Source: an uncultured Prevotellaceae bacterium (GTDB taxonomy: Bacteria; Bacteroidota; Bacteroidia; Bacteroidales; Bacteroidaceae). From it: a stretch of DNA of 64,000 nt. The notes under the pieces were generated by a model. That model did no database searches. It saw only the letters and a program-made list of their open reading frames with translations, and was not told where the DNA came from. Of this stretch, positions 1-64,000 are shown piece after piece. Location of the stretch: contig ONMR01000004.1 of the NCBI GenBank assembly GCA_900318995.1, positions 62,001-126,000 on the forward strand, in the 5' to 3' direction. Position numbers and translations under genes: made by a program. Each line of letters starts with the position of its first letter. The stretch's first letter is position 1.

Positions 1-199
1 AAACGTTATATTTATCTGCCGCAGAGTTGTTACTGTAATAAACTGCATGATAGAGAAACAGTAACATTGAAACAAGCAGGAACTGGCCAAGATAACGCTG
101 TGCCCTGTTCAACTCTCTGAAACTGAATCCGGCATGGACCGTCCAGAACAGACAGACCATGAAAGGAAGCATAGGAATGAGGTTTTCTATAAATACCAT
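1..199 (-). CDS. Membrane regulator, N-terminus only (AraC-type likely)
   Basis: Reading leftward from an ATG at 199, an open frame runs off the window edge. The 66 visible residues are hydrophobic (MVFIENLIPMLPFMVCLFWT, then a second segment LGQFLLVSMLLFLYHAVYY). This resembles the membrane-spanning start of Bacteroidetes AraC-family regulators with an N-terminal multi-TM sensor; the DNA-binding part would lie outside the window, so the family is an inference. A TATATTTG -7 box at 211-218 on this strand lies only about 12 bases before the ATG. The transcript would therefore be almost leaderless, or the start is the internal Met near 172. Confidence 0.5.
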   Translation of the reverse strand, partial: MVFIENLIPMLPFMVCLFWTVHAGFSFRELNRAQRYLGQFLLVSMLLFLYHAVYYSNNSAADKYNV

Positions 200-210
200 A
201 ATTTGGGGGG

Positions 211-218
211 CAAATATA
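211..218 (-). promoter_or_regulatory. Bacteroidetes -7 box for the leftward membrane regulator
   Basis: TATATTTG on the minus strand matches TAnnTTTG exactly. The rightward lipoprotein cluster has no equally good box nearby. Confidence 0.35.
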
Positions 219-311
219 GTATTTTGTACGATATGACCGATTAATTTCTGTTTTGAATGCTTATTAAGCAGTAAAAATATCACCTTAGCAAATCAATCAA
301 AAAATAAGAAA

Positions 312-830
312 ATGAGAAAAATCCTGTTTTTTGCCATTGCTTCAGCTATGCTGGGCTTGACATTCACATCATGTGAAAAAGAGAAAGATGATGATTCCAA
401 TAAGACCATCTCACTTGACGGAAGGTGGGACGGCGTGCCTGAAGGTACGCAAGTGGGGATAGGTGAGCAACGCATTACTCTCATCATCAGCGGCAACAAA
501 GTGGATGTTTATATCGTTGCCTGGGGAGATCACCTTAAAGGAACATACACTTATGAGAACGACAAACTTAATTTCTCATTCAAGAATGAAGACGCTTTTG
601 ATGCACTTATTGTAGAAGATACCTATAAGGGCTGGAGTATGTCTGACGGAGCGTTGGATCCCGAGACATTCGAACTCAAATATACCGATGAACTGCCATA
701 TCGCTGGTATCAGATGGATCCGGAGCAGTTTGAAATGGATGTTAACTTCCTTAAAGACTTTACTTTCAAGATAGTTGACGGAAAGAAAGCCGTAGGCGGC
801 CCGATGAATCTGGAATTCATAAAGAGGTAA
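312..830 (+). CDS. Surface lipoprotein, lipocalin-like size, unknown function
   Basis: 172 residues. The start MRKILFFAIASAMLG leads into lipobox TFTSC at Cys20, followed by EKEKDDD, an acidic tract matching the Bacteroidetes signal for export to the outer face. The mature part is beta-rich and hydrophilic, with a GTYTYENDKLNFSF stretch typical of the small lipocalin-like/DUF beta-barrel lipoproteins of this phylum. First of three consecutive genes of similar size (gaps of 20 and 12 bases), very probably one transcript. I do not recognise a specific family and claim no function beyond surface lipoprotein. Confidence 0.75.
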   Translation: MRKILFFAIASAMLGLTFTSCEKEKDDDSNKTISLDGRWDGVPEGTQVGIGEQRITLIISGNKVDVYIVAWGDHLKGTYTYENDKLNFSFKNEDAFDALIVEDTYKGWSMSDGALDPETFELKYTDELPYRWYQMDPEQFEMDVNFLKDFTFKIVDGKKAVGGPMNLEFIKR

Positions 831-850
831 ATCATAAACAAAACCATAAT

Positions 851-1357
851 ATGAAATCAATTATTCGTTTTATCTGTGCCGCTGTTGCAATCAGCCTGGC
901 ATTTACATCCTGCGATAAGGATGACAATGAAACCAATGGTGAAAAAACCGCCCTGGAGGGTAAGTGGGTACATTCCGAAAGGTATGAATATGACAACAAC
1001 GGTTATGCTGACCGCGTGGAGAGTTTTACCTTTAAGGGTAATACATACATTCTTGAGTGCTCAGAAACCGGTAGGAATCCACAGGGAGGATTATGGGGAT
1101 ACGGTCATAAATTGACTGGTACCTTTACCTGTACAGGATCTACATTCACAATCAAGGTTGAAAAGTTCTACGGTTTCAACAACGGAGATGTTCAATTTGA
1201 CTGGCATGAGTATGATGATGGAACAGAAGGTAAGAGCTTTACTTTCAGTTATCAGATAGAGGACGGACATTCATTGGGTGTTACCGCACCGGATGAATTT
1301 GCACTAGGCGCCGGTTCATATCTGGGTGTAGACCAGGCCTGGTATGCAAAAGAATAA
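851..1357 (+). CDS. Surface lipoprotein, unknown function
   Basis: 168 residues. The signal peptide MKSIIRFICAAVAISLAF ends at lipobox TSC (Cys21), followed by DKDDNE, a strong lipoprotein export signal. The mature part starts GEKTALEGKWVHSE. A similar start (DGRWDG) is seen in the preceding gene, and this 'leads to a beta strand with a conserved Trp' pattern is common in lipocalin-like lipoproteins. Second gene of the three-lipoprotein set. Function not recognised. Confidence 0.75.
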   Translation: MKSIIRFICAAVAISLAFTSCDKDDNETNGEKTALEGKWVHSERYEYDNNGYADRVESFTFKGNTYILECSETGRNPQGGLWGYGHKLTGTFTCTGSTFTIKVEKFYGFNNGDVQFDWHEYDDGTEGKSFTFSYQIEDGHSLGVTAPDEFALGAGSYLGVDQAWYAKE

Positions 1358-1369
1358 CCTTAACTATAT

Positions 1370-1891
1370 ATGACAATGAAGACAAAGACTTTCTTTTTGG
1401 CCCTTGTGGCCATGACTGCGCTATTCTGCGCCTGTGACGATGAAAAGGAATCAACCGATGAGGTTGATCTTAAAGTGAATCAGTTTTACTATGACGGAAA
1501 GGTGTTTGATGTAAAGACTGGTGGAAGTTGGGATGAAAGAATGGGCTGGCTTGACGTTGTTTGTGAATCTGCAGGTTTTGGTACTACTATAGACCATCAT
1601 TGGCAATTATGGGAGTCTGGAAAGACCATTGACCTGGCAAAAGAAGGTTATCCTGAGAGCTTTTCCATAATGGGAATTAACGATCAACTGCCTTCATCAC
1701 TTCCTTCCATTCAATTCTTTGGAAAGGATGGTGAAATAGACGGTGTTCAATATGAGAATATGTTTAAGAGCGGAACTGTAAAATATACAGGAGGTATCTC
1801 AGCCGACAAACTGACTTTCAAGTTCAATGCCACTCTGGCTAACGGTAAGGTCATGAAATTCTGGTTTGAGTTCAAGCAGTCTTACCAATAA
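1370..1891 (+). CDS. Surface lipoprotein, unknown function
   Basis: 173 residues from ATG 1370, or 171 if the second ATG at 1376 (MKTKTFFLALVAMTALF) is used; the latter looks like the more natural signal peptide. Lipobox FCAC is followed by DDEKEST, the surface-export pattern. It shares size and position with the two genes before it but little sequence. Last gene of the set: a hairpin at 1912-1949 with a T tract follows. Confidence 0.72.
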   Translation: MTMKTKTFFLALVAMTALFCACDDEKESTDEVDLKVNQFYYDGKVFDVKTGGSWDERMGWLDVVCESAGFGTTIDHHWQLWESGKTIDLAKEGYPESFSIMGINDQLPSSLPSIQFFGKDGEIDGVQYENMFKSGTVKYTGGISADKLTFKFNATLANGKVMKFWFEFKQSYQ

Positions 1892-1905
1892 TAAACAGAA
1901 TAACA

Positions 1906-4797
1906 TTAATTCCTGCCGCACAGTTGACTGAAGTCACAGTTGCGGCAGGTTTCTTTATCGTCGGTGGGACTGAACGGGATGGCGGGGTTGAATATCCCGG
2001 ATATCAGTTCTGTCAGTTTCTCCTCAAACTCCTGACCGCATCTGCCGTTGAAATCGGTAAGTTCATCATTGCCTATATGGTAGTAGGTGTCATCGGCCGT
2101 GGGCTTGGACGATGAGCGTGTGTAGAGCAGGGTGGGTGCCAACTTGTACTTACTGAACTCAGGCTGTTGGCTCATGACACAGGCGTAATAGAATATCTGG
2201 AAGGCCTGACTCTTGAGGTCCTTATATCTTGTGGGCGGGAACAGGTCATCAATTGTTGCCGGAGCGCCTTTGTCTCTTCCGGTCTTGTAGTCCACTATGC
2301 GCAGAATGCCGTCCTTAAGGTCCATACGGTCTATGATACCCTTGATGCGTATCCTGAGCATGGAGCCTGCATCAAGCGGGTCCGGAACAGAAACGGAATG
2401 GTTATAACCGTCCGATTCGCTCCCTATATACCTGAACGGAGCGTACAGCTCCATATCCATGCGCAGTATCTGGCGCAGGTATTTCAGTATAACCTCAAAG
2501 TTGATGGCCTGGGTGCCGCTGTAATCGGCCTTGTCTACATCCTTAAAATCAAAGTAATCCTCATGGAAAGCCTGTTGTACAAAGCTTTCCAGATGATTGC
2601 TGTCCTTGAGCAGTGACTCTATCTCCTGCCTTGTTATGGTCTGGTCGGCTGTCTTTGATGCCAGATAGTTATATGTAAGCTCGGCACTCTTATGGAATAG
2701 CGTTCCGAACATGTCATAGCCTATTTCAGTATCGGTATCCTTAGGCTTTCTGATGCCAGCAATCTGGGCCAGATAGAACTTGAGCCTGCACTCCATATAT
2801 TTGATCAGGGCCGATGGCGACAGGTATGAATCCTTGTCGGCAAAATCGTACTTGCGGCAGAGCTCTTCAAGCAGAGTGCGTGTCTTGGTTACGGATAAGG
2901 GTTTAATGTCTGTGTCTGACCGGTCAGGCTTGAGCGTAATGCGCTGTATTTCAGCGCCGCTTACAATGAGCTGGAGCAGGTATCGGGAAATCTGGCCCTT
3001 ACCTATGCCGCGGGCATCGGCATTGCCGTTATAGACCATCGTGACGTTCTCGGCCCTCTGGAGCAGATGGTGGAAATTGTACGATGAAACGGCGCTTTTG
3101 TCCTGCATGGTGGTCAGCCCGAAAGCCACGCGGATATTATAGGGTATGAAGGATGCGCTCTGCCCTGATTTGGGCAGCGTACCCTCCTGTGCCGACAGCA
3201 GCAGAACGTTCCTGAAGTCCAGGTTCCTGGTCTCGATAAGTCCCATAATCTGCATTCCAACAGCGGGCTCACCGTGGAACGGAACAGTTGTTGTAGAGAG
3301 TATGGAGCGGATAAGACGACACAGCGTATCGGTGCTTATTTCCAGGTTTCCGGATTCGGCCAGCGAATGGAGACGGTTTATCTGTGTGTAGATGCGGTAG
3401 AGCGACTCCTGAATGAGCGGTTGGAACAGTGTGTCGTCATCACGCTGGCGTATTACCGGCACAAGCGCTTTGAGTACGGTCTGCAGATATTGCAGCAACG
3501 ACAGGTTGTCTGTGGCGGGCGTAAAGAGTACCGAAAGTTCCTTGCAGCCGTTAAGCGCTTCGGTATCAGGGAACATACGGCGGGTCTTGCGCATATCATC
3601 CAGCAGTTTGGGCGCTCTGTCCGATAACGCCGAAACCAACGGGTTGCCCAGGACCCGGCTGAGCGACTGTATGCTCAGCCTACCTCTGTTCCTTGCGGCA
3701 AGACGCTGCATATCAATAAGTGCAATGACCAGGCTGAAGAGTGATGTCTCCGACAGCTTGTAACCCATGGTGATGTTTACACTTCCTATGCGCTGCTGCG
3801 GGATGCTGTGCAGCACAGGCTGCAGCAGGTTCTCATCGGCCAGGACTATGGCTGTCTCCTTACCGGCCTTTTCAATGTCTAGAGATTCAAGCCATTGCCG
3901 GATATAACGTGCCTGAGCGTTATCGGTCGATGCCTCAACTATTGTGAGACGGGCCTTGTGCATGCCGTCAAACCGCTCTCGCGGAAGCTCATTGGGAAAC
4001 TCCTTGAGGTTGTCACGCAGGAAACGTCCTGCCTCATGCAGCAGGCTGCTCTCTGTGTAGGCAGGGTCATAATCCCAGTAGAACAGGGCATTGCCGGCTT
4101 TCTGTATGGCGCGGAACAGCTCCTTCTCGGCTCCGTCCAGGCTGTTGAATCCCACAAAAGCGTATTTGCCGGCAGAAAGGCGCTCGGTGTCAAGATTGCA
4201 GATGACCCTGCGCTGAATCATGCCGTTGTAGCCTATGCCTTTGTCTGACAGCAGTTTGTTGAACTTCTGATAGACAGTACCCAGCACGCTCCATACCGCC
4301 TGATAATGTTCGCGGAGTTGGGTGGGCTGAGCTTTCTTCATCTCGCCGAAGAACTGCTCCAGAGCCTCTCTCTGTTCTTCTGTAAGGAACGATGTGTCAG
4401 TAAGTTCACGCTGCTCACGGAGCAGACTGAACAGCTGGTCCGCCGGTGCCAGATTGCGGTCCACATCATCAAAATCGGCCAGCATCAGCTCTCCCCATGA
4501 CCAGAAACTGTCCAGTGACTCATCGGTGTGCAGCTCCTGCTGATAGATGCTGTGGAGCAGGGTGACCATCTCGATGCGGTCGGCTGCCTTGAGGTCAGAC
4601 TGTGACTGGAACAGCTCCTCGATAGTAGTATATTGCGGTGACCACACCGGCTTTTCAGAGCATGCTGACAGGAAATCATCAAAGAACAGCCTGGCGCGGC
4701 GGTTAGGGAAAACCACCGTTATATCGGCAAGTCCGTTACCTTGCGCTCCGTACTTACGGTACAGATCCTCTGCTACTATCTTAAGAAACGGTTCCAT
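1906..4797 (-). CDS. AddB-like helicase-nuclease subunit (PD-(D/E)XK nuclease)
   Basis: 963 residues. The N-terminal two thirds match the inactive-helicase scaffold of AddB-type proteins. The C-terminal nuclease shows an Asp followed by IVDYKTG (the D...D-x-K metal site). The tail CRNCDFSQLC, together with an upstream Cys in YMECRLKFYL, forms the four-cysteine iron-sulfur staple known from AddB. The expected role is processing of double-strand DNA ends with an AddA-type helicase; that partner is encoded at 10285-13506 instead of next door. It follows the lipoprotein at 4804-5736 by six bases and ends the minus-strand operon. The last codons lie within a terminator hairpin. Confidence 0.85.
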   Translation of the reverse strand: MEPFLKIVAEDLYRKYGAQGNGLADITVVFPNRRARLFFDDFLSACSEKPVWSPQYTTIEELFQSQSDLKAADRIEMVTLLHSIYQQELHTDESLDSFWSWGELMLADFDDVDRNLAPADQLFSLLREQRELTDTSFLTEEQREALEQFFGEMKKAQPTQLREHYQAVWSVLGTVYQKFNKLLSDKGIGYNGMIQRRVICNLDTERLSAGKYAFVGFNSLDGAEKELFRAIQKAGNALFYWDYDPAYTESSLLHEAGRFLRDNLKEFPNELPRERFDGMHKARLTIVEASTDNAQARYIRQWLESLDIEKAGKETAIVLADENLLQPVLHSIPQQRIGSVNITMGYKLSETSLFSLVIALIDMQRLAARNRGRLSIQSLSRVLGNPLVSALSDRAPKLLDDMRKTRRMFPDTEALNGCKELSVLFTPATDNLSLLQYLQTVLKALVPVIRQRDDDTLFQPLIQESLYRIYTQINRLHSLAESGNLEISTDTLCRLIRSILSTTTVPFHGEPAVGMQIMGLIETRNLDFRNVLLLSAQEGTLPKSGQSASFIPYNIRVAFGLTTMQDKSAVSSYNFHHLLQRAENVTMVYNGNADARGIGKGQISRYLLQLIVSGAEIQRITLKPDRSDTDIKPLSVTKTRTLLEELCRKYDFADKDSYLSPSALIKYMECRLKFYLAQIAGIRKPKDTDTEIGYDMFGTLFHKSAELTYNYLASKTADQTITRQEIESLLKDSNHLESFVQQAFHEDYFDFKDVDKADYSGTQAINFEVILKYLRQILRMDMELYAPFRYIGSESDGYNHSVSVPDPLDAGSMLRIRIKGIIDRMDLKDGILRIVDYKTGRDKGAPATIDDLFPPTRYKDLKSQAFQIFYYACVMSQQPEFSKYKLAPTLLYTRSSSKPTADDTYYHIGNDELTDFNGRCGQEFEEKLTELISGIFNPAIPFSPTDDKETCRNCDFSQLCGRN
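1912..1957. terminator. Hairpin terminator inside the end of the nuclease gene
   Basis: CCTGCCGCA (1912-1920) pairs with TGCGGCAGG (1941-1949) and is followed by TTTCTTT on the plus strand. It ends the lipoprotein transcript, although it lies in the coding sequence for the C-terminus of the converging nuclease gene. Confidence 0.55.
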
Positions 4798-4803
4798 AGT
4801 CCT

Positions 4804-5736
4804 TTATAGTTTTACTGCATCCCAGCCGAAGTCCTTGTAATAGTTTATTTTAAGATTGTGGCTTTTTACATATTCACCCAACTGCTCGCGGCGAACGGCC
4901 TCACGGACATCCTGGTTGGAGTGCATGTTCTGATAGACGTCATAATGGGAGCCGAATATGCGGCGGGCGCTTGCGTCATTGCCGGCACCATCCACAGTCT
5001 GCTCAAATGATGTAACCTTTAATGCGCCGTTCTGACTGATTACGGTCATGACTCCGGAATGGTTGCCGCCCGATACGGTCATCAAGGTATCACCTTCCAG
5101 GTTGTACCACCATATCCAGAAATCACCCCAGACACGTGCCTGATTAGCGCTTATCTCCTGGGCCGATACAATCATCAGGGTGGGTATACAGAACTGTCCC
5201 TGCTTGTACTGTACACCGATCTCCTTTATCAGATAATCGCTTATGGCATCGCGCAGAGCCTGCTCCTTTCGGTTGTTGGCTATGTAGTTGATGCAGTCCT
5301 GCTTATGGGTGTCAAAGTCACTCATAAGCCACACTCCATCTACCTTTTCCATAGAGAGCAGATGCTCCTCTATGTCACTGTCAGGGTCAAATGATCCGTC
5401 CTCCCACTTCTGGCGGACGCTCACGTTAGCTATGGCGTGTGTCTTGTCTGTCTTGGTTACGCCGGTCACCGTGAAATCGGCTATGGTGCCGCCGTTTCCG
5501 GTAACAAAGTAATAGAGCCACTCGTGGTCCATGGCCTCATGCGCCGGCAGCCGGTAGAACATGGTGTCCAGCACGGCGTAGAAATCGGGCGTCATAAACT
5601 CCCTGGACTTTTCAAGCAACTCATGGTCGGGGATGTAACGGCACAGCTCATCGGCCCGCTTGATGAGTTGCTTGGGGCTGTCGGCGCAGGCCGATAATAG
5701 CACTGCGGACAATAGTATTACAAGTGCTTTTTTCAT
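4804..5736 (-). CDS. Lipoprotein, unknown function (faint DUF3828/NTF2-like)
   Basis: 310 residues. The signal peptide MKKALVILLSAVLLSAC has its lipobox Cys at residue 17, with ADSP behind it. ELLEKSREFMTPDFYAVLD resembles the start of DUF3828/NTF2-like domains, and the rest is mixed alpha/beta with several Trp. Its ATG overlaps the stop of the Dabb gene by four bases (ATGA, 5733-5736), which indicates translational coupling. Function not recognised. Confidence 0.7.
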   Translation of the reverse strand: MKKALVILLSAVLLSACADSPKQLIKRADELCRYIPDHELLEKSREFMTPDFYAVLDTMFYRLPAHEAMDHEWLYYFVTGNGGTIADFTVTGVTKTDKTHAIANVSVRQKWEDGSFDPDSDIEEHLLSMEKVDGVWLMSDFDTHKQDCINYIANNRKEQALRDAISDYLIKEIGVQYKQGQFCIPTLMIVSAQEISANQARVWGDFWIWWYNLEGDTLMTVSGGNHSGVMTVISQNGALKVTSFEQTVDGAGNDASARRIFGSHYDVYQNMHSNQDVREAVRREQLGEYVKSHNLKINYYKDFGWDAVKL

Positions 5737-6038
5737 ATCTCAAAATCCAGACAACTGCGTTGAACGGTGTAGGGACGTACCTTGGTATCGGCCACAGCCA
5801 TGTGAGCCGGATGCTTGGCATACGCCTTCAGGGCCTCCTCAGTTTCCAGCGTGCTGTCCAGCATCACATCTGCATTTGACGATGCCAGCCGTCCGCTTAT
5901 GTTTACCTTTACGTCAATCAGCCCTGGAACCTTACCGACCAGGCCTTCCAGTCCCTCCTTGATACCGGCCTTTACGGCCTCCTTCTCACTTTCTGATAGC
6001 TCCGGATTCAATGTCCAGAGAATAATGTGCTTTACCAT
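5733..6038 (-). CDS. Dabb-family (stress-responsive A/B barrel) protein
   Basis: 101 residues starting MVKHIILWTLNPELSESEK. The KHIILW strand, the KVPGLIDVKVNISG strand and the DVMLDSTLETEEALKAYAKH segment are the standard Dabb (dimeric alpha-beta barrel) layout, at full family length. Members are small dimeric proteins; some are cyclases, many have no known substrate. It sits between a 102-residue hypothetical and the lipoprotein it overlaps by four bases. Identification of the fold is firm, the biochemical role is not. Confidence 0.8.
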   Translation of the reverse strand: MVKHIILWTLNPELSESEKEAVKAGIKEGLEGLVGKVPGLIDVKVNISGRLASSNADVMLDSTLETEEALKAYAKHPAHMAVADTKVRPYTVQRSCLDFEI

Positions 6039-6049
6039 ATCGTTTTTGT

Positions 6050-6358
6050 TTATTCGTAATATTCAATCTTCAGTTCTTCGGTCACGTTAAGGTCATCGTG
6101 GAAATCATCATCATACTTATATACGATGCGCAGCCCGCGATAAACCGCCGGAACCTTAAGTGTATCAATAAGATGCCACCGCGGTATCCCAAAGTCATAT
6201 GATGCCCGGTCCAGTATCATGCGGTTGCAGGTAAAGTCAAATTGGTAATACCCGCCACCAATGCAATCATCTTCCGGCTGCAGCAGGTCCTTATGCTGAC
6301 GTACCATCCCTAAGCGCAGGACTCCGGCTCTGGTTATTATGAATTTGGGGAGTGACAT
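6050..6358 (-). CDS. Conserved hypothetical, 102 residues
   Basis: Cytoplasmic-looking small protein starting MSLPKFIITRAGVLRLGMV, rich in Tyr and Asp, without signal peptide or membrane segment. It is first in the minus-strand operon, 11 bases ahead of the Dabb gene. I do not recognise a family. Confidence 0.6.
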   Translation of the reverse strand: MSLPKFIITRAGVLRLGMVRQHKDLLQPEDDCIGGGYYQFDFTCNRMILDRASYDFGIPRWHLIDTLKVPAVYRGLRIVYKYDDDFHDDLNVTEELKIEYYE

Positions 6359-6422
6359 AGTTACCCGCGAATATACTGAAATCTTCCGATACTTGTTTTT
6401 GGATTATTCATGCTAAATTCAT

Positions 6423-6430
6423 TATTTTTG
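6423..6430 (+). promoter_or_regulatory. -7 box for the MazG-helicase pair
   Basis: TATTTTTG matches TAnnTTTG and a TTTTTG tract lies about 20 bases upstream. Transcription would begin near 6437. This decides the MazG start at ATG 6455 rather than an in-frame ATG at 6410, which lies upstream of the transcript. Confidence 0.5.
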
Positions 6431-6454
6431 AGACTGAAAAGGTTATCTGCAAGT

Positions 6455-6784
6455 ATGAGTGACATTGATATAATTCTAAATGAATTGAGAAAGTTCAATA
6501 AGGAAAGGGATTGGGATCAGTTTCATAATGGAAAGGACTTGGCAATAGGCCTTTCGGTTGAGGCATCTGAACTTCTTGAAGCTTTTCTTTGGAAGGCTCC
6601 CGAGGATGCATCGGAGGATAAAATTAAGGAAGAACTTGCTGATGTTCTGAATTACGCATTTCAGATGGCAGATCGTTATGGTTTGGATATCAAGCAGATA
6701 ATGCTGGATAAAATTAAAAGGAATGCCGAGAAATATCCTGTAGAGAAAGCAAAGGGTTGTGCCAAGAAATACAACGAGCTATGA
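6455..6784 (+). CDS. MazG-like nucleotide pyrophosphohydrolase
   Basis: 109 residues from MSDIDIILNELRKF. The core GLSVEASELLEAFLWK followed by IKEELADVLNYAFQMAD is the all-alpha MazG fold with its E-x-x-E and E-x-x-D metal-binding helices. Such enzymes hydrolyse NTPs or dNTPs to monophosphates. The stop overlaps the next start (ATGA, 6781-6784), so it is made together with the helicase fusion. MazG-like genes are found next to DUF2075 proteins elsewhere, which suggests a joint role in nucleotide or nucleic-acid stress or defence (inference). Confidence 0.85.
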   Translation: MSDIDIILNELRKFNKERDWDQFHNGKDLAIGLSVEASELLEAFLWKAPEDASEDKIKEELADVLNYAFQMADRYGLDIKQIMLDKIKRNAEKYPVEKAKGCAKKYNEL

Positions 6785-9132
6785 TTGTATATCACGCTAC
6801 AAAGAAGCAATTCGTTCAAGACGTTTTTGATAATACCATTGCTGATGATATCGATAACGCCTTTTATGCTCATTTAGGTCGTCATACTTCACCAAATGAG
6901 AAACGTTCCTGGCAGAACTCCATGCAATATATGTACAAGGTGATGGATTCTCCCCAATTACCGGATGATGCGGGAATAGCCATAGAATATCAGATACCGC
7001 TTACGTCAAAAAGGATAGATTTTATAGTAGGAGGAAATGATGAATTCGGAAGGGGTAATCTTGTCATTATTGAACTCAAACAATGGGAAAAAGCCAGATT
7101 TGCAGATAAGCCGGATCTGGTTGTAACCCGTTTTGAACACGGGGAAGCCGAGACGAGCCATCCTTCATATCAAGCATGGTCCTATGCCTATATGCTTGAA
7201 AATTACAACAGCACTATACAGGACTACAGGATTAGTTTGAATCCTTGTGCCTATCTGCATAATTACCAACCGGATTCTGTTATTACGGATAGCCGTTATA
7301 GCGATTATACCAGCAAAGCCCCGGTGTTTCTGAAGAATGATGCGCAAAAGCTGCGTACGTTTATAGGCAAGCATATTCATAGTGGGGCAAAGCAGGATCT
7401 GATGTGGCTTATAGAAAATGGTGAATTGCGTCCGTCAAAACAGTTGGCAGACTCTATTGTTTCTATGGTAAAGGGCAATCCTGAGTTCGTGATGATTGAT
7501 GAACAGAAGGTGGTATATGAAAATGCTCTTGATTTGGCCCGCAAATCACAAACCGGTCGCAAGCATGTTTTGATTGTACAGGGTGGGCCAGGTACGGGAA
7601 AGAGCGTGCTGGCTATTCAATTGATGGCAGAACTTACTAAAGAAAGGATAGCTTGCCAATATGTTTCCAAAAACTCCGCTCCCAGAGCAGTATATTCGGC
7701 TAAGCTCAGTGGAACATTCAGAAGAAACTTTATCAACAATCTGTTTGTAGGAAGTGGCAGTTTTATCGATACTCCCCAAAATTCTGTAGGCGCACTAATT
7801 GCAGATGAGGCACACCGATTGGCAGAGAAGAGCGGTCTATATGCCAACCAAGGTGACAATCAGATACGTGAGATAATCAATGCCGCCAAGTTCTCTGTGT
7901 TCTTTGTCGATGACCGTCAGCGTGTTCACGTTCGTGACATAGGTTCTACAAAAACCATTCAGACAATAGCAGAACAGTGCGGGGCCAAAGTCAATGTCAT
8001 GAAACTTGAATCACAGTTCAGATGCAACGGATCAGACGGATATCTCTCTTGGATTGATAATGCCCTGCAAATATCAGAGACGGCAAACATCAATCTGTCA
8101 TCGGCCGATTATGATTTCCGGGTGTTTGACAGTCCGGTAGATATGTTCAATGCTATCAAAAACAAGAATGCCGACAGAAACAAATCACGTGTTGTTGCAG
8201 GATATTGTTGGAAATGGTACCAGAATGAAATGGATGTTCCCGATATTGTTATCCCTGGATATAAGTTTGCAAAAAAATGGAATCTGGCATCTGATGGTAA
8301 CTTATGGATTATAGGCGATAATTCAATAGACCAAATAGGTTGCATTCATACCTGTCAAGGCCTTGAACTGGATTATGTGGGCGTTATTCTTGGCCCAGAT
8401 ATTAAGTTTAGAGACGGACATATCATTACTGACGTAACGGTACATCCCGGTGCAGATGCTGCAGTCCGTGGCTTGAAGACACTGGTTCGCTCAGGTGATG
8501 TAAGGGCTTGTCAAACAGCAGATGAAATCATCAAGAATACATATCGCACACTGATGACAAGAGGCATGAAGGGCTGTTATGTTTTCTGTTGCGATAACGC
8601 GCTTTCAGAGTACCTCAAGGGGTTGCTGACTGTAGAAGAAACACCCCAGGAGTTTGCACGTATTGAAGCCGATGTGGCAGATAATGTAAAGTATGTTGAT
8701 TTCTTGCCTTTCTATTCAGTGAAAGCCGCCTGCGGTTATTTTGGTGACGGTGAAGATGTTGAAGAATCTGGATGGGTGCAGGTTGAAGGAATGGGCAAAC
8801 TGAATCGCAACATGTTTGTCGTAAAAGCATCCGGTAATTCCATGGAACCGAGAATTCACGATGGAGACTTGTGTGTTTTCAGAGCAAATCCCGCCGGTAG
8901 CCGTGAAGGAAAGATCCTGCTGGTACAAAACCATACGTCTTATGATCCTGAATATGGAGGAAGTTATGCCATAAAACAATACACTAGTGATAAGTCTTTC
9001 TCAAATGACGGCTCATGGCATCATTCATCGATAATACTGAAACCCTTGAATCGGGATTATAAACCTATCGTTCTAGAAGAAGATGAAGCTGATGATTTTA
9101 GAGTGATAGGAGAGTTCTTAGGAACGCTATAA
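6781..9132 (+). CDS. Nuclease-like/DUF2075 helicase/S24 peptidase fusion
   Basis: 783 residues from ATG 6781. Three parts are visible. (1) Residues about 1-110: RIDFIV (Asp80) then IIELKQW (Glu98, Lys100) fits a PD-(D/E)XK-type nuclease site. (2) About 255-630: a DUF2075/superfamily 1 helicase core with Walker A GGPGTGKS (268-275) and Walker B ADEAHR (341-346). (3) About 639-783: an S24 (LexA/UmuD) domain with cleavage site Cys651-Gly652 in AACGYF, Ser687 in GNSMEP and Lys732 in YAIKQY, so all autocleavage residues are present. The first gene of the pair is a MazG-like enzyme. The S24 tail suggests activity controlled by DNA damage through self-cleavage (inference). Confidence 0.85.
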   Translation: MIVYHATKKQFVQDVFDNTIADDIDNAFYAHLGRHTSPNEKRSWQNSMQYMYKVMDSPQLPDDAGIAIEYQIPLTSKRIDFIVGGNDEFGRGNLVIIELKQWEKARFADKPDLVVTRFEHGEAETSHPSYQAWSYAYMLENYNSTIQDYRISLNPCAYLHNYQPDSVITDSRYSDYTSKAPVFLKNDAQKLRTFIGKHIHSGAKQDLMWLIENGELRPSKQLADSIVSMVKGNPEFVMIDEQKVVYENALDLARKSQTGRKHVLIVQGGPGTGKSVLAIQLMAELTKERIACQYVSKNSAPRAVYSAKLSGTFRRNFINNLFVGSGSFIDTPQNSVGALIADEAHRLAEKSGLYANQGDNQIREIINAAKFSVFFVDDRQRVHVRDIGSTKTIQTIAEQCGAKVNVMKLESQFRCNGSDGYLSWIDNALQISETANINLSSADYDFRVFDSPVDMFNAIKNKNADRNKSRVVAGYCWKWYQNEMDVPDIVIPGYKFAKKWNLASDGNLWIIGDNSIDQIGCIHTCQGLELDYVGVILGPDIKFRDGHIITDVTVHPGADAAVRGLKTLVRSGDVRACQTADEIIKNTYRTLMTRGMKGCYVFCCDNALSEYLKGLLTVEETPQEFARIEADVADNVKYVDFLPFYSVKAACGYFGDGEDVEESGWVQVEGMGKLNRNMFVVKASGNSMEPRIHDGDLCVFRANPAGSREGKILLVQNHTSYDPEYGGSYAIKQYTSDKSFSNDGSWHHSSIILKPLNRDYKPIVLEEDEADDFRVIGEFLGTL

Positions 9133-9154
9133 CGATTAAGGATAATCACCAAAA

Positions 9155-9184
9155 TGACGCAAAGTGAAACGACCCCTTTGCGTC
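9155..9184. repeat. Short B-family palindrome
   Basis: TGACGCAAAG then GAAACGACC then CCTTTGCGTC. Complementary ends, followed by a T tract, so it probably also terminates the helicase transcript. Confidence 0.7.
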
Positions 9185-9305
9185 CTGTTTTTTTTAATAT
9201 AAAAAACTAAACCCGTATGTATGATTGCTCAGGGACACACGGGACTTCTGTTTGCAAATATACGAACTATTATTGTATTTGCGTCCGCACAGCAGACGCA
9301 ATTAT

Positions 9306-9335
9306 TGACGCAAGGGGGAACGACCCTTTTGCATC
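9306..9335. repeat. Diverged short B-family palindrome
   Basis: TGACGCAAGGGGG, AACGACC, CTTTTGCATCA: the same plan as the copy 150 bases upstream with several substitutions. Confidence 0.55.
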
Positions 9336-9383
9336 ATTTGTGCAAGTGGCACTTGCATAATTGGGTAATCTGATTGCTCTGCA

Positions 9384-9430
9384 GAAAAAAGTTGGCCAAA
9401 AGGTTATACCGCTACAACCTTTTTGCCAAC
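9384..9430 (-). terminator. Terminator of the GH16 gene
   Basis: GTTGGCCAAAAGGTT (9391-9405) pairs with AACCTTTTTGCCAAC (9416-9430) with one mismatch. Read on the minus strand the hairpin is followed by TTTTTTC. Confidence 0.65.
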
Positions 9431-9451
9431 ATTCTATGAAAAACCAATGAG

Positions 9452-10288
9452 TTACCGCTTATCGGAAGGAAGCTGGTAAACCCGGACATAGTCCACCTCC
9501 ATGGTGACGGGGAGGGCGGATTCATCGACGCCTTCCTGGCCGCCCCAGTCGCCTCCCCAGGCCAGGTTCAGGATTATGTGGAAGGGGTAGTGGAAGGGCC
9601 ATTGGTCGTGGGTGTCGCCCAGGACGGATTTTTCAAGATTGAGCAGTTCCTTGCCGTCGACGTAGGTTATGATTTCATCATCGGTCCATAGGAGGGAGTA
9701 GATGTGGAAATCGCCCTCGGCTTTCTTTATGGTGACGGCCTTGGTCTTGTGGGTCTTGTTAGTGTGGTTGTAGGCTTGGGTGTGGATGGATGATGAGACC
9801 TCGTTGGGCGTGAATCCAACCTCTTCCATTATGTCTATCTCACCGCAGCGGGGCCAGCCGTTACCCGGCATACGGTTGGCGGCGGGCATCATCCAGAAGG
9901 CGGGCCAGGTGCCTTTGCCTTTGGGGAGTTTGATGCGGGCCTCAAAATATCCGTTCTGCCAACCGGTGCGTGCGTTTCCGTTCAGGCGACCGGAATAGAC
10001 TTTGCCATCCTCCTTGAAGCAGTTTATGCGCAGGGTTCCGTCCTTGACCTCGGTTACTGGGGTGCCGGCAGGGGTAATGTGGTTTACGTAGTTCTGGAGT
10101 TCATGGTTGACCATGCCCTGGCGCATTATCACGTGGGTCCACTTGGTGGCATCGGGCTCGGTTCCCTCGTTGAACTCGTCCTGCCAGACAAGTTCATAAC
10201 CCTTGGGCACGTACTTGCCCGTGCGTTTGCCTTGTGCTGTCACCAACGGCAGGCATGCTATTGCTGCTAATAAAAGGATCCTTCTCAT
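9452..10288 (-). CDS. GH16 family glycosidase (laminarinase-like), secreted
   Basis: 278 residues with an N-terminal signal peptide (MRRILLLAAIACLPLVTAQG). The GH16 signature EIDIMEE carries nucleophile Glu150, Asp152 and acid/base Glu155. YELVWQDEFN at the start and WDLDYVRVYQ-like VDYVRVYQ at the end bound a complete single-domain enzyme. GH16 enzymes with this motif cleave beta-1,3 or mixed beta-1,3/1,4-glucans. Its ATG overlaps the stop of the AddA-like helicase gene by four bases (10285-10288), which places it downstream in the same transcript, an odd partnership. Confidence 0.9.
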   Translation of the reverse strand: MRRILLLAAIACLPLVTAQGKRTGKYVPKGYELVWQDEFNEGTEPDATKWTHVIMRQGMVNHELQNYVNHITPAGTPVTEVKDGTLRINCFKEDGKVYSGRLNGNARTGWQNGYFEARIKLPKGKGTWPAFWMMPAANRMPGNGWPRCGEIDIMEEVGFTPNEVSSSIHTQAYNHTNKTHKTKAVTIKKAEGDFHIYSLLWTDDEIITYVDGKELLNLEKSVLGDTHDQWPFHYPFHIILNLAWGGDWGGQEGVDESALPVTMEVDYVRVYQLPSDKR

Positions 10289-13200
10289 ACTGTTTGGATT
10301 TTATTAGTGTAAACGTACCAGATATGGCCTTCAACCTTGGTGTAGCCCATCTTGTGCAGAAGGTGCATATATTCCTGCACCTGGTGTATGTACTCCTCGC
10401 GCTCGCGGCCGAATTTGAAATCCACTATTACGGCACTTCCGTCGGGCCTGATCATTACGCGGTCGGGGCGTCGGGTCTGAAGGATGCCGCCGTCCCTGAA
10501 TATGATGGAGGACTCGTTGAACAGCATGTAACTGCCGTTGAACCAGTTATGTACGCCTGATTTGTCAATATGACCGCGAATCTCTTGCTTAAGGCTTTCG
10601 GCATTTGAGCGGGATTCCAGCAGACCGTCGCTGAGCATCTTGTCAACGGCTGCGTCTATATCGGCCTCCGTGCGGATGGTGGCAAAGAGGTTGTGCAGCA
10701 GCTTGCCGGTCTGGATGTACTCCTCCTGCCGGTCATCGGAATCATCGGTGGAATGGACAAAACGGGTAGATTCGCCCGATTGGCGGAAGCGTGCGTTTAT
10801 GGGGTAGGTGTGCAATTCCAGCGGACTCGGGGTGGGCTTGCAGTCAAACGGATTTCCGGAAGAAACGTTCTTTTTCTCCTGATGGGCACATATCTCACCG
10901 TTCTCATAGATGTAAGAATTATTCTCGTTGGGTTCCAGCTTGAAGGCCGATGATAAAGCGTATGCCATGACATCGGCTATGGTAGAGGCTTTACCTTTGG
11001 TATTTGTCTTGGATTTGGTGCCCAATACTATCAGATTGCTCTCGGCGCGGGTAAAGGCTACGTATAGCAGGTTGAGGTTGTCAACGGTCTGCAGACCTGC
11101 CTCCTGTCTGTAATCATCGCTGAAATCGGAGTTTCCCAGTTTCTTGGTAAACGCTACCGGCAACAGCGGCATCTGATTGAAAGGCTCCGTCTTGGGTGTG
11201 GTCCAGATGCGCTCATCCTTGAATGCACCCTGATAATCTATTATGCTCCAGTCGCAGTAGGGGACAATTACGGTGTGGAACTCCAGACCTTTGGATTTGT
11301 GTATGGTGAGCAGGCGTATGCCTTCGGCGTCTGTGGCGGGAATTGAACCGGTTGACAGATCGCTGTCCCAATCGTCCAGGAATGCCCTGGCCTCGCCGGG
11401 GTTGCGGCTGAGCCACTGGCACAGGGTGTCAAAGAATGCCATCACATACTGGTCCTGACCAGGGATGCGGTTAAGCTCAAGAATTGTGTAGAGTTTCTCG
11501 GCAAGCTCATACAGCGGCAGACTGCGCAGCGCTTCCAACTGGCCGGTGAATGCGGCCGGAAGAGAATCCTCAAGCCCGTCGGCCATAAGCCTGTCAAATG
11601 ACCTGCCCGATTTGGTGATGCTGCACTCAAACTCCCAGGCCAACTGCGCAAGAGCTATGCGGTCAGTGCTGTCCAAAAGCCATTTCAGGGCGTTTATAAG
11701 AATCCTGACCGATACCGATGAGCCCAACTGGAACGCCTCACCTGAGATCATCCTGTAATCAGTACGGTTGGCGGCGAACCATTCGGCTATGCCGGTTATC
11801 TGTCGGCCTTTCCGGCAGAGTATTGCTATGTCGGTCTGTCTGACTCCGGCTGCGGTCAACCGGTCCAGCTGATCGGCAATTTGTTTGAATATTTTATCGT
11901 CAGCGCTGCTGTCGTCCGACTTGGTGTCAATCCTTACATAAACGTATCCGATGCCGTCATCCTTGGGACATATCTGGTGAACAGTGCTGTAGGCCTGTTC
12001 AAGTGCGGGGTAGGTGGTGCCTGTAAGGGAGATGTAGTTGCCGGCAAGCATATCGACCGCATTCGGGAACAGGGCGTTGTTGAAATCTATTATGTTCTGA
12101 TGGCTGCGACGGTTCTCCTTCATGGGAACTATCTGTGGATGATAGACGGCCAGCTTATCTTCCATTATGGAGTTGAGTATGTTCCAGTCACTGTTGCGCC
12201 AGCGGTAGATGGACTGTTTGACATCGCCCACCACCAGGCAGTCCTTGCCGTTGGCCAGGCATTCCCACAGCAGCAGATACAGGTTGCCCCATTGCAGACG
12301 GGAAGTGTCCTGGAACTCGTCTATCATCAGGTGCTCTATGAAACTGCCGGTCTTTTCATATACGAATGATGTGTCGCTGCCGGACAGACGGCTCAGCAAC
12401 TGTGGCGTATCTGCCAGTATGAAACGGCTCTGCTCCTGGCTGTGGCGGTCTATCTCGGCACGTATGCTCAGCAGCAGGTTCAGCTCATGGATATACTGCA
12501 AAGCGGCGTCGTATGTATTCCTTAGCCGGTTGTACTCGGCGTGCAGAGCGCCTATGGTTTCAAAACGCGGCGATAGCTCTTGTGCTGCAAAACCTGAATA
12601 CCATGGATACTTTTTAAGGTCACTCTTGCGGAAGAAACTGTCCGGGTCCGATATGCAGTCGCCGAAGGTGGACGTTAGCTCTGAATCAAGTATGGTGTTG
12701 CCGATGACCTTGACCAGATACTTGCCGGGATTGGACGAAAAGTCGGGGATGTCCAATCCTGCATTGGAAAGGGCGTTTTCAATCTCCTCGCCAAGTATCT
12801 TTACCTTTTCGGCCATTGGCGGCAGGACAGAATCCCTGGCTGATATCAGGTTCCGGTTGTATTCTGAAATGGCGCCGGGCTTGGACAGGATTCGGCGTAG
12901 TTCATCGCCTTTCTCCATGAAAATCTCGCGGAAAAGTTCGGCGGAGAACTTCTTGAGAGTACCGTCAATTGACCAGTTGCGGTCATTGTCTATGTTGCTC
13001 TCTACAAATTCCATTATGTTGCGCTTGTCATCGGAATCCTGCTCCACACCGGCCAGGAATGAATCCACAGCCTCACCAATCACAGCTTCAGTATCCAACT
13101 CAAGAGTCAGGTTGGCGCCTATATGAAGCTCCCGCGCCAGACTGCGCAATACGGTCTGGAAAAAACTGTCGATGGTCTCCACACGGAACCGGCCGTAGTC

Positions 13201-13506
13201 CTGCAGAATCATATCCAGTGCCAGCAGGGCGTTGTGGCGGATGGTCTGCTCATTGTATGTGACGGCATTCTTGACCTCATTATAATAGGCTTCCGATGCG
13301 CTCAGGTTATGCCCTATACCGTACAACTGAGACAGGATGCGCTGTTTCATTTCGGCCGTAGCCTTGTTGGTGAATGTCACAGCCAGGATATGCCGGTAGT
13401 TCTCGGGGTTATTGACCAGCATGATAATATACTGCACAGCCAGCCGGAACGTTTTGCCCGATCCGGCCGAAGCCTTGTATACAGTCAGGTTGGATTTGTT
13501 ACCCAT
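10285..13506 (-). CDS. AddA-like UvrD helicase-nuclease
   Basis: 1073 residues. Walker A is at the start (ASAGSGKT, residues 13-20), followed by the SF1A helicase motifs, including FIEHLMIDEFQDTS (motif II) and LLTIHKSKGLEF (motif V). The C-terminal nuclease domain has RRPDRVM and VIVDFKFG (Asp...Asp-x-Lys). This is the AddA architecture for double-strand break processing. In related genomes the AddB-like partner is usually adjacent; here it is 5.5 kb away on the same strand (1906-4797). Starts just after the panB promoter region, which it faces. Confidence 0.88.
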   Translation of the reverse strand: MGNKSNLTVYKASAGSGKTFRLAVQYIIMLVNNPENYRHILAVTFTNKATAEMKQRILSQLYGIGHNLSASEAYYNEVKNAVTYNEQTIRHNALLALDMILQDYGRFRVETIDSFFQTVLRSLARELHIGANLTLELDTEAVIGEAVDSFLAGVEQDSDDKRNIMEFVESNIDNDRNWSIDGTLKKFSAELFREIFMEKGDELRRILSKPGAISEYNRNLISARDSVLPPMAEKVKILGEEIENALSNAGLDIPDFSSNPGKYLVKVIGNTILDSELTSTFGDCISDPDSFFRKSDLKKYPWYSGFAAQELSPRFETIGALHAEYNRLRNTYDAALQYIHELNLLLSIRAEIDRHSQEQSRFILADTPQLLSRLSGSDTSFVYEKTGSFIEHLMIDEFQDTSRLQWGNLYLLLWECLANGKDCLVVGDVKQSIYRWRNSDWNILNSIMEDKLAVYHPQIVPMKENRRSHQNIIDFNNALFPNAVDMLAGNYISLTGTTYPALEQAYSTVHQICPKDDGIGYVYVRIDTKSDDSSADDKIFKQIADQLDRLTAAGVRQTDIAILCRKGRQITGIAEWFAANRTDYRMISGEAFQLGSSVSVRILINALKWLLDSTDRIALAQLAWEFECSITKSGRSFDRLMADGLEDSLPAAFTGQLEALRSLPLYELAEKLYTILELNRIPGQDQYVMAFFDTLCQWLSRNPGEARAFLDDWDSDLSTGSIPATDAEGIRLLTIHKSKGLEFHTVIVPYCDWSIIDYQGAFKDERIWTTPKTEPFNQMPLLPVAFTKKLGNSDFSDDYRQEAGLQTVDNLNLLYVAFTRAESNLIVLGTKSKTNTKGKASTIADVMAYALSSAFKLEPNENNSYIYENGEICAHQEKKNVSSGNPFDCKPTPSPLELHTYPINARFRQSGESTRFVHSTDDSDDRQEEYIQTGKLLHNLFATIRTEADIDAAVDKMLSDGLLESRSNAESLKQEIRGHIDKSGVHNWFNGSYMLFNESSIIFRDGGILQTRRPDRVMIRPDGSAVIVDFKFGREREEYIHQVQEYMHLLHKMGYTKVEGHIWYVYTNKIQTV

Positions 13507-13553
13507 AATAGTTTAATCTATCCAAAATTAGTAATAACTCCTGATAATAGTGC

Positions 13554-13561
13554 TATCTTTG
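13554..13561 (+). promoter_or_regulatory. -7 box of panB
   Basis: TATCTTTG, TAnnTTTG consensus, about 47 bases before the panB ATG. Confidence 0.5.
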
Positions 13562-13607
13562 CGGTCCTAATTTAAATACGCCTTTAGCGTAAAAAACTTT
13601 CTGGAAA

Positions 13608-14426
13608 ATGGGATACATAACTGAAGACAAACGTAAGGTTACCACACAGCGTCTCAGAGAGATGAAACAGCGTGGCGAGAAGATTGCAATGCTTACTGCA
13701 TATGACTATACAATGGCCAAGATGGTGGACGGAGCAGGTATCGACGTAATTCTGGTTGGCGATTCGGCATCGAACGTGATGGCCGGAAACCAGACCACAC
13801 TGCCCATTACATTGGACCAGATGATCTATCACGCCAAGTCTGTGGTACGTGGCGTACAGCGCGCCCTTGTAGTTGTGGACATGCCTTTCGGCACATATCA
13901 GATCAATGACTCCGAGGCCGTGACCAACGCCATCAAGATAATGAAGATATCCCATGCCGATGCCCTTAAGCTGGAGGGCGGCGAGGAGATACTGCCTCAG
14001 GTGCGTCATATCATTGAGGTAGGTATTCCCGTTATGGGACATCTGGGCCTAACCCCCCAATCCATCAATAAATTCGGAACATATGCAGTCCGTGCCAAGG
14101 AGGAGGCCGAGGCCGAGAAACTCATATCCGATGCCCACAAGCTTGAGGAGGTAGGTTGCTTCTCTATCGTTCTGGAGAAGATTCCCGCCGCTCTGGCTGA
14201 GCGCGTGGCTAAGGAGGTTTCGGTCCCCATCATCGGCATAGGTGCCGGCGGCGGAGTGGACGGCCAGGTTCTGGTTTGCGCCGATATGCTGGGCATGAAC
14301 AATGATTTCAGTCCGCGTTTCCTGCGTCGCTACGCCAATCTCTACGAGACCATCACCAGTGCGGTAGGTCACTACGTGGAGGATGTCAAGAATTCGGACT
14401 TCCCCAACGAAAAAGAGCAATACTAA
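13608..14426 (+). CDS. panB: 3-methyl-2-oxobutanoate hydroxymethyltransferase
   Basis: 272 residues, full length for PanB. It transfers a hydroxymethyl group from methylene-tetrahydrofolate to ketoisovalerate, the first committed step of pantothenate and CoA synthesis. [31 protein letters not shown] (metal-binding Asp) and the active-site region KLEGGEE are all present, as is [14 protein letters not shown] near the end. A single gene with its own promoter. The stop is followed two bases later by an A-family palindrome that also ends the convergent DEAD helicase. Confidence 0.96.
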
Positions 14427-14428
14427 AA

Positions 14429-14461
14429 TGATACAAAAGGGGTCTGTCCCCTTTTGTATCA
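14429..14461. repeat. A-family palindrome, perfect copy (A1)
   Basis: A 14-bp stem TGATACAAAAGGGG with its exact complement and loop TCTGT. Its right-end triplet TCA (14459-14461), read on the minus strand, is the TGA stop of the DEAD helicase. It can also act as a bidirectional terminator between the two convergent genes. Confidence 0.85.
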
Positions 14462-15667
14462 TTTTTTGCGATGGAAGAAACGGCCCTTGCCCTTGTGCAG
14501 GGGCTTTTTGCGTTCTTGAGCGTATTCAGGAGCCTCACCTAATTCTTCCGGGATAGGGACCTTGTAAACGTCTTTGCCCAGGAAACGCTCTATCTGCCGG
14601 AACTTGGGCTGGTCATCCAGGCTGATGAATGTGATGGCGCAGCCTTCGGCACCGGCGCGTGCGGTTCGGCCTATGCGGTGGACGTAATCCTCAGGGTCGT
14701 GTGGAACGTCAAAGTTGATTACCAGGTCTATATCGTCAATGTCTATTCCGCGCGATACTATATCGGTGGCTACCAGAATGTTGATATGACCGTTGCGGAA
14801 CTTATGCATTATCTCGTCACGCTCAGATTGGGCAAGATCCGAATGCATCTCACCAACGTTGAGCCCCAGACGACGCAGGGACTTGGTTATCTCCTTTACT
14901 TTCAGCTTGGACGATGCAAAAGCTATGACTCTCTTGGGCGCGTTGTTCTGGAAGAGGCTCTGTATGATGGGTAGCTTCTGGGCCTCGTAGCATACGTAGG
15001 CGGCCTGCAGAATCTTGTCGGCAGGCTTGGAGACGGCCAGCTTGACCTCGACCGGGTTATGCAGGATGGTACGTGCCATGCGCTGTATCTCATCGGGCAT
15101 GGTGGCGCTGAAGAGCATGTTCTGGCGCTTGGCCGGCAGCTGCTTTACAATCTGCATTATGTCATCGTAAAAACCCATGTCAAGCATCCGGTCAGCTTCA
15201 TCCAGAATAAAGAACGATACCTTGGACAAATCGATATTGCCCAGGCTTATGTGACTTATCAGACGGCCGGGCGTGGCAACCACGATATCGGCGCCCATGG
15301 CAAATCCTCGTTTCTCCTGCTCAAAACGGATGCCGTCATTGCCTCCGTAGACTGCGGTTCCTGATATGTTGGTAAAGTATGAGAATCCTTCAATCTGCTG
15401 GTCTATCTGCTGAGCAAGCTCGCGGGTAGGTACCATAATCAGGCAATTCACCGCGTTTTCGGGGTAACCGCCATCCGACAGCTTGTCCAATACCGGCAGC
15501 AGATATGCGGCGGTCTTGCCAGTGCCGGTCTGGGCTATGCCGATCAGGTCATGGCCTTCAAGCAGTACGGGTATCGCTTTCTCCTGAATGGGAGTGCACT
15601 CCCTGAAATTCATTGAATCAATCGCATCCAGCAGCGCAGGCTGGAAATCAAACTCGTCAAATCTCAC
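14459..15667 (-). CDS. DEAD-box RNA helicase (RhlE-like)
   Basis: 402 residues. Q-motif FRECTPIQEKAIP, Walker A AQTGTGKT, DEAD motif FILDEADRMLDMG, SAT, and the C-terminal HRIGRTARAG motif VI are all present, with a short basic tail (KPLHKGKGRFFHRKK). An ATP-dependent RNA helicase, probably acting in rRNA or mRNA remodelling. Last gene of the lon-tgt-lptF/G operon, 8 bases after the permease gene. Its stop codon is supplied by the A1 palindrome. Confidence 0.93.
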   Translation of the reverse strand: MRFDEFDFQPALLDAIDSMNFRECTPIQEKAIPVLLEGHDLIGIAQTGTGKTAAYLLPVLDKLSDGGYPENAVNCLIMVPTRELAQQIDQQIEGFSYFTNISGTAVYGGNDGIRFEQEKRGFAMGADIVVATPGRLISHISLGNIDLSKVSFFILDEADRMLDMGFYDDIMQIVKQLPAKRQNMLFSATMPDEIQRMARTILHNPVEVKLAVSKPADKILQAAYVCYEAQKLPIIQSLFQNNAPKRVIAFASSKLKVKEITKSLRRLGLNVGEMHSDLAQSERDEIMHKFRNGHINILVATDIVSRGIDIDDIDLVINFDVPHDPEDYVHRIGRTARAGAEGCAITFISLDDQPKFRQIERFLGKDVYKVPIPEELGEAPEYAQERKKPLHKGKGRFFHRKK

Positions 15668-15675
15668 GACTTTTA

Positions 15676-16794
15676 CTATTTAGGTGCTTTTATGTATAGG
15701 AATATCGCTATCGGTACGTATATGAAATTGGGCAGCCATTCGGCCCAGAAGGCGGACATGGATCCGGTTATTGCAAAGTTTGAAGATACCGTCTGGAACA
15801 GTATGTAACCGAAACTGAGTCCCAGCCCGATACCCAGATAGAGCCCCATGCCTCCCTTGCGCTTGCGGCTGGAGAGCGACACGCCCATAATGGTCAGGAT
15901 AAACGCGGCAAAAGACATTGCGAAACGTTTATGATACTCAATCTCAAAGTCCTGTATGTTGCCGAATCCGCGTGCTTTCTGGCGGTTGATGTACTCCCTC
16001 AGCTCTCTCGATGACATTGTCTCCTGCTGACCGTTTTCAATCAGGAAATCGGCGGGTTCAAAGCGGATGACAGTGTCCATCTCGTTACCGGTACTGATGG
16101 TTTCAACCGTTCCGGACAGGTCGCGTATCATGAAGTTCCGGGCCTTCCAATGATATTTTTCGGCCGATAGTGTATCGTATGTAACACTTCGGGCTGTCAT
16201 ATGTGAGACCAGTTTCTTGCCATCAAACTTATCCAACGCAAAACGGTAGCCTGTCTTGTTATAATCCTGATAGCTTTCAATGTATGCTATTACACCGTCT
16301 TCAACCTCCAATTGGACGTTGTACGTGCCGTTTGAATTGTCACGGTTGTAGTGGCTCAGTTTGTATTCGGCCTCAAAAGCCAATCTGGTCCTGTTTCCGG
16401 TGGGGATGACCTCCGAACCTAAATACAAGGTGAAAACCGCAATGAATGCAGCCGACAGAAGATATGGTATCATCATCCGCCTGAAACTCATACCTGTGGA
16501 GAACATGGCTATTATCTCAGAGTTCTCCGCCAGTTTTGAAGTAAAGAATATGATTGCGATAAACACGAACAGCGGGCTGAACATGTTTATGAAATAGGGT
16601 ATGAAATTCAGGTAATACTTGAATATGATATCGTGTATGGAAGCATCTTTCAACTTATCAATGTGCTCATTGTAGTCAAATACCACCATGATGATGATAA
16701 TCAGTGCGATGGTAAAGAAGTAGGTACCCAGGAACTTCTTGATGATATACCAGTCAAGCCTTTTGAGCAGTCTATGTCTGATTGTCTTTGCCAT
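15676..16794 (-). CDS. LptF/LptG family permease (LPS export)
   Basis: 372 residues with an N-terminal membrane segment near 20-40, further segments at about 60-80 and 100-125, a periplasmic beta-jellyroll-like middle part (about 130-270) and C-terminal membrane helices (about 280-370). This is the LptF/LptG layout: half of the ABC exporter that extracts LPS from the inner membrane. Whether it is LptF or LptG cannot be told from this sequence. Five bases separate it from tgt upstream. Confidence 0.88.
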   Translation of the reverse strand: MAKTIRHRLLKRLDWYIIKKFLGTYFFTIALIIIIMVVFDYNEHIDKLKDASIHDIIFKYYLNFIPYFINMFSPLFVFIAIIFFTSKLAENSEIIAMFSTGMSFRRMMIPYLLSAAFIAVFTLYLGSEVIPTGNRTRLAFEAEYKLSHYNRDNSNGTYNVQLEVEDGVIAYIESYQDYNKTGYRFALDKFDGKKLVSHMTARSVTYDTLSAEKYHWKARNFMIRDLSGTVETISTGNEMDTVIRFEPADFLIENGQQETMSSRELREYINRQKARGFGNIQDFEIEYHKRFAMSFAAFILTIMGVSLSSRKRKGGMGLYLGIGLGLSFGYILFQTVSSNFAITGSMSAFWAEWLPNFIYVPIAIFLYIKAPK

Positions 16795-16798
16795 CTGA

Positions 16799-17938
16799 TT
16801 ACAAGCGTTGCATTACGCGTTTGACCATAATTTCCTTCCATGTATGATAGTCATCAGCCATGATATGTTTGCGTGCCTCACGTACCAGCCACAGATAGAA
16901 TGCCAGATTGTGCAGTGACGCTATCTGCAGGGCCAGATACTCCTGCGCCTTGAACAGATGGTGCAGATAAGCCTTTGTGTAGAGGGTATCTACATATGAT
17001 GCACCGTCAGCCTCAATGGGTTCAAAGGCATCCTCCCATTTCTTGTTGCGTATGTTTATTATACCTTCCTTGGTAAACAGCATCGCGTTGCGGCCGTTGC
17101 GGGTGGGCATAACGCAGTCAAACATGTCAACCCCCAATGCTATAGCCTCCAGAATGTTGGCGGGAGTACCTACGCCCATCAGATAACGGGGCTTGTCCAA
17201 TGGCAGAATGCCGTGTACCAGGTCAATCATCTCATACATCACCTCTGTGGGCTCACCGACAGCAAGTCCGCCTATGGCGTTGCCTTCGGCCTCTTTGGAT
17301 GCTATATATTCGGCCGATGCCGAGCGCAGGTCCTTGTAGACACAGCCCTGAACGATGGGGAAAAGGGCCTGATGATAGCCGTATTTGGGATCGGTCTCAC
17401 TGAAACGCCGAACACAGCGGTCAAGCCAGCGGTGAGTGCGCTCCATGGATTGTCTGGCATATTTGTAATCGGCATTACCGGGGCAGCACTCGTCAAACGC
17501 CATCATGATGTCCGCGCCGATACTGCGCTCTATATCCATCACACGCTCCGGGGTGAACAGGTGGCGGGATCCGTCTATATGCGATTGGAACGTGACGCCT
17601 TCCTCGGTCATTTTGCGGAGTCCGGTAAGCGAGAAGACCTGAAAACCGCCGCTGTCAGTAAGCATAGGCAGGTCAACGCTGTTGAAACGGTGCAATCCAC
17701 CGGCTTTTTCCAGCACTTCAAGACCCGGACGCAGGTACAGATGATATGTGTTGCCCAGTATGATCTGCGCTTTTATGTCATTCTTAAGTTCCGGCACTTG
17801 GACAGCCTTAACCGAACCCACCGTGCCGACCGGCATGAAGATGGGTGTCTCAATCACACCATGGCCGGTAATGATCTTTCCGGCTCTGGCATGACTTGTG
17901 CCGTCTGTGTGTTGCAGTTCAAAAACCAATCCTTTCAA
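16799..17938 (-). CDS. tgt: tRNA-guanine(34) transglycosylase
   Basis: 379 residues. Exchanges G34 of tRNAs with GUN anticodons for preQ1 in queuosine synthesis. The catalytic blocks MLTDSGGFQVFSL and ALGVDMFDCVMPTRNGRNA (nucleophile Asp) are intact. The usual zinc ligands C-x-C-x-x-C near the C-terminus are absent: the equivalent stretch reads GASYVDTLYTKAYLHHLF, while the later His of LHNLAFYL is kept. I believe this is shared by other Bacteroidetes Tgt proteins. Second gene after lon; other queuosine genes lie at 50.4-51.6 kb. Confidence 0.94.
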   Translation of the reverse strand: MKGLVFELQHTDGTSHARAGKIITGHGVIETPIFMPVGTVGSVKAVQVPELKNDIKAQIILGNTYHLYLRPGLEVLEKAGGLHRFNSVDLPMLTDSGGFQVFSLTGLRKMTEEGVTFQSHIDGSRHLFTPERVMDIERSIGADIMMAFDECCPGNADYKYARQSMERTHRWLDRCVRRFSETDPKYGYHQALFPIVQGCVYKDLRSASAEYIASKEAEGNAIGGLAVGEPTEVMYEMIDLVHGILPLDKPRYLMGVGTPANILEAIALGVDMFDCVMPTRNGRNAMLFTKEGIINIRNKKWEDAFEPIEADGASYVDTLYTKAYLHHLFKAQEYLALQIASLHNLAFYLWLVREARKHIMADDYHTWKEIMVKRVMQRL

Positions 17939-17945
17939 TACCGCA

Positions 17946-20417
17946 TTATTTTTCTGGTTGAAGAATAGGGACTATCTCCAGGGCATCAGGAACCTTTTCA
18001 TCCAGAAGCGCAATCTTCCAGACTTCGCTGATGTTGCTGACATAATGGAAATTCAATCCGTTGAGATATTCAGCGGGAATTTCCTCGATATCACGCCTGT
18101 TCTCTGAGCAGAGTATGATATCCGTTATGCCTGCCCGCTTGGCTGCAAGGATTTTCTCGCGGATACCACCTACCGGAAGTACCTTGCCTCGCAGAGTGAT
18201 TTCGCCGGTCATGGCCAGATTGGCGCGAACCTTGCGCTGTGTAAATGCCGAAGCAATGGAAGTAGCCATCGTAATTCCGGCCGAAGGACCGTCTTTAGGT
18301 ATGGCACCTTCCGGTACGTGGATATGTACGTTCCAGGAATTGAATACAGCCGGATCCAGGTTCAACAGGCTGGCGTGGGCGCGTATGTACTCCATAGCCA
18401 GCATGGCCGATTCCTTCATCACGTCACCAAGATTTCCGGTAAGTGTCAGCTTGCCCTCCTTACCGCGGCTCAGGCTGGTTTCTACAAACAGTATCTCACC
18501 GCCGACGGCAGTCCAAGCCAGACCGGTAACCACGCCGGCATACTCATTCCCCTGATATTTGTCACGGGAGTAGGGTCTGGTACCCAAAAGCTCTTTGAGG
18601 TCTGCCGGTTTTACTGTCATCTTTCCGGCATCGGCGTCATTGGCATAAAGGCAGGCTGTCTTGCGGCAGATCTTGCCTATTTTCTTGTCCAGCTCACGTA
18701 CGCCCGATTCGCGTGTGTAGTTCTCAATGATGGCTTCGATGGCAGGTTTTGAGATGCTGAGCGAACCTTTCTTCAGTCCGTTGGCCTCCATCTCCTTAGG
18801 GATGAGGTGGCGCTTGGCTATTTCTATCTTCTCCTCAGTGATATAACCGCTGACCTCAATTATCTCCATACGGTCCAGCAGGGGAGCGGGAATGGTGTTG
18901 AGGTTATTGGCGGTAGCTATGAACATAACCTTTGACAGGTCATAGTCTATGTCCAGATAGTTGTCATGGAAAGCCACGTTCTGTTCTGGGTCAAGCACCT
19001 CAAGCATAGCCGAAGAAGGGTCACCCTGGGTTGTCATCTGACTCACTTTGTCAATCTCGTCAAGAATGAATACGGGGTTTGACGATCCGGCTTTGGCCAG
19101 GCCTTTTATGATGCGTCCCGGCATGGCTCCGATGTATGTCTTGCGGTGACCGCGGATTTCGGCCTCATCATGGAGACCGCCCAGTGAGATACGTACATAC
19201 TTGCGTTTCAGAGCGTTGGCAATGGAGAGTCCCAATGATGTCTTGCCGACTCCGGGAGGTCCGTAAAGGCATAGAATGGGTGATTTGAAGTCACCGCGAA
19301 GCTTCATGACCGCCAGGTGTTCCAGAATACGCTCCTTGACCTTTTCCAGTCCGTAATGGTCCTTGTCCAGCGCCTTACGGGCATAACTCATGTCAAGATT
19401 GTCTTTAGTGTATTCACCCCAAGGCAGGCTGAGTACGGTTTGCAGATATGACAACTGAACGTTATAATCCGGTGACTGGGAGTTGGTTCTCTCGAGTTTG
19501 ACCAGTTCCTTATCGAATATCTTGCGCACATCGGCACTCCATTTCTTCTGGTTTGCCTGAAGACGCATCTCTTCTATGTCCTGATCCTGGACGCTTCCGC
19601 CCAGCTCATCCTGTATGTTCTTGAGCTCCTGCTGCAGGAAATACTCTTTCTGCTGCTTGTCAATATCCTCATGGGTACGGCGCTGGATGCTCATCTTGAG
19701 CTCAGCCAGCTGTATCTCACGGTTGAGTATGGATAGCAAGGTAAGCGCACGGCTGGAGCAGGTGCCTTCGCGCAGCAGACGTGCCTTGTCCTTTATGTCA
19801 AACGGCAGGTTGGCGCATATGAAGTTAATCAGGAACAGTCCGTTGGAAATGTTCTTGAGCGCAAAGGCGGCGTCGGGCTGGATGTTCTCGGACAGCTTTA
19901 CGTACTTGATTGCTGCATCCTTGCATGAATCCACAATTGCCTTGAACTCCTTGCTGCGGGTAGGAGGCAGTACCTCAGGGAACAACTCGGCCACACCCAT
20001 CAGATAGGGGTCAAAATCCACTATGTGCTTGAGCTTGATTCTCTGCATGCCCTGCAATACGACCGTTGTGGTCTGGTCCGGCATGTCAAAAATGCGGATG
20101 ACCTTGGCCAATACGCCCACGGTATAGAGATCGTTCAGGTCCGGTTCTTCCGTGTCCGGGTCCTTCTGACAGAAAACTGCAATCTGTCTTGATTCAGCTG
20201 ATGCGTTCTGTATGAGTTTGAGTGACGATTTACGGCCTACTGTAACAGGCATTACAACAGTAGGAAACAGCACCATGTTCCTGAGCGGAAGCACGGGTAC
20301 CACCTCATCCAGTTGAGAGTCAAAAAGCCCGTTTTCATTTCCGTCAAAATCAGCTATCATTGAGAAAGCCGGATTTGATTCGTCATAAGATTCTTCTTGT
20401 TTCTTCTTCGTCCACAT
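17946..20417 (-). CDS. lon: ATP-dependent protease Lon
   Basis: 823 residues. N-terminal substrate-binding domain ([19 protein letters not shown]), coiled middle region, AAA+ module with Walker [10 protein letters not shown] and Walker B FILDEIDK, and the protease domain with catalytic Ser in [10 protein letters not shown] and Lys in [17 protein letters not shown]. Degrades misfolded and regulatory proteins in the cytoplasm. First gene of the operon lon-tgt-lptF/G-DEAD helicase. A TAAATTTG box at 20440-20447 (minus) provides the promoter. Confidence 0.97.
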
Positions 20418-20439
20418 ATATCCTTCTGCAAATAATCTG

Positions 20440-20447
20440 CAAATTTA
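20440..20447 (-). promoter_or_regulatory. -7 box of the lon operon
   Basis: TAAATTTG on the minus strand, 23 bases before the lon start. Confidence 0.5.
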
Positions 20448-20509
20448 GATAATTGCGCGCATGTAACAGCTATTTGCAGAGTCAAAAGCGGTGAATAAAA
20501 CAAAAAAAG

Positions 20510-20517
20510 TAATTTTG
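20510..20517 (+). promoter_or_regulatory. -7 box of trmN6
   Basis: TAATTTTG, 23 bases before the ATG at 20540. Divergent from the lon promoter. Confidence 0.5.
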
Positions 20518-20539
20518 CAGCATTCTTCATCACTTCCGG

Positions 20540-21244
20540 ATGTCAAACCAGTACTTTGATTTCAAACGTTTCAGGATAGAGCAGGACCGATGCCCGATGA
20601 AGGTCGGGACCGACGGCGTGCTGCTGGGCGCCTGGTTCCCGATGAATGAAGGCTGCACGGTGCTGGATATCGGCACCGGAACCGGTCTTATGGCCATCAT
20701 GGCGGCACAGAGGGGAACGGGTAGGGTGACGGCAGTGGATATAGATCCCGATGCCGCCGGCCAGGCGCGTGCCAATGCTGCCAATTCTCCCTGGGCCGAG
20801 AGGATTGATGTGGTTTGTTCGGATATCGCCCTTTTCAACGCAGGTTTCAGATATGACAGAATCGTATGCAATCCTCCTTATTTCAGGGATTCGTTAAGGA
20901 GTCCTGACTCCGGCCGGAACACGGCACGTCACAATGACTCCCTGAGTTTTGAGACCCTGTCGGACTGTGCTTCAAGGTTACTCGCCGATGACGGCCGCCT
21001 GTGCCTGGTGCTGCCCCGGGATGCAGTTGAGACCTTTTCCAGGTGTGCCGCCGCCCAAGGGCTGTATATGTCACATAGGACTGATGTCGTTACGGCGCCG
21101 GGCAAGACTCCCAAACGCTCGCTTGTGGAGTTCGGCTTGAACTGTTCCGGGCTGAAGACAGAGCTGGTCAGCATATGCGGATCCGATGGCATGGAGACAT
21201 CGGAATACGTTAATCTTGTAAAGGATTTTTACCTGAAATACTAG
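20540..21244 (+). CDS. trmN6: tRNA1(Val) (adenine(37)-N6)-methyltransferase
   Basis: 234 residues. Class I SAM-dependent methyltransferase with motif I VLDIGTGTGLMAIMAAQ, an acidic motif (VTAVDIDPDA) and the adenine-N6 signature NPPYF (VCNPPYFRDS). The opening FDFKRFRIEQDRCPMKVGTDGVLLGAW is characteristic of the YfiC/TrmN6 family. Its end overlaps the convergent lipid-kinase gene by four bases. Confidence 0.9.
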   Translation: MSNQYFDFKRFRIEQDRCPMKVGTDGVLLGAWFPMNEGCTVLDIGTGTGLMAIMAAQRGTGRVTAVDIDPDAAGQARANAANSPWAERIDVVCSDIALFNAGFRYDRIVCNPPYFRDSLRSPDSGRNTARHNDSLSFETLSDCASRLLADDGRLCLVLPRDAVETFSRCAAAQGLYMSHRTDVVTAPGKTPKRSLVEFGLNCSGLKTELVSICGSDGMETSEYVNLVKDFYLKY

Positions 21245-22140
21245 ATGCCGCGACGCTTGTCGGGGATAAGCACCTTGAGTCCTGACGGGACAATCTCAAT
21301 CCTGATCTCCCTGCCCATTATCACGGGATCGCCGTCATAGTGCGCGGGGCCTTCCTTCTCGCGGGTTATGGTAACTCCGTTACATTTCCTTACGCTTACC
21401 TTGGGGTTCTTGTCAATCTGCCTGTTGAATAGCTGGAACGCTATGAGAGGGGCGTCGACCACGTTGAATGGATGGGCGGCAATTACATCCAAAAGACCGT
21501 CCTGGAGTGATGCTGTGGGTGCAATGAAGGCGTTGTTGCCCCATTGGTCGGCATTGGCGCAGGTTATGAAAAAAGCCTCGAATGTCTCGCTGGAATTGTC
21601 AAAGGAGAGCTTGTACGTCTCATTGTGGTAGGTGGCAATCTCCTTCATGATGCTCTCCAGATAAGTCAGGACTCCGCGGGTGCCCGCCTTAGAGAACGAA
21701 TCGCTCACCTTGGCGTCAAAACCTACTCCGCAAGTGCAGAAGAAAGGTTGGCCGTTCATGGTGCCGTAATCTATATCGGTGAATATGGATTTGTCCAACC
21801 ATTTTACCGCCTTGAAGGGGTCGATGGGGATTCCAAGATGACGCGCCAGGCCATTGCCTGACCCGCATGGTATGATACCAAGTGCAGTATCGGAGCCTAT
21901 CAGCCCGCAACCGACTTCGTTTACGGTGCCGTCACCTCCTACGGCAATTACTGCGTCATATCTTCTGGCTGCATACTCCCGGGCAATCTCAGTGGCATGG
22001 CCCTTGTGCTGAGTGTTGATGATTTCATAGTCATAGATGTCATTGTTGATAAACTTCTCAATGATGGGGACCACAGGCAACAGCTTGTGGCTCCCTGATA
22101 TGGGGTTGTATACAAAAACAATTTTCCTCTTGACGTTCAT
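21241..22140 (-). CDS. Diacylglycerol/sphingoid-type lipid kinase
   Basis: About 299 residues from MNVKRKIVFVYNPISGSHK; an ATG six codons upstream (22158) is possible but less family-like. NPISGSHK and AVGGDGTVNEVGCGL are the nucleotide-binding signatures of the DagK/sphingosine-kinase (LCB5) catalytic domain, followed by GIIPCGSGNGLARHLGIP. Such enzymes phosphorylate lipids with a free hydroxyl. It is divergent from the serine palmitoyltransferase gene (82 bases apart), so a sphingoid base or ceramide is a plausible substrate (inference). Confidence 0.88.
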   Translation of the reverse strand: MNVKRKIVFVYNPISGSHKLLPVVPIIEKFINNDIYDYEIINTQHKGHATEIAREYAARRYDAVIAVGGDGTVNEVGCGLIGSDTALGIIPCGSGNGLARHLGIPIDPFKAVKWLDKSIFTDIDYGTMNGQPFFCTCGVGFDAKVSDSFSKAGTRGVLTYLESIMKEIATYHNETYKLSFDNSSETFEAFFITCANADQWGNNAFIAPTASLQDGLLDVIAAHPFNVVDAPLIAFQLFNRQIDKNPKVSVRKCNGVTITREKEGPAHYDGDPVIMGREIRIEIVPSGLKVLIPDKRRGI

Positions 22141-22207
22141 TTCCGGACTCAGTTGCAAATCCCGACGCGAAGATAATTAAAAAGATTGCACCTATCGGCA
22201 AATTGAC

Positions 22208-22215
22208 TAATTTTG
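22208..22215 (+). promoter_or_regulatory. -7 box of the serine palmitoyltransferase gene
   Basis: TAATTTTG only 8 bases ahead of the ATG at 22223; the mRNA would be leaderless or nearly so. Confidence 0.45.
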
Positions 22216-22222
22216 CGCCGTT

Positions 22223-23407
22223 ATGAATAAACTTAGCGAAAGATGTGCAGCATATACTCTCCCGCAGGAGGGTAAGGCACAGGGTATCTATCCTTATCAC
22301 AGGTGTATCTCAAGCCAGCAGGACACTGAAGTTATCATGGAGGGACGCAAGGTCCTGATGTTCGGATCAAATTCATATCTGGGACTGACCAATCACCCCA
22401 AAGTAATAGAGGCAGCGGTAGAGGCTACAAGGAAATACGGTACAGGATGTGCCGGGTCACGTTACCTTAACGGTACGCTTGACCTGCACAAGGCGTTCGA
22501 GGCCGAACTTGCCGAGTTTGTGGGAAAGGAGGATGCCATGATTTTCAGCACCGGATTCCAGACCAACCTGGGTGCAATATCATGCCTGATGGGCAGGGAT
22601 GACTATGTCATCTGTGATGACCTGGACCATGCATCGATAGTGGACGGCCGACGCCTGTCATTTGCCAAGCCGCTCAAGTTCAAGCATAACGATATGGCAT
22701 CGCTCCAAAAGACCCTGAACCGTTGTGAGCCCGACTCACTCAAGCTTATAGTGGTGGACGGAGTGTTCAGCATGGAAGGCGATCTGGCTGACCTGCCGGG
22801 GATAGTTGCCCTTAAGGATGAAAACTGCTCCATCATGGTGGACGAGGCTCACGGACTGGGCGTTATGGGCGACCACGGACGCGGAGTCTGCAACCACTTC
22901 GGCCTTACCGACCAGGTGGATATCATAATGGGAACGTTCAGCAAATCACTTGCTGCCATAGGCGGTTTCATAGCTGCCGATGCTTCTGTCATTAACTGGG
23001 TCCGTCACCACTCGCGCTCTTATATATTCAGCGCCAGCAACACCCCGGCCGCAACAGCAGCCGCCCGTGCAGCACTTCAGATCATGAAGAACGAGCCGGA
23101 GCGCATCGCTCACTTGTGGGAGCTTACGGATTACGCACTTAATAACTTCCGCCAGCTGGGATTTGAGATAGGCAAGACATCGACTCCGATAATTCCTCTT
23201 TATATAAGGGATTTCTACAAGACCTTCTTCATCACAAAGATGCTGTTTGAGGAGGGCGTATTCGTGAATCCGGTCATACCGCCGGCCTGCGCCCCCGAGG
23301 ATACACTTATCCGTTTCTCACTCATGGCCACCCACACCAAGGAGCAGATAGACATTGCGACCGAGAAACTCGTCAAGTGCTTCAAAGCATACGAAATTCT
23401 GAAATAA
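22223..23407 (+). CDS. spt: Serine palmitoyltransferase-like alpha-oxoamine synthase
   Basis: 394 residues, fold-type I PLP enzyme of the alpha-oxoamine synthase family. It has VMFGSNSYLGLTNHPKV, the SIVDGRR and VDEAHGLGVMG motifs and the PLP lysine in TFSKSLAAIGGF. The N-terminus (GIYPYHRCISSQQDTEV) and overall sequence look like the Bacteroides enzyme that condenses serine with palmitoyl-CoA or -ACP to start sphingolipid synthesis, rather than KBL or BioF. Divergent from a lipid kinase, which supports the lipid role. Confidence 0.85.
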   Translation: MNKLSERCAAYTLPQEGKAQGIYPYHRCISSQQDTEVIMEGRKVLMFGSNSYLGLTNHPKVIEAAVEATRKYGTGCAGSRYLNGTLDLHKAFEAELAEFVGKEDAMIFSTGFQTNLGAISCLMGRDDYVICDDLDHASIVDGRRLSFAKPLKFKHNDMASLQKTLNRCEPDSLKLIVVDGVFSMEGDLADLPGIVALKDENCSIMVDEAHGLGVMGDHGRGVCNHFGLTDQVDIIMGTFSKSLAAIGGFIAADASVINWVRHHSRSYIFSASNTPAATAAARAALQIMKNEPERIAHLWELTDYALNNFRQLGFEIGKTSTPIIPLYIRDFYKTFFITKMLFEEGVFVNPVIPPACAPEDTLIRFSLMATHTKEQIDIATEKLVKCFKAYEILK

Positions 23408-23434
23408 TTTTTTGCGGATTCTACTCTAAAAGCG

Positions 23435-23442
23435 TACCTTTG
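23435..23442 (+). promoter_or_regulatory. -7 box of tRNA-Pro
   Basis: TACCTTTG with TTTG at 23411-23414, a spacing of 20, about 29 bases before the tRNA 5' end. Confidence 0.55.
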
Positions 23443-23470
23443 CACCGCTTTTCGGAGATAGGGAAGCTTT

Positions 23471-23545
23471 CGGGATGTAGTTCAGTCCGGTTAGAATGCC
23501 TGGTTTGGGACCAGGTGGTCGAAGGTTCGAATCCTTTCATCCCGA
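23471..23545 (+). tRNA. tRNA-Pro (anticodon TGG)
   Basis: The acceptor arm CGGGATG pairs with CATCCCG (23538-23544), discriminator A. Anticodon arm CCTGG / TTTGGGA loop / CCAGG gives anticodon TGG. The T arm contains GTTCGAATC. CCA is not encoded (ACA follows). Confidence 0.95.
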
Positions 23546-23594
23546 CAAAAATGGAGGCTTGACGGCCTCCTTTTTTGTCGGGATGAAAGGATTT
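23530..23594. repeat. Inverted copy of the tRNA-Pro 3' end around a terminator
   Basis: AATCCTTTCATCCCGAC (23530-23546, T arm and acceptor of the tRNA) is repeated in inverse orientation at 23577-23593. Between them GGAGGC/GCCTCC (23553-23570) and TTTTTT form the inner terminator stem. The primary transcript could fold into one long hairpin that competes with the tRNA fold. Confidence 0.7.
23553..23576 (+). terminator. tRNA-Pro terminator
   Basis: GGAGGC, 6-base loop, GCCTCC, T6. Confidence 0.6.
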
Positions 23595-23599
23595 GGACC

Positions 23600-23630
23600 G
23601 GGGCTCAATGAGCCCCTTTTCCTTTTTTTC
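23600..23630 (+). terminator. Second terminator-like hairpin after tRNA-Pro
   Basis: GGGGCTC, loop AAT, GAGCCCC, followed by TTTTCCTTTTTTT. Confidence 0.55.
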
Positions 23631-23643
23631 ACCTGCGTGGAGC

Positions 23644-23788
23644 TCGCCAAAGTGTCCCACAGTGATGTGCTTTGTGGGGCTTGTGAGGCGGGTTGGTGTG
23701 TTACATACCCCCTTTTTCGGGGGTGTGTCCCACACTGACCCGCGTTTGAGCGTATTCTCGATGGGGTTGGTGTGGGACACTTTGGCGA
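23644..23788. mobile_element. Foldback (MITE-like) element with 18-bp perfect inverted ends
   Basis: TCGCCAAAGTGTCCCACA at 23644-23661 is repeated exactly in inverse orientation at 23771-23788. The 145-bp interval contains further internal dyads (CCCCC..GGGGG around 23708-23727 and GTGTCCCACAC) and no convincing gene. No target duplication could be confirmed. Confidence 0.5.
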
Positions 23789-23846
23789 AATGAGCCGGGG
23801 TTTGCAAATTTTGTATTAATTAGGTTGGGGGGTAATAAAAAAGCAG

Positions 23847-23854
23847 TACCTTTG
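23847..23854 (+). promoter_or_regulatory. -7 box of the ncRNA
   Basis: TACCTTTG with TTG at 23825-23827, a good spacing; transcription would begin near 23861. Confidence 0.55.
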
Positions 23855-23860
23855 CAGTCA

Positions 23861-24113
23861 GGAAAGCAGAATGGATTGAATCAGAGTTTTCCTATTATTG
23901 AGTTGTGCGCATAACGCACATTGTGTAAGCTTGGCTTACCCCTATTTTTAAGTTGGTTACTTTATAACCGCCCGACTTGGAAAACGGTCAATAAGAAGAG
24001 TAGTAAAAGTATTTGTTTACTATATAGACTCTGATTTGAAAGTACAAAAGGCATTACTGCCCGCGTACCGAAGACGTAAACAAGAGAGGTTTTATTGTTT
24101 ATGTCTTTTTTTT
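23861..24113 (+). ncRNA. Structured ncRNA, probably 6S-like (Bacteroidales-1 type)
   Basis: An independent transcription unit without an open frame. A closing stem pairs AATCAGAGT (23879-23887) with ACTCTGATT (24028-24036). Inside are small hairpins GTGCG/CGCAC, GTAAGC/GCTTAC and GGTTA/TAACC. It ends at an 11-bp hairpin (24073-24083 with 24095-24105) and eight T. A long closing stem around about 140-160 bases resembles 6S RNA and the Bacteroidales-1 motif, which has been proposed to be 6S. It ends 66 bases before the arginine decarboxylase gene, so a regulatory leader of the polyamine operon is the alternative reading. Confidence 0.55.
24073..24113 (+). terminator. Intrinsic terminator of the ncRNA
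   Basis: GACGTAAACAA pairs with TTGTTTATGTC (one G-T pair) followed by T8. Confidence 0.75.
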
Positions 24114-24178
24114 GCCCCCTCACGCTGAGGGTCAGGAAAAAGGCTGGATGGTTGAACTTTTAAAACGTTTTTGAGTAG

Positions 24179-25636
24179 ATGGATCAGCGAAAAGCTCCCG
24201 TTTATGAAGCTCTGCAGGAGTTCCGCAGGAACAGAGTGGTACCGTTTGATGTACCCGGTCACAAAAGAGGCAGGGGAAACCCCGAACTTGTTGCTCTGCT
24301 GGGAAAGCAGTGCGTTGAGTTGGACGTAAACTCAATGAAACCCCTGGACAATCTCTGTCACCCCATTTCAGTAATCAAGGAGGCCGAAGAACTTGCCGCC
24401 GAGGCATTCGGCGCCGCACACGCATTCCTGATGGTGGGCGGTACCACATCGGCCGTACAGACCATGGTGCTGACAGCCTGCAAGAGCGGCGAGAAGATCA
24501 TCCTGCCGCGCAACGTGCACCGCAGCGTCATCAACGCCCTGGTCGTGAACGGTGCAACTCCCATTTACGTCAATCCCGATACAGACAGCCGCCTGGGTAT
24601 AGCCCTGGGCATGAAGATATCGCAGGTGGAGCGCGCCATCGAGGAGAACCCCGAGGCAAAGGCCATCCTGGTGAACAATCCCACATACTACGGCATCTGC
24701 TCCAACCTTAAGAAGATTGTGGAACTTGCTCACGAACACGGAATGCTGGTGCTGGTGGACGAGGCTCACGGAACACACTTCTATTTTGGTGAGGATATGC
24801 CTCTTACAGCCATGGCCGCTGGGGCCGATATGTCATCGGTCTCGATGCACAAGTCGGGCGGAAGCCTTACTCAGAGCTCATTCCTGCTTACTGGCCCGGG
24901 CGTGAGCGCCGGTTATGTGCGCCAGGTGATAAACCTTACGCAGACCACAAGCGCATCGTACCTGCTTATTTCAAGTCTTGACATATCACGCCGTAACCTG
25001 GCCCTGCGTGGCAAGGAGCTCTTCAGGGAGGTTATGCGCATAGCCAATTACGCCCGCACCGAGATTAACAAGATAGGAGGCTACTACGCTTACGGCAAGG
25101 AGCTGATAAACGGTGACAGCGTGTTTGATTTCGATCCCACCAAACTTACCGTTTACACCCTGGATATCGGTCTGGCAGGCATTGAGGTTTATGATCTGCT
25201 GCGTGACGAGTATGATATCCAACTGGAGCTGGGTGATATGGGTAACGTACTGGCATACATATCGATAGGTGACCGTATGCGTGAGGTTGAGCGTCTGGTG
25301 AGTGCGCTGGTTGACGTCAAGCGCCGTTACAGCAAGGACCGTACCGGTCTGTTTGACCATGAGTACATCAACCCGTCGGTGGTGATGACTCCGCAGGAGG
25401 CTTTCTACGCTCCCAAGGAGGAGATGATTCCCATCCGCGAGACCAACGGACGTATATGTACGGAGTTTGTAATGTGCTATCCTCCCGGAATTCCTATCCT
25501 GGCCCCGGGTGAGCGCATCACGCAGGAAATCATCGACTACATACTCTACGCAAAGGAGAAGGGCTGTCAGCTGACCGGTCCCGAGGATGAGAAGGTAGAG
25601 CGTCTGAATGTGATTAAGGAAAGTACAACATATTGA
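24179..25636 (+). CDS. speA: Arginine decarboxylase (fold-I Orn/Lys/Arg decarboxylase)
   Basis: 485 residues. PLP-dependent fold type I decarboxylase: DVPGHKRGRGN near the start, LVDEAHGTH (192-200) and the PLP lysine in SVSMHKSGGS (Lys225). The short form without the wing domain is typical of biosynthetic enzymes. With agmatinase two genes downstream, arginine to agmatine is the likely reaction; lysine or ornithine cannot be excluded from sequence alone. First gene of the polyamine operon (speA-speE-like-speB-CASDH-CASDC), with 13 bases to the next gene. Confidence 0.88.
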   Translation: MDQRKAPVYEALQEFRRNRVVPFDVPGHKRGRGNPELVALLGKQCVELDVNSMKPLDNLCHPISVIKEAEELAAEAFGAAHAFLMVGGTTSAVQTMVLTACKSGEKIILPRNVHRSVINALVVNGATPIYVNPDTDSRLGIALGMKISQVERAIEENPEAKAILVNNPTYYGICSNLKKIVELAHEHGMLVLVDEAHGTHFYFGEDMPLTAMAAGADMSSVSMHKSGGSLTQSSFLLTGPGVSAGYVRQVINLTQTTSASYLLISSLDISRRNLALRGKELFREVMRIANYARTEINKIGGYYAYGKELINGDSVFDFDPTKLTVYTLDIGLAGIEVYDLLRDEYDIQLELGDMGNVLAYISIGDRMREVERLVSALVDVKRRYSKDRTGLFDHEYINPSVVMTPQEAFYAPKEEMIPIRETNGRICTEFVMCYPPGIPILAPGERITQEIIDYILYAKEKGCQLTGPEDEKVERLNVIKESTTY

Positions 25637-25649
25637 TTCTGTAAAGCTT

Positions 25650-26513
25650 ATGGAATTCTGGTTTACTGAGTTGCATACTCCCAACGTCAAGTTCTCCGTA
25701 AAGGTCGACAAGCACCTCTACACCAGTGAGAATGACCTGGGTAGGGTGGATATCTTTGAGTCACCCGAGTTTGGCCGCTTTCTGGCGGTTGACGGCTACA
25801 TAATCTTTACCCAGAGGGATGAATTCATCTACGATGAGATGCTGTCACACATTCCCATGGCCGTGAATCCCAATGCCCAGAAGGTGCTGGTATTCGGATC
25901 GGGCGACGGAGGCGTGGTACGTGAGCTGCTCAAATATCAGTCTATACAGCAGATTGACCTGATTGAGATAAACGAGGGTGTTGTACAGGCCTGCCGTGAG
26001 TATTTCCCCGAGATGGCTGAGTCACTGGATGATCCGCGCGTGACCATCTACACCGAGAACGCTCTGCGTTACATCCGCCATATAGAGAATGAGTATGACC
26101 TGATTGTGGTTGACTCGGCCGGATTCTACGGCCCGGGAGAGAGTCTGCTTACCCGTGAGTTCTACGGCAGCTGCTACAAGGCACTCAAGGCCGACGGCAT
26201 CATGGTAAACCAGCATCAGAGCCCCTTCTACGAGGAGGACCGCCTGGAGACCCAGAAGGCTCACATGCGTATCGTGAACAGGTTCCCCATAAGTCGCGTA
26301 TATCAGGCCCATATCCCCACATACCCGTCGGGTTACTGGCTCTTTGGATTTGCATCCAAGAAGTATCGTCCCGTGCTGGACCTGGATGCCGATGCATGGA
26401 ACAAGCTGGGTATCAAGACCAACTATTACACAACCAACCTCCACAAGGGCTGTTTTGCCCTGCCTGCATACGTAGAGCGCATGCTGGCCGATGTGGAGCA
26501 GATAAAGGACTGA
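25650..26513 (+). CDS. speE: Spermidine synthase-like aminopropyltransferase
   Basis: 287 residues with the SpeE two-domain layout: N-terminal beta sheet (FTELHTPNVKFSVKV) and a SAM-fold domain with GSGDGG (83-88) and IEINEGVV. The acceptor-site signature, usually DSSDP or DSTDP, reads DSAGF (155-159), so the second Asp that contacts the amine is replaced by Gly. No speD is in the cluster to make decarboxylated SAM. The substrate may therefore differ from putrescine or decarboxylated SAM; symbol given for family only. It is 13 bases after speA and 3 bases before speB. Confidence 0.8.
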   Translation: MEFWFTELHTPNVKFSVKVDKHLYTSENDLGRVDIFESPEFGRFLAVDGYIIFTQRDEFIYDEMLSHIPMAVNPNAQKVLVFGSGDGGVVRELLKYQSIQQIDLIEINEGVVQACREYFPEMAESLDDPRVTIYTENALRYIRHIENEYDLIVVDSAGFYGPGESLLTREFYGSCYKALKADGIMVNQHQSPFYEEDRLETQKAHMRIVNRFPISRVYQAHIPTYPSGYWLFGFASKKYRPVLDLDADAWNKLGIKTNYYTTNLHKGCFALPAYVERMLADVEQIKD

Positions 26514-26516
26514 ACT

Positions 26517-27371
26517 ATGCTGGAAAGAAATGTAGAGACCTTTATTGGCTGTGATGCCTCATATGCCGATGCCCGCATAGTGCTCTTTGGAGCACCGTTT
26601 GACTCCACCACGTCATTCCGTCCGGGGACCCGCTTTGCCCCGCACGCCATCCGCTCCGAGTCATTCGGCCTGGAGACCTACAGCCCCTGGCTGGACCGCG
26701 ACCTGGAGGACATCAGCGTCTTTGACAGCGGTGACATAGAACTCTGCATAGGCAGTGCCGATAAAGCTCTGAACCAGATATCGGAGCGTACCGCCACGAT
26801 CCTTGCCGACGGCAAGATCCCCTTCATGATAGGAGGAGAGCATCTGGTAACCCTGGGAGCCTTCCGCGAGGTATTCAAGAAATACCCCAACGTGCACATC
26901 ATCCACTTTGACGCCCACACCGATCTGCGAGACCAGTACCTTGACGTAAAGCTATCACACGCCTGCGTAATCCGCCGCTGTCACGACCTGACAGGCGACG
27001 GCCGAATCCACCAGTTCGGAATCCGCTCCGGAGAGCGCCCCGAATGGCAGTGGGCCCGAGCCGGCCACACCGATCTGCACCCCTTCAACTTTGAAGGCCT
27101 TAAGGATACTGTTGCCGCATTGGGTCAGGCTCCAGTCTATTTCACCATAGACCTGGATGTAATGGATCCGTCCGTATTCCCCGGAACCGGAACTCCAGAG
27201 TACGGAGGTGTAACTTTCATGCAATTGATAGAAGCAATATACACAGTCTGCAACAGCTGCAATATCGTGGCCCTTGACGTAAACGAGCTCTGCCCGCCCT
27301 ACGACCAAACCGGAGCCTCAACCGCCGCGGCCTGCAAGATAATAAGAGAATTGCTGTTAGCTATCAAGTGA
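26517..27371 (+). CDS. speB: Agmatinase (ureohydrolase)
   Basis: 284 residues, arginase/agmatinase family with both manganese motifs: HFDAHTDLRD and TIDLDVMDPSVFPGTGTPE, plus GGEHLVTLG. Converts agmatine to putrescine and urea. In genomes using the carboxyaminopropylagmatine route a homologue acts on aminopropylagmatine instead, which is possible here. Third gene of the polyamine operon. Confidence 0.9.
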   Translation: MLERNVETFIGCDASYADARIVLFGAPFDSTTSFRPGTRFAPHAIRSESFGLETYSPWLDRDLEDISVFDSGDIELCIGSADKALNQISERTATILADGKIPFMIGGEHLVTLGAFREVFKKYPNVHIIHFDAHTDLRDQYLDVKLSHACVIRRCHDLTGDGRIHQFGIRSGERPEWQWARAGHTDLHPFNFEGLKDTVAALGQAPVYFTIDLDVMDPSVFPGTGTPEYGGVTFMQLIEAIYTVCNSCNIVALDVNELCPPYDQTGASTAAACKIIRELLLAIK

Positions 27372-27399
27372 CCGTCGCCACCCTCGGCGCGTCAGAGGG

Positions 27400-27447
27400 A
27401 GGGGCCCGCGCCCGTAGGGCGTGGGAGGGATAGGCCCCAAAGGGGCC
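27400..27447. repeat. GC-rich palindromic element in the polyamine operon
   Basis: In the 141-base gap after speB: GCCC GTA GGGC and GGCCCC AAA GGGGCC (27433-27447) are neighbouring hairpins in a G-rich tract (GAGGGAGGGGCCC...GTGGGAGGGATAGG). Unlike the A and B palindromes; may be a REP-type element or an operon-internal processing site. Confidence 0.45.
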
Positions 27448-27512
27448 GTAGTCCGGCAATGGTAGTAGTAAAATTTGCGGGGTTAGAAGAAATCACAAAA
27501 AAAAATAGAATT

Positions 27513-28778
27513 ATGGGAAAGGTTTTAGTAATAGGCTGCGGAGGAGTAGCCCAGGTAGCGATTCAGAAGTGCGCCCAGAACGACGCAGTGTTCAGCGAGA
27601 TTTGCATTGCAAGCCGCACGGTTAGCAAGTGTGACGACCTTAAGAAGAAGATTGAGGCCGAAGGCAAGAGCCGTTCCAAGATTACTACGGCAAAAGTGAA
27701 TGCCGACAGCGTGGACGAGCTGATAGCCCTGATCAAGAGCGTAAAGCCCGATGTAGTGCTCAACCTGGCTCTGCCGTATCAGGATCTGACCATCATGGAC
27801 GCCTGCCTTGCATGCGGAGTACACTACGTTGACTCAGCAAACTATGAGCCCGAGGACACTGAGGATCCCACTTGGCGCGCCATTTACGAGAAGCGCTGCA
27901 AGGAGCAGGGCTTTACCGCCTATTTTGACTACTCATGGCAGTGGGCATATCAGAAGAAATACAAGGATGCAGGTATCACCGCAATCCTGGGAACCGGCTT
28001 TGACCCGGGCGTAACCAGCGTATTCTCAGCATACGCACTCAAACACTACTTTGACCAGATAGACACCATCGATATCCTGGACTGCAACGGTGGTGACCAC
28101 GGTTATCCCTTTGCCACCAACTTCAACCCCGAGATAAACCTGAGGGAGGTATCGGCCAACGGTTCATACTGGGAGAACGGCCACTGGGTAGAGACCAAGC
28201 CCATGGAGATAAAGCGCGAGTACAATTTTGAGCAGGTGGGCATGAAAGATATGTATCTGCTTCATCATGAGGAGATTGAGTCACTTGCCAAGAACATCCC
28301 CGGCGTAAAGAGAATCCGTTTCTTCATGACATTCGGCCAGAGTTACCTTACTCACATGAAGTGTCTTGAGAACGTAGGCATGCTGCGCACCGATCCCGTA
28401 ATGTTTGAGGGCCGTGAGATAGTTCCCATCCAGTTCCTCAAGGCTCTGCTGCCCGATCCCGCATCGCTGGGCCCGCGCACAGTAGGCAAGACCAATATCG
28501 GTTGCATCTATACCGGCACCAAGGACGGCCAGAAGCGTGCCATCAAGATTTACAACGTGTGCGACCATCAGGAGTGCTACAAGGAGGTGGGCTCACAGGC
28601 CATCTCTTACACCACCGGCGTTCCTGCAATGATCGGAACCATGATGGTTATGACCGGCCAGTGGAAGGGCGCAGGCGTGTTCAACGTTGAGGAGTTTGAT
28701 CCCGATCCCTACATGGAGGCCCTGAACAAGTGGGGTTTGCCTTGGGTTGTGGATGAGAACCCCGTAATGGTTGACTGA
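27513..28778 (+). CDS. Carboxynorspermidine/carboxyspermidine dehydrogenase
   Basis: 421 residues from MGKVLVIGCGGVAQVAI; an upstream in-frame ATG at 27459 would add 18 residues without family similarity and precede the Rossmann glycine motif. Saccharopine-dehydrogenase-like fold with NAD(P)-binding GCGGVAQ and the LGTGFDPGVTSVFSAYAL segment. Condenses aspartate semialdehyde with a diamine (or agmatine) by reductive amination to a carboxy-polyamine. The decarboxylase that completes the route follows after 14 bases. Confidence 0.92.
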   Translation: MGKVLVIGCGGVAQVAIQKCAQNDAVFSEICIASRTVSKCDDLKKKIEAEGKSRSKITTAKVNADSVDELIALIKSVKPDVVLNLALPYQDLTIMDACLACGVHYVDSANYEPEDTEDPTWRAIYEKRCKEQGFTAYFDYSWQWAYQKKYKDAGITAILGTGFDPGVTSVFSAYALKHYFDQIDTIDILDCNGGDHGYPFATNFNPEINLREVSANGSYWENGHWVETKPMEIKREYNFEQVGMKDMYLLHHEEIESLAKNIPGVKRIRFFMTFGQSYLTHMKCLENVGMLRTDPVMFEGREIVPIQFLKALLPDPASLGPRTVGKTNIGCIYTGTKDGQKRAIKIYNVCDHQECYKEVGSQAISYTTGVPAMIGTMMVMTGQWKGAGVFNVEEFDPDPYMEALNKWGLPWVVDENPVMVD

Positions 28779-28792
28779 TTTATTTAAGGCCG

Positions 28793-29944
28793 ATGGACGC
28801 AGCGCAACTGCATACCCCGTGTTACGTAATTGACCGCGACCGCCTGGAGGAGAATCTCAAGGTGCTGCGCGGCGTGATGGACCGAACCGGATGCCGTATT
28901 CTGCTGGCGCAGAAGGCGTTCAGTTGCTATGCCGTCTATCCGCTGATATCCCAATATCTCTGTGGCGCTACAGCAAGCGGGCTCTTTGAGGCCCGCCTGT
29001 GCCACGAGGAGATGCCTGGGCGTGAGAACCACGTTTTTTCTCCTGCTTTCCGTGAGGAGGATATGCGGGAGATACTTTCCATCTGTGACCATATCGTATT
29101 CAATTCCATACGTCAGCTGGAACTTTTTGGTGCGCGCGCCAAGGAGGCCGGCCTGCAGGTGGGCCTGCGCATAAATCCGCAGATATCAACACAGCCCGCG
29201 GAGCATGCCATCTATGATCCTTGCGCTCCGGGCAGCAGGTTAGGGGTGTCTTTGGCCGAATTCCGTGATGGAATAGCTCGGAATCCTGCCTTGCTGAATT
29301 TGCTTGACGGATTACACTTTCATACTCTCTGCGAGCAGAACTCCGACGACCTGGAGACCACCCTGAACGGCTTTGAGGAGCAGTTCCGAGAGTGGCTCCC
29401 GCAGATGAAATGGGTGAACTTTGGCGGCGGACACCATATTACCCGCGCTGATTACGATATCCCGCGCCTGGAGCGCTGCATTGAGCGTATGTCTAAGGGT
29501 TACGGTCTTACGGTATATCTGGAGCCGGGTGAGGCAATCGCCCTCAATGCCGGTTATCTGCATACCCAGGTGCTAGAGGTTCAGCACCACGCAGGATCAA
29601 TGGATATAGCCATCCTTGATACATCGGCCGCCTGCCACATGCCCGATGTGATTGAGATGCCGTATCGGCCCCCGCTAAGAGACAGCGGTCAGCCTCAGGA
29701 AAAGAAATACACCTACCGTTTGGGCGGTCCCACATGCTTATCGGGCGATATAATAGGGGAGTACTCCTTTGATGAGCCATTAAAAGAAGGCCAGACCCTC
29801 ATATTCGAGGATATGGCCATCTACTCCATGGTCAAGAACAACACCTTCAACGGCATGCCCCTGCCGTCAATCTACCTTAAACAGGGCTCCAACTACACCC
29901 TCCTCAAGTCCTTCACCTACGCTGACTTCAAGTCCCGCCTTTGA
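28793..29944 (+). CDS. nspC: Carboxynorspermidine/carboxyspermidine decarboxylase
   Basis: 383 residues, alanine-racemase-fold PLP decarboxylase. The N-terminus TPCYVIDRDRLEENLKVLRG holds the barrel start, LLAQKAFSCYAVYPL carries the PLP lysine, WVNFGGGHHITRADYD binds phosphate, and LGGPTCLSGD contains the catalytic Cys. Removes the carboxyl group from carboxy(nor)spermidine to give spermidine-type polyamines. Last gene of the operon. Together with the preceding gene it gives a SpeD-independent route. Confidence 0.93.
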   Translation: MDAAQLHTPCYVIDRDRLEENLKVLRGVMDRTGCRILLAQKAFSCYAVYPLISQYLCGATASGLFEARLCHEEMPGRENHVFSPAFREEDMREILSICDHIVFNSIRQLELFGARAKEAGLQVGLRINPQISTQPAEHAIYDPCAPGSRLGVSLAEFRDGIARNPALLNLLDGLHFHTLCEQNSDDLETTLNGFEEQFREWLPQMKWVNFGGGHHITRADYDIPRLERCIERMSKGYGLTVYLEPGEAIALNAGYLHTQVLEVQHHAGSMDIAILDTSAACHMPDVIEMPYRPPLRDSGQPQEKKYTYRLGGPTCLSGDIIGEYSFDEPLKEGQTLIFEDMAIYSMVKNNTFNGMPLPSIYLKQGSNYTLLKSFTYADFKSRL

Positions 29945-29974
29945 CACAGAAGGATCAGTTCCCTGTGTCAAATG

Positions 29975-31027
29975 TCAAAGAGACTTAACCTCCCACCAAC
30001 CATCACGCTTACCATTTTTCCTGACAAGGAAGCCTTTCTCTGTGAGCCGCACAGTCATAGTTTTAACTGTTCGCGTAGACCGGTTGATGTTTTTGGCTAT
30101 CATTTCTTGAGTCGCCTTGGGATTCTCTTTTAAGAATTGAAGGAGGGCCGATTCTTCCAAAGTGCAATTCAAAGTGCAAAAATTGCACTTTGAATCATGC
30201 TCCATTTCACTTTGAGAGCTTATATGAAGATTACGGTTCTTAAGTTCATTCTGCTCACCCAGAACTAGGTTTCTCAAGAATTGAATAAGGTATGTAAGAT
30301 CCGGAGCTACATCTTTCTCCCTGTTTGTATAGTTCGCTCTAACCAAAGCATTTCGGAAATACCACGAGTGGGCAGCAAACATGTCATTTGAGACAGAGTA
30401 ACCAAAAGAACGCAAATACTTAATAAGGAAAACTGCTGTAGTACGGGTGTTACCCTCACCAAAAGGATGTATTTGCCACAGACCTGCCGTAAATGCTGCG
30501 ATATGAGCTATAGACTCATCAATTGATACAGCACTGTAATTAAACTTATGCTCCTGCGCAAAATCATATTCAAGTGTTTCAGACAGATTCTCAAAAGGAT
30601 TGTATAAGACCGATGCACCATCAAGCACCCATTCCTGCTTGGAAATGTTATAAGTCCTGTACTTACCGGCAAACTTGAAAATACCTTCAAACAGACGACG
30701 GTGAATTCGCTGAAACTCTAACGGGCTGCAGGCAAAAGTATCTTCTTCAAGCAGTTCTGTTATCCTGGCCGATACTTTATCGGCCTCTTCTGTGCGTTCC
30801 TTTTCAGATAACAACCGGCCTTCTTTAGACTTGTAATAGGTGTCAATAAGTCCCTTGACCTGCTCAATTGTTATATCACCCTCAATATGACGCTTTGCGG
30901 TATCAAGCAGATAAGCCGATGGCTTGAGGCCATCCACATCCTGTAAGCCGATGGCCGTTTGCCAGGCTTGAGCCTTTACTTTAGCCCCAGGCTCTCCCTG
31001 TCTGATATACTCGTCAAATTCGCTCAT
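29975..31027 (-). CDS. Fic-domain protein with C-terminal winged helix
   Basis: 350 residues. Fic core motif HPFGEGNTRTT at 187-197 (catalytic His187), flap region near KQEWVLDG, and an N-terminal IEGDITIEQVKGL segment typical of this Bacteroidetes Fic subgroup. The C-terminus (about 285-345) is a winged helix (ATQEMIAKNINRSTRTVKTM). Fic enzymes AMPylate or otherwise nucleotidylate proteins; substrate unknown. The inhibitory S/TxxxE motif is not clear: the candidate KRHIEG (45-50) has Lys where Ser/Thr is expected. Monocistronic, with AT-rich flanks. Confidence 0.9.
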   Translation of the reverse strand: MSEFDEYIRQGEPGAKVKAQAWQTAIGLQDVDGLKPSAYLLDTAKRHIEGDITIEQVKGLIDTYYKSKEGRLLSEKERTEEADKVSARITELLEEDTFACSPLEFQRIHRRLFEGIFKFAGKYRTYNISKQEWVLDGASVLYNPFENLSETLEYDFAQEHKFNYSAVSIDESIAHIAAFTAGLWQIHPFGEGNTRTTAVFLIKYLRSFGYSVSNDMFAAHSWYFRNALVRANYTNREKDVAPDLTYLIQFLRNLVLGEQNELKNRNLHISSQSEMEHDSKCNFCTLNCTLEESALLQFLKENPKATQEMIAKNINRSTRTVKTMTVRLTEKGFLVRKNGKRDGWWEVKSL

Positions 31028-31214
31028 ACACTTTCACAAAAATAACAAAAATAAGGCAGAATGCAAAATCTAACATGTCACAATAGTATCGTCTGAATAC
31101 AAATATACTTATTTTTTATGATAATTTGTGGCGTTTTGGTAATCCCGCGTATCAGTAAAATTTCTTTACTTTGCAATGTTTAATAGTTGAGTCCCGACAT
31201 AGTAAAAGAAACAG

Positions 31215-32003
31215 ATGAAATACAGTACCACTTATCCCATAACGGCTTCGCAGATGGATGGCAATTACCGTCTTACGGTTGACGGCATACTTTCATATCA
31301 TGAGAATACAGTAGCCCGATATCTTACATCGTTGGGCTTGGCTGCATTTGACATGCAGAAACAGGACAAGACGTGGATAATATCCGAGATTAACGTTGAG
31401 ATGCCGGGCGTACCGGCTATCTGGACAGAGGATGTTACTTTTACCGTGTGGATAAGTGAGATGTCATCCCTTAGGGTCTGGTTTGATTTTGTGGGCGTTG
31501 AGGCTCATACAGGCGTTGTGGCTGCCCGCGGCAACAGCTGCTGGTCACTCATATCAATGTCAGGACGCAAACCCGTGGCATGTGATGGTCTTATCCCGGA
31601 GCAGGAAGTTGTTGACGAACTTGTAATAGGTCCACACCGTCGTCGCAAGCCGGGTAATATGGCTGCCGAACCTGTGGAATCGATGGACCATACCATAAAC
31701 CTGATTGACCTTGATTTTAACGGCCATACCAATAACCGCCGATACATCCAGATGGCGCTGGCCTGTTTCAAGCCCGGTTTTATTAAAGCATACCGCCCGG
31801 ATATGCTGAACATAAGGTTCATTCATGAGTCCCTGATGGGTGATACCGTAAGGACCGCTACTTACCCCTCTGATGATGACAATACGTTCATAGGCATTTC
31901 AACAAACGGTCAGGGACAGGAACTGTGCCGTGTTACAAGCCGCTGGAGGGAACGGGAGCCGCTGCCGGACATTTCGGATTTCAACTATATTAGGAATGAG
32001 TGA
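31215..32003 (+). CDS. Acyl-ACP thioesterase (FatA/FatB family)
   Basis: 262 residues with two hot-dog domains: N-terminal YPITASQMDGNYRLTVDGIL and C-terminal VESMDHTINLIDLDFNGHTNN, the region with the catalytic Asn/His of plant and bacterial acyl-ACP thioesterases. Releases free fatty acids from acyl-ACP in the cytoplasm. Its stop overlaps the ATG of a decayed HMA-domain gene (31996). Confidence 0.88.
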   Translation: MKYSTTYPITASQMDGNYRLTVDGILSYHENTVARYLTSLGLAAFDMQKQDKTWIISEINVEMPGVPAIWTEDVTFTVWISEMSSLRVWFDFVGVEAHTGVVAARGNSCWSLISMSGRKPVACDGLIPEQEVVDELVIGPHRRRKPGNMAAEPVESMDHTINLIDLDFNGHTNNRRYIQMALACFKPGFIKAYRPDMLNIRFIHESLMGDTVRTATYPSDDDNTFIGISTNGQGQELCRVTSRWREREPLPDISDFNYIRNE

Positions 32004-32171
32004 TTTCTTTGTTTCACTGGCTGGTGTTACGGCCCAGACAGGAAACCGCCTGTTCAGGGTGTTCAGAGTGCCTTGGCCAATGTAGGCGCCGGTACCCTGA
32101 CCGTAACCGGCACCGCTACAGAATCCGATATACGCAGGGCAGTGGAGCAGGCTGGGTTTGAGATGCATTAG
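31996..32171 (+). pseudogene. Decayed heavy-metal-associated (HMA) domain gene
   Basis: From ATG 31996 the frame reads MSDFFVSLAGVTAQTGNRLF; after a frameshift the other frame reads VQSALANVGAGTLTVTG and ends DIRRAVEQAGFEMH with a stop at 32169. Joined, this is an HMA metallochaperone fold (ferredoxin-like, ending xxAVExAGF). The metal motif xTCxxC has become TAQTG, so both cysteines are lost and the frame is broken. It overlaps the thioesterase stop and is followed immediately by a 76-bp B element. Confidence 0.5.
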
Positions 32172-32247
32172 TGACGCATTGTTCGCTCGGTCCGAAGGGA
32201 CGCTTTTACAAAGTGAATCGACTAAAAGAAACGACCCCTTTGCGTCA
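32172..32247. mobile_element. Long B-family element, 76 bp
   Basis: Ends TGACGCA...TGCGTCA, with an inner hairpin CTTTTA...TAAAAG. The same 76-bp length, with about ten differences and in opposite orientation, recurs at 61340-61415. Its right-end TCA is the stop codon (minus strand) of the PLD-like gene. No coding capacity. Confidence 0.7.
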
Positions 32248-32748
32248 CTTTGCGATAGGATCGCTGCAGAACTTCTTCCGTCCGCAGTTTTTGCACTGGA
32301 TTCCGGCCCAGACTGAATCCAGCTGATTCATGGATTGTTCTACCAGGGTTGGGTCATCGGTCAGTATTCCGGCCTCAAAGTTGCGGGTTTGGGGGCTTTT
32401 CATGCCTATTCCGGCGCCGGTCAGATTTGCGGAGCCGATGTACGCTAACGAATGGTCAAATATGATGATCTTGAAGTGTACTCTGGGGCAGAGAACCCGT
32501 TCCAGTCCATCAAACAGAATAGGGTACCGGTCAAAGTCCTGGCGGAAGTTGGGGCCGGGCTCCTTGGCGTGAACCAGACGCACTTCACGCCCTTTCTTAA
32601 GCAGGTCGGCCAGCACTCCCAGGAACGGCCGCTCACCGACATAAAGGTCCTTTATATCGGCCGTACCAATCCAGAGTGATTCCTTTACGTTGGGAACCCG
32701 CTCTATCACCTCCTTGAAGTGGGCTTGGTCTGCAATGTACTGTATCAT
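32245..32748 (-). CDS. PLD-like (HKD) nuclease with C-terminal zinc ribbon
   Basis: 167 residues from MIQYIADQAHFKEVIERVP. One HKD motif, HFKIIIFDHSLAYIGSANLT (H-x-K-x4-D with the following GSANLT), so a dimer would be needed for a full active site. The C-terminal CKNCGRKKFC is a probable metal-binding cluster. Family members are phosphodiesterases or nucleases. In-frame codons upstream of 32748 cross the A2 palindrome and are not taken as coding. The stop is supplied by the B element. Confidence 0.78.
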   Translation of the reverse strand: MIQYIADQAHFKEVIERVPNVKESLWIGTADIKDLYVGERPFLGVLADLLKKGREVRLVHAKEPGPNFRQDFDRYPILFDGLERVLCPRVHFKIIIFDHSLAYIGSANLTGAGIGMKSPQTRNFEAGILTDDPTLVEQSMNQLDSVWAGIQCKNCGRKKFCSDPIAK

Positions 32749-32783
32749 ACATACAATTGTCTGAATACAAATATACTCAAAAA

Positions 32784-32816
32784 TGATACAAAAGGGGTCT
32801 GTCCCCTTTTGTACTA
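32784..32816. repeat. A-family palindrome (A2)
   Basis: TGATACAAAAGGGG, loop TCTGT, CCCCTTTTGTACTA; the last bases deviate from the perfect copy. Located upstream of the PLD-like gene. Confidence 0.75.
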
Positions 32817-32864
32817 TTTTCAAAATAGCAAGATTTGGGTATTACCCACGCAAAATCGCGGCAG

Positions 32865-33018
32865 TACCTTTGCGGCTGTAAAAGCAATGGTTATGATAGC
32901 GATGATAATTGGAATATGTTTTGGTTTGTGTGGAAGAGGAAAGGGGGTCAACTCCGCTCCCGAAAGTGAGATTGAACGATAACAGGAAGGGCCTGCATTG
33001 CAGGCTCTTCTTTTCTTT
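32865..33018 (+). ncRNA. Short transcription unit with possible 31-residue membrane peptide
   Basis: TACCTTTG at 32865-32872 and a terminator GCCTGCA/TGCAGGC (32991-33005) plus T-rich tail bound a transcript of about 140 bases. It contains an ATG at 32887 opening a 31-codon frame (MVMIAMIIGICFGLCGRGKG..., stop at 32982) with a hydrophobic start. Either a small membrane peptide or an sRNA/leader of the following membrane gene; evidence is not enough to choose. Confidence 0.35.
32991..33018 (+). terminator. Terminator-like hairpin before the membrane gene
   Basis: GCCTGCA TT GCAGGC followed by TCTTCTTTTCTTT. Confidence 0.55.
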
Positions 33019-33050
33019 GTACAGTTTTTAATCAATTAATAATTACAGTT

Positions 33051-33584
33051 ATGAAACCTATTTTTAAAGTTATCCTTCTGGCAATCGCTTATCTTGCCAC
33101 ATTCATTCTTGGTTCATTGACAGGTCTTATTCATCCTGCATGCTACGCCTACGTAGGCGCACTGCTGCCGTTTATCACAGCCTTTATCTACAAGGCTATG
33201 GTCAAGCAGGTTCCGGGATTCGGCGCTGCAAGTATCATGAACGGACTGGTATTAATTCTGTTCCTCATAGCAGGTGAGGCCGATGCCGTATGCGTAATAG
33301 GAATGATATTCCTGGCAGCTCTCTCGGAGTTCCTCAAGATCAAGTTCCAGTCAAACCCCGTAAAGAGCCTGCGCTGGGGATTCGTGCCAATGGCCTTCTC
33401 GTTCTTTACCTACACTGCTCACTGGTGGACCGACACCCAGGGTTCCCTGGCCGCTGCAGTAGAAGAGATGCGTCCCGGCTACGACCAACTGATGATTCCA
33501 GTCATAGACAACGTTCCGGTTCTGATTCTTGTCTATCTCATCACCATCCCACTTGCAATTCTGGCAATCAGATTGGCAAAATGA
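33051..33584 (+). CDS. MptD-like integral membrane protein (possible ECF S component)
   Basis: 177 residues, about five membrane segments (7-30, 35-55, 65-95, 115-130, 150-175). GLIHPACYAYVGALLPFITAF and LSEFLKIKFQSNPVKSLRWGF resemble the MptD putative ECF transporter S component family. No ATPase or T component is adjacent, so it would rely on shared modules elsewhere. Substrate unknown. Its TGA stop (33582-33584) is the first triplet of the A3 palindrome. Confidence 0.65.
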   Translation: MKPIFKVILLAIAYLATFILGSLTGLIHPACYAYVGALLPFITAFIYKAMVKQVPGFGAASIMNGLVLILFLIAGEADAVCVIGMIFLAALSEFLKIKFQSNPVKSLRWGFVPMAFSFFTYTAHWWTDTQGSLAAAVEEMRPGYDQLMIPVIDNVPVLILVYLITIPLAILAIRLAK

Positions 33585-33612
33585 TACCATTGGGGTCAGG
33601 CCCCAATGGTAC
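33582..33612. repeat. A-family palindrome with compensated arms (A3)
   Basis: TGATACCATTGGGG, loop TCAGG, CCCCAATGGTA. Relative to A1, both arms have changed so that pairing is kept. Confidence 0.8.
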
Positions 33613-33617
33613 TTTTT

Positions 33618-33944
33618 TTAGAGGCGGGGGGTGCGGATTATGTAGAGAATGTTATTGATTATGTAGGCCAGGGCAGCCAGTATTACAACTGATGCCAGTG
33701 CCCTGAAATCATCGCAGAACTCTACTTGAACCGATACGTTTCCCCATGTTATCCTATCATAAATTCTTATGAACAGAATCAGGCATTGCACTGATATTGA
33801 TGTCATGAAAATGGCCTCTATCAGTTTGCCTACAGGTCTGATTTTATCTGTGGCCTTCCATGCCGCAGCTATTGTCGCCAGTAAAAGAACCACAAACGCA
33901 ATAGCATCGAATGTGGATATTGAGGATAAGAAAAACTTTATCAT
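33618..33944 (-). CDS. Small membrane protein, module 1 (paralogue of 35334-35741)
   Basis: 108 residues with about three membrane segments (VVLLLATIAAAWKATDK, AIFMTSISVQCLILFIRIYD, ASVVILAALAYIINNILYII). It ends NNILYIIRTPRL, nearly the same as SRILYIIRTPRI at the end of the 135-residue protein at 35334-35741. Function unknown; part of a duplicated module with a divergent LytTR gene. Confidence 0.65.
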   Translation of the reverse strand: MIKFFLSSISTFDAIAFVVLLLATIAAAWKATDKIRPVGKLIEAIFMTSISVQCLILFIRIYDRITWGNVSVQVEFCDDFRALASVVILAALAYIINNILYIIRTPRL

Positions 33945-33964
33945 AAGGCAGGTCTTTTAGATTC

Positions 33965-34330
33965 TTAGTTTCTACTGTTTTGTATAGCAATGACTATTCT
34001 TGAAATAAGGAATACCATCATTCCCAATGTAATTATGAATAAAGAGATCTTGAAGCCATTAATCCATACCATAGGTGATAGGGCACCGGCGTTTTTTACG
34101 TCGCTCAGGGCGGTCATTATTCTCCAAGTCCATGGAATGAAAGAGAAGGCCAGCGCAATCGATCCTATCGGCCTTACCCATTTTGGAGCTTTCCATCCGC
34201 AGAACAGTATTGCTATCAACAGAATGGTGAATACACTCAGTATCCATGGCGGTACAATCTGGAACAATACGGTTAACGGCCCCGGACCTGTAAACTCATC
34301 CATTACTTCTTCAATTAATTCTTCTTCCAT
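33965..34330 (-). CDS. Small membrane protein, module 1 (paralogue of 35765-36076)
   Basis: 121 residues from MEEELIEEVMDEFTGP; a longer frame to 34402 lacks a sensible start region. Membrane segments near 30-50, 55-75 and 90-115. The block APKWVRPIGSIALAF is repeated in the 103-residue protein at 35765-36076 (APRWVRPIGSIALGF). Lies 20 bases upstream of the 108-residue gene; probably co-transcribed and divergent from the LytTR gene. Confidence 0.65.
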   Translation of the reverse strand: MEEELIEEVMDEFTGPGPLTVLFQIVPPWILSVFTILLIAILFCGWKAPKWVRPIGSIALAFSFIPWTWRIMTALSDVKNAGALSPMVWINGFKISLFIITLGMMVFLISRIVIAIQNSRN

Positions 34331-34539
34331 ATCGCATTTGTTTTTGGTTTGATGCAAAGATATGGTGTTTGAATAGGAACATACAATTTTATAAGGTGTC
34401 ATATCCCTCTGTTTGAGTATTTGTCAGTTGTCAAATCCTGCTGAAAGGCTTAATAACCTTTTTGAGGGGGATTTGACAGCGGTTTTTTTAGCAGAGTGTT
34501 CAGGTATTCACTATCTTCGTCAGCATAAATCCTTTGTAT

Positions 34540-35277
34540 ATGAAAAGAGCCGTTATTATTGCCTATTGGGTGTTTTCAGTGATTATAGTAGCACTGATAA
34601 TTATGAAGCTTGTGGAGAACCTGTCTGTTTCAAGAGCATTGTTTGTGGCTACTATGTTCCTGCCAGGAGCACTTGCCGCACAATATATGATACCTAAGAT
34701 ATCTTTTAAAAAGAGGGCTCAGGGTATTCGTGATACCATTTATCTTGTCTTGGCTATTATTATCCTGGAATACCTGCTGCTGGTATGGACATTGTGCTTT
34801 CAGCCTTCAGGTAATTATAAGTTGATTCAAGGTGTTTCGTATAATGTTCCATTTGATTTCCCTAAAGACACTGGAGTATTCAATCCGTTGTTTATATCGG
34901 TTCTTGTATCGGTATTGGCAATAGGAGGGGCGCTGATAGACCGATGGCTAAGTAGGAACCATCCGGAGATGGAGAGTCCCATCACGTTCTGCTCTGACCG
35001 AAAGAGGGTATCTCTGCTTCCTAGTGAGATATTATATGTGGAATCGTGTGACACAGAGGTGTTCGTCCATGCTTCCGATGGCCGCAAACTGCGCAACAAG
35101 ACCGGAATCACCCAGTGGGAATCGGTCTTGGGATATCCGTTTGTGCGTATTCATCGGGCCTTCCTGGTCAACTGCAACCACGTGGAATCATACAGCCAGG
35201 ACACCGTCAAGGTGGGAGAGGAGTCACTGCCCGTCTCCCGCAAATACCAGAAAGGCCTGAAAGAAATTCTTTGCTGA
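34540..35277 (+). CDS. Membrane-bound LytTR transcription regulator, module 1
   Basis: 245 residues from MKRAVIIAYW. Four predicted membrane helices (about 5-22, 32-50, 64-84, 112-132) are followed by a LytTR DNA-binding domain (about 150-245) with LPSEILYVESCDTEVFVHA, FVRIHRAFLVN and LPVSRKYQKGLKEIL. No receiver domain, so the membrane part or a partner protein must sense. Paralogue of 36275-37000, with near-identical C-termini. Divergent from two small membrane proteins, the likely partners (inference). Confidence 0.85.
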   Translation: MKRAVIIAYWVFSVIIVALIIMKLVENLSVSRALFVATMFLPGALAAQYMIPKISFKKRAQGIRDTIYLVLAIIILEYLLLVWTLCFQPSGNYKLIQGVSYNVPFDFPKDTGVFNPLFISVLVSVLAIGGALIDRWLSRNHPEMESPITFCSDRKRVSLLPSEILYVESCDTEVFVHASDGRKLRNKTGITQWESVLGYPFVRIHRAFLVNCNHVESYSQDTVKVGEESLPVSRKYQKGLKEILC

Positions 35278-35287
35278 CCCAAAAACA

Positions 35288-35316
35288 GTACAAAAGGGGT
35301 CTGTCCCCTTTTGTAC
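35288..35316. repeat. A-family palindrome (A4)
   Basis: GTACAAAAGGGG, loop TCTGT, CCCCTTTTGTAC, 11 bases after the LytTR stop. The same flank (ACCCAAAAACAGTAC) occurs at A5, so the repeat was duplicated with the module. Confidence 0.8.
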
Positions 35317-35333
35317 CATTTTGTGCTGTTTTT

Positions 35334-35741
35334 TCAGATGCGGGGGGTGCGGATGATGTAGAGGATGCGGGAGATTGTGTAGTCAAACGTGCTCCATAAT
35401 AGGATGGCGCAGCATTTGGATACTGGTGAACAGATATACTTCCAGATGTTTTCAACTGAATAGAAATCCTCTCTGGTTATTATTTCTCCCGACATCATCT
35501 TGTCCCAAGCGAAAACCCGATAGTTGCAGTCAGGATAATAAAACATCAGTTCGTCATACACCTGAAACAATGTCAGCGAGAAACACAAAAGTCCGAATAC
35601 CATTGTCAACGTTCCAATAGAATGTAATTTGGCTGGACACTTTACGGCAACAAATATGATGGCTGCCAGTAGTAATACAAAAGATATTGCTGTAAACGGA
35701 GTGGTGGATTGGAATATGTATCCGATATTTGAAATAAACAT
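35334..35741 (-). CDS. Small membrane protein, module 2
   Basis: 135 residues. N-terminal membrane helix FVLLLAAIIFVAVKCP, further helices FGLLCFSLTLFQVYDELM and a C-terminal one ending SRILYIIRTPRI. Paralogue of the 108-residue protein at 33618-33944, with an added central loop (about 65-100). Function unknown. Confidence 0.65.
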   Translation of the reverse strand: MFISNIGYIFQSTTPFTAISFVLLLAAIIFVAVKCPAKLHSIGTLTMVFGLLCFSLTLFQVYDELMFYYPDCNYRVFAWDKMMSGEIITREDFYSVENIWKYICSPVSKCCAILLWSTFDYTISRILYIIRTPRI

Positions 35742-35764
35742 AGTGCTTGCGTTTTAATTGTTTG

Positions 35765-36076
35765 TTAATGACCGGGTTTCCGGATGAAACTGATTACGTG
35801 TGACACAAAGTAGATTAATAGTCCGTACACTATGAACCAGTTCCAGATCTTTAATCCTCCAATCATGACAGCGGGACTCATCTCTTCTGCTCTATTGATA
35901 CCGTACAGCCCAAGAAAGAAACTGAATAAATAGGATAGGGCGCAGAAGCCTAATGCGATAGAGCCGATGGGGCGGACCCAGCGGGGAGCTTTCCAGGCGC
36001 TGAAGAATATCAGCACCAGCAGAATTGTAAGGATGGCCAGATTGAGTCCTGGCAGTTGTAAGATGATTTGTTGCAT
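35765..36076 (-). CDS. Small membrane protein, module 2
   Basis: 103 residues, three membrane segments; APRWVRPIGSIALGFCALSY in the middle matches the module-1 protein at 33965-34330. It begins MQQIILQLPGLNLAILTILL without the acidic N-terminus of its paralogue. It is 23 bases upstream of the 135-residue gene and divergent from the second LytTR gene. Confidence 0.65.
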   Translation of the reverse strand: MQQIILQLPGLNLAILTILLVLIFFSAWKAPRWVRPIGSIALGFCALSYLFSFFLGLYGINRAEEMSPAVMIGGLKIWNWFIVYGLLIYFVSHVISFIRKPGH

Positions 36077-36274
36077 AGCGTTTGTTGTTAATTGTTTGAC
36101 GCAAAGTTAGTGGCCGATGCAAAAACGATCCCCATGTTTTGCCATTCAAATCCCAAATGTCGGTTTCGGAACCGATGTCAAATCCCACGTTTCGGCCCCA
36201 AATCCCAAATATTGGGCATTTGGGCGGTGTTTTGCTGTGATTATCGGGAGTGTTTTCATATCTTCGTAAGCGAT

Positions 36275-37000
36275 ATGAGAACGCTCGTTACCATACTCTA
36301 TTGGATGCTGTCGGTAGTGATAGCTGCGCTGGTTGTTTCCAGTGCAGGCTACCATTTCCCGGAGGCTATCCTTATGGGCACAATGTTCCTGCCTGGTGCG
36401 CTCGCGGCCAAGTATCTGTTCCCAAAGGTATCATTCAAGAAACGCAGTGAAGGTGTCCTGAATGTCATATACATTGTTCTGGCTATCCTGGTCCTTGAAT
36501 ATCTGCTAATTTACGCAACAAACATATTTATCCATACTCTGCGTCTGGGAACAGATGATTATGATGTGATTCATTATAATTTGCCATCTCCGGGAATAAT
36601 AGCCAATCCGGTATTCATATCAATATTGGTTTCAATCTTGGCCATAGGCGGCTCCCTGATAGACCGATGGCTCACCGTAAAGCATCCGGAGATAGAGACT
36701 CCCGTCACATTCTGCTCCATGCGCAAGAAAGTCACGCTACTTCCCAGTGAGATAGTCTATGTAGAATCATGTGACACCGAGGTCATTGTCCATGCGTCCG
36801 ATGGTAGGGCCCTGCACAACCGCACCCCAATCTCCCAATGGGAGTCATTGCTCGGCCCCGGATTCGTCCGCATTCATCGGGCCTTCCTTGTAAACAGCAG
36901 GTACGTCAAACTGGAATCGCCGGACACAGTATCAGTGCCCGATACCAAACTCCCCGTTTCCCGCAAATACCAGAAAGGCCTGAAAGAAATCCTTTGCTGA
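36275..37000 (+). CDS. Membrane-bound LytTR transcription regulator, module 2
   Basis: 241 residues from MRTLVTILYW, the position aligned with the module-1 start; the open frame continues upstream to 36092 but through non-coding-looking sequence. Same plan as its paralogue: four membrane helices then LytTR (VTLLPSEIVYVESCDTEVIV, FVRIHRAFLVNS, LPVSRKYQKGLKEIL). Both copies end in KEILC. The membrane parts have diverged more than the DNA-binding parts, which suggests different signals but overlapping targets (inference). Confidence 0.85.
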   Translation: MRTLVTILYWMLSVVIAALVVSSAGYHFPEAILMGTMFLPGALAAKYLFPKVSFKKRSEGVLNVIYIVLAILVLEYLLIYATNIFIHTLRLGTDDYDVIHYNLPSPGIIANPVFISILVSILAIGGSLIDRWLTVKHPEIETPVTFCSMRKKVTLLPSEIVYVESCDTEVIVHASDGRALHNRTPISQWESLLGPGFVRIHRAFLVNSRYVKLESPDTVSVPDTKLPVSRKYQKGLKEILC

Positions 37001-37006
37001 CCCAAA

Positions 37007-37043
37007 AACAGTACAAAAGGGGTCTGTCCCCTTTTGTACTGTT
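37007..37043. repeat. A-family palindrome (A5)
   Basis: AACAGTACAAAAGGGG, loop TCTGT, CCCCTTTTGTACTGTT. The stem is extended to 16 bp here and followed by T's. Confidence 0.82.
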
Positions 37044-37071
37044 TTTGTATCTTTGGTGAAAATAATTTGAG

Positions 37072-37617
37072 ATGGAGAGTTTTGAGACAGAGAGACTGAG
37101 GTTCAGGGAATGGAGAGAGTCCGATGCGGAGGATCTGTTCCTATGTGCATCGGACCCTGATGTGGGTGAGCGTGCCGGCTGGCCCCCTCATCAGACGATT
37201 GAGGACAGCCTGATGGTGATTAAGAATATCTTTTCAAACGGTCATACCTGGGCACTGGAACTCAAGGAGACCGGCCATGTGATAGGGTGCATGGGGTATT
37301 ATCCGTATGGAGAGAGCAATATTGAGATAGGTGAGCATGACGTTGAGGTGGGCTATTGGATAAGCAAGCCGTACTGGAACAAGGGGCTTTGCACCGAGGC
37401 CCTGCGTGCCATGATTGACTACTGTTTCCATAGGAGAGGTTACAACAACATCTGGGCCGATTTCTTTGTGGATAATCCCGCATCGGGCCGCGTGATGGAG
37501 AAATGCGGGTTCCGTGATACCGGCCGCACCAACATCCTGAGCAAACTATACCACAGCGAATCCCGTCCCGTCAAGATAATGATACTTGAAAAAATCCTAT
37601 CTTCGCGGTATGTATGA
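37072..37617 (+). CDS. GNAT acetyltransferase (RimJ/RimL type)
   Basis: 181 residues. Starts FETERLRFREWRESDAEDL; acetyl-CoA site around GYWISKPYWNKGLCTEAL; ends with the usual MEKCGFRDTGR segment. Acetylates an amino group of a protein N-terminus or small molecule; substrate not predictable. The end overlaps the PatB-like gene by eight bases, so both are probably one transcript. Confidence 0.88.
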   Translation: MESFETERLRFREWRESDAEDLFLCASDPDVGERAGWPPHQTIEDSLMVIKNIFSNGHTWALELKETGHVIGCMGYYPYGESNIEIGEHDVEVGYWISKPYWNKGLCTEALRAMIDYCFHRRGYNNIWADFFVDNPASGRVMEKCGFRDTGRTNILSKLYHSESRPVKIMILEKILSSRYV

Positions 37618-38878
37618 CTTTGATGAGATAGTGGAGCGTCGGGGGACCGGAAGCTTCAAGTATGACAATCTTAAGGAATTCTTTGGGCGTGACAATCTTG
37701 TGCCGCTATGGGTGGCCGATATGGATTTCCGTACGCCCGATTTCATAATCGATGCGCTCCGGGAGCGCCTGGAGCATCCGGTGCTGGGTTATACCATGAT
37801 TCCGTCCGATTATTTCAGCACAATATCCGGTTGGGTGGAATCACTGCATGGTTGGAAAGTCAATCCGGACCATATACGTTTTATCCCCGGGATAGTTAAG
37901 GGGATCTGGCTGGCAATGGACTGTTTCCTCAAACCCGATGAGAAGGTTGTCATTCAGACGCCGGTCTATCATCCGTTCCGCCTTGTACCGACCGGAATGG
38001 GACATAAAGTGCTGTATAACCCGCTGGTTCCTGTCTATGAGGACGGTCCGGGGCATATTGACTATATGCATACGCTGGATGCTGACCGCCGTCTTATCGG
38101 TTATGAGATGGACCTGGACAAGCTTGATGAGCAGTTGTCTGATCCAAAGGTCCGCATGCTGGTGCTTTGCAATCCTCAAAACCCGTCAGGCATCTGCTGG
38201 GACAGCAAGACTCTTGATTGCGTTGCTATGCTTGCCGTAAAGCACAACGTGATAGTGGTGTCCGATGAGATTCATGCCGAGATGGCGCTTCCGGGGCATC
38301 ATCATACGCCGTTTGCATCGGTATCGGACGCGGCTGCATCGTGCTCCATCACATTCATGGCACCATCCAAGACATTCAATATAGCGGGTGTGGTCACGTC
38401 ATACGCCATCGTTCCAAATGACAGCCTGCGCCGCAGGTTCTTCCATTTCCTGGAGACTGGCGAGCATGACAGCCCCAATATATTCTCGGCCGTAGCCACA
38501 ATGGCTGCTTACAAGCAGGGAGCGCAGTGGCGCAGCGAGATGCTCAGTTATGTGCAGCAGAACATAGACTTTGTGGATTTCTGGCTGAAAGAGCATATCC
38601 CTGTCATCCGATGCCTAAAACCCCAGGCTTCATTCCTGATTTGGCTGGATTGCCGCTCCTTGGGACTTCCACAAAACCGCTTGGTGGAGCTGTTCGTTAA
38701 AAAAGCCGGATTGGCATTGAATGATGGCACCATATTCAGTAGCGTCATGCCCGACGGCAGCCCTGGCCCCGAAGGCCGCGGATTCATGCGTCTGAACGTG
38801 GGCTGTCCACGCAGCATCCTCCAAACCGCTTTAGTACAATTGGGGTCAGGCCCCTTTTGTACTATTTTTGAAAAATGA
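37610..38878 (+). CDS. PatB/MalY-type cystathionine beta-lyase aminotransferase
   Basis: 422 residues from MYDFDEIVERRGTGSFKYDN. Fold-I PLP enzyme of the MalY/PatB family: LVPLWVADMDF, NPQNPSGICWD, SDEIHAEM and the PLP lysine in MAPSKTFNIAG. Cleaves C-S bonds or acts as an aminotransferase. The natural ending after RLNVGCPRSILQTAL is replaced by residues encoded by the A6 palindrome (QLGSGPFCTIFEK), and the TGA stop (38876-38878) is the first triplet of A7. Confidence 0.9.
   Translation: MYDFDEIVERRGTGSFKYDNLKEFFGRDNLVPLWVADMDFRTPDFIIDALRERLEHPVLGYTMIPSDYFSTISGWVESLHGWKVNPDHIRFIPGIVKGIWLAMDCFLKPDEKVVIQTPVYHPFRLVPTGMGHKVLYNPLVPVYEDGPGHIDYMHTLDADRRLIGYEMDLDKLDEQLSDPKVRMLVLCNPQNPSGICWDSKTLDCVAMLAVKHNVIVVSDEIHAEMALPGHHHTPFASVSDAAASCSITFMAPSKTFNIAGVVTSYAIVPNDSLRRRFFHFLETGEHDSPNIFSAVATMAAYKQGAQWRSEMLSYVQQNIDFVDFWLKEHIPVIRCLKPQASFLIWLDCRSLGLPQNRLVELFVKKAGLALNDGTIFSSVMPDGSPGPEGRGFMRLNVGCPRSILQTALVQLGSGPFCTIFEK
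38832..38864. repeat. A-family palindrome (A6), within the PatB-like gene end
   Basis: TAGTACAATTGGGG, loop TCAGG, CCCCTTTTGTACTA. Its right end supplies the TAG stop of the convergent radical SAM gene. Two inner mismatches in the stem (TT against TT). Confidence 0.82.
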
Positions 38879-39791
38879 TACAAAAGGGGCCTGACCCCAA
38901 TTGTATCATTTTGTTGAAAGAGTGGGGTTTGATGCCCCAGGCAGGGGCTATCAGCAGGGATTTTGGAGTCTCGGAGACAAAGCGGTCGTAGCAGAGGTCA
39001 CGGCGCGCTCTCTTAATGAAGGCCGATACTACTGCGGCGTACTCGTGCGGCGTTTCAAACAGTCTTATGCTTGTGGGGTCCTGCTCATACATTTGTGCCA
39101 GGGCGGTGCCTTTTACCACTTGCAGCTGATGCAGTTTGAGCGTTTTGATAGGCAGGGCCGATACACGGTCGGCGTGTTCCAGATAGTCCTTCTCAGTCTC
39201 GCCGGGCAGGCCTAAGATCAGATGTGCTCCGGTATCTATTCCGCGCTGATAGAGATCGTTGATGCAGTCAGATGCACACTGGAATGTGTGGTGTCGGTTT
39301 ATGAGTTGCAGAGTGCGGTCCAATGTGGATTCAATGCCGATCTCAACCAGCAGGTGCGGATGCCCCGATGGCGCAAGGCGTCCAAATCTCAGTTCAAACC
39401 AATCGGCCAAATCCTGTTTGATGCAGTCGGGACGAGTGGCTATGACCAACCCTTTGACTCCGGGAAACCTCAAAGCCTCCTCATAGAGTTCAATCAACCG
39501 TTCAGTTGGTCCGTAAGTGTTTGTATATGATTGGAAATATGCCAGATACCCGTAACAATCACCCTTGCGGCTGTTGAACCTGATTCCTTTCTCCAACTGC
39601 GCGGTAATACTGCCGGACAAATCATTTGCAGCATACGATGGATTGAATGACAGGTTGTTGCAGTAAATGCATCCGTCACGACCCAGAGTGCCGTCACGGT
39701 TGGGGCATCCCAGTCCGGCATTGACTGCAATCTTGATTACCCGCCCGGGAAACACCCCGCTCAGATAATCGTTCATGTTCCTGTATTCCAT
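38862..39791 (-). CDS. TIGR01212-type radical SAM protein
   Basis: 309 residues. Radical SAM cluster of the form C-x11-C-x2-C in GCPNRDGTLGRDGCIYC, followed by the family's EIGIESTLDRTLQLINRHH region. Members are YhcC-like enzymes of unknown substrate. Its last 15 residues (MIQLGSGPFCIIFQK) are encoded by the A7 and A6 palindromes, and the TAG stop is in A6. Last gene of the six-gene minus operon, 14 bases after the 183-residue gene. Confidence 0.9.
   Translation of the reverse strand: MEYRNMNDYLSGVFPGRVIKIAVNAGLGCPNRDGTLGRDGCIYCNNLSFNPSYAANDLSGSITAQLEKGIRFNSRKGDCYGYLAYFQSYTNTYGPTERLIELYEEALRFPGVKGLVIATRPDCIKQDLADWFELRFGRLAPSGHPHLLVEIGIESTLDRTLQLINRHHTFQCASDCINDLYQRGIDTGAHLILGLPGETEKDYLEHADRVSALPIKTLKLHQLQVVKGTALAQMYEQDPTSIRLFETPHEYAAVVSAFIKRARRDLCYDRFVSETPKSLLIAPAWGIKPHSFNKMIQLGSGPFCIIFQK
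38876..38908. repeat. A-family palindrome (A7), inverse of A6
   Basis: TGATACAAAAGGGG, loop CCTGA, CCCCAATTGTATCA: almost the exact inverse complement of A6, so the pair can form one cruciform across 38832-38908. Confidence 0.82.
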
Positions 39792-39805
39792 TCGGTAAAC
39801 GGCTA

Positions 39806-40357
39806 CTAATTAGAAAGTTTCTTCATCTCGTAACCCAGGCGGTGCAGTTCAATTGCGGCGCCTATGGAGAACATTACCTGAACGGCGCGGGCATAGACGT
39901 AGAATGCGCGCTTGCTCTGCGGCTCAATATGCTCCTGGCGGATAAACGTCACGGCAGTCTGGGCGCAGCTCTGCATCACTGCGGTTATCTGCTGCGCCTG
40001 CTTGCCGCCCGGCAAAAGTCCCAGTATGTCTTTCATAATATGGTCATCCATATCATCAAATCCGTTGGGGCCGAGCAGTACGCTGTAGGGCTGGCCTTTA
40101 AGTTTGTTCCAGTCACGGTTCCACCAGCAGGCTACAGCCAGACCTATGTATCCGGCCCAGGCAACAGAAACGGTAGGGTATGCTGCAATCTCCTTAACGC
40201 CATCGGCAATATACTCAGGCGCAAGTTCTTTCCATTTTAGGTCGATGTCATCGGACCGGAGCAATATGCCATCAAGCATCCCGGCATCGGTACATATCTT
40301 GAGCATCTCTTTAACAAGACGATCCTCAAACATTGTATAGTAAAGCTGATCTTCCAT
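39806..40357 (-). CDS. Conserved hypothetical, 183 residues
   Basis: No signal peptide; an amphipathic alpha-helical protein with a weakly hydrophobic segment (TVSVAWAGYIGLAVACWW) and a C-terminal helix (VMFSIGAAIELHRLGYEMKKL). Seven bases downstream of the DcuB gene, so probably co-expressed with the transporter. Family not recognised. Confidence 0.65.
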   Translation of the reverse strand: MEDQLYYTMFEDRLVKEMLKICTDAGMLDGILLRSDDIDLKWKELAPEYIADGVKEIAAYPTVSVAWAGYIGLAVACWWNRDWNKLKGQPYSVLLGPNGFDDMDDHIMKDILGLLPGGKQAQQITAVMQSCAQTAVTFIRQEHIEPQSKRAFYVYARAVQVMFSIGAAIELHRLGYEMKKLSN

Positions 40358-40364
40358 CAGTAAA

Positions 40365-41708
40365 TCAGTATATGAGTTTGGTGATAAGGGTGGCTACGAT
40401 GGTGCTGGTAATCACGCTCACCAGACCGGGCATCATGAATGAATGATTGAGCAGATATTTGCCTATCCTGGTGGTGCCGGAGCGGTCAAAGGTTACCGTT
40501 GCGATATCGGACGGATAGTTGGGTATGAAGAAATAACCGTAGACCGATGGCAACACGCCCAGAAGAACCGGGCCGGGAATGCCCAGCGAGTAGGCCAGAG
40601 GCAGCATGGCAACCACAACGGCACCCTGGCTGTTGACCAGTACCGATACCGTGAAGAATGCCAGCGCCATTGCCCATGGATACTTGCTCACAATTCCCTG
40701 CAGACCGTCCTGCATCTGGGGCAGATAGTTGCCGAAATATGTATCGGCCAGCCATGCAATTCCGTAAATGGCTATTACGGCAACCATGCCAGACTGCCAT
40801 ACGTTGCCTATTACTGCCTGGCGGGGATTGGCCTTGGCAATTATGATCATGAATGCGGCGGCCGATATCATCACAATCTGGATGATGATGTTCATGCCTA
40901 TGGGCTTGCCGTTTACCGTGGGACGGATATCACAACCAATAATCTGAAAAAATGAGTAAAGCGTGATGACCAGAAGTGCGCCCAGGAATATGTAAACCGA
41001 TATCTTGGCGCTCTTGGTGACCTCCTTGTCAAGCACGGATGCGGTCTCGCCGTACATGTACTTATACATCTTGGGGTTGGCCTTGCGCTCCTGGAATACG
41101 GGATCCTTATCCAGGTCCTTGCCGCGCTTGTAAGAGCAGAGTGCGGCTGCCATCAGTCCGCACAGACATGCCGGAATAGTGACGGCAATTACCTGAAGGT
41201 TATTTATGTCAAATCCGTTGTCGTTACTGATGATTACGAACGATGCAACCGCAGCGGCTATCGGCGAGCAGGTTATACCCACCTGTGATGCGACCGATGC
41301 CACTGCGCAGGGACGCTCCGGACGTATGCCTTTTTTGAGCGATATATCGCAGATGATAGGCATCAGGGTATAGACCACGTGACCTGTTCCAACCAGAACC
41401 GTAAGGAAGAATGTGCACAGAGGAGCCAGGAAGGTGATGTGCTCGGGATGCTTTCTCAACAGTTTCTCGGCAATCTGTATGAGCCAGTCCATACCGCCTG
41501 CGGCCTGCATGATTCCGGCGCAGGTGACGGCTGCGATAATTATGTAAATGACATCGGTAGGCGGATTGCCCGGTTTCATGCCGAAACCCAGAACCAGAAT
41601 GGCCAGACCAATTCCCGATATGGCACCCAGTGCAAGACTGCCGTAGCGTGAACCTACATAAAGCGCTGCCAGGACTATTAGCAGCTGCAAGATCATAACA
41701 AAAGTCAT
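40365..41708 (-). CDS. Anaerobic C4-dicarboxylate transporter (DcuA/DcuB family)
   Basis: 447 residues with about 10-12 membrane helices. Family blocks VGTGHVVYTLMPIICDISLKKGIRPERP, VASQVGITCSPIAAAV and FIPNYPSDIATVTFDRSGTTRIGKYL are intact. Exchanges or takes up fumarate, malate, aspartate or succinate in anaerobic fumarate respiration, in line with a succinate-producing gut anaerobe. Fourth gene of the minus operon, 11 bases after the phosphotransferase gene. Confidence 0.93.
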   Translation of the reverse strand: MTFVMILQLLIVLAALYVGSRYGSLALGAISGIGLAILVLGFGMKPGNPPTDVIYIIIAAVTCAGIMQAAGGMDWLIQIAEKLLRKHPEHITFLAPLCTFFLTVLVGTGHVVYTLMPIICDISLKKGIRPERPCAVASVASQVGITCSPIAAAVASFVIISNDNGFDINNLQVIAVTIPACLCGLMAAALCSYKRGKDLDKDPVFQERKANPKMYKYMYGETASVLDKEVTKSAKISVYIFLGALLVITLYSFFQIIGCDIRPTVNGKPIGMNIIIQIVMISAAAFMIIIAKANPRQAVIGNVWQSGMVAVIAIYGIAWLADTYFGNYLPQMQDGLQGIVSKYPWAMALAFFTVSVLVNSQGAVVVAMLPLAYSLGIPGPVLLGVLPSVYGYFFIPNYPSDIATVTFDRSGTTRIGKYLLNHSFMMPGLVSVITSTIVATLITKLIY

Positions 41709-41719
41709 ATGTAAAATAT

Positions 41720-42562
41720 TTAATTAATACCTATCATCTGATGGACGGCGGGACGGATTGGGGGAACGGGATAACCCATCATCTTCTCTACGCAGAGTAT
41801 GCGTAGCAGGGCGTAGGGGAGAATCTGCTTGTTGAACTCTTCAACATCTGTATCGGGTCCTATGTAGTTTTTAATGAAAAGATTCCAGAACGGGACCGAT
41901 ATATCCTTGGTGATATGGTAAAGTTCCATCTCTACTTCATTGGGTATGAAACAGCACTGCAGATAGATTATTCCCAGGTCAAACATGGGGCTTCCGGTGC
42001 TGAACTCACTCAGGTCTATGAGGTACTTTCGGCCTTGCTCATCAAAAATCACATTACCTATGTGCAGGTCACCGTGCAGGGCGGTGTCGGCATCGGGTTG
42101 AGAGTCTATGAAACGTAAAATACCATCCCTCTCTTGATCGGTCAGGAACGGATTCTCCCTGATGTATTGACTGCTCTGGTCCTTGAATGTGGGGAAGAGT
42201 CCGGGCGGGGGTGTGGTGGAGTGCAGTTTCTTGCAGACGGCGGCAAATTCGGCGGCATACTGTTCAATATTTTCCGGGTGGATGCTCAGTGCACGGGCGT
42301 ACGACAGCTTGCCGTGAATGCGTTTGAACTGGATGGCTACGCGGTTATCGGCCGTGCGTACCAACTGGCCGGGTTCGGGGCAGGGCAGTCCCAGATTGTA
42401 CACTTTACAGGCCTTTTCATACTCATCGAGCCCCATCTTCTCCAAATCGGTGGAGTAGAGTTTGAGCAAAACATCTGGGTCATCCTTCTTGATATAGCTC
42501 TCACCAAGCTTTCCGCCTCCGGAGAGCTCATAGTCCTTAAGGTCAATAATTATAGGTTTCAT
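41720..42562 (-). CDS. Aminoglycoside phosphotransferase/choline-kinase-like protein (TIGR02172-like)
   Basis: 280 residues, protein-kinase-like fold: catalytic loop LHGDLHIGNVIFDEQGR, metal-binding Asp in LIDLSEFSTG, N-terminal lobe GGKLGESYIKKDDPDVLLKLYS. Phosphorylates a small molecule; substrate unknown. It lies between the ABC transporter ATPase and DcuB genes, with a B palindrome in the gap upstream (42592-42622). Confidence 0.8.
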   Translation of the reverse strand: MKPIIIDLKDYELSGGGKLGESYIKKDDPDVLLKLYSTDLEKMGLDEYEKACKVYNLGLPCPEPGQLVRTADNRVAIQFKRIHGKLSYARALSIHPENIEQYAAEFAAVCKKLHSTTPPPGLFPTFKDQSSQYIRENPFLTDQERDGILRFIDSQPDADTALHGDLHIGNVIFDEQGRKYLIDLSEFSTGSPMFDLGIIYLQCCFIPNEVEMELYHITKDISVPFWNLFIKNYIGPDTDVEEFNKQILPYALLRILCVEKMMGYPVPPIRPAVHQMIGIN

Positions 42563-42591
42563 AACGCAAACTTAAATAAAAATGCTGATTT

Positions 42592-42622
42592 TGACGCGTT
42601 CTTAAACTACCCCTTTGCGTCA
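42592..42622. repeat. Short B-family palindrome, diverged
   Basis: TGACGCG ... CCCCTTTGCGTCA. Its right-end TCA (42620-42622) is the TGA stop of the ABC ATPase gene on the minus strand. Confidence 0.65.
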
Positions 42623-43693
42623 AATCAGGATCTTGATGCGGAAGCCGCGGGTGGTGGGCTCCTGGATTATATCCTTTGCCTTGGAGCGAATGTCTTCCGG
42701 GAACTTGCCGGGGGCAAAGGGTGATTCAGTCAGACCTTCCACCATGAAATCAAGGGCGGTCTCACCGGTCAGTTCGGTGTATGTGAGCCTGAAGGTGAGC
42801 GGACGGACGGATGCCATGTGATTCTGTATCATTTCATCGGCTATGGATATGGCCAGGGAGGCTTTGTCGGCTATGTTATACTTGATGCAGAAAGCATTGA
42901 TGCCGGAATGCATGTCAAGCTGGTCAAATTCATCATTGCCTATCTCATAAACCAGTTTCTGGATACGGTTTACAAAGGCTTTGGTCACACTGTGCACGGG
43001 ATGTTCAAATATCTGTTCGGGGCTGCCGTCCTCATAGATAATGCCGTCGTACATAAAGAATATGCGAGTGCTCACGTCACGGGCAAAACGCATCTCATGA
43101 GTCACTATGAGCATGGTCATGCCATCGGATGCCAGCTGGCGGATTACGCTCAGAACCTCACCCACCATGGTGGGATCAAGGGCCGATGTGGGCTCGTCAA
43201 AAAGAATAACCTCGGGGTGCATGGCAAGCGATCGGGCAATGGCCACACGCTGCTTCTGTCCGCCGGAGAGTGATGATGGATAGACATCGGCCTTTTGTGA
43301 CATTCCCACTTTCTTGAGCAGGGTCATGGCCTCGGCGCGGGCATCGGCCTCACTGATCCCGAGCAGACGGATGGGGGCATAGATTATGTTCTCAATGACC
43401 GTCATGTGATCAAACAGGTTGAAACTCTGGAATACCATACCCATACGGCGGCGCAGGGCATCCAGACGGTATCCCTTGGCAGTTATATCCTGCCCGTCAA
43501 AGAGAATCTGTCCGCTGGTGGGCGGCTCCAGCATGTTGAGCGCTCTGAGCAGGGTACTCTTACCGGTTCCCGAGGGGCCGATAATGCTTATTACCTCGCC
43601 CTTGTCAATATCGCAGTTAACATCCTTGAGAACGTTTACAACGCTGCCGTCAGGATTATGGAAAGTCTTGCTTAAGTGTCTGATGCTTATCAT
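42620..43693 (-). CDS. Amino-acid ABC transporter ATPase with C-terminal extension
   Basis: 357 residues. Residues 1-240 are a GlnQ/HisP-type ATPase: Walker [12 protein letters not shown], signature [17 protein letters not shown], Walker [14 protein letters not shown]. The remaining about 115 residues ([19 protein letters not shown] to GFRIKILI) are not part of GlnQ, which is about 245 residues; the fold is unassigned, faintly like a HATPase_c_2 module. One base separates it from the fused receptor-permease gene. Stop codon from the B palindrome. Confidence 0.92.
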
Positions 43694-43694
43694 G

Positions 43695-45143
43695 TTACTT
43701 TCTGATTAAGAGGAGGTTCAACAATTTGCGTATCAACCAAGCCAGGACAAAATAGATTATGGTGATGATGAGCAGAGGAATGAGTGCATCAAACGTGCGG
43801 CTACGGATAAGGTCGCTGGCACGGGTCAGGTCCTGGATAGCTATGTATCCCACTATTGATGTACTCTGCAACAGTTTGACGCAATCGCCGGCATACAGCG
43901 GAAGACCATGGCGGAGCGCCTGCGGCAGTACTATACCGGTAAAGGTCTTGAAAGGGGTGAAACCCAGACTCAATCCGGCCTCGGTTTGTCCTACAGGTAC
44001 AGTGGATATGGATGAGTTAAAGATATTTCCGGCCGATGAGGCAAAGCTGAATGCAAATGTGATGATTGCCACAGACGACGCGCTCAAACCGGAACTTGCA
44101 AATACCACGTAGAACATGATGAGCAGCAGCACCAGAGTAGGGGTTCCCTGTATGAATGAGCCGTAAAGACCGGCTGCCGACCTTACCCAACGTCGGCGGC
44201 TGCGCAATGCGGCACACACACCCATTCCCAGAATGGTTCCAATCAGGATTGCAAGCACGGTTATCTTTATGGTCTCCACGAAACCGTCTGTTATCAGTTT
44301 CCAGCGATTCTCCCTGATAAGGTTCATCCTGAACCGTTCTCCTATTCCGATATGTGCACGCTTGCCATGATCCACTACTACATATACCGGATGGCACAAG
44401 TAATAAGAATCAGTGAAATCCATGAAAGTCTTTCTCTCCTCGGTTATAAAGATGTTGCCGCCTACCATATCTACTTGTCCGGCCTGTACGGCTGTAATGG
44501 CACCGCCAAGATCCTGTAACATTATCTCTATGGGACGCCCTAAATAATTGGCAAAACGGGTCAGCAGATCAGGGGTAAGCCCCATCCATTCACCACCTTC
44601 ACCAACATAACATACGGGATCCAGATTTGCGCATACCGCACAGCGCAAGGGCTGGGTATTCTTTATTTGTCCGGCATTGGGATCGGGTACCTGGGGGCCA
44701 TCCTTTGTCCAGTGTTCTATGATATCCTGTACTGGGATTGAGGCAAGGAACGTATTGAACTGCCCGGCTAGCTCTGTGTTTCCTTTTTTTACACAGTACG
44801 CAACCTCAAACAAGTCTTCTCCGTAAAAAGCCACTTTCAATCCCAAATCTTTCAGTGTACGCTCCGGAACCTCAATGTCATCGGCCACAAATACATCTGC
44901 CAGGCCCTGACGTATGGCCTGTAGGGCATCGGCTTGGGTGGCGGCAGCAAACACTTTGACATCTGAGCGTTTAGAGAACTTGTGCTCGTAGTAATTGCCT
45001 ACTGCAGTACTAAGTGTCAGACCGGAAAGGTCGGCCTCAGAGTTCAATACCAGATCCTTGTTCCTGCGATGCGAACATGATGCGCAGACAGCAAGTAACG
45101 ATATGCAGGCAATCAGTTGAATAGTAGTGTTCTTTACCTTCAT
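43695..45143 (-). CDS. Amino-acid ABC transporter: receptor fused to permease, lipoprotein
   Basis: 482 residues. Lipoprotein signal ([11 protein letters not shown], then SHRRNKD). About 30-255: periplasmic solute-binding domain of the SBP_bac_3 type ([38 protein letters not shown]). About 275-480: HisM/GlnP-type permease with [19 protein letters not shown] and the EAA loop region [22 protein letters not shown]. Such receptor-permease fusions (as in GlnPQ) capture amino acids at the outer side of the inner membrane. First gene of the minus operon; TAAGTTTG promoter at 45171-45178. Confidence 0.9.
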
Positions 45144-45170
45144 TTAATTGTATTCTGTTAATCCTTATTG

Positions 45171-45178
45171 CAAACTTA
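45171..45178 (-). promoter_or_regulatory. -7 box of the ABC transporter operon
   Basis: TAAGTTTG on the minus strand, 28 bases before the start codon. Confidence 0.5.
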
Positions 45179-45200
45179 TACAAAATCGGCAGATTTTATA

Positions 45201-45208
45201 TAAGTTTG
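45201..45208 (+). promoter_or_regulatory. -7 box of the GH54-like gene
   Basis: TAAGTTTG, 20 bases before the ATG at 45228; mirrors the divergent box at 45171-45178. Confidence 0.5.
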
Positions 45209-45227
45209 CTGATATTTACAACCAAAT

Positions 45228-47654
45228 ATGAAGAATTATTCCATCCTAATTACCGCCACTTTGATGCTGGCCGGTTGCACAGGCAAGGTCAAGGGACCCT
45301 GCGACATCTATGAGAAGTTTGGAACCGAGTGCGTGGCCGCTCACAGCACCACCCGCAAGCTCTACTCCAAGTATGACGGACCGCTCTATCAGGTGGTGCG
45401 TGAATCTGACGGCAAGACTCTTGACATAGGTACCATAGACGGAGGTTATGCCGATGCCGCCGCACAGGATGCTTTTCTGGAGGGAACTATCGGATACATC
45501 AGCATCATTTATGACCAGACTGGCCACGGGAATGACCTGATTCAGGCATCTCCGGGTACTTTCAACGGCCCGGCCAAGGGTGAGTTCAACACTTTGCCCA
45601 TTGCAGATATGGCTCCGGTTTCCGTTAACGGTCATAAGGCATATGGTGCGTATTTCATGCCCGGCATGGGATTGCGCAACAACAATGCCTCATATCTGCC
45701 TATCAATGACGAACCGGAGGGAATATATTACGTGGTGAACGGCAATCATTTTGACAGCGGCTGCTGCTTTGACTACGGCAATTCATCCACCAACGGACGT
45801 GCAGTGGGCCGCGGCACTATGGAGACCACATATTTTGGTACGTCCACAAACTGGGGCAGCGGCAACGGCGACGGCCCCTGGATCATGGCTGATATGGAAT
45901 CAGGACTATTCTCAGGTTTTAACGCCAAGAAGAATGATGTTCCGTCCATAACGGAATGGGAGTTTGTGACAGCCTATGTTAACGGAGGTGGCGGTAATAA
46001 ATGGGATCTGCGTGGCGGTGATGCCACAAAAACGGATGTGGTAACTTTCTATGAGGGCGAGCGTCCCTCATCACCCAGCCAGACAGATGTCTATTTCCCC
46101 ATGAGCAAGAAAGGTGGCCTGCTTCTGGCCAACGGCGGTGACAACGGAAACGGATCGGCCGGAACATTCTATGAGGGAGTAATAACCGCAGGCTATCCGT
46201 CATTTGAAGCAGTCAAAGCTGTCCAGGCAAATATAGCAGCGGTAAAATATGCAAGACAAACGCTCCAGGCTTCACGCCTGCGCACTTTCCGCAAGGAGGA
46301 CGGCAGGACACAGAATATGAGTGTCATTTTCCACAATAACACTTCTAATCCCATAACAGATATCAATCTTGGAGTGGAACTGCCTGAAGGATGGCAATCA
46401 GAGATGATTTACATGCAGGAATTTGAAAGCATCCTGCCTGGTCACGGTGTGAGCGCAGTATTCAGAATCACCATGCCCGATAAGGACGATGCCGGTTTTG
46501 CAAAAGCAACAGCAGAATGGGACGGCGGATCAGAATTCACATCATTCAGGATACGCAGTGCTGCGGCTGTGAGCATCAATGAGATAAGCCTGGGTAATGA
46601 GCAGTTCATTGAACTGTACAACGCATCGGACCAGCCGGTTGACCTGTCAGGTTGGGAGGTTGAGATAACCCGTAGCGGATGGGCGCCTGTCCGTGCCGCA
46701 AGACTGCCTGCTGGTACAGTAATCAAGGCAAAGGATTTCCTGGTGATGCGCCCCAACGCTGAAGCCCTTCAGTTTGACGAATTCCCGCTTACCAAGATAT
46801 TCATCCCTGTTTCAACGGCCCCCAAGAGCGTTTTCAAGGCCGGCAGTACATCACTCCCCGTAGCATCGGTTGACGGATTGAAGGCAGGTCAGAAGATAGG
46901 AATAGACTTGGGTGGCATGTATGAGGAGGTTACACTTACAAAGGTTGGAACCCCAGGCACCCAGACCGTACTGGTGGGTCCGGCAAAGGCTGGTGACAAG
47001 ACCCTGAACCTTGAGGTTACTGCAAACCTCAGTGAAGGTATGGAGATAACAATCAGCACGGGTCAGAGAAAAGAGGTGAGAAAAATCACCAAGGTCATTA
47101 AGGTGTCCGAGGCTCCGACGCCCAGACGCGGTTTTGGACAGCAGTCGCAGCCTCATGAGCCCGGTGTGGTTGAGATTGACAAGCCCCTCACCATTGATCA
47201 GATTGCAGGTGTCGATGTCTGGGCATTCGGCACTGGAATTGAGTTTACCCCCGCACTCAGGTATGACCACATGAGCGGTGATGCAATATCGGCCCCGCTT
47301 GTAAAACCTGCTAATGACGGCAGTTACAGCTACACCTATTCAACCCGTGCAGGTGCAATAGCACTATATCACGGTGATGTTCCGGTGGATGCCGTTATCT
47401 ACGGCTCCAAGCAGAGCAACTCAAGCGCCAACGGCACAATATGCAGGCCTGATTTGGCAGTCCTGGAGGGAGAGCAGACTCAGGGCGGCTGTCTGGCAGA
47501 GGTTCCGCAGATGCGTATGCCGCGCGGCATGAATCAGGGTCAGGCATTGGCCCCCACATACTCGCTGGTAAGGATGCCCGACGGCAATGACCGCGATGCA
47601 TTGTGTGAGATTCAGTACACACAGAATCCCACTCCCGGCGCATCAAACAAGTAA
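45228..47654 (+). CDS. GH54-like alpha-L-arabinofuranosidase with lamin-tail domain, lipoprotein
   Basis: 808 residues. Lipoprotein signal LMLAGC (Cys16). About 20-350: the catalytic jellyroll of GH54 arabinofuranosidases (CDIYEKFGTECVAAHSTTRK, LYQVVRESDGKTLDIG, CCFDYGNSSTNG). Next an NPCBM/NEW3-like domain (about 355-445). Then a lamin-tail/LTD-like domain (ISLGNEQFIELYNASDQPVD) that is interrupted by a long beta insert (about 530-650) and resumes with SYTYSTRAGAIALYHGDVPVDA. Releases arabinose from arabinan or arabinoxylan; convergent with a GH3 gene. LTD domains on GH54-type enzymes are not standard. Confidence 0.83.
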   Translation: MKNYSILITATLMLAGCTGKVKGPCDIYEKFGTECVAAHSTTRKLYSKYDGPLYQVVRESDGKTLDIGTIDGGYADAAAQDAFLEGTIGYISIIYDQTGHGNDLIQASPGTFNGPAKGEFNTLPIADMAPVSVNGHKAYGAYFMPGMGLRNNNASYLPINDEPEGIYYVVNGNHFDSGCCFDYGNSSTNGRAVGRGTMETTYFGTSTNWGSGNGDGPWIMADMESGLFSGFNAKKNDVPSITEWEFVTAYVNGGGGNKWDLRGGDATKTDVVTFYEGERPSSPSQTDVYFPMSKKGGLLLANGGDNGNGSAGTFYEGVITAGYPSFEAVKAVQANIAAVKYARQTLQASRLRTFRKEDGRTQNMSVIFHNNTSNPITDINLGVELPEGWQSEMIYMQEFESILPGHGVSAVFRITMPDKDDAGFAKATAEWDGGSEFTSFRIRSAAAVSINEISLGNEQFIELYNASDQPVDLSGWEVEITRSGWAPVRAARLPAGTVIKAKDFLVMRPNAEALQFDEFPLTKIFIPVSTAPKSVFKAGSTSLPVASVDGLKAGQKIGIDLGGMYEEVTLTKVGTPGTQTVLVGPAKAGDKTLNLEVTANLSEGMEITISTGQRKEVRKITKVIKVSEAPTPRRGFGQQSQPHEPGVVEIDKPLTIDQIAGVDVWAFGTGIEFTPALRYDHMSGDAISAPLVKPANDGSYSYTYSTRAGAIALYHGDVPVDAVIYGSKQSNSSANGTICRPDLAVLEGEQTQGGCLAEVPQMRMPRGMNQGQALAPTYSLVRMPDGNDRDALCEIQYTQNPTPGASNK

Positions 47655-47661
47655 AAGAATA

Positions 47662-47695
47662 GGGGATGATTCCAAGCGGAACCATCCCCTTTCAG
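47662..47695. terminator. Bidirectional terminator between GH54-like and GH3 genes
   Basis: GGGGATGATTCC, loop AAGC, GGAACCATCCCC (one wobble pair), then TTT; lies between convergent stops. Confidence 0.7.
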
Positions 47696-47710
47696 TATAA
47701 CCCATTTTAC

Positions 47711-50275
47711 TCAGTTAATCTGATATTTGAGTTTTTTAAGAGTGCTCAGGTCCGATGAGTTGCCGTACAGGATCTCATACTGTCCGGGCATGGTAGTCAT
47801 AAGGTTGTGGTTGGTATCGAACCACTCGAAAGACTCGGGGGTGAGCTCAAACTCCACCTTTACAGTCTTGCCCTTGGGTATTGATACGCGCCTGAATGCA
47901 CGCAGTGCGTGACTGGGACCTTCGGTATCACCGGGACGGCTCACGTAGAGCTGAACAACCTCCTGACCGTCCAGTTTTGATGTGTTCTTGACCTTTACGG
48001 TTACATATACCTTGTCACCGTCCTTGCGGATCTTGGCCTTGCCGTACTTGAAGGTGCTGTAGCTCAAGCCGTAACCGAAGGGGTAGAGGGGCTTATCTGT
48101 CATATAGCGGTATGTGCGGTCCTTCATTGAGTAGTCCTCAAAATCGGGGAGCTGGTCTGTTGACTTGTAGAATGTAACCGGCAGACGGCCTGCGGGGTTA
48201 TATGTGCCGTACAGGACCGATGCTACCGCGTTGCCGCCCTCCTCGCCGGGATACCAGGCCTGCAGGATTGCATCGCAGGCAGGCTCAACATCAGTCAGTC
48301 CCATTGCGGAACCGCTGAAGTTAACGAACACAACCTTTTTGCCGGCAGCCTTGAGAGCCTTGACAAGCTCTGTCTGTGCAGTGGGCAACTCTATCTTGGT
48401 ACGGTCACCGCCACGGAATCCCTCAATGCTTACAGGCATCTCCTCGCCCTCAAGTGAGGGAGATATACCTCCTGCAAAAATGATTACATCTGCATCGGCA
48501 CATGCGGCCACGGTCTTATCGACGCTTACCTCCTCCTCATAACCCAGGTCGAATGAGAGTGCGGCCAGACCGCTGCGGCAGCTATAGTTTATGGTAATCT
48601 CGTAATCCTGACCGGCCTTGGCGTTCAGGGTATAGACCTTGCGGGGCTCGTTGCCGTTACGGCCTGAGGCAACGCGGCGGCCGTCAACGCTGATTGATGC
48701 CTGACCCTGATTCTGCATGTAGAATGCCACCTGACCATCTTCGGTTGCATGGAAGGTCGATGTATATACGGCTGCAAAGTTCTCCAGGTTTACGTTGGGG
48801 GCGAATACTGTGGCACCACCGGTTGAGAAACGCAGCGGAGTGGCGTTGTGACGCAGTACATCGGGCTCACCCTCGGCGCGGGCATTGTTCCAGTATTTGG
48901 CGTCAAAACCCTGCTGGCCGCTGGCCTTGCACTGGCTGAACAGGCTTATCAGTGCCAGAGAGTTTGATGCGTAGTCACATCCGCGCATATACTCCACTTG
49001 TGCGCCTGTGGCCTGGATGCCGGCCAGCATGGTTACGGTGCGTGATGGGGTTCCGTTGTAGTTACCCCACTGCATTACAGAGTCATTGGCGTTGGGGCCC
49101 ATCACAACTACTTTCTTGCCGGTGCTGAGCGGCAGGATGCCGTTGTTCTTGAGCAGTACCATGCTCTCCTGGGCCATCTTGAGTGCCAGGGCGCGGTGCT
49201 CCTTGCTGTCAACTATGCTGTACGGTATCTTGCTCCATTCAACCTGGCTGGGGTCATCCATCTCGCCAAGTTCAAAACGGGCGGTCATCAGACGGGTTAT
49301 TGAAACATCTATATCTGACTCCTTGATAAGGCCGTCCTTTACAGCCTGTACCAGCTGGGCGTATGAGCTTCCGCACTCCAGGTCAGTACCGGTCAGTACG
49401 GCTTTTGATGTGGCGTGCTTGGCATCGGGCTCGGTATTGTGGTGGCCCTGGGTAAAGAAGTCGTTTATGGCCCAGCAGTCCGATACCACTATGCCCTTGT
49501 AGCCCCATTCGTTGCGCAGTATCTGCTGGAGCAGACGGTTGCTGCCGCAGCAAGGCTCATCCTCATAGCGGTTGTAGGCGCACATCACCTCTTTTACATC
49601 GGCCTCCTGCACCAGTGCCTTGAAGGCGGGCAGGTAGGTCTCACGCAGGTCACGTGCGGCTATGTTCTCGGCATTGAACTCGTGACGGTTCCATTCCGGA
49701 CCGCTGTGCACGGCAAAATGCTTGGCGCAGGCGTGCAGCTTGTCATATTTGGAATCGGCCGGGCCCTGCAGGCCGTTCACTACCGATACACCCATCCTGG
49801 ATGTCAGGTAGGGGTCCTCACCGTAGGTCTCCTGTCCGCGGCCCCAGCGTGGGTCACGGAATATGTTGATGTTGGGGGTCCAGAAAGTAAGACCCTGATA
49901 ACGGCGCAGTCCGCCGTTCTCACTGTATTGGGTTGATTTGGCGCGGGCCTCATCGCTCACGGCAGTAAATACGTCCAGCAGCAGGGCATCATCGAATGAT
50001 GCAGCCATACCGATGGCCTGCGGGAATACCGTAGCCAGACCGGCGCGACCCACACCGTGCAGGGCCTCGTTCCACCAGTCATAGGCTTTGATACCAAACT
50101 CGGGGATGGCGGGCGAACCGTTTTGCATAAGAGCTACTTTTTGCTCAAGAGTAAGACGGCTTACCAGATCGGCGGCACGCTGGGCGGCAGGCAGACTGGT
50201 ATTCTTGTAGGGCTGTGAATTACAGACAATGACTCCCGTGACGGCGCATAAGAGCGCAGTAAAAATTCTTTTCAT
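47711..50275 (-). CDS. GH3 family beta-glycosidase with PA14 domain
   Basis: 854 residues from MKRIFTALLCAVTGVIVCNS (signal peptide); the frame upstream to 50332 is not coding. The GH3 N-terminal barrel carries nucleophile Asp266 in GIVVSDCWAIND, a PA14 insert lies in the middle (FDAKYWNNARAEGEPDV to ALSFDLGYEE), then the GH3 C-terminal domain and a fibronectin-type tail. Similar to beta-glucosidase/beta-xylosidase BxlB-like enzymes of Bacteroidetes; exact substrate not decidable. Convergent with the GH54-like gene, so arabinoxylan breakdown is a reasonable context (inference). Confidence 0.92.
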   Translation of the reverse strand: MKRIFTALLCAVTGVIVCNSQPYKNTSLPAAQRAADLVSRLTLEQKVALMQNGSPAIPEFGIKAYDWWNEALHGVGRAGLATVFPQAIGMAASFDDALLLDVFTAVSDEARAKSTQYSENGGLRRYQGLTFWTPNINIFRDPRWGRGQETYGEDPYLTSRMGVSVVNGLQGPADSKYDKLHACAKHFAVHSGPEWNRHEFNAENIAARDLRETYLPAFKALVQEADVKEVMCAYNRYEDEPCCGSNRLLQQILRNEWGYKGIVVSDCWAINDFFTQGHHNTEPDAKHATSKAVLTGTDLECGSSYAQLVQAVKDGLIKESDIDVSITRLMTARFELGEMDDPSQVEWSKIPYSIVDSKEHRALALKMAQESMVLLKNNGILPLSTGKKVVVMGPNANDSVMQWGNYNGTPSRTVTMLAGIQATGAQVEYMRGCDYASNSLALISLFSQCKASGQQGFDAKYWNNARAEGEPDVLRHNATPLRFSTGGATVFAPNVNLENFAAVYTSTFHATEDGQVAFYMQNQGQASISVDGRRVASGRNGNEPRKVYTLNAKAGQDYEITINYSCRSGLAALSFDLGYEEEVSVDKTVAACADADVIIFAGGISPSLEGEEMPVSIEGFRGGDRTKIELPTAQTELVKALKAAGKKVVFVNFSGSAMGLTDVEPACDAILQAWYPGEEGGNAVASVLYGTYNPAGRLPVTFYKSTDQLPDFEDYSMKDRTYRYMTDKPLYPFGYGLSYSTFKYGKAKIRKDGDKVYVTVKVKNTSKLDGQEVVQLYVSRPGDTEGPSHALRAFRRVSIPKGKTVKVEFELTPESFEWFDTNHNLMTTMPGQYEILYGNSSDLSTLKKLKYQIN

Positions 50276-50340
50276 GACAAATATTATTGGTTTGTAGGCA
50301 AAGATACAAAAGGGTGAGGTTACGTTTAGCACTTTTTTTC

Positions 50341-50348
50341 TAATTTTG
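50341..50348 (+). promoter_or_regulatory. -7 box of the yhhQ-queF transcript
   Basis: TAATTTTG; the transcript would start near 50355, just ahead of the riboswitch aptamer. Confidence 0.55.
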
Positions 50349-50377
50349 CACCCGAGTAGCAGGAAGTGTCTGCTGCA

Positions 50378-50406
50378 AGTGTGCTTGGAACCACTATAAA
50401 AACAAG
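50378..50406 (+). promoter_or_regulatory. preQ1-I riboswitch
   Basis: A compact H-type pseudoknot. AGTG pairs with CACT, the loop holds CTTG, and the A-rich tail ATAAAAACAAG follows, whose CAAG pairs back to CTTG. This is the layout of preQ1-I aptamers (stem, C-rich loop, AUAAAAA tail). It ends four bases before the yhhQ start codon, so translational control is likely. The downstream genes for a queuosine-precursor transporter and QueF support the assignment. Confidence 0.7.
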
Positions 50407-50410
50407 TAAA

Positions 50411-51133
50411 ATGACTGAAAAAACTAATTCTGAGGGACAGCGCGGGCTGTCCGTAACGTTTGTGGTATTGGCAGTGACATTCTGTGTCTGCCTGATTACA
50501 TCAAATCTTTTTGTGCCAAGACTTTGGCGGGTAGGTAACACCTGGATGCAGCTTTCGGGTGCGGTAGTGATTTTTCCGATATCGTACATTATCAATGACC
50601 TGCTTACCGAGGTCTACGGTTACCGCAAGGCCATGAAGGTTATCTGGATGGGATTTGCCATGAGTGCGTTTGTGGCACTGGCAGCAGGTCTGGTAAGTAT
50701 CCTGCCTGCACCAATCGATCCCGAGAACCAGGCTGTGGCCGATAGTTTCAACCATCTCTTCGGACTCATTCCGCGCACGACAGCCGCATCACTGCTGGCT
50801 TTCATACTGGGGTCACACATGAACGCCTGGGTACTGTCCAGCATGAAGATTGCCACCAAGGGTAAGGGATTCGGATGGCGTGCCGTTGTATCCAGCATAG
50901 TCGGTGAACTTTCCGATTCTGTGATTTTTTACCCGCTCGCGTTCATCGGCTCAATGCCTTTCAAAACTATCCTGTCAATAATTGTAACTCAGGTTACCGT
51001 CAAGACTCTGTATGAGGTGATTATCCTGCCTGTGACTGCAATTATCTCACGCAAACTCAAGGAGAAAGAGGGTATAGACACCTTTGACTACGACATCAAG
51101 TACAATCCGTTCAAGATCAAAACCTTAGAATAA
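50411..51133 (+). CDS. yhhQ: Queuosine precursor transporter (YhhQ/QPTR family)
   Basis: 240 residues from [12 protein letters not shown]; an upstream in-frame ATG at 50366 lies in the riboswitch. Six or so membrane helices; [20 protein letters not shown] and [16 protein letters not shown] are family signatures. Takes up preQ0/preQ1-type bases across the inner membrane. One base separates it from queF. Confidence 0.92.
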
Positions 51134-51134
51134 T

Positions 51135-51596
51135 ATGTCCCAAGACAGAAAGCAGGAGGGCCTGACCGCCCTTGGTAACAAGACCACATATTCAAACACC
51201 TATAATCCGGATGTCCTGGAGGCGTTTGAGAATCTTAATAAGGAGAATGACTACTGGGTGCGTTTTAACTGCCCGGAGTTTACAACTCTGTGTCCCATAA
51301 CCGGACAGCCCGATTTTGCCGAGATCCGCATCAGTTATATCCCTGATGTAAAGATGGTTGAGAGCAAATCTCTCAAACTCTATCTGCACAGTTACCGCAA
51401 TCACGGTGGATTCCACGAGGACTGTGTGAACCGCATCATGAAGGACCTTATCAAACTGATGGATCCCAAGTACATAGAGGTGACCGGTTTCTTTGTACCC
51501 CGTGGCGGCATATCTATATATCCGTACGCAAACTACGGCCGTCCCGGTACCAGATATGAGAAACTGGCCGAGCAGCGTATGGCCACTCACGAGTAA
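51135..51596 (+). CDS. queF: NADPH-dependent 7-cyano-7-deazaguanine reductase
   Basis: 153 residues, short (unimodular) Que[29 protein letters not shown] contains the catalytic Cys; the QueF motif [21 protein letters not shown] follows. Reduces preQ0 to preQ1, the step before Tgt in queuosine synthesis. Shares the preQ1 riboswitch transcript with yhhQ. Confidence 0.96.
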
Positions 51597-51599
51597 ACT

Positions 51600-51641
51600 A
51601 TGACCAAAACGGAATTTGGAAACGACCCATTTGCGTCATGA
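51600..51641 (+). CDS. 13-residue leader frame duplicating the prdX start
   Basis: ATG ACC AAA ACG GAA TTT... reads MTKTEFGNDPFAS and stops with ATGA overlapping the prdX ATG (51638). The first six codons encode the same peptide as the first six of prdX, differing at four bases, all third positions. The rest of the frame lies in a partial B palindrome (about 51618-51638). May couple translation into prdX or simply be a scar. Confidence 0.35.
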   Translation: MTKTEFGNDPFAS

Positions 51642-52225
51642 CTAAGACTGAATTCGTATTGAGCTGGCTGGAGGAGCACGGGATAGAGTACCATGTGCAC
51701 TATCACCCGCCGTTGCCTACCATCGAGGAGGCGCTGGCCTATTGGAAGACAATCGATTCGACGCACTGCAAGAACCTGTTTTTCCGCAACCACAAGGGCA
51801 ACCGCCACTATATGGCCAGTTTTGAGTGCCACAAGAATCTGGACATTCACGGTCTGGAGCATATCGTAAAGCAAGGCAAACTCAGTTTTGCCAGTCCTGA
51901 ACGTATGGACCGATGCATAGGCGTAACGCCCGGTTCCGTGTGCGCATTCGGACTTATCCACGATATGAATCTGGTGGAGCATCCCGCAATCCTGAATCCC
52001 GATGGTACGCGTGATTTCGGCCGGATAAAGGAAGGTGTGAACCCCAAGGAACTCTTTGACAACGGCCACCGTGTAAAATACTTTCTTGATGCTGACCTCA
52101 AAAACGCAGAGAGGGTATCGTTCCACCCCTGTGAAAACACGGCCAGCGTTGTGGTGAGCAACGCCGGCTTTATGCGCTTCCTTGAGATATGGGGAGGCGA
52201 TGTGGAGTGGATAGAGGTGCAGTGA
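51638..52225 (+). CDS. YbaK/ProX-type aminoacyl-tRNA deacylase
   Basis: 195 residues of the YbaK/EbsC/PrdX editing family. It starts TEFVLSWLEEHGIEYHVH; KNLFFRNHKGNRHYMASF contains the conserved Lys region and GVTPGSVCAFGLIHD is the substrate-pocket loop. Hydrolyses mischarged tRNA such as Ala-tRNA(Pro) in trans. Follows queF after 41 bases occupied by the duplicated leader and B fragment. Confidence 0.88.
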   Translation: MTKTEFVLSWLEEHGIEYHVHYHPPLPTIEEALAYWKTIDSTHCKNLFFRNHKGNRHYMASFECHKNLDIHGLEHIVKQGKLSFASPERMDRCIGVTPGSVCAFGLIHDMNLVEHPAILNPDGTRDFGRIKEGVNPKELFDNGHRVKYFLDADLKNAERVSFHPCENTASVVVSNAGFMRFLEIWGGDVEWIEVQ

Positions 52226-52331
52226 CTTCTGTTATTACAAGCTCCCGGAATGTTGCCACAGATGGCATAAAACCTATATTAAGATTTTGTTACAATTTCT
52301 CCCGGACCTTTTGATTACGGAGTAGTTTGAG

Positions 52332-52339
52332 TATTTTTG
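52332..52339 (+). promoter_or_regulatory. -7 box of the Na/Pi transporter fusion
   Basis: TATTTTTG, 21 bases before the ATG at 52361. Confidence 0.5.
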
Positions 52340-52360
52340 TACTGAAATCAAAAGGTAAAG

Positions 52361-54325
52361 ATGTTAATTGTATTGAAGCTTTTAGGGTCTATCGCCCTGC
52401 TCATCTACGGTATGAAGGTCATGAGCGAGGCGTTGCAGAAGATGGCAGGCCCGCAATTGCGTCACCTGTTGGGCGCAATGACCACAAACCGTTTCTCTGG
52501 GGTTGCAACAGGAGCACTTGTAACAGTAGCAGTCCAGTCATCGGCAGCAACGACGGTAATGACCGTATCGTTTGTTAACGCCGCACTGCTCACACTTAGC
52601 CAGGCCATATCGGTCATTATGGGTGCCAATATAGGTACCACGCTGAGCGCCTGGATCATGTCGGCCGGTTTCTCCTTCAACATAGCCAATCTGGTATGGC
52701 CGGCTTTCCTGATAGGAATTATACTTATACAGATAGGCAAGCACCGTTATGTGGGCGATTTCCTCTTCGGAATAAGTTTCCTTCTGTTTGCCTTGGGAAT
52801 GCTTAACCAGACCGGTCGTGAGATGGATCTGGCCAGCAATCCGGCCGTAGTAAACTTTTTTGCATCATTTGACTCCGGCAGTTACGGCACTATACTGCTG
52901 TTCCTTCTGATAGGCGCCATACTTACCTGCATAGCTCAGTCATCGGCAGCACTTATGGCTATCACAATGGTGCTCTGCTCAACCGGAGCGATTTCAATAT
53001 TCCAGGGTATAGCACTGGTTATGGGCGAGAACATCGGCACCACACTGACTGCAAACCTGGCGGCTATGTCGGCCAACACTCAGGCCCGCCGCGCTGCTAT
53101 GGCTCACCTGCTGTTCAATGTATTCGGTGTGATTTGGGTCCTCATAATATTCTTCCCGTTTGTACGCACCGTATGCCGTGTGGTAGGCATTGACGTAACA
53201 GCCGATTCTGTTGATCCGGCCAGATTGACCTTTGCGCTTGCCACGTTCCATACAGCGTTCAACGTAATCAACACTTCTTTGCTGATAGGTTTCATTCCGC
53301 AGCTGGAGAAACTGGTGTGCTACATAATCAAACCCGGCAAGGCCGATGAGGAGGATGAGTTCCGCCTGCAGTTCATTCGCGGCGGTATCATGAAAACCCC
53401 GGAAATATCAGTCTTCCAGGCACAGAAGGAGATTGTCATATTCGGCGAGAAAATGCAGCATATGTTCGGTCTGGTTAAGGATCTCTACAAGACTACCGAT
53501 GAGCAGGCGTTCAAGAAACTGTTTGAACGCATAGAGAAGACCGAGGACGGCAGCGACCGAATGGAGCAGGAGATAGGCAAGTATCTGGGTGACGTGGGCG
53601 ATGCGCATCTGTCGGATGATACCAAGGAGAAGATCCGCGCCATGCTCCGCCAGATTGGCGAGCTGGAGTCAATCGGTGACAGCTGTTTCGGACTGGCACG
53701 CATCATGCGCCGCAAGCAGGAGAACAAGATAGAGTTCAACCAGACACAGAAGGAAGGAGTCAGCCAGATGTTCGGACTTATAGACCAGGCACTTACACGT
53801 ATGAATGAGCTTCTGGCCGGCCGCAGGGAGGAGTATGATATAACCGTGTCGGAGGAGATAGAGAACAGTATAAACGCCTGCCGCAACCGCCTGAAACAGG
53901 AGAACATAAACAGTCTGGACCAGCATACATACGGCTATGGCAGCGGAACGGTATTCTCAGACCTGATTAGCGAATGCGAGAAGACCGGCGACTACATCAT
54001 AAACGTAGTGGAATCCCGCCTGGGTACCGTCCGCAACGGAATACGCTACAGAGGCATCCAGATTGACACAGACAGCAAGGAGGTTACCGTTGACGGAAAT
54101 CCGGTCTCTTTTACCAAGACAGAGTATGAGTTGCTCAAGCTGTTCATGATGAACCGCGGCGTTGTCTATTCGCGCGAGCAACTGCTGCAGGCCATCTGGC
54201 CCGATGACGTTGTGGTAAATACCCGCACAGTCGATGTAAACATCACCCGCATCCGCAAGAAAATAGAGCCTTACGCTGACTGCCTGGCCACCCGTGCCGG
54301 TTTCGGCTACTGCTTCCAGGATTGA
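52361..54325 (+). CDS. Na/Pi cotransporter-PhoU-winged-helix fusion
   Basis: 654 residues in one uninterrupted frame. About 1-310: NptA-type Na/Pi cotransporter with two inverted repeats (AVQSSAATTVMTVSFVN and AQSSAALMAITMVLCS). About 340-545: a PhoU-like helical domain (EIGKYLGDVGDAHLSDDTKE). About 562-654: an OmpR/PhoB-type winged helix (ITVDG-like VTVDGNPVSFTKTEYELLK, then VDVNITRIRKKI and GFGYCF), closely resembling the output domain of Bacteroidetes response regulators. Usual family members stop after PhoU. PhoU and winged helix would both face the cytoplasm, giving a membrane-bound transporter that can touch DNA. Stop codon lies in a repeat-like TGATACAAA. Confidence 0.92.
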   Translation: MLIVLKLLGSIALLIYGMKVMSEALQKMAGPQLRHLLGAMTTNRFSGVATGALVTVAVQSSAATTVMTVSFVNAALLTLSQAISVIMGANIGTTLSAWIMSAGFSFNIANLVWPAFLIGIILIQIGKHRYVGDFLFGISFLLFALGMLNQTGREMDLASNPAVVNFFASFDSGSYGTILLFLLIGAILTCIAQSSAALMAITMVLCSTGAISIFQGIALVMGENIGTTLTANLAAMSANTQARRAAMAHLLFNVFGVIWVLIIFFPFVRTVCRVVGIDVTADSVDPARLTFALATFHTAFNVINTSLLIGFIPQLEKLVCYIIKPGKADEEDEFRLQFIRGGIMKTPEISVFQAQKEIVIFGEKMQHMFGLVKDLYKTTDEQAFKKLFERIEKTEDGSDRMEQEIGKYLGDVGDAHLSDDTKEKIRAMLRQIGELESIGDSCFGLARIMRRKQENKIEFNQTQKEGVSQMFGLIDQALTRMNELLAGRREEYDITVSEEIENSINACRNRLKQENINSLDQHTYGYGSGTVFSDLISECEKTGDYIINVVESRLGTVRNGIRYRGIQIDTDSKEVTVDGNPVSFTKTEYELLKLFMMNRGVVYSREQLLQAIWPDDVVVNTRTVDVNITRIRKKIEPYADCLATRAGFGYCFQD

Positions 54326-54331
54326 TACAAA

Positions 54332-54364
54332 TGATACAATTGGGGTCAGGCCCCTTTTGTATCA
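54332..54364. repeat. A-family palindrome (A8)
   Basis: TGATACAATTGGGG, loop TCAGG, CCCCTTTTGTATCA, preceded by a partial direct copy TGATACAAA at 54323 which provides the stop codon of the transporter gene. Confidence 0.82.
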
Positions 54365-54375
54365 TTATATTTTTC

Positions 54376-54435
54376 AGCGAAAAAATTTTGCTGAACAAAA
54401 ATTTTTCGTTTCATTTGCAACGAAAACATTTCGCT
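54376..54435. promoter_or_regulatory. Possible operator with CGAAA half-sites upstream of the BlaI-BlaR1 fusion
   Basis: An AT-rich tract with nested dyads: AGCGAAA (54376-54382) against TTTCGCT (54429-54435), and CGAAAAAATTTT against AAAAATTTTTCG inside. Because the gene starting 23 bases later has a BlaI-type DNA-binding domain, an autoregulatory operator is plausible. No motif match to known TACA/TGTA BlaI operators. Confidence 0.4.
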
Positions 54436-54457
54436 AACACAATTTAATGATTTGCTT

Positions 54458-57400
54458 ATGAGACGTCTGACCAGGAAGGAGAGAGTCATAATGGACTACT
54501 ATTGGACCTACGGGCCCATGTTCATTCGCGAGCTTCAGGAGCACTATCCAGACCCCAAACCATCGTTCGGCACACTGTCCAACCAGGTGCGTACGCTCCA
54601 GGCCGACGGCTTTATGAGCCACAACGCTTTCGGCACCAATTACCAGTACTATCCGGTCGTTGACCGGGAGCAGTACAGCAAGTCCGGCATAAACGGTATA
54701 GTCGATGAGTTTTTCAGCAGTTCTTACTCCAGCGTGGTGATGTCATTTGTAAAGGATGAGAAACTGTCGGTTGAGGAGCTGGAGCAGATAATAAAGCTGC
54801 TGTACCACCTGCTGCTGAGGCGTGAAACGTTCCACCGTACAGCACGTATAGTCCTTGTATCGTCTTTGATAATCTCATATATACTGCCGTTCTGCGTAAT
54901 CACAATCCACAGGCCGGCGCCAGTGGTTGAGAACCCTGAAGTTGCTGCAATTCAGGCTCCTGCTGCCGTCCCCTCAACTCCAACCCGCCATACTGTACAA
55001 CCGGACATACAACCGGGAGAGAGGCAGATCCGGCAGGAGCAGAATCAGATAGAGGAACAAGTCCGGATACAGGCCCTACCACAGCAAGAGGTGCGGCAAG
55101 CGGTGGTCTTTCCTGATTCAAACCAGTCTTTACCTGTTCCTACCCGCAAGCATATGGATTGGATATTGGTATCAATAATAATCTATGCATTAGGGGTTGT
55201 ATGTCTTATAATTCTCAGGCTTTTGTCTGCTGTTAAGGTGATTGGTATAATCCATCGCGGTCGCACGATAGTGAAAAAGGATGGTTGCAGGATAGTGATA
55301 TCGAGTGATGACATCCGTCCATTCAGCTGGATGAACAGTATAGTCCTGCCGGAAGATATGGCGCAGTCTGAATCCTTGTGGAATTCGGCAGCAGTGCGTC
55401 ACGAACAATCCCACGTATCACACCATCATTCCATAGAGCTGTTGGCCATAGACATTCTTTCAGCATTCCAATGGTTCAATCCCGCAGTCTGGCTGTTAAG
55501 ACATGACCTTTGCTGTGTTCAGGAGTTCCAGGCCGATGCTTCCGTACTTGAATCCGGTTATGGCAAACTGGAATATGAGCAAAGTCTGCTGAGCATAGCA
55601 ACCGGTGGAATCTCCATCCCGCTTGTGAACGGACTGGGCGAAAGCTATCTGCGCGCCAGAATCCGTATGATGAACCGCAATATTTCCCGTAAGGGCAACC
55701 TGATTAAACTCATCTACCTGCCTTTGGTGATGGTTGTTGCTTTAGTTCTGATTTCCAATACCGTCTATGATAAGGCTGAAACCGATAATACAGAAGTTGA
55801 GTCCGATCAGGAGGAAGCCGTCACCATATTCCGGTTTGGCGAGGAGGTGAATAAAACTTTTCTTGAGCACCTTGATGAATTTGATGATACTTTGAAACTG
55901 AAAGAGGTATTCAGGACAGACGTAGGCGATAAAGCAAAAGGATTCAAGGTAACATTATTCAACTTTACTGATGAAGGATGGGAGAATGATCCTGGTGATT
56001 TCTGTCTGATAACGATTGAAACCGGCGGCAAACAATACCGGTTCAAGAATGAGGACTGGGTTATCGAACCATTGTTTGACAACGGCTATTTCCACTGCGT
56101 TGAGGTGGCCGAATCCCACTATCTCCTGTTCCTGAAAGGATTTGATTACGGATGCTGTCCCGGTACCCTGACCGTGCTGGCTGTCGATGAGACAGGGGCC
56201 TATATGGTAATGAAAAAGGAATATGATTTGAGGGAATTCAACTCGGAGCCTTTCTCAATGACTGTGGCCGACTGGTATGATGAATACGTATCTGATGACG
56301 TGACAATCAACTCTGCTACATACACCCTCTTTATAGAGGATGGGGCCCTGAAAAAGAGATGGGTTCAGCTTTTTCCCAATAAACATGAATACGTTGACCT
56401 GGGCCTGAGCGTGAATTGGGCCACTTGTAATGTGGGCGCTGAAAAGCCGGAAGAATACGGGGATTATTATGCCTGGGGTGAAACAGCGCCTTACTATGTA
56501 AAGAATGCCGGTGCAGACAATGAACTCCAATGGAGAAAGGGAAAGGAGGCAGGCTATGACTGGGAATCATATTTTGACATAAAGACCATTGAACCTACAG
56601 ATTATGATGATATTGTAACCTTCTGGCACTACAATACTCAGGAAAAGAGTGTGATTGAATATTATCATGATGCCGCAACCATAAACTGGGGCGGGGAATG
56701 GCGCATGCCCCGTCAGGCGGAATTTGAAGAACTCATAAATCCTGACAATTGCACCTGGACATGGACAACTATGAATGGTGTGAACGGTTACAGGGTGACC
56801 AGTAAGAAACCCGGATATGAAGGCAATTCCATTTTCCTGCCGGCAGCAGGAGGATATTCCGGAACAGACTCCAAGTTACGTGATGCATATGGCTGGTACT
56901 GGTCCGGTTCAATAGATGACAAGACCTCCGATAAAAGTACGAATTTTGCATACATTCTCAATTTCTACTTTGATACCCGCTTTGTGTTCATTAACTCCTC
57001 CGGCCGATGCTCCGGGCTTCCTGTACGTCCCGTCTTACCAAACGGAAGAAACCATAAAACGGTATATGGAACAAATAATGAGCCTATTGCCGATAACACA
57101 GAGATAGAACCTAAAACAGCACAGACGTTACTGGCCCGTTTTGATGGTTCATTGCTGGAGTCTCAGGTAGCAATTCCATCATACCAGGATTATAGAGAAC
57201 TTCCACAAAACCTCCCTGACATAATACTGGACAGTCTGAAAAAACAGTATCCTGAACTGAATTCACTTGAGAGCATCTATGATGACGGAATATTAAGCAA
57301 TGACAAGCCCTATAAGGGATACATATCCTGCATCCAACTTTCCAAAGGTGTCTATTCATTCTGGGTTATGGGTCTGGAAGACAAGGGCGGCCAGGTGGTA

Positions 57401-58030
57401 TCGATAGAACTTGGCACTATAGATGATGCAATAGCGTTCCTTAATAATCTTGTTTCATCATATAAACAAGGCAATACTGTGCTAGCTCAGGGTTATACGC
57501 TGACTGGAGTCAGGGGTAATGCCTACTCGGTTCCCAGAACAGACGGCGTAGAGCCTGGTCCATATCTGGTAAGCGTAAAAAACCTGAAGCATGACCTGTC
57601 AGTTCTAGAGAAAAGAAAGAACTGGAAAGAAGTTGGTTTTGATGAGATTGCCTTCTTTTCGATGGAGAACAAACCGGATCATTATGAAGTCTTGTTTCCC
57701 GGTTGGCCCAGATTATTTGAGTCTTTGCACATAAATACATGGGATGGAGTTGACGGAGGTGAAGAATGGGCACGCACAGAACTTGAAAAACAGATTCGTG
57801 AAAGAGGAGGCGAGGGACATGTTCCTGGAAATAGTGAATTGGCAGTGTCCAAATTCAACGGTGTGATACTGCTTCCGTTACATAAGAGTGATTATATGAC
57901 TCTTTCAGGGGCTTATAAGGAGTATATTCAATACTATATTCCTATTATCTACGACCCGGAAAAGTATCAGGCCCCGCTTACCGATTATCAGCGAAGCCTG
58001 AAGAGAAATGTTTTCAGGCGCAAGAAATGA
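54458..58030 (+). CDS. BlaI-BlaR1 single-chain sensor/regulator fusion with FISUMP-like domain
   Basis: 1190 residues from MRRLTRKERV. About 1-125: BlaI/MecI winged-helix repressor (LTRKERVIMDYYWTYGPMFI, GTLSNQVRTLQADGF). TM 129-149, Pro/Gln-rich loop to 230, TM 233-256. About 258-417: BlaR1-type M56 metalloprotease with HEQSH (315-319), NPAVWLLRHD and zinc ligand Glu356 in QEFQAD. TM 418-433. About 435-640: unassigned beta-rich part. About 643-865: a FISUMP/DUF1566-like module (YVDLGLSVNWATCNVG, EWRMPRQAEFEEL). About 870-1190: unassigned. In known systems BlaI and BlaR1 are separate genes. Topology puts repressor and protease inside, sensor outside. The ligand is unknown; no beta-lactamase gene is near. 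Confidence 0.88.
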   Translation: MRRLTRKERVIMDYYWTYGPMFIRELQEHYPDPKPSFGTLSNQVRTLQADGFMSHNAFGTNYQYYPVVDREQYSKSGINGIVDEFFSSSYSSVVMSFVKDEKLSVEELEQIIKLLYHLLLRRETFHRTARIVLVSSLIISYILPFCVITIHRPAPVVENPEVAAIQAPAAVPSTPTRHTVQPDIQPGERQIRQEQNQIEEQVRIQALPQQEVRQAVVFPDSNQSLPVPTRKHMDWILVSIIIYALGVVCLIILRLLSAVKVIGIIHRGRTIVKKDGCRIVISSDDIRPFSWMNSIVLPEDMAQSESLWNSAAVRHEQSHVSHHHSIELLAIDILSAFQWFNPAVWLLRHDLCCVQEFQADASVLESGYGKLEYEQSLLSIATGGISIPLVNGLGESYLRARIRMMNRNISRKGNLIKLIYLPLVMVVALVLISNTVYDKAETDNTEVESDQEEAVTIFRFGEEVNKTFLEHLDEFDDTLKLKEVFRTDVGDKAKGFKVTLFNFTDEGWENDPGDFCLITIETGGKQYRFKNEDWVIEPLFDNGYFHCVEVAESHYLLFLKGFDYGCCPGTLTVLAVDETGAYMVMKKEYDLREFNSEPFSMTVADWYDEYVSDDVTINSATYTLFIEDGALKKRWVQLFPNKHEYVDLGLSVNWATCNVGAEKPEEYGDYYAWGETAPYYVKNAGADNELQWRKGKEAGYDWESYFDIKTIEPTDYDDIVTFWHYNTQEKSVIEYYHDAATINWGGEWRMPRQAEFEELINPDNCTWTWTTMNGVNGYRVTSKKPGYEGNSIFLPAAGGYSGTDSKLRDAYGWYWSGSIDDKTSDKSTNFAYILNFYFDTRFVFINSSGRCSGLPVRPVLPNGRNHKTVYGTNNEPIADNTEIEPKTAQTLLARFDGSLLESQVAIPSYQDYRELPQNLPDIILDSLKKQYPELNSLESIYDDGILSNDKPYKGYISCIQLSKGVYSFWVMGLEDKGGQVVSIELGTIDDAIAFLNNLVSSYKQGNTVLAQGYTLTGVRGNAYSVPRTDGVEPGPYLVSVKNLKHDLSVLEKRKNWKEVGFDEIAFFSMENKPDHYEVLFPGWPRLFESLHINTWDGVDGGEEWARTELEKQIRERGGEGHVPGNSELAVSKFNGVILLPLHKSDYMTLSGAYKEYIQYYIPIIYDPEKYQAPLTDYQRSLKRNVFRRKK

Positions 58031-58811
58031 GCTTGAAGTGTTGGAGGGCGTTCAGGATGCCGTCGTCATCGACGGAGGTGGTGATGTAGTCGGCGTGTTG
58101 TTTGAGCTCGGGGGTGGCGTTGCCCATGGCTACGCCTATTCCGGCCTGCAGGATCATTGAGAGGTCGTTTCCGCCGTCGCCGAATGCTATGGTGCGGCTG
58201 GGGTCAAAGCCCTTGTGGCGGGCAATTGCTTGGATGCCTTTGCCTTTATCGGCCTCACTGGAGGTGATATCGGTAAACTCCGGATGCCATCGGCCCGATA
58301 CGCAATGGGGCATGCGTGGCAGCATCTGCTTTTCATAATCGGCATCAAAGAATGCGGTCAGCTGCAGGACATCCTGGCCTAGCAACTCCTGGAGCGGTGA
58401 CGGGTTATCGAACTCCCTGACGTTAAGATACTGACGGAATATGCGGTCCACACTGCCGGTAGGGTCAAGTATGGCCACCTGGTCACGTCCGATGACAATA
58501 AGGCCGTATCCCTTGTCTTGCGCATCCCTTACGCAGGTCAAAACATCCTGCTTAGGTATGGGGTGGTAACAAACCAATTCGTCATCTATAAAACAGAGCG
58601 CGCCGTTTATGGTTATGTATCCGTCAATCAGATGCCCGATTGCTCCCAGATTGGTGATGATCATGGGCGGACGTCCTGTAGCGATATAGATCTGCGCCCC
58701 GTTTGCCTTTGCATCGGTCAGCGCGCGGACGGTAGACTGGGGAATCTGATGGGTATTGAAACTCACCAGCGTCCCGTCAATATCAAAAAACAGTGCGTAC
58801 TTATCGGTCAT
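58014..58811 (-). CDS. Cof-type HAD-IIB phosphatase
   Basis: 265 residues. HAD motif I FFDIDGTLVSF, motif II IYIATGRPP, motif IV IAFGDGGNDLSMI, with a type IIB cap. Dephosphorylates sugar phosphates, phosphorylated cofactors or similar; substrate not predictable. Converges on and overlaps the end of the BlaI-BlaR1 fusion by 17 bases. TAACTTTG promoter at 58825-58832 (minus). Confidence 0.92.
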   Translation of the reverse strand: MTDKYALFFDIDGTLVSFNTHQIPQSTVRALTDAKANGAQIYIATGRPPMIITNLGAIGHLIDGYITINGALCFIDDELVCYHPIPKQDVLTCVRDAQDKGYGLIVIGRDQVAILDPTGSVDRIFRQYLNVREFDNPSPLQELLGQDVLQLTAFFDADYEKQMLPRMPHCVSGRWHPEFTDITSSEADKGKGIQAIARHKGFDPSRTIAFGDGGNDLSMILQAGIGVAMGNATPELKQHADYITTSVDDDGILNALQHFKLISCA

Positions 58812-58824
58812 AATAATCCAACTG

Positions 58825-58832
58825 CAAAGTTA
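58825..58832 (-). promoter_or_regulatory. -7 box of the HAD phosphatase gene
   Basis: TAACTTTG on the minus strand, 14 bases from the start codon. Confidence 0.45.
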
Positions 58833-58846
58833 CTCATCTTTTTTGC

Positions 58847-58854
58847 TAATTTTG
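58847..58854 (+). promoter_or_regulatory. -7 box of the DMT permease gene
   Basis: TAATTTTG, 27 bases before ATG 58881; divergent from the HAD promoter. Confidence 0.5.
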
Positions 58855-58880
58855 CAGCGCCTTAAACACGAGAGTAATTC

Positions 58881-59816
58881 ATGAACCACATTGGCCAGAT
58901 ATTTTCACTAATTGTAGCGGTGCTTTGGACTGTCACCGCAATCTATTCCGACAAAGCCAGTCACCGCATAGGCACCATGTCTGCCAACGTTTTCCGCCTG
59001 ACACTCTCCACGTTCCTTTTGGCAATGATCCTGTGGGTCACCATTGGGTATCCGTATCCTGTTTATGCCGATGCCAGGACCTGGTTCTGGCTGGCGCTGT
59101 CGGCGGTTGTGGGTTACGTTTTCGGCGACTGGTGCCTGTTTAACTGTTACCTCTCCATAGGGGCCCGATTCGGCCAGCTGTTCATGACGCTTGCGCCTCC
59201 GATGGCCGCATTTGCCGGCTGGGCTATGCTGGGCGAGCAGCTCTCCTGGCGCACGGCATTGGCAATGGCCGTCACACTGAGCGGTATAGCCATATCAATC
59301 CTGAGCCGTGACCGAGAGCACCATTTCAAGTTCACTCTGCCGCTTAAGGGAATCCTGCTGGGAATAGGAGCAGGCACGGGGCAGGGCGTAGGGCTTGTAC
59401 TGAGCAAGATAGGCCTGGAGCACTATTCGGCTGCACTTCCTGCCCAGACTCCTGAACTTATGCAGACCATGCTTCCGTTTGCATCCACCATGATCCGCGC
59501 CATATTCGGCAGCATCGGCTTTATACTGCTGATGATGATCAGTAAGGAAATGCCCAAACTCAAGGTTGCAGCACGTGACCATAAGGCCTTGCTTTATGTC
59601 TTGATAATGAGTCTGTTCGGCCCTGTAGTAGGAGTGTCTCTTTCACTCATGGCAGTACGTTATACCGATGCCGGTATAGCCTCTACACTGATGGCTCTCA
59701 CTCCCGTGCTGATACTTATCCCGTCCGCTGTGTTTGACAAGCAGCGCATAAGGTTCAAGGAGGTAGTGGGCGTGTTGGTGAGCATGACCGGCGTGGCACT
59801 GTTCTTCCTTCTGTGA
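58881..59816 (+). CDS. DMT (EamA) family permease
   Basis: 311 residues, ten membrane helices in two EamA repeats (first about 5-140, second about 155-310); VGYVFGDWCLFNCYLSIGAR and SLMAVRYTDAGIASTLMALTPV are the repeat cores. Drug/metabolite exporter or metabolite importer of unknown substrate. Its TGA stop (59814-59816) is the first triplet of a partial B palindrome. Confidence 0.9.
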   Translation: MNHIGQIFSLIVAVLWTVTAIYSDKASHRIGTMSANVFRLTLSTFLLAMILWVTIGYPYPVYADARTWFWLALSAVVGYVFGDWCLFNCYLSIGARFGQLFMTLAPPMAAFAGWAMLGEQLSWRTALAMAVTLSGIAISILSRDREHHFKFTLPLKGILLGIGAGTGQGVGLVLSKIGLEHYSAALPAQTPELMQTMLPFASTMIRAIFGSIGFILLMMISKEMPKLKVAARDHKALLYVLIMSLFGPVVGVSLSLMAVRYTDAGIASTLMALTPVLILIPSAVFDKQRIRFKEVVGVLVSMTGVALFFLL

Positions 59817-59833
59817 CGCAAAGGGGTCGTTTT
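59814..59833. repeat. Half B-family element at the DMT stop codon
   Basis: TGACGCAAAGGGGTCGTTTT: one arm only, with no complementary arm before the convergent stop at 59834. Confidence 0.6.
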
Positions 59834-61249
59834 TCATTCTGCGGTGATGATTATACGGCGGTATGCGGTGAGGTTGAACGGACCGTTGTCGTGAATCTCG
59901 CAGACCAGATGGTAGGTCTTGCCGCTGGAATTATCGGGTAGGGTAACGGTAATCCTGTCCGATGCGGGGTCGCTGATAAGGGGATAGACGGTCTCGCCTG
60001 GGAACTCCTGGAACCACCAGCTGAAAGTGAGCTTGTCCCGGTCTGGGTCAAATGAACGGGATGCGTCCAGCTTTATTTCCTGTCCGTTTTTGGCCGATAA
60101 CTCCATAGGCCCAAGGTCCTGACTGCCGTTGATGACGGCTACGGGGTTGCGGTTGCCGCTGCCGGTATCTGCCCATTGCATGCGGGCGGCAAAATCGTTG
60201 AACTCATCGGGATAGAACTTGTGCTCATAATGGTCAGATATGTCCTTGAGCGGCTGCTGCCAGTTGGTCCAGGCGTAGGTCTCGCGATCAGGTGATATAC
60301 CGAACTGATGGCAGCCTCCCCAACCCGCCTGCGTGGGGTCATCGGGATTGTTCAGGCCGTTGGGCATCACGTGCAGGAAACTGGGCGTATCGCCCTCAAC
60401 GCCCCACAGGAACTTGGGATAGACCTTGCCCATGGCACCCTTGCCCTGGATCAGGCTCTCATATTTGTCCCAGTTGGATTTGCCCAGCTCGTTCTGGTTA
60501 AGCCAGGCGCTCTCATCCCAAACCAGCATCAGCTCCTGTGCGTAGTCACGTCGGAGCCATTGGTGAGAACTGTAAGCGCGGTTCATGCGCATGCTCCATT
60601 GCATATCCTGATCAGTGATGGTGTAGAGGCGGAACTTGCTCAGGAACTTGCGGAGCTGCTCCGGGCTGCGCTCCTGTTTAACGCGCCAGACGGCCTGCGC
60701 AAACGTGTTGGCGCCTCCCCATGAGCAGATCCAGATGGGACGGTCGTCGTCCTCATCGGCCAGCTGGATCAGCAAACGGCTTCCGGGAGAGTCATTATCG
60801 GGACCGATTACACCGATGCCGGCTCGGGTGCTGCCCATCATGGCACGGCTGCTGATGTACTCATAACTGGGCCAGTAACCAAGTTCCTGACGGCTGTTCT
60901 CCTGTTCTATGCTTTTGTGCCTCTTCTGGCCAGAACGTTTCATAAGGTTCTGTACATCGGTCTTATATGCATCAATTACGCGTGTCAGATATACCGCCCA
61001 GTCCTTGGGGTAAGGGTCACAGTTCCAGCCTATTGTGGTGATTATGCCCTCTATTTCAAACCGGTCGGCGTATGCCAGCAGCCTTACGGCCGATTCATTG
61101 TCATCGGGCTCCACCTCCGACGGGCCGATATCGGTCATCACAACTATTCTGGGCTTTAGCGCACCGGTCTCTGCTTTCTTTCCGGTACATGAGATTAAGA
61201 CTGCGCACAATGCAATCATCAAGCCTGCTATTCGGTTAATTGCTTTCAT
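59834..61249 (-). CDS. DUF1593 nucleoside-hydrolase-like lipoprotein
   Basis: 471 residues from MKAINRIAGLMIALCAVLIS with lipobox Cys20 (ISC, TGKK follows); ten further upstream codons are unlikely. About 35-330: DUF1593 nucleoside-hydrolase-like fold (VMTDIGPSEVEPDDNESAVRL, IWICSWGGANTFAQAVW). About 370-470: an Ig-like DUF1593 C-terminal domain (LDASRSFDPDRDKLTFSWWF). Members accompany polysaccharide degradation genes and may hydrolyse glycosides or nucleosides; activity is unproven. Faces the DMT gene. Confidence 0.85.
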   Translation of the reverse strand: MKAINRIAGLMIALCAVLISCTGKKAETGALKPRIVVMTDIGPSEVEPDDNESAVRLLAYADRFEIEGIITTIGWNCDPYPKDWAVYLTRVIDAYKTDVQNLMKRSGQKRHKSIEQENSRQELGYWPSYEYISSRAMMGSTRAGIGVIGPDNDSPGSRLLIQLADEDDDRPIWICSWGGANTFAQAVWRVKQERSPEQLRKFLSKFRLYTITDQDMQWSMRMNRAYSSHQWLRRDYAQELMLVWDESAWLNQNELGKSNWDKYESLIQGKGAMGKVYPKFLWGVEGDTPSFLHVMPNGLNNPDDPTQAGWGGCHQFGISPDRETYAWTNWQQPLKDISDHYEHKFYPDEFNDFAARMQWADTGSGNRNPVAVINGSQDLGPMELSAKNGQEIKLDASRSFDPDRDKLTFSWWFQEFPGETVYPLISDPASDRITVTLPDNSSGKTYHLVCEIHDNGPFNLTAYRRIIITAE

Positions 61250-61339
61250 TCTGTTTATGTTTTCTGCGAATATACTCAAAAATATCTGATTTTAAAGTTT
61301 CGCTTTGAATATAGGCTTCGCCTCGGGATAAACAGAAAG

Positions 61340-61415
61340 TGACGCAAAGGGGTCGTTTCTTTTAGTCGCTTCGCTTGGTAAAAGCGTCCCTTTGGGCCGA
61401 GCGCGTTTTGCGTCA
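61340..61415. mobile_element. Long B-family element, 76 bp, second copy
   Basis: The inverse-oriented counterpart of 32172-32247, same 76-bp length. Ends TGACGCA...TGCGTCA. Its right-end TCA is the TGA stop of the BASS symporter gene on the minus strand. Confidence 0.7.
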
Positions 61416-62330
61416 TTTTCTGAAAATATAAGCTACGATTGCACCGCTGATGTTGTGCCAGACGCTGAAAATGGCACCGGGTATGGTGGCCAGGGGGTAG
61501 GCGGCAAAATGCAGGGTGGCAAGTGATGACGCAAGACCTGAGTTCTGCATGCCTACCTCGATTGATATGGCCCGTTTCTTGGGCTCGGACAGCCTGAGCA
61601 GACGTCCAATAAAGTAGCCCAGCCCCAGTCCGCATATGTTGTGGAGCATCACCACAAGCACTATTATCATTCCTCCTGCCAGCAGCTTATCGGCATTGGC
61701 CGCAATTATGATTGCTACGATAAATGCAATTGCCACCGATGAGAATGCGGGCAGATAATCTACGGTCTTATCGGTAAACTTTGGCCACAGACTCTTTATG
61801 ATGAGGCCGATGACAATAGGCAGAATCACCACCCAGAGTATGCTCAGCAGCATGCCAAACACATTCACATGGACACTATGGCCGGCAAGCGCCCATGTGA
61901 GCACAGGTGTAAGCAGCGGTGCCAGGATGGTGGATACGCCGGTCATGCCTACCGACAGTGCAAGATCGCCTTTGGCCAGATAGGTGATTACGTTCGATGC
62001 CGTACCGCCCGGGCAGCATCCCACCAGCACAACGCCCAATGCCAGTGCATCATCGAGCCTGAACACACGTGCCAGCACCCATGCCAGCAGTGGCATGATG
62101 GTAAACTGTGCAAGACAGCCTATGATGATATCCTTGGGACGGCTGAACACAACTTTGAAATCCTCCAGATTGAGTGTAAGACCCATGCCGAACATCACAA
62201 CGCCCAGCAGATAATTGATAACCTTGGGGCGTATCCTTGAAAGCGCATCGGGAAATATGAAGGCCAGCACTGCCGCTGCAAATACCAGCACGCCCATGTA
62301 CTTGGATATAAACTGACAGATTCTTTTCAT
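61413..62330 (-). CDS. Bile acid:sodium symporter (BASS) family protein
   Basis: 305 residues, nine to ten membrane helices. VVLVGCCPGGTASNVITYLAKGDLALSV and EVGMQNSGLASSLATLHF are the BASS sodium/substrate-site motifs. Substrate in bacteria varies (bile acids, pantoate, pyruvate-like anions); not predictable here. TACCTTTG promoter at 62348-62355 (minus). Stop codon supplied by the B element. Confidence 0.9.
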   Translation of the reverse strand: MKRICQFISKYMGVLVFAAAVLAFIFPDALSRIRPKVINYLLGVVMFGMGLTLNLEDFKVVFSRPKDIIIGCLAQFTIMPLLAWVLARVFRLDDALALGVVLVGCCPGGTASNVITYLAKGDLALSVGMTGVSTILAPLLTPVLTWALAGHSVHVNVFGMLLSILWVVILPIVIGLIIKSLWPKFTDKTVDYLPAFSSVAIAFIVAIIIAANADKLLAGGMIIVLVVMLHNICGLGLGYFIGRLLRLSEPKKRAISIEVGMQNSGLASSLATLHFAAYPLATIPGAIFSVWHNISGAIVAYIFRK

Positions 62331-62347
62331 AAACCTTTACCGACGTG

Positions 62348-62355
62348 CAAAGGTA
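62348..62355 (-). promoter_or_regulatory. -7 box of the BASS symporter gene
   Basis: TACCTTTG on the minus strand, 18 bases from the start codon. Confidence 0.5.
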
Positions 62356-62362
62356 TAAAAAA

Positions 62363-62393
62363 CGACGCAAAGGGAAACGACCCCTTTGCGTCA
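62363..62393. repeat. Short B-family palindrome
   Basis: CGACGCAAAGGG, AAACGACC, CCTTTGCGTCA. It lies just upstream of the BASS promoter, in the gap after the alpha/beta hydrolase gene. Confidence 0.7.
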
Positions 62394-62499
62394 AATACTG
62401 AGCGTATGCGGTATTGGGCTCACCCTTGGGCCAAACCGAAAAATCAACTGTTTTCACTGTCATTGAATACTAAGAGTCCGATATTCAATAATTTGGCTC

Positions 62500-63546
62500 T
62501 CATTTCAGATTGGCTTTGAAGAATGATTCAATCTTGTCGTAGGGGATTACTCCGGCTACGTCATCGTAAAGGTCCACGTGCGATGCGCCGGGGATAATCA
62601 TCAGTTCCTTATTTCCCTCTACGGCCGATACACCCTCCACGTGCCTTCCGGTCATGCGCTCGAAGGCATATTCGCTGAAATAAATCTCCTGAGCCCATGC
62701 CAGCAGAGGCTGGTTCATGAAACTCTGGCAGCCTATGACGTTCCAGCCGTCGTTGGAGTTGCCGCTGCGCTTGTGGTAACCGCGTGGAGTCTTGTAGTAT
62801 GCGTGGTAATCCTTTACAAACCAGGGCGCATCGTCGGGCAGGGGATCAATAACGCCGCCTGCGCGCTTGTAAGTGCCTGATTTGTAATCCTCTGTGCGCT
62901 GTGCCGCAATGGCCTTGCGCTTTTCCATACGCTGAGCGGGGGTATCCTCGCTGGCAAAATAGCCCTCCACGTTCACCTTGCTCATATCATACATGGTGGA
63001 TGCCACGGTTGCCTTGATGCGCGGATCAAGTGCTGCCGCATTCACGCCCATACCTCCAAATCCGCATATGCCGATTATTCCGATACGCTCGGGGTCAACG
63101 TTATCCTGAACGGACAGGAAATCAACCGCTGCCAGAAAATCCTCGGTGTTGATATCGGGTGATGCCATACGGCGGGGCTCGCCGCCACTCTCACCGGTAA
63201 ACGAGGGGTCAAAGGCAATAGTCAGGAATCCGCGCTCGGCCATGTGCTGTGCGTACAGGCCGCTTGACTGCTCCTTAACGGCGCCGAACGGGCCGGTCAC
63301 GGCAATCGCTGCCAGCTTGCCCTTGGCATTCTTGGGCGTGTACATATCGGCCGCCAGCTCAATGCCGTAACGGTTGCGGAAAGTAACCTTCCTGTGGTCA
63401 ACCTTATCACTCTTAGGGAATGTCTTGTCCCACTCCTGTGTCAATTGTAGTGTTGTCATATCATTGTCTGTTTTTGTTTGTCCGTTTCCTGTGCAGCCCG
63501 TGAGCATCCAGCCCAGCAATGCTGCTGCAAATATAATCTTGTTCAT
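62500..63546 (-). CDS. Alpha/beta hydrolase (dienelactone-hydrolase-like) lipoprotein
   Basis: 348 residues. Lipoprotein signal FAAALLGWMLTGC. Alpha/beta hydrolase with nucleophile elbow GICGFGG (Cys in place of Ser, as in dienelactone hydrolases), an Asp in the following strands and the catalytic His in IIPGASHVDLYDD. Related proteins are annotated as DLH-like or acetylxylan-esterase-like enzymes; substrate unknown. TACTTTTG promoter at 63566-63573 (minus). Confidence 0.87.
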   Translation of the reverse strand: MNKIIFAAALLGWMLTGCTGNGQTKTDNDMTTLQLTQEWDKTFPKSDKVDHRKVTFRNRYGIELAADMYTPKNAKGKLAAIAVTGPFGAVKEQSSGLYAQHMAERGFLTIAFDPSFTGESGGEPRRMASPDINTEDFLAAVDFLSVQDNVDPERIGIIGICGFGGMGVNAAALDPRIKATVASTMYDMSKVNVEGYFASEDTPAQRMEKRKAIAAQRTEDYKSGTYKRAGGVIDPLPDDAPWFVKDYHAYYKTPRGYHKRSGNSNDGWNVIGCQSFMNQPLLAWAQEIYFSEYAFERMTGRHVEGVSAVEGNKELMIIPGASHVDLYDDVAGVIPYDKIESFFKANLK

Positions 63547-63918
63547 AAATCAGAAATTACTAATGCAAAAGTAGACGGTTTGCACGTATGTATCTTACCG
63601 ATTTTGGCTGAATAACTACCAATTTCGCAGATAATTGAATGTTTATATTGAAATTCCTACCTTAACCGGCATTTTGAAGAATATACATTTGTTGATTTGT
63701 AGTTAAAGATTAATGAAAGGCAAATATTTTTGCTTCCATGCTCATATTTTAAGCAAAACATTATGATTTCTGCTAAAAAATTGCTATCTATGTAGTCAGT
63801 ATATAATCGTGTAAAACATGGAGGGTAAAATCAAAACCGCGATACTTCAGAGCGAGGCACGAGTTGCAAAGGGTGTTTGTGGAAATTGGCAGGAAATAAA
63901 AAGTAATACGAAGATTCA
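63547..63918. other. AT-rich intergenic region before a KilA-N gene
   Basis: 372 bases, more AT-rich than the rest of the window. It contains the leftward hydrolase promoter, a rightward TATTTTTG (63725-63732) inside a dyad GCAAATATTTTTGC, and a 37-codon frame from 63818 (MEGKIKTAILQSEARVAKG...) that overlaps the next gene and matches nothing I know. Confidence 0.5.
63566..63573 (-). promoter_or_regulatory. -7 box of the alpha/beta hydrolase gene
   Basis: TACTTTTG on the minus strand, 20 bases from the start codon. Confidence 0.5.
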
Positions 63919-64000
63919 ATGGCAAAAATAATAGTACAGAACGTAGAGATAACGGTCTTGTCACACGATGACAAAGACTACATTTCCTTGACGGATATGG
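63919..64000 (+). CDS. KilA-N domain protein, N-terminus only
   Basis: 27 codons before the window ends: MAKIIVQNVEITVLSHDDKD then YISLTDM. This is the usual beginning of bacterial KilA-N (phage-type DNA-binding) proteins, in which the YISLTDM strand opens the domain. The AT-rich leader hints at an acquired gene. The remainder is outside the window. Confidence 0.6.
   Translation, partial: MAKIIVQNVEITVLSHDDKDYISLTDM

Follow-up and report, generated by a model that had tools for sequence, protein, structure and literature searches.

A Na/Pi cotransporter fused to PhoU and a PhoB-type DNA-binding domain in Prevotellaceae: a candidate one-chain, self-regulating phosphate transceptor

The route by which phosphate transport is reported via PhoU to PhoR-PhoB is a long-standing question. 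It is raised again by a gene at 52361-54325 (+ strand) of the window analyzed here, the whole 64,000-nucleotide stretch of DNA from a draft Prevotellaceae genome. An initial annotation had described the product as an NptA-like Na/Pi cotransporter with its PhoU domain that continues without interruption into an OmpR-type output domain, and had proposed that transport, signaling and DNA binding are united on one chain as a transceptor. Does a phosphate transporter act here as its own transcription factor?

The uninterrupted chain was confirmed. The gene starts with ATG and encodes 654 amino acids in a single frame with no internal stops, and all of the expected Pfam domains scored above cut-off: Na_Pi_cotrans in two stretches (the better one at residues 13-149, E 3.5e-53), PhoU at 362-448 (E 3.4e-8) and Trans_reg_C at 579-652 (E 3.3e-22). 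The membrane transporter part comprises residues 1-345 (52361-53395, + strand) and has many hydrophobic segments, all within residues 1-323 and ending before 330. QSSA is present in both of its Na_Pi_cotrans stretches; a repeated QSS motif is the signature of NptA-type Na/Pi cotransporters. The PhoU part follows at residues 347-554 (53399-54022, + strand), then a winged-helix domain at residues 558-653 (54032-54319, + strand) whose recognition helix, TRTVDVNITRIRKK, occupies residues 621-634 (54221-54262, + strand). With 214 bits against NCBIfam TIGR00704 (cut-off 210.1), the protein passes the sequence tests of an NptA-PhoU transporter. In an AlphaFold model (39 sequences, mean pLDDT 79, pTM 0.50), there are membrane helices and six long helices that span 347-554; the winged helix covers 560-652, and residues 621-634 form its third helix. 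The output-domain border of 562-654 given by the initial annotation was thus correct to a few residues. At a pTM of 0.50, the mutual arrangement of the domains is not given by the model.

Several comparisons place the output domain closer to PhoB than to OmpR-type regulators in general. The NCBIfam model of Bacteroidetes PhoB, NF053854, was the top-scoring response-regulator model for the C-terminus, aligning over model positions 130-225 of 225 only. By Pfam and by this coverage, no receiver domain with a phospho-acceptor Asp was found in the protein; the match starts at position 130, so the receiver is missing and the output domain stands directly after PhoU. No histidine kinase family was matched in the fusion by Pfam or among the 25 NCBIfam matches listed. 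In a Foldseek search of the PDB, the four top matches were the E. coli PhoB effector domain, either bound to pho-box DNA or free (1gxp and 1gxq; TM by target 0.83-0.86, identity 40-41%), the best being 1gxp, E. coli PhoB on pho-box DNA (TM 0.85 by target, 40% identity). E. coli PhoB chains also ranked best in a phmmer search with the winged helix, and the recognition helix is nearly identical to that of PhoB (consensus of 20 PhoBs, LDRTVDVNITRLRK). By fold and helix, the output domain is specifically that of PhoB.

The fusion is carried by 21 of the 37 genomes of the genus, the window's own genome included. It runs as a single frame to residue 652-654 in 20 of these, namely the own genome and 19 others at 72-98% identity, and is split across two frames in the remaining one (G010). 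In the family sample, counting listed entries only, at least 24 of 301 genomes have it, including 11 from five other genera; fusions of other genera and of named records share 54-63% identity with the window protein. One genome per species was also scanned over 84,980 species, and the best 80 of 590 confirmed places were considered. Judged by frame length, 32 of these 80 are fused, and many have record titles naming the rumen or forestomach of ruminants. Two records with titles containing neither "MAG" nor "uncultured", Prevotella sp. khp7 (L143) and Prevotellaceae bacterium HUN156 (L166), hold the fusion with all three Pfam domains. The architecture proposed by the initial annotation therefore exists well beyond the window. 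It is spread through the family, but no description in print of a transporter fused to such a DNA-binding domain was found in searches of open-access literature. Among 394 plasmid records, the eight matches listed included no fusion and all ended at or before residue 555.

The output domain is under purifying selection. Across 17 g1 fusions, the median dN/dS was 0.035 for the membrane part, 0.081 for PhoU and 0.091 for the winged helix, and it was 0.037 for the recognition helix (residues 618-636). A PhoB-like recognition helix is also retained between genera at 54-60% identity.

If the output domain is that of PhoB, a pho box would be expected at a target promoter, and one was found by sequence match upstream of the fusion gene itself. 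The pho-box-like direct repeat, TTGTAACAAAATCTTAAT, lies at 52278-52295 (- strand) and consists of two half sites with an 11-bp period; its second half site is weak and 11 of 14 positions match in total. Fourteen bases separate the end of the box from the TTTG element (52310-52313) of a likely Bacteroidetes-type promoter (52310-52339, + strand), in which TATTTTTG (52332-52339) lies 18 bases beyond TTTG. This promoter was read from the sequence by the Bacteroidetes promoter consensus, and 17 of 19 g1 fusion promoters contain TAnnTTTG. The position of the box relative to the promoter would be compatible with activation. TTGTAAC-like repeats with an 11-bp period also occur in the promoters of unfused transporters linked to phoB, including four consecutive repeats in L133.

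In order to compare promoters, matches to the two half sites (14 positions) were scored on both strands of the 150 bases upstream, with a threshold of 11. The threshold was reached by 47 of 62 fused entries, 21 of 65 unfused entries and 3.3% of 2,540 dinucleotide shuffles, and 44 of the 47 boxes start 77-93 bases ahead of the start codon used. Among the 60 fusions with a usable promoter, every one with an intact recognition helix has a box (47/47) and none with an altered helix does (0/13). Left out of this count were L011 and L023, whose upstream DNA is too short, and L014 and L025, whose upstream DNA in the assembly is no promoter. Two unfused entries, L133 and L155, were set aside because phoB adjoins them; 16 of the remaining 59 unfused entries reached the threshold. 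Within the clade around the genus (46 entries), 21 combine an intact helix with a box; the other 25, whose DNA-binding domain is altered or absent, lack the box. Shared descent enters into these counts, and the entries include duplicate genomes (L096 = L015, L097 = L018, L091 = L131); the tree offers only four independent helix/box contrasts, each of which goes the expected way (p 0.125). The rule for calling a helix intact was set after helix and box had been seen together, so the count was repeated with a helix score derived from the 20 free PhoBs alone, which predicts the box with an AUC of 0.93 and a Spearman coefficient of 0.46. The main exception is L126, which has a high helix score, no box, and Ala at the central Asn/His.

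The fusions L115, L117, L120, L121, L123 and L125 form a clade with a changed recognition helix; L115 is still a good Trans_reg_C match. By eye, TTGATAA repeats at 11 bp are present upstream of L125, and a near repeat is present upstream of L120. Helix and operator may have changed jointly to a new specificity in this clade.

A phoB leftover that no longer binds DNA, on a protein that is only a transporter, would account for the 13 fusions with an altered helix. It would also fit relatives at 75-79% identity, such as L105-L112, which stop near residue 555 without a DNA-binding domain, so that the domain can be missing. Against this stand the low dN/dS of the recognition helix, its retention as a PhoB-like helix between genera, and a box kept wherever the helix is kept. 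We consider it improbable that the domain is such a leftover.

If the fusion has taken over a role of PhoB, its carriers might do without the two-component system. PhoB was scored as present when NF053854 matched above cut-off, and PhoR when a match extended into the N-terminal half. Many genomes of the genus are incomplete, the own one being 87% complete; with this proviso, PhoB was found in 0 of 21 fusion genomes and in 5 of 16 genomes without the fusion (p 0.010, ignoring shared descent). PhoR occurs in exactly those five PhoB-bearing genomes, and no PhoR match into the N-terminal half was found in the own genome (G000) or in the other 20 fusion genomes of the genus. Across the family sample, 2 of the 24 genomes with the fusion have PhoB, compared with 183 of the 277 without it (Fisher 2.6e-8); once this genus is removed, the figures are 2 of 11 and 180 of 269 (p 0.0017), both tests ignoring shared descent. 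One of the two exceptional carriers, G362, has a phoB-phoR pair that looks intact. In the other, G211 (L210, G211:C6), phoR extends over three overlapping frames and phoB is short, which looks like a regulator pair in decay. The fusion thus mostly accompanies loss of PhoB-PhoR, as judged from these gene contents. That loss needs no fusion, since 11 of the 16 fusion-free genomes of the genus also lack the pair, four of them (G001, G027, G030, G031) at least 90% complete. At E 1e-5, the only Trans_reg_C proteins of the own genome are the fusion and RprY, which has a different recognition helix; their number is likewise two in G018, a genome listed as 100% complete.

Genomes that retain the pair indicate where the fusion may have come from. 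Of the five phoB-phoR genomes in the genus, four have a phosphate transporter beside the pair: NptA-like plus pst in G035, NptA-like in G014 and Pit-like in G003 and G019. In the fifth, G023, the contig starts at phoB. These transporters were named from reading the sequences, and pstB also by TIGR00972. PstB was rejected as a component of the system, since none of the 37 genomes reached the TIGR00972 cut-off of 343; G035, with its pst-phoB-phoR cluster, came to 340 bits, and frames of about 260 amino acids in G007, G009, G022, G029 and G033 came to 313-318 bits. In other genera, an unfused transporter is followed on the same strand by phoB-phoR in L133, L155, L197, L198 and L199 (about 970 bases beyond the transporter in L199), and by phoB in L196, where no phoR was recognized within the stretch. 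The phoR frames after these unfused transporters are short, at 291-367 amino acids. Two membrane helices spaced by 1-10 residues are predicted for the PhoRs of L133, L155, L197 and L198, and one helix for that of L199; in longer PhoR kinases with both helices predicted, the spacing is 117-147 residues. By this spacing the short PhoRs lack the periplasmic part, as if their signal came from the transporter.

Such transporter-phoB-phoR operons are the likely precursor of the fusion. The stop codon of the transporter gene and the receiver of PhoB would have been lost, with PhoR lost last. On the transporter tree, the fusion character needs eight changes, six of them on well supported branches. The winged-helix tree (96 columns, eight near-identical entries left out) needs four and still allows a single clade (p-AU 0.47). 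Fusions may have arisen repeatedly from these operons.

The best reading of these results is that the protein is a one-chain, self-regulating phosphate transceptor, to which we assign a probability of roughly 0.7. It draws on the fusion itself, its conservation under selection, the PhoB-type helix and a box that covaries with that helix, and on the scarcity of PhoB-PhoR in carriers and the precursor-like operons, all of which are features of sequence. The N-terminal NptA-like part would bind or import phosphate, and the PhoU part would read the transport or phosphate state. The PhoB-type winged helix at the C-terminus would remain at the membrane and bind the 11-bp direct-repeat pho box just upstream of its own promoter. 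When phosphate is low, the PhoU part would allow two of these domains to pair on the box, which would raise transcription of the transporter; when phosphate is high, the domains would be kept off the box. A covalent link would thereby replace the phosphorelay. Transporter, PhoU and output domain are joined and no kinase was found, so that direct control of the DNA-binding part by the PhoU part is the simplest arrangement. What we infer for this protein is that it binds DNA, senses phosphate, acts as an activator and not a repressor, and still transports. A second Na/Pi cotransporter is encoded in the own genome (L001, G000:C29, around 44431-45252), unfused and in a 587-amino-acid frame, and the fused one therefore need not be the main importer.

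The DNA-binding part could instead act as a soluble regulator, freed by cleavage or made from an internal start, which would make the search for DNA easier. Yet a conserved start codon in the linker is absent from 14 aligned fusions, the Met that is frequent just ahead of the linker is Ile in the window protein, and in the AlphaFold model only about five residues separate the last PhoU helix from the first strand of the winged helix. Release of this kind is unlikely.

A membrane-held regulator with several targets would be awkward, a point against the transceptor reading. An exact copy of the genus pattern occurs in the own genome only at the fusion. A wider regulon there was rejected, as the two further matches have two mismatches each and sit within frames. 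The window also has a 12/14 box match at 7121-7138, within a frame. Over the 37 genomes, all 17 zero-mismatch matches are at fusion promoters. The two one-mismatch matches are at the G007 fusion promoter and in the nptA/phoB gap of G014, and there are 56 two-mismatch matches, compared with 72 matches of the reversed control. In ten genomes of other genera, a stricter pattern matched 25 times and its control 14 times. The fusion promoter was the sole match to this pattern in G322, G203, G252 and G167, the sole perfect match in G059 and G084, and in G211 one of five matches; it was missed in G268, which had no match, and in G200 and G362, which had matches elsewhere. At 22 further sites in 20 stretches, box-like repeat arrays were recognized by eye in G005 (four repeats) and G084 (three repeats). 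The G005 array, a four-repeat pho box at L266 4646-4685, lies about 4.5 kb ahead of the fusion, beside a flavodoxin-like frame and a glycoside-hydrolase-like gene (named by eye), and is a possible second target. Convincing boxes other than those at fusion promoters are few, and the best-supported target of the fusion, from these pattern matches, is its own gene.

Boxes beside other genes in G005 and G084, and the 16 of 59 unfused entries at the box threshold, could also mean that another regulator serves the upstream box and that the fused domain has other targets. This is more doubtful than either alternative above, given that the sole other OmpR-type regulator found in the own genome is RprY, with its different helix, and that box and helix covary.

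If the transceptor reading holds, the transporter would be its own transcription factor, and it is conceivable, though we put it at a little below even odds, that the phosphate relay has collapsed into one membrane chain and the regulon shrunk largely to its own gene. Control of its own gene by a membrane-bound protein is plausible insofar as the gene probably lies close to the membrane during insertion of its product. Since the product is inserted while it is being made, the fusion gene may be drawn to the membrane, within reach of the tethered DNA-binding domain; such closeness would account for the survival of self-control as other pho boxes dwindled.

Parts of this arrangement are known from other systems. 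S. aureus NptA, an NptA-type Na/Pi cotransporter (PF02690 + PF01895), shares the transporter and PhoU parts with the fusion, and its PhoU domain helps to control the PhoPR two-component system (PMC13170248). There, NptA is described without a DNA-binding domain and as working via PhoPR, whereas the fusion carries such a domain; "fused", "fusion" and "DNA-binding" have no occurrences in the main text of that paper. PhoB of the PhoR-PhoB system, including B. fragilis PhoRB (PMC3547664), has the output domain, recognition helix and type of pho box in common with the fusion, but the fusion is membrane-bound, has no receiver domain, and no kinase partner was found for it. In E. coli, PstSCAB is coupled via PhoU to PhoR and PhoB (PMC6978683), a source that also describes how CadC is informed of lysine by a separate permease, LysP.

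Membrane one-component regulators of the ToxR/CadC type have an N-terminal winged helix, one membrane helix and a periplasmic sensor. Like the fusion, they bear an OmpR-type winged helix on a membrane protein (PMC5430869), but in the fusion this domain is C-terminal on a transporter-PhoU chain, so that the domain order is not ToxR-like. Transporters fused to a signaling output are also known, namely CbrA (PMC13022988, PMC7096432) and the Kuenenia ammonium sensor kinase (PMC5764959). There, the output is a histidine kinase that requires a response regulator, whereas the output of the fusion is the DNA-binding domain itself. CbrA is termed a rare transceptor in a 2026 preprint (PMC13022988). By domain content and order, the fusion is neither a PhoB, which would have a receiver, nor ToxR-like, nor a CbrA-like transporter-kinase.

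With transporter, PhoU and PhoB output on one kinase-free chain, the PhoU step can be studied alone. A survey of 926 genomes names Bacteroidota among the taxa that include genomes with neither PhoP nor PhoR identified (PMC13170248), and the fusion is a candidate phosphate regulator for Bacteroidota without PhoPR. With uptake, sensing and gene control performed by one protein, the nutrient circuit would be very short, and the fused, degenerate and unfused relatives with or without a box amount to a natural experiment on helix and operator.

The initial annotation had also pointed to a second one-chain signaling protein directly downstream. In the window, BlaI and BlaR1 (M56) are indeed on one chain at 54452-58030, with a long C-terminal extension, but the arrangement is not conserved: BlaI/BlaR1 lies within 1.2 kb downstream of the fusion in 2 of 32 loci, G000 and G026 only, and BlaI-BlaR1 was rejected as a functional partner for this reason. 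Of the proposed transceptor, the three joined parts, selection, the PhoB-type helix and a box at its own promoter thus stand, and the BlaI-BlaR1 link does not. In G026, a near relative of the own genome, BlaI and BlaR1 are two separate frames, and the join in the window is therefore recent or a matter of assembly. That an assembly or sequencing artefact likewise joined the transporter to its output domain, as the draft state of the genome and this neighboring join might suggest, has a negligible probability and is ruled out by orthologues with the identical join in 21 genomes of the genus, five other genera, L143 and L166, and no receiver domain remains between the transporter-PhoU and output parts. 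A 31-amino-acid BlaI-BlaR1 piece lies upstream of the fusion in G029. Directly 3' of the fusion gene, at 54333-54364, the window has a terminator-like inverted repeat, GATACAA..TTGTATC around GGGGTCAGGCCCC, and a near copy of this repeat follows the fusion gene in G026.
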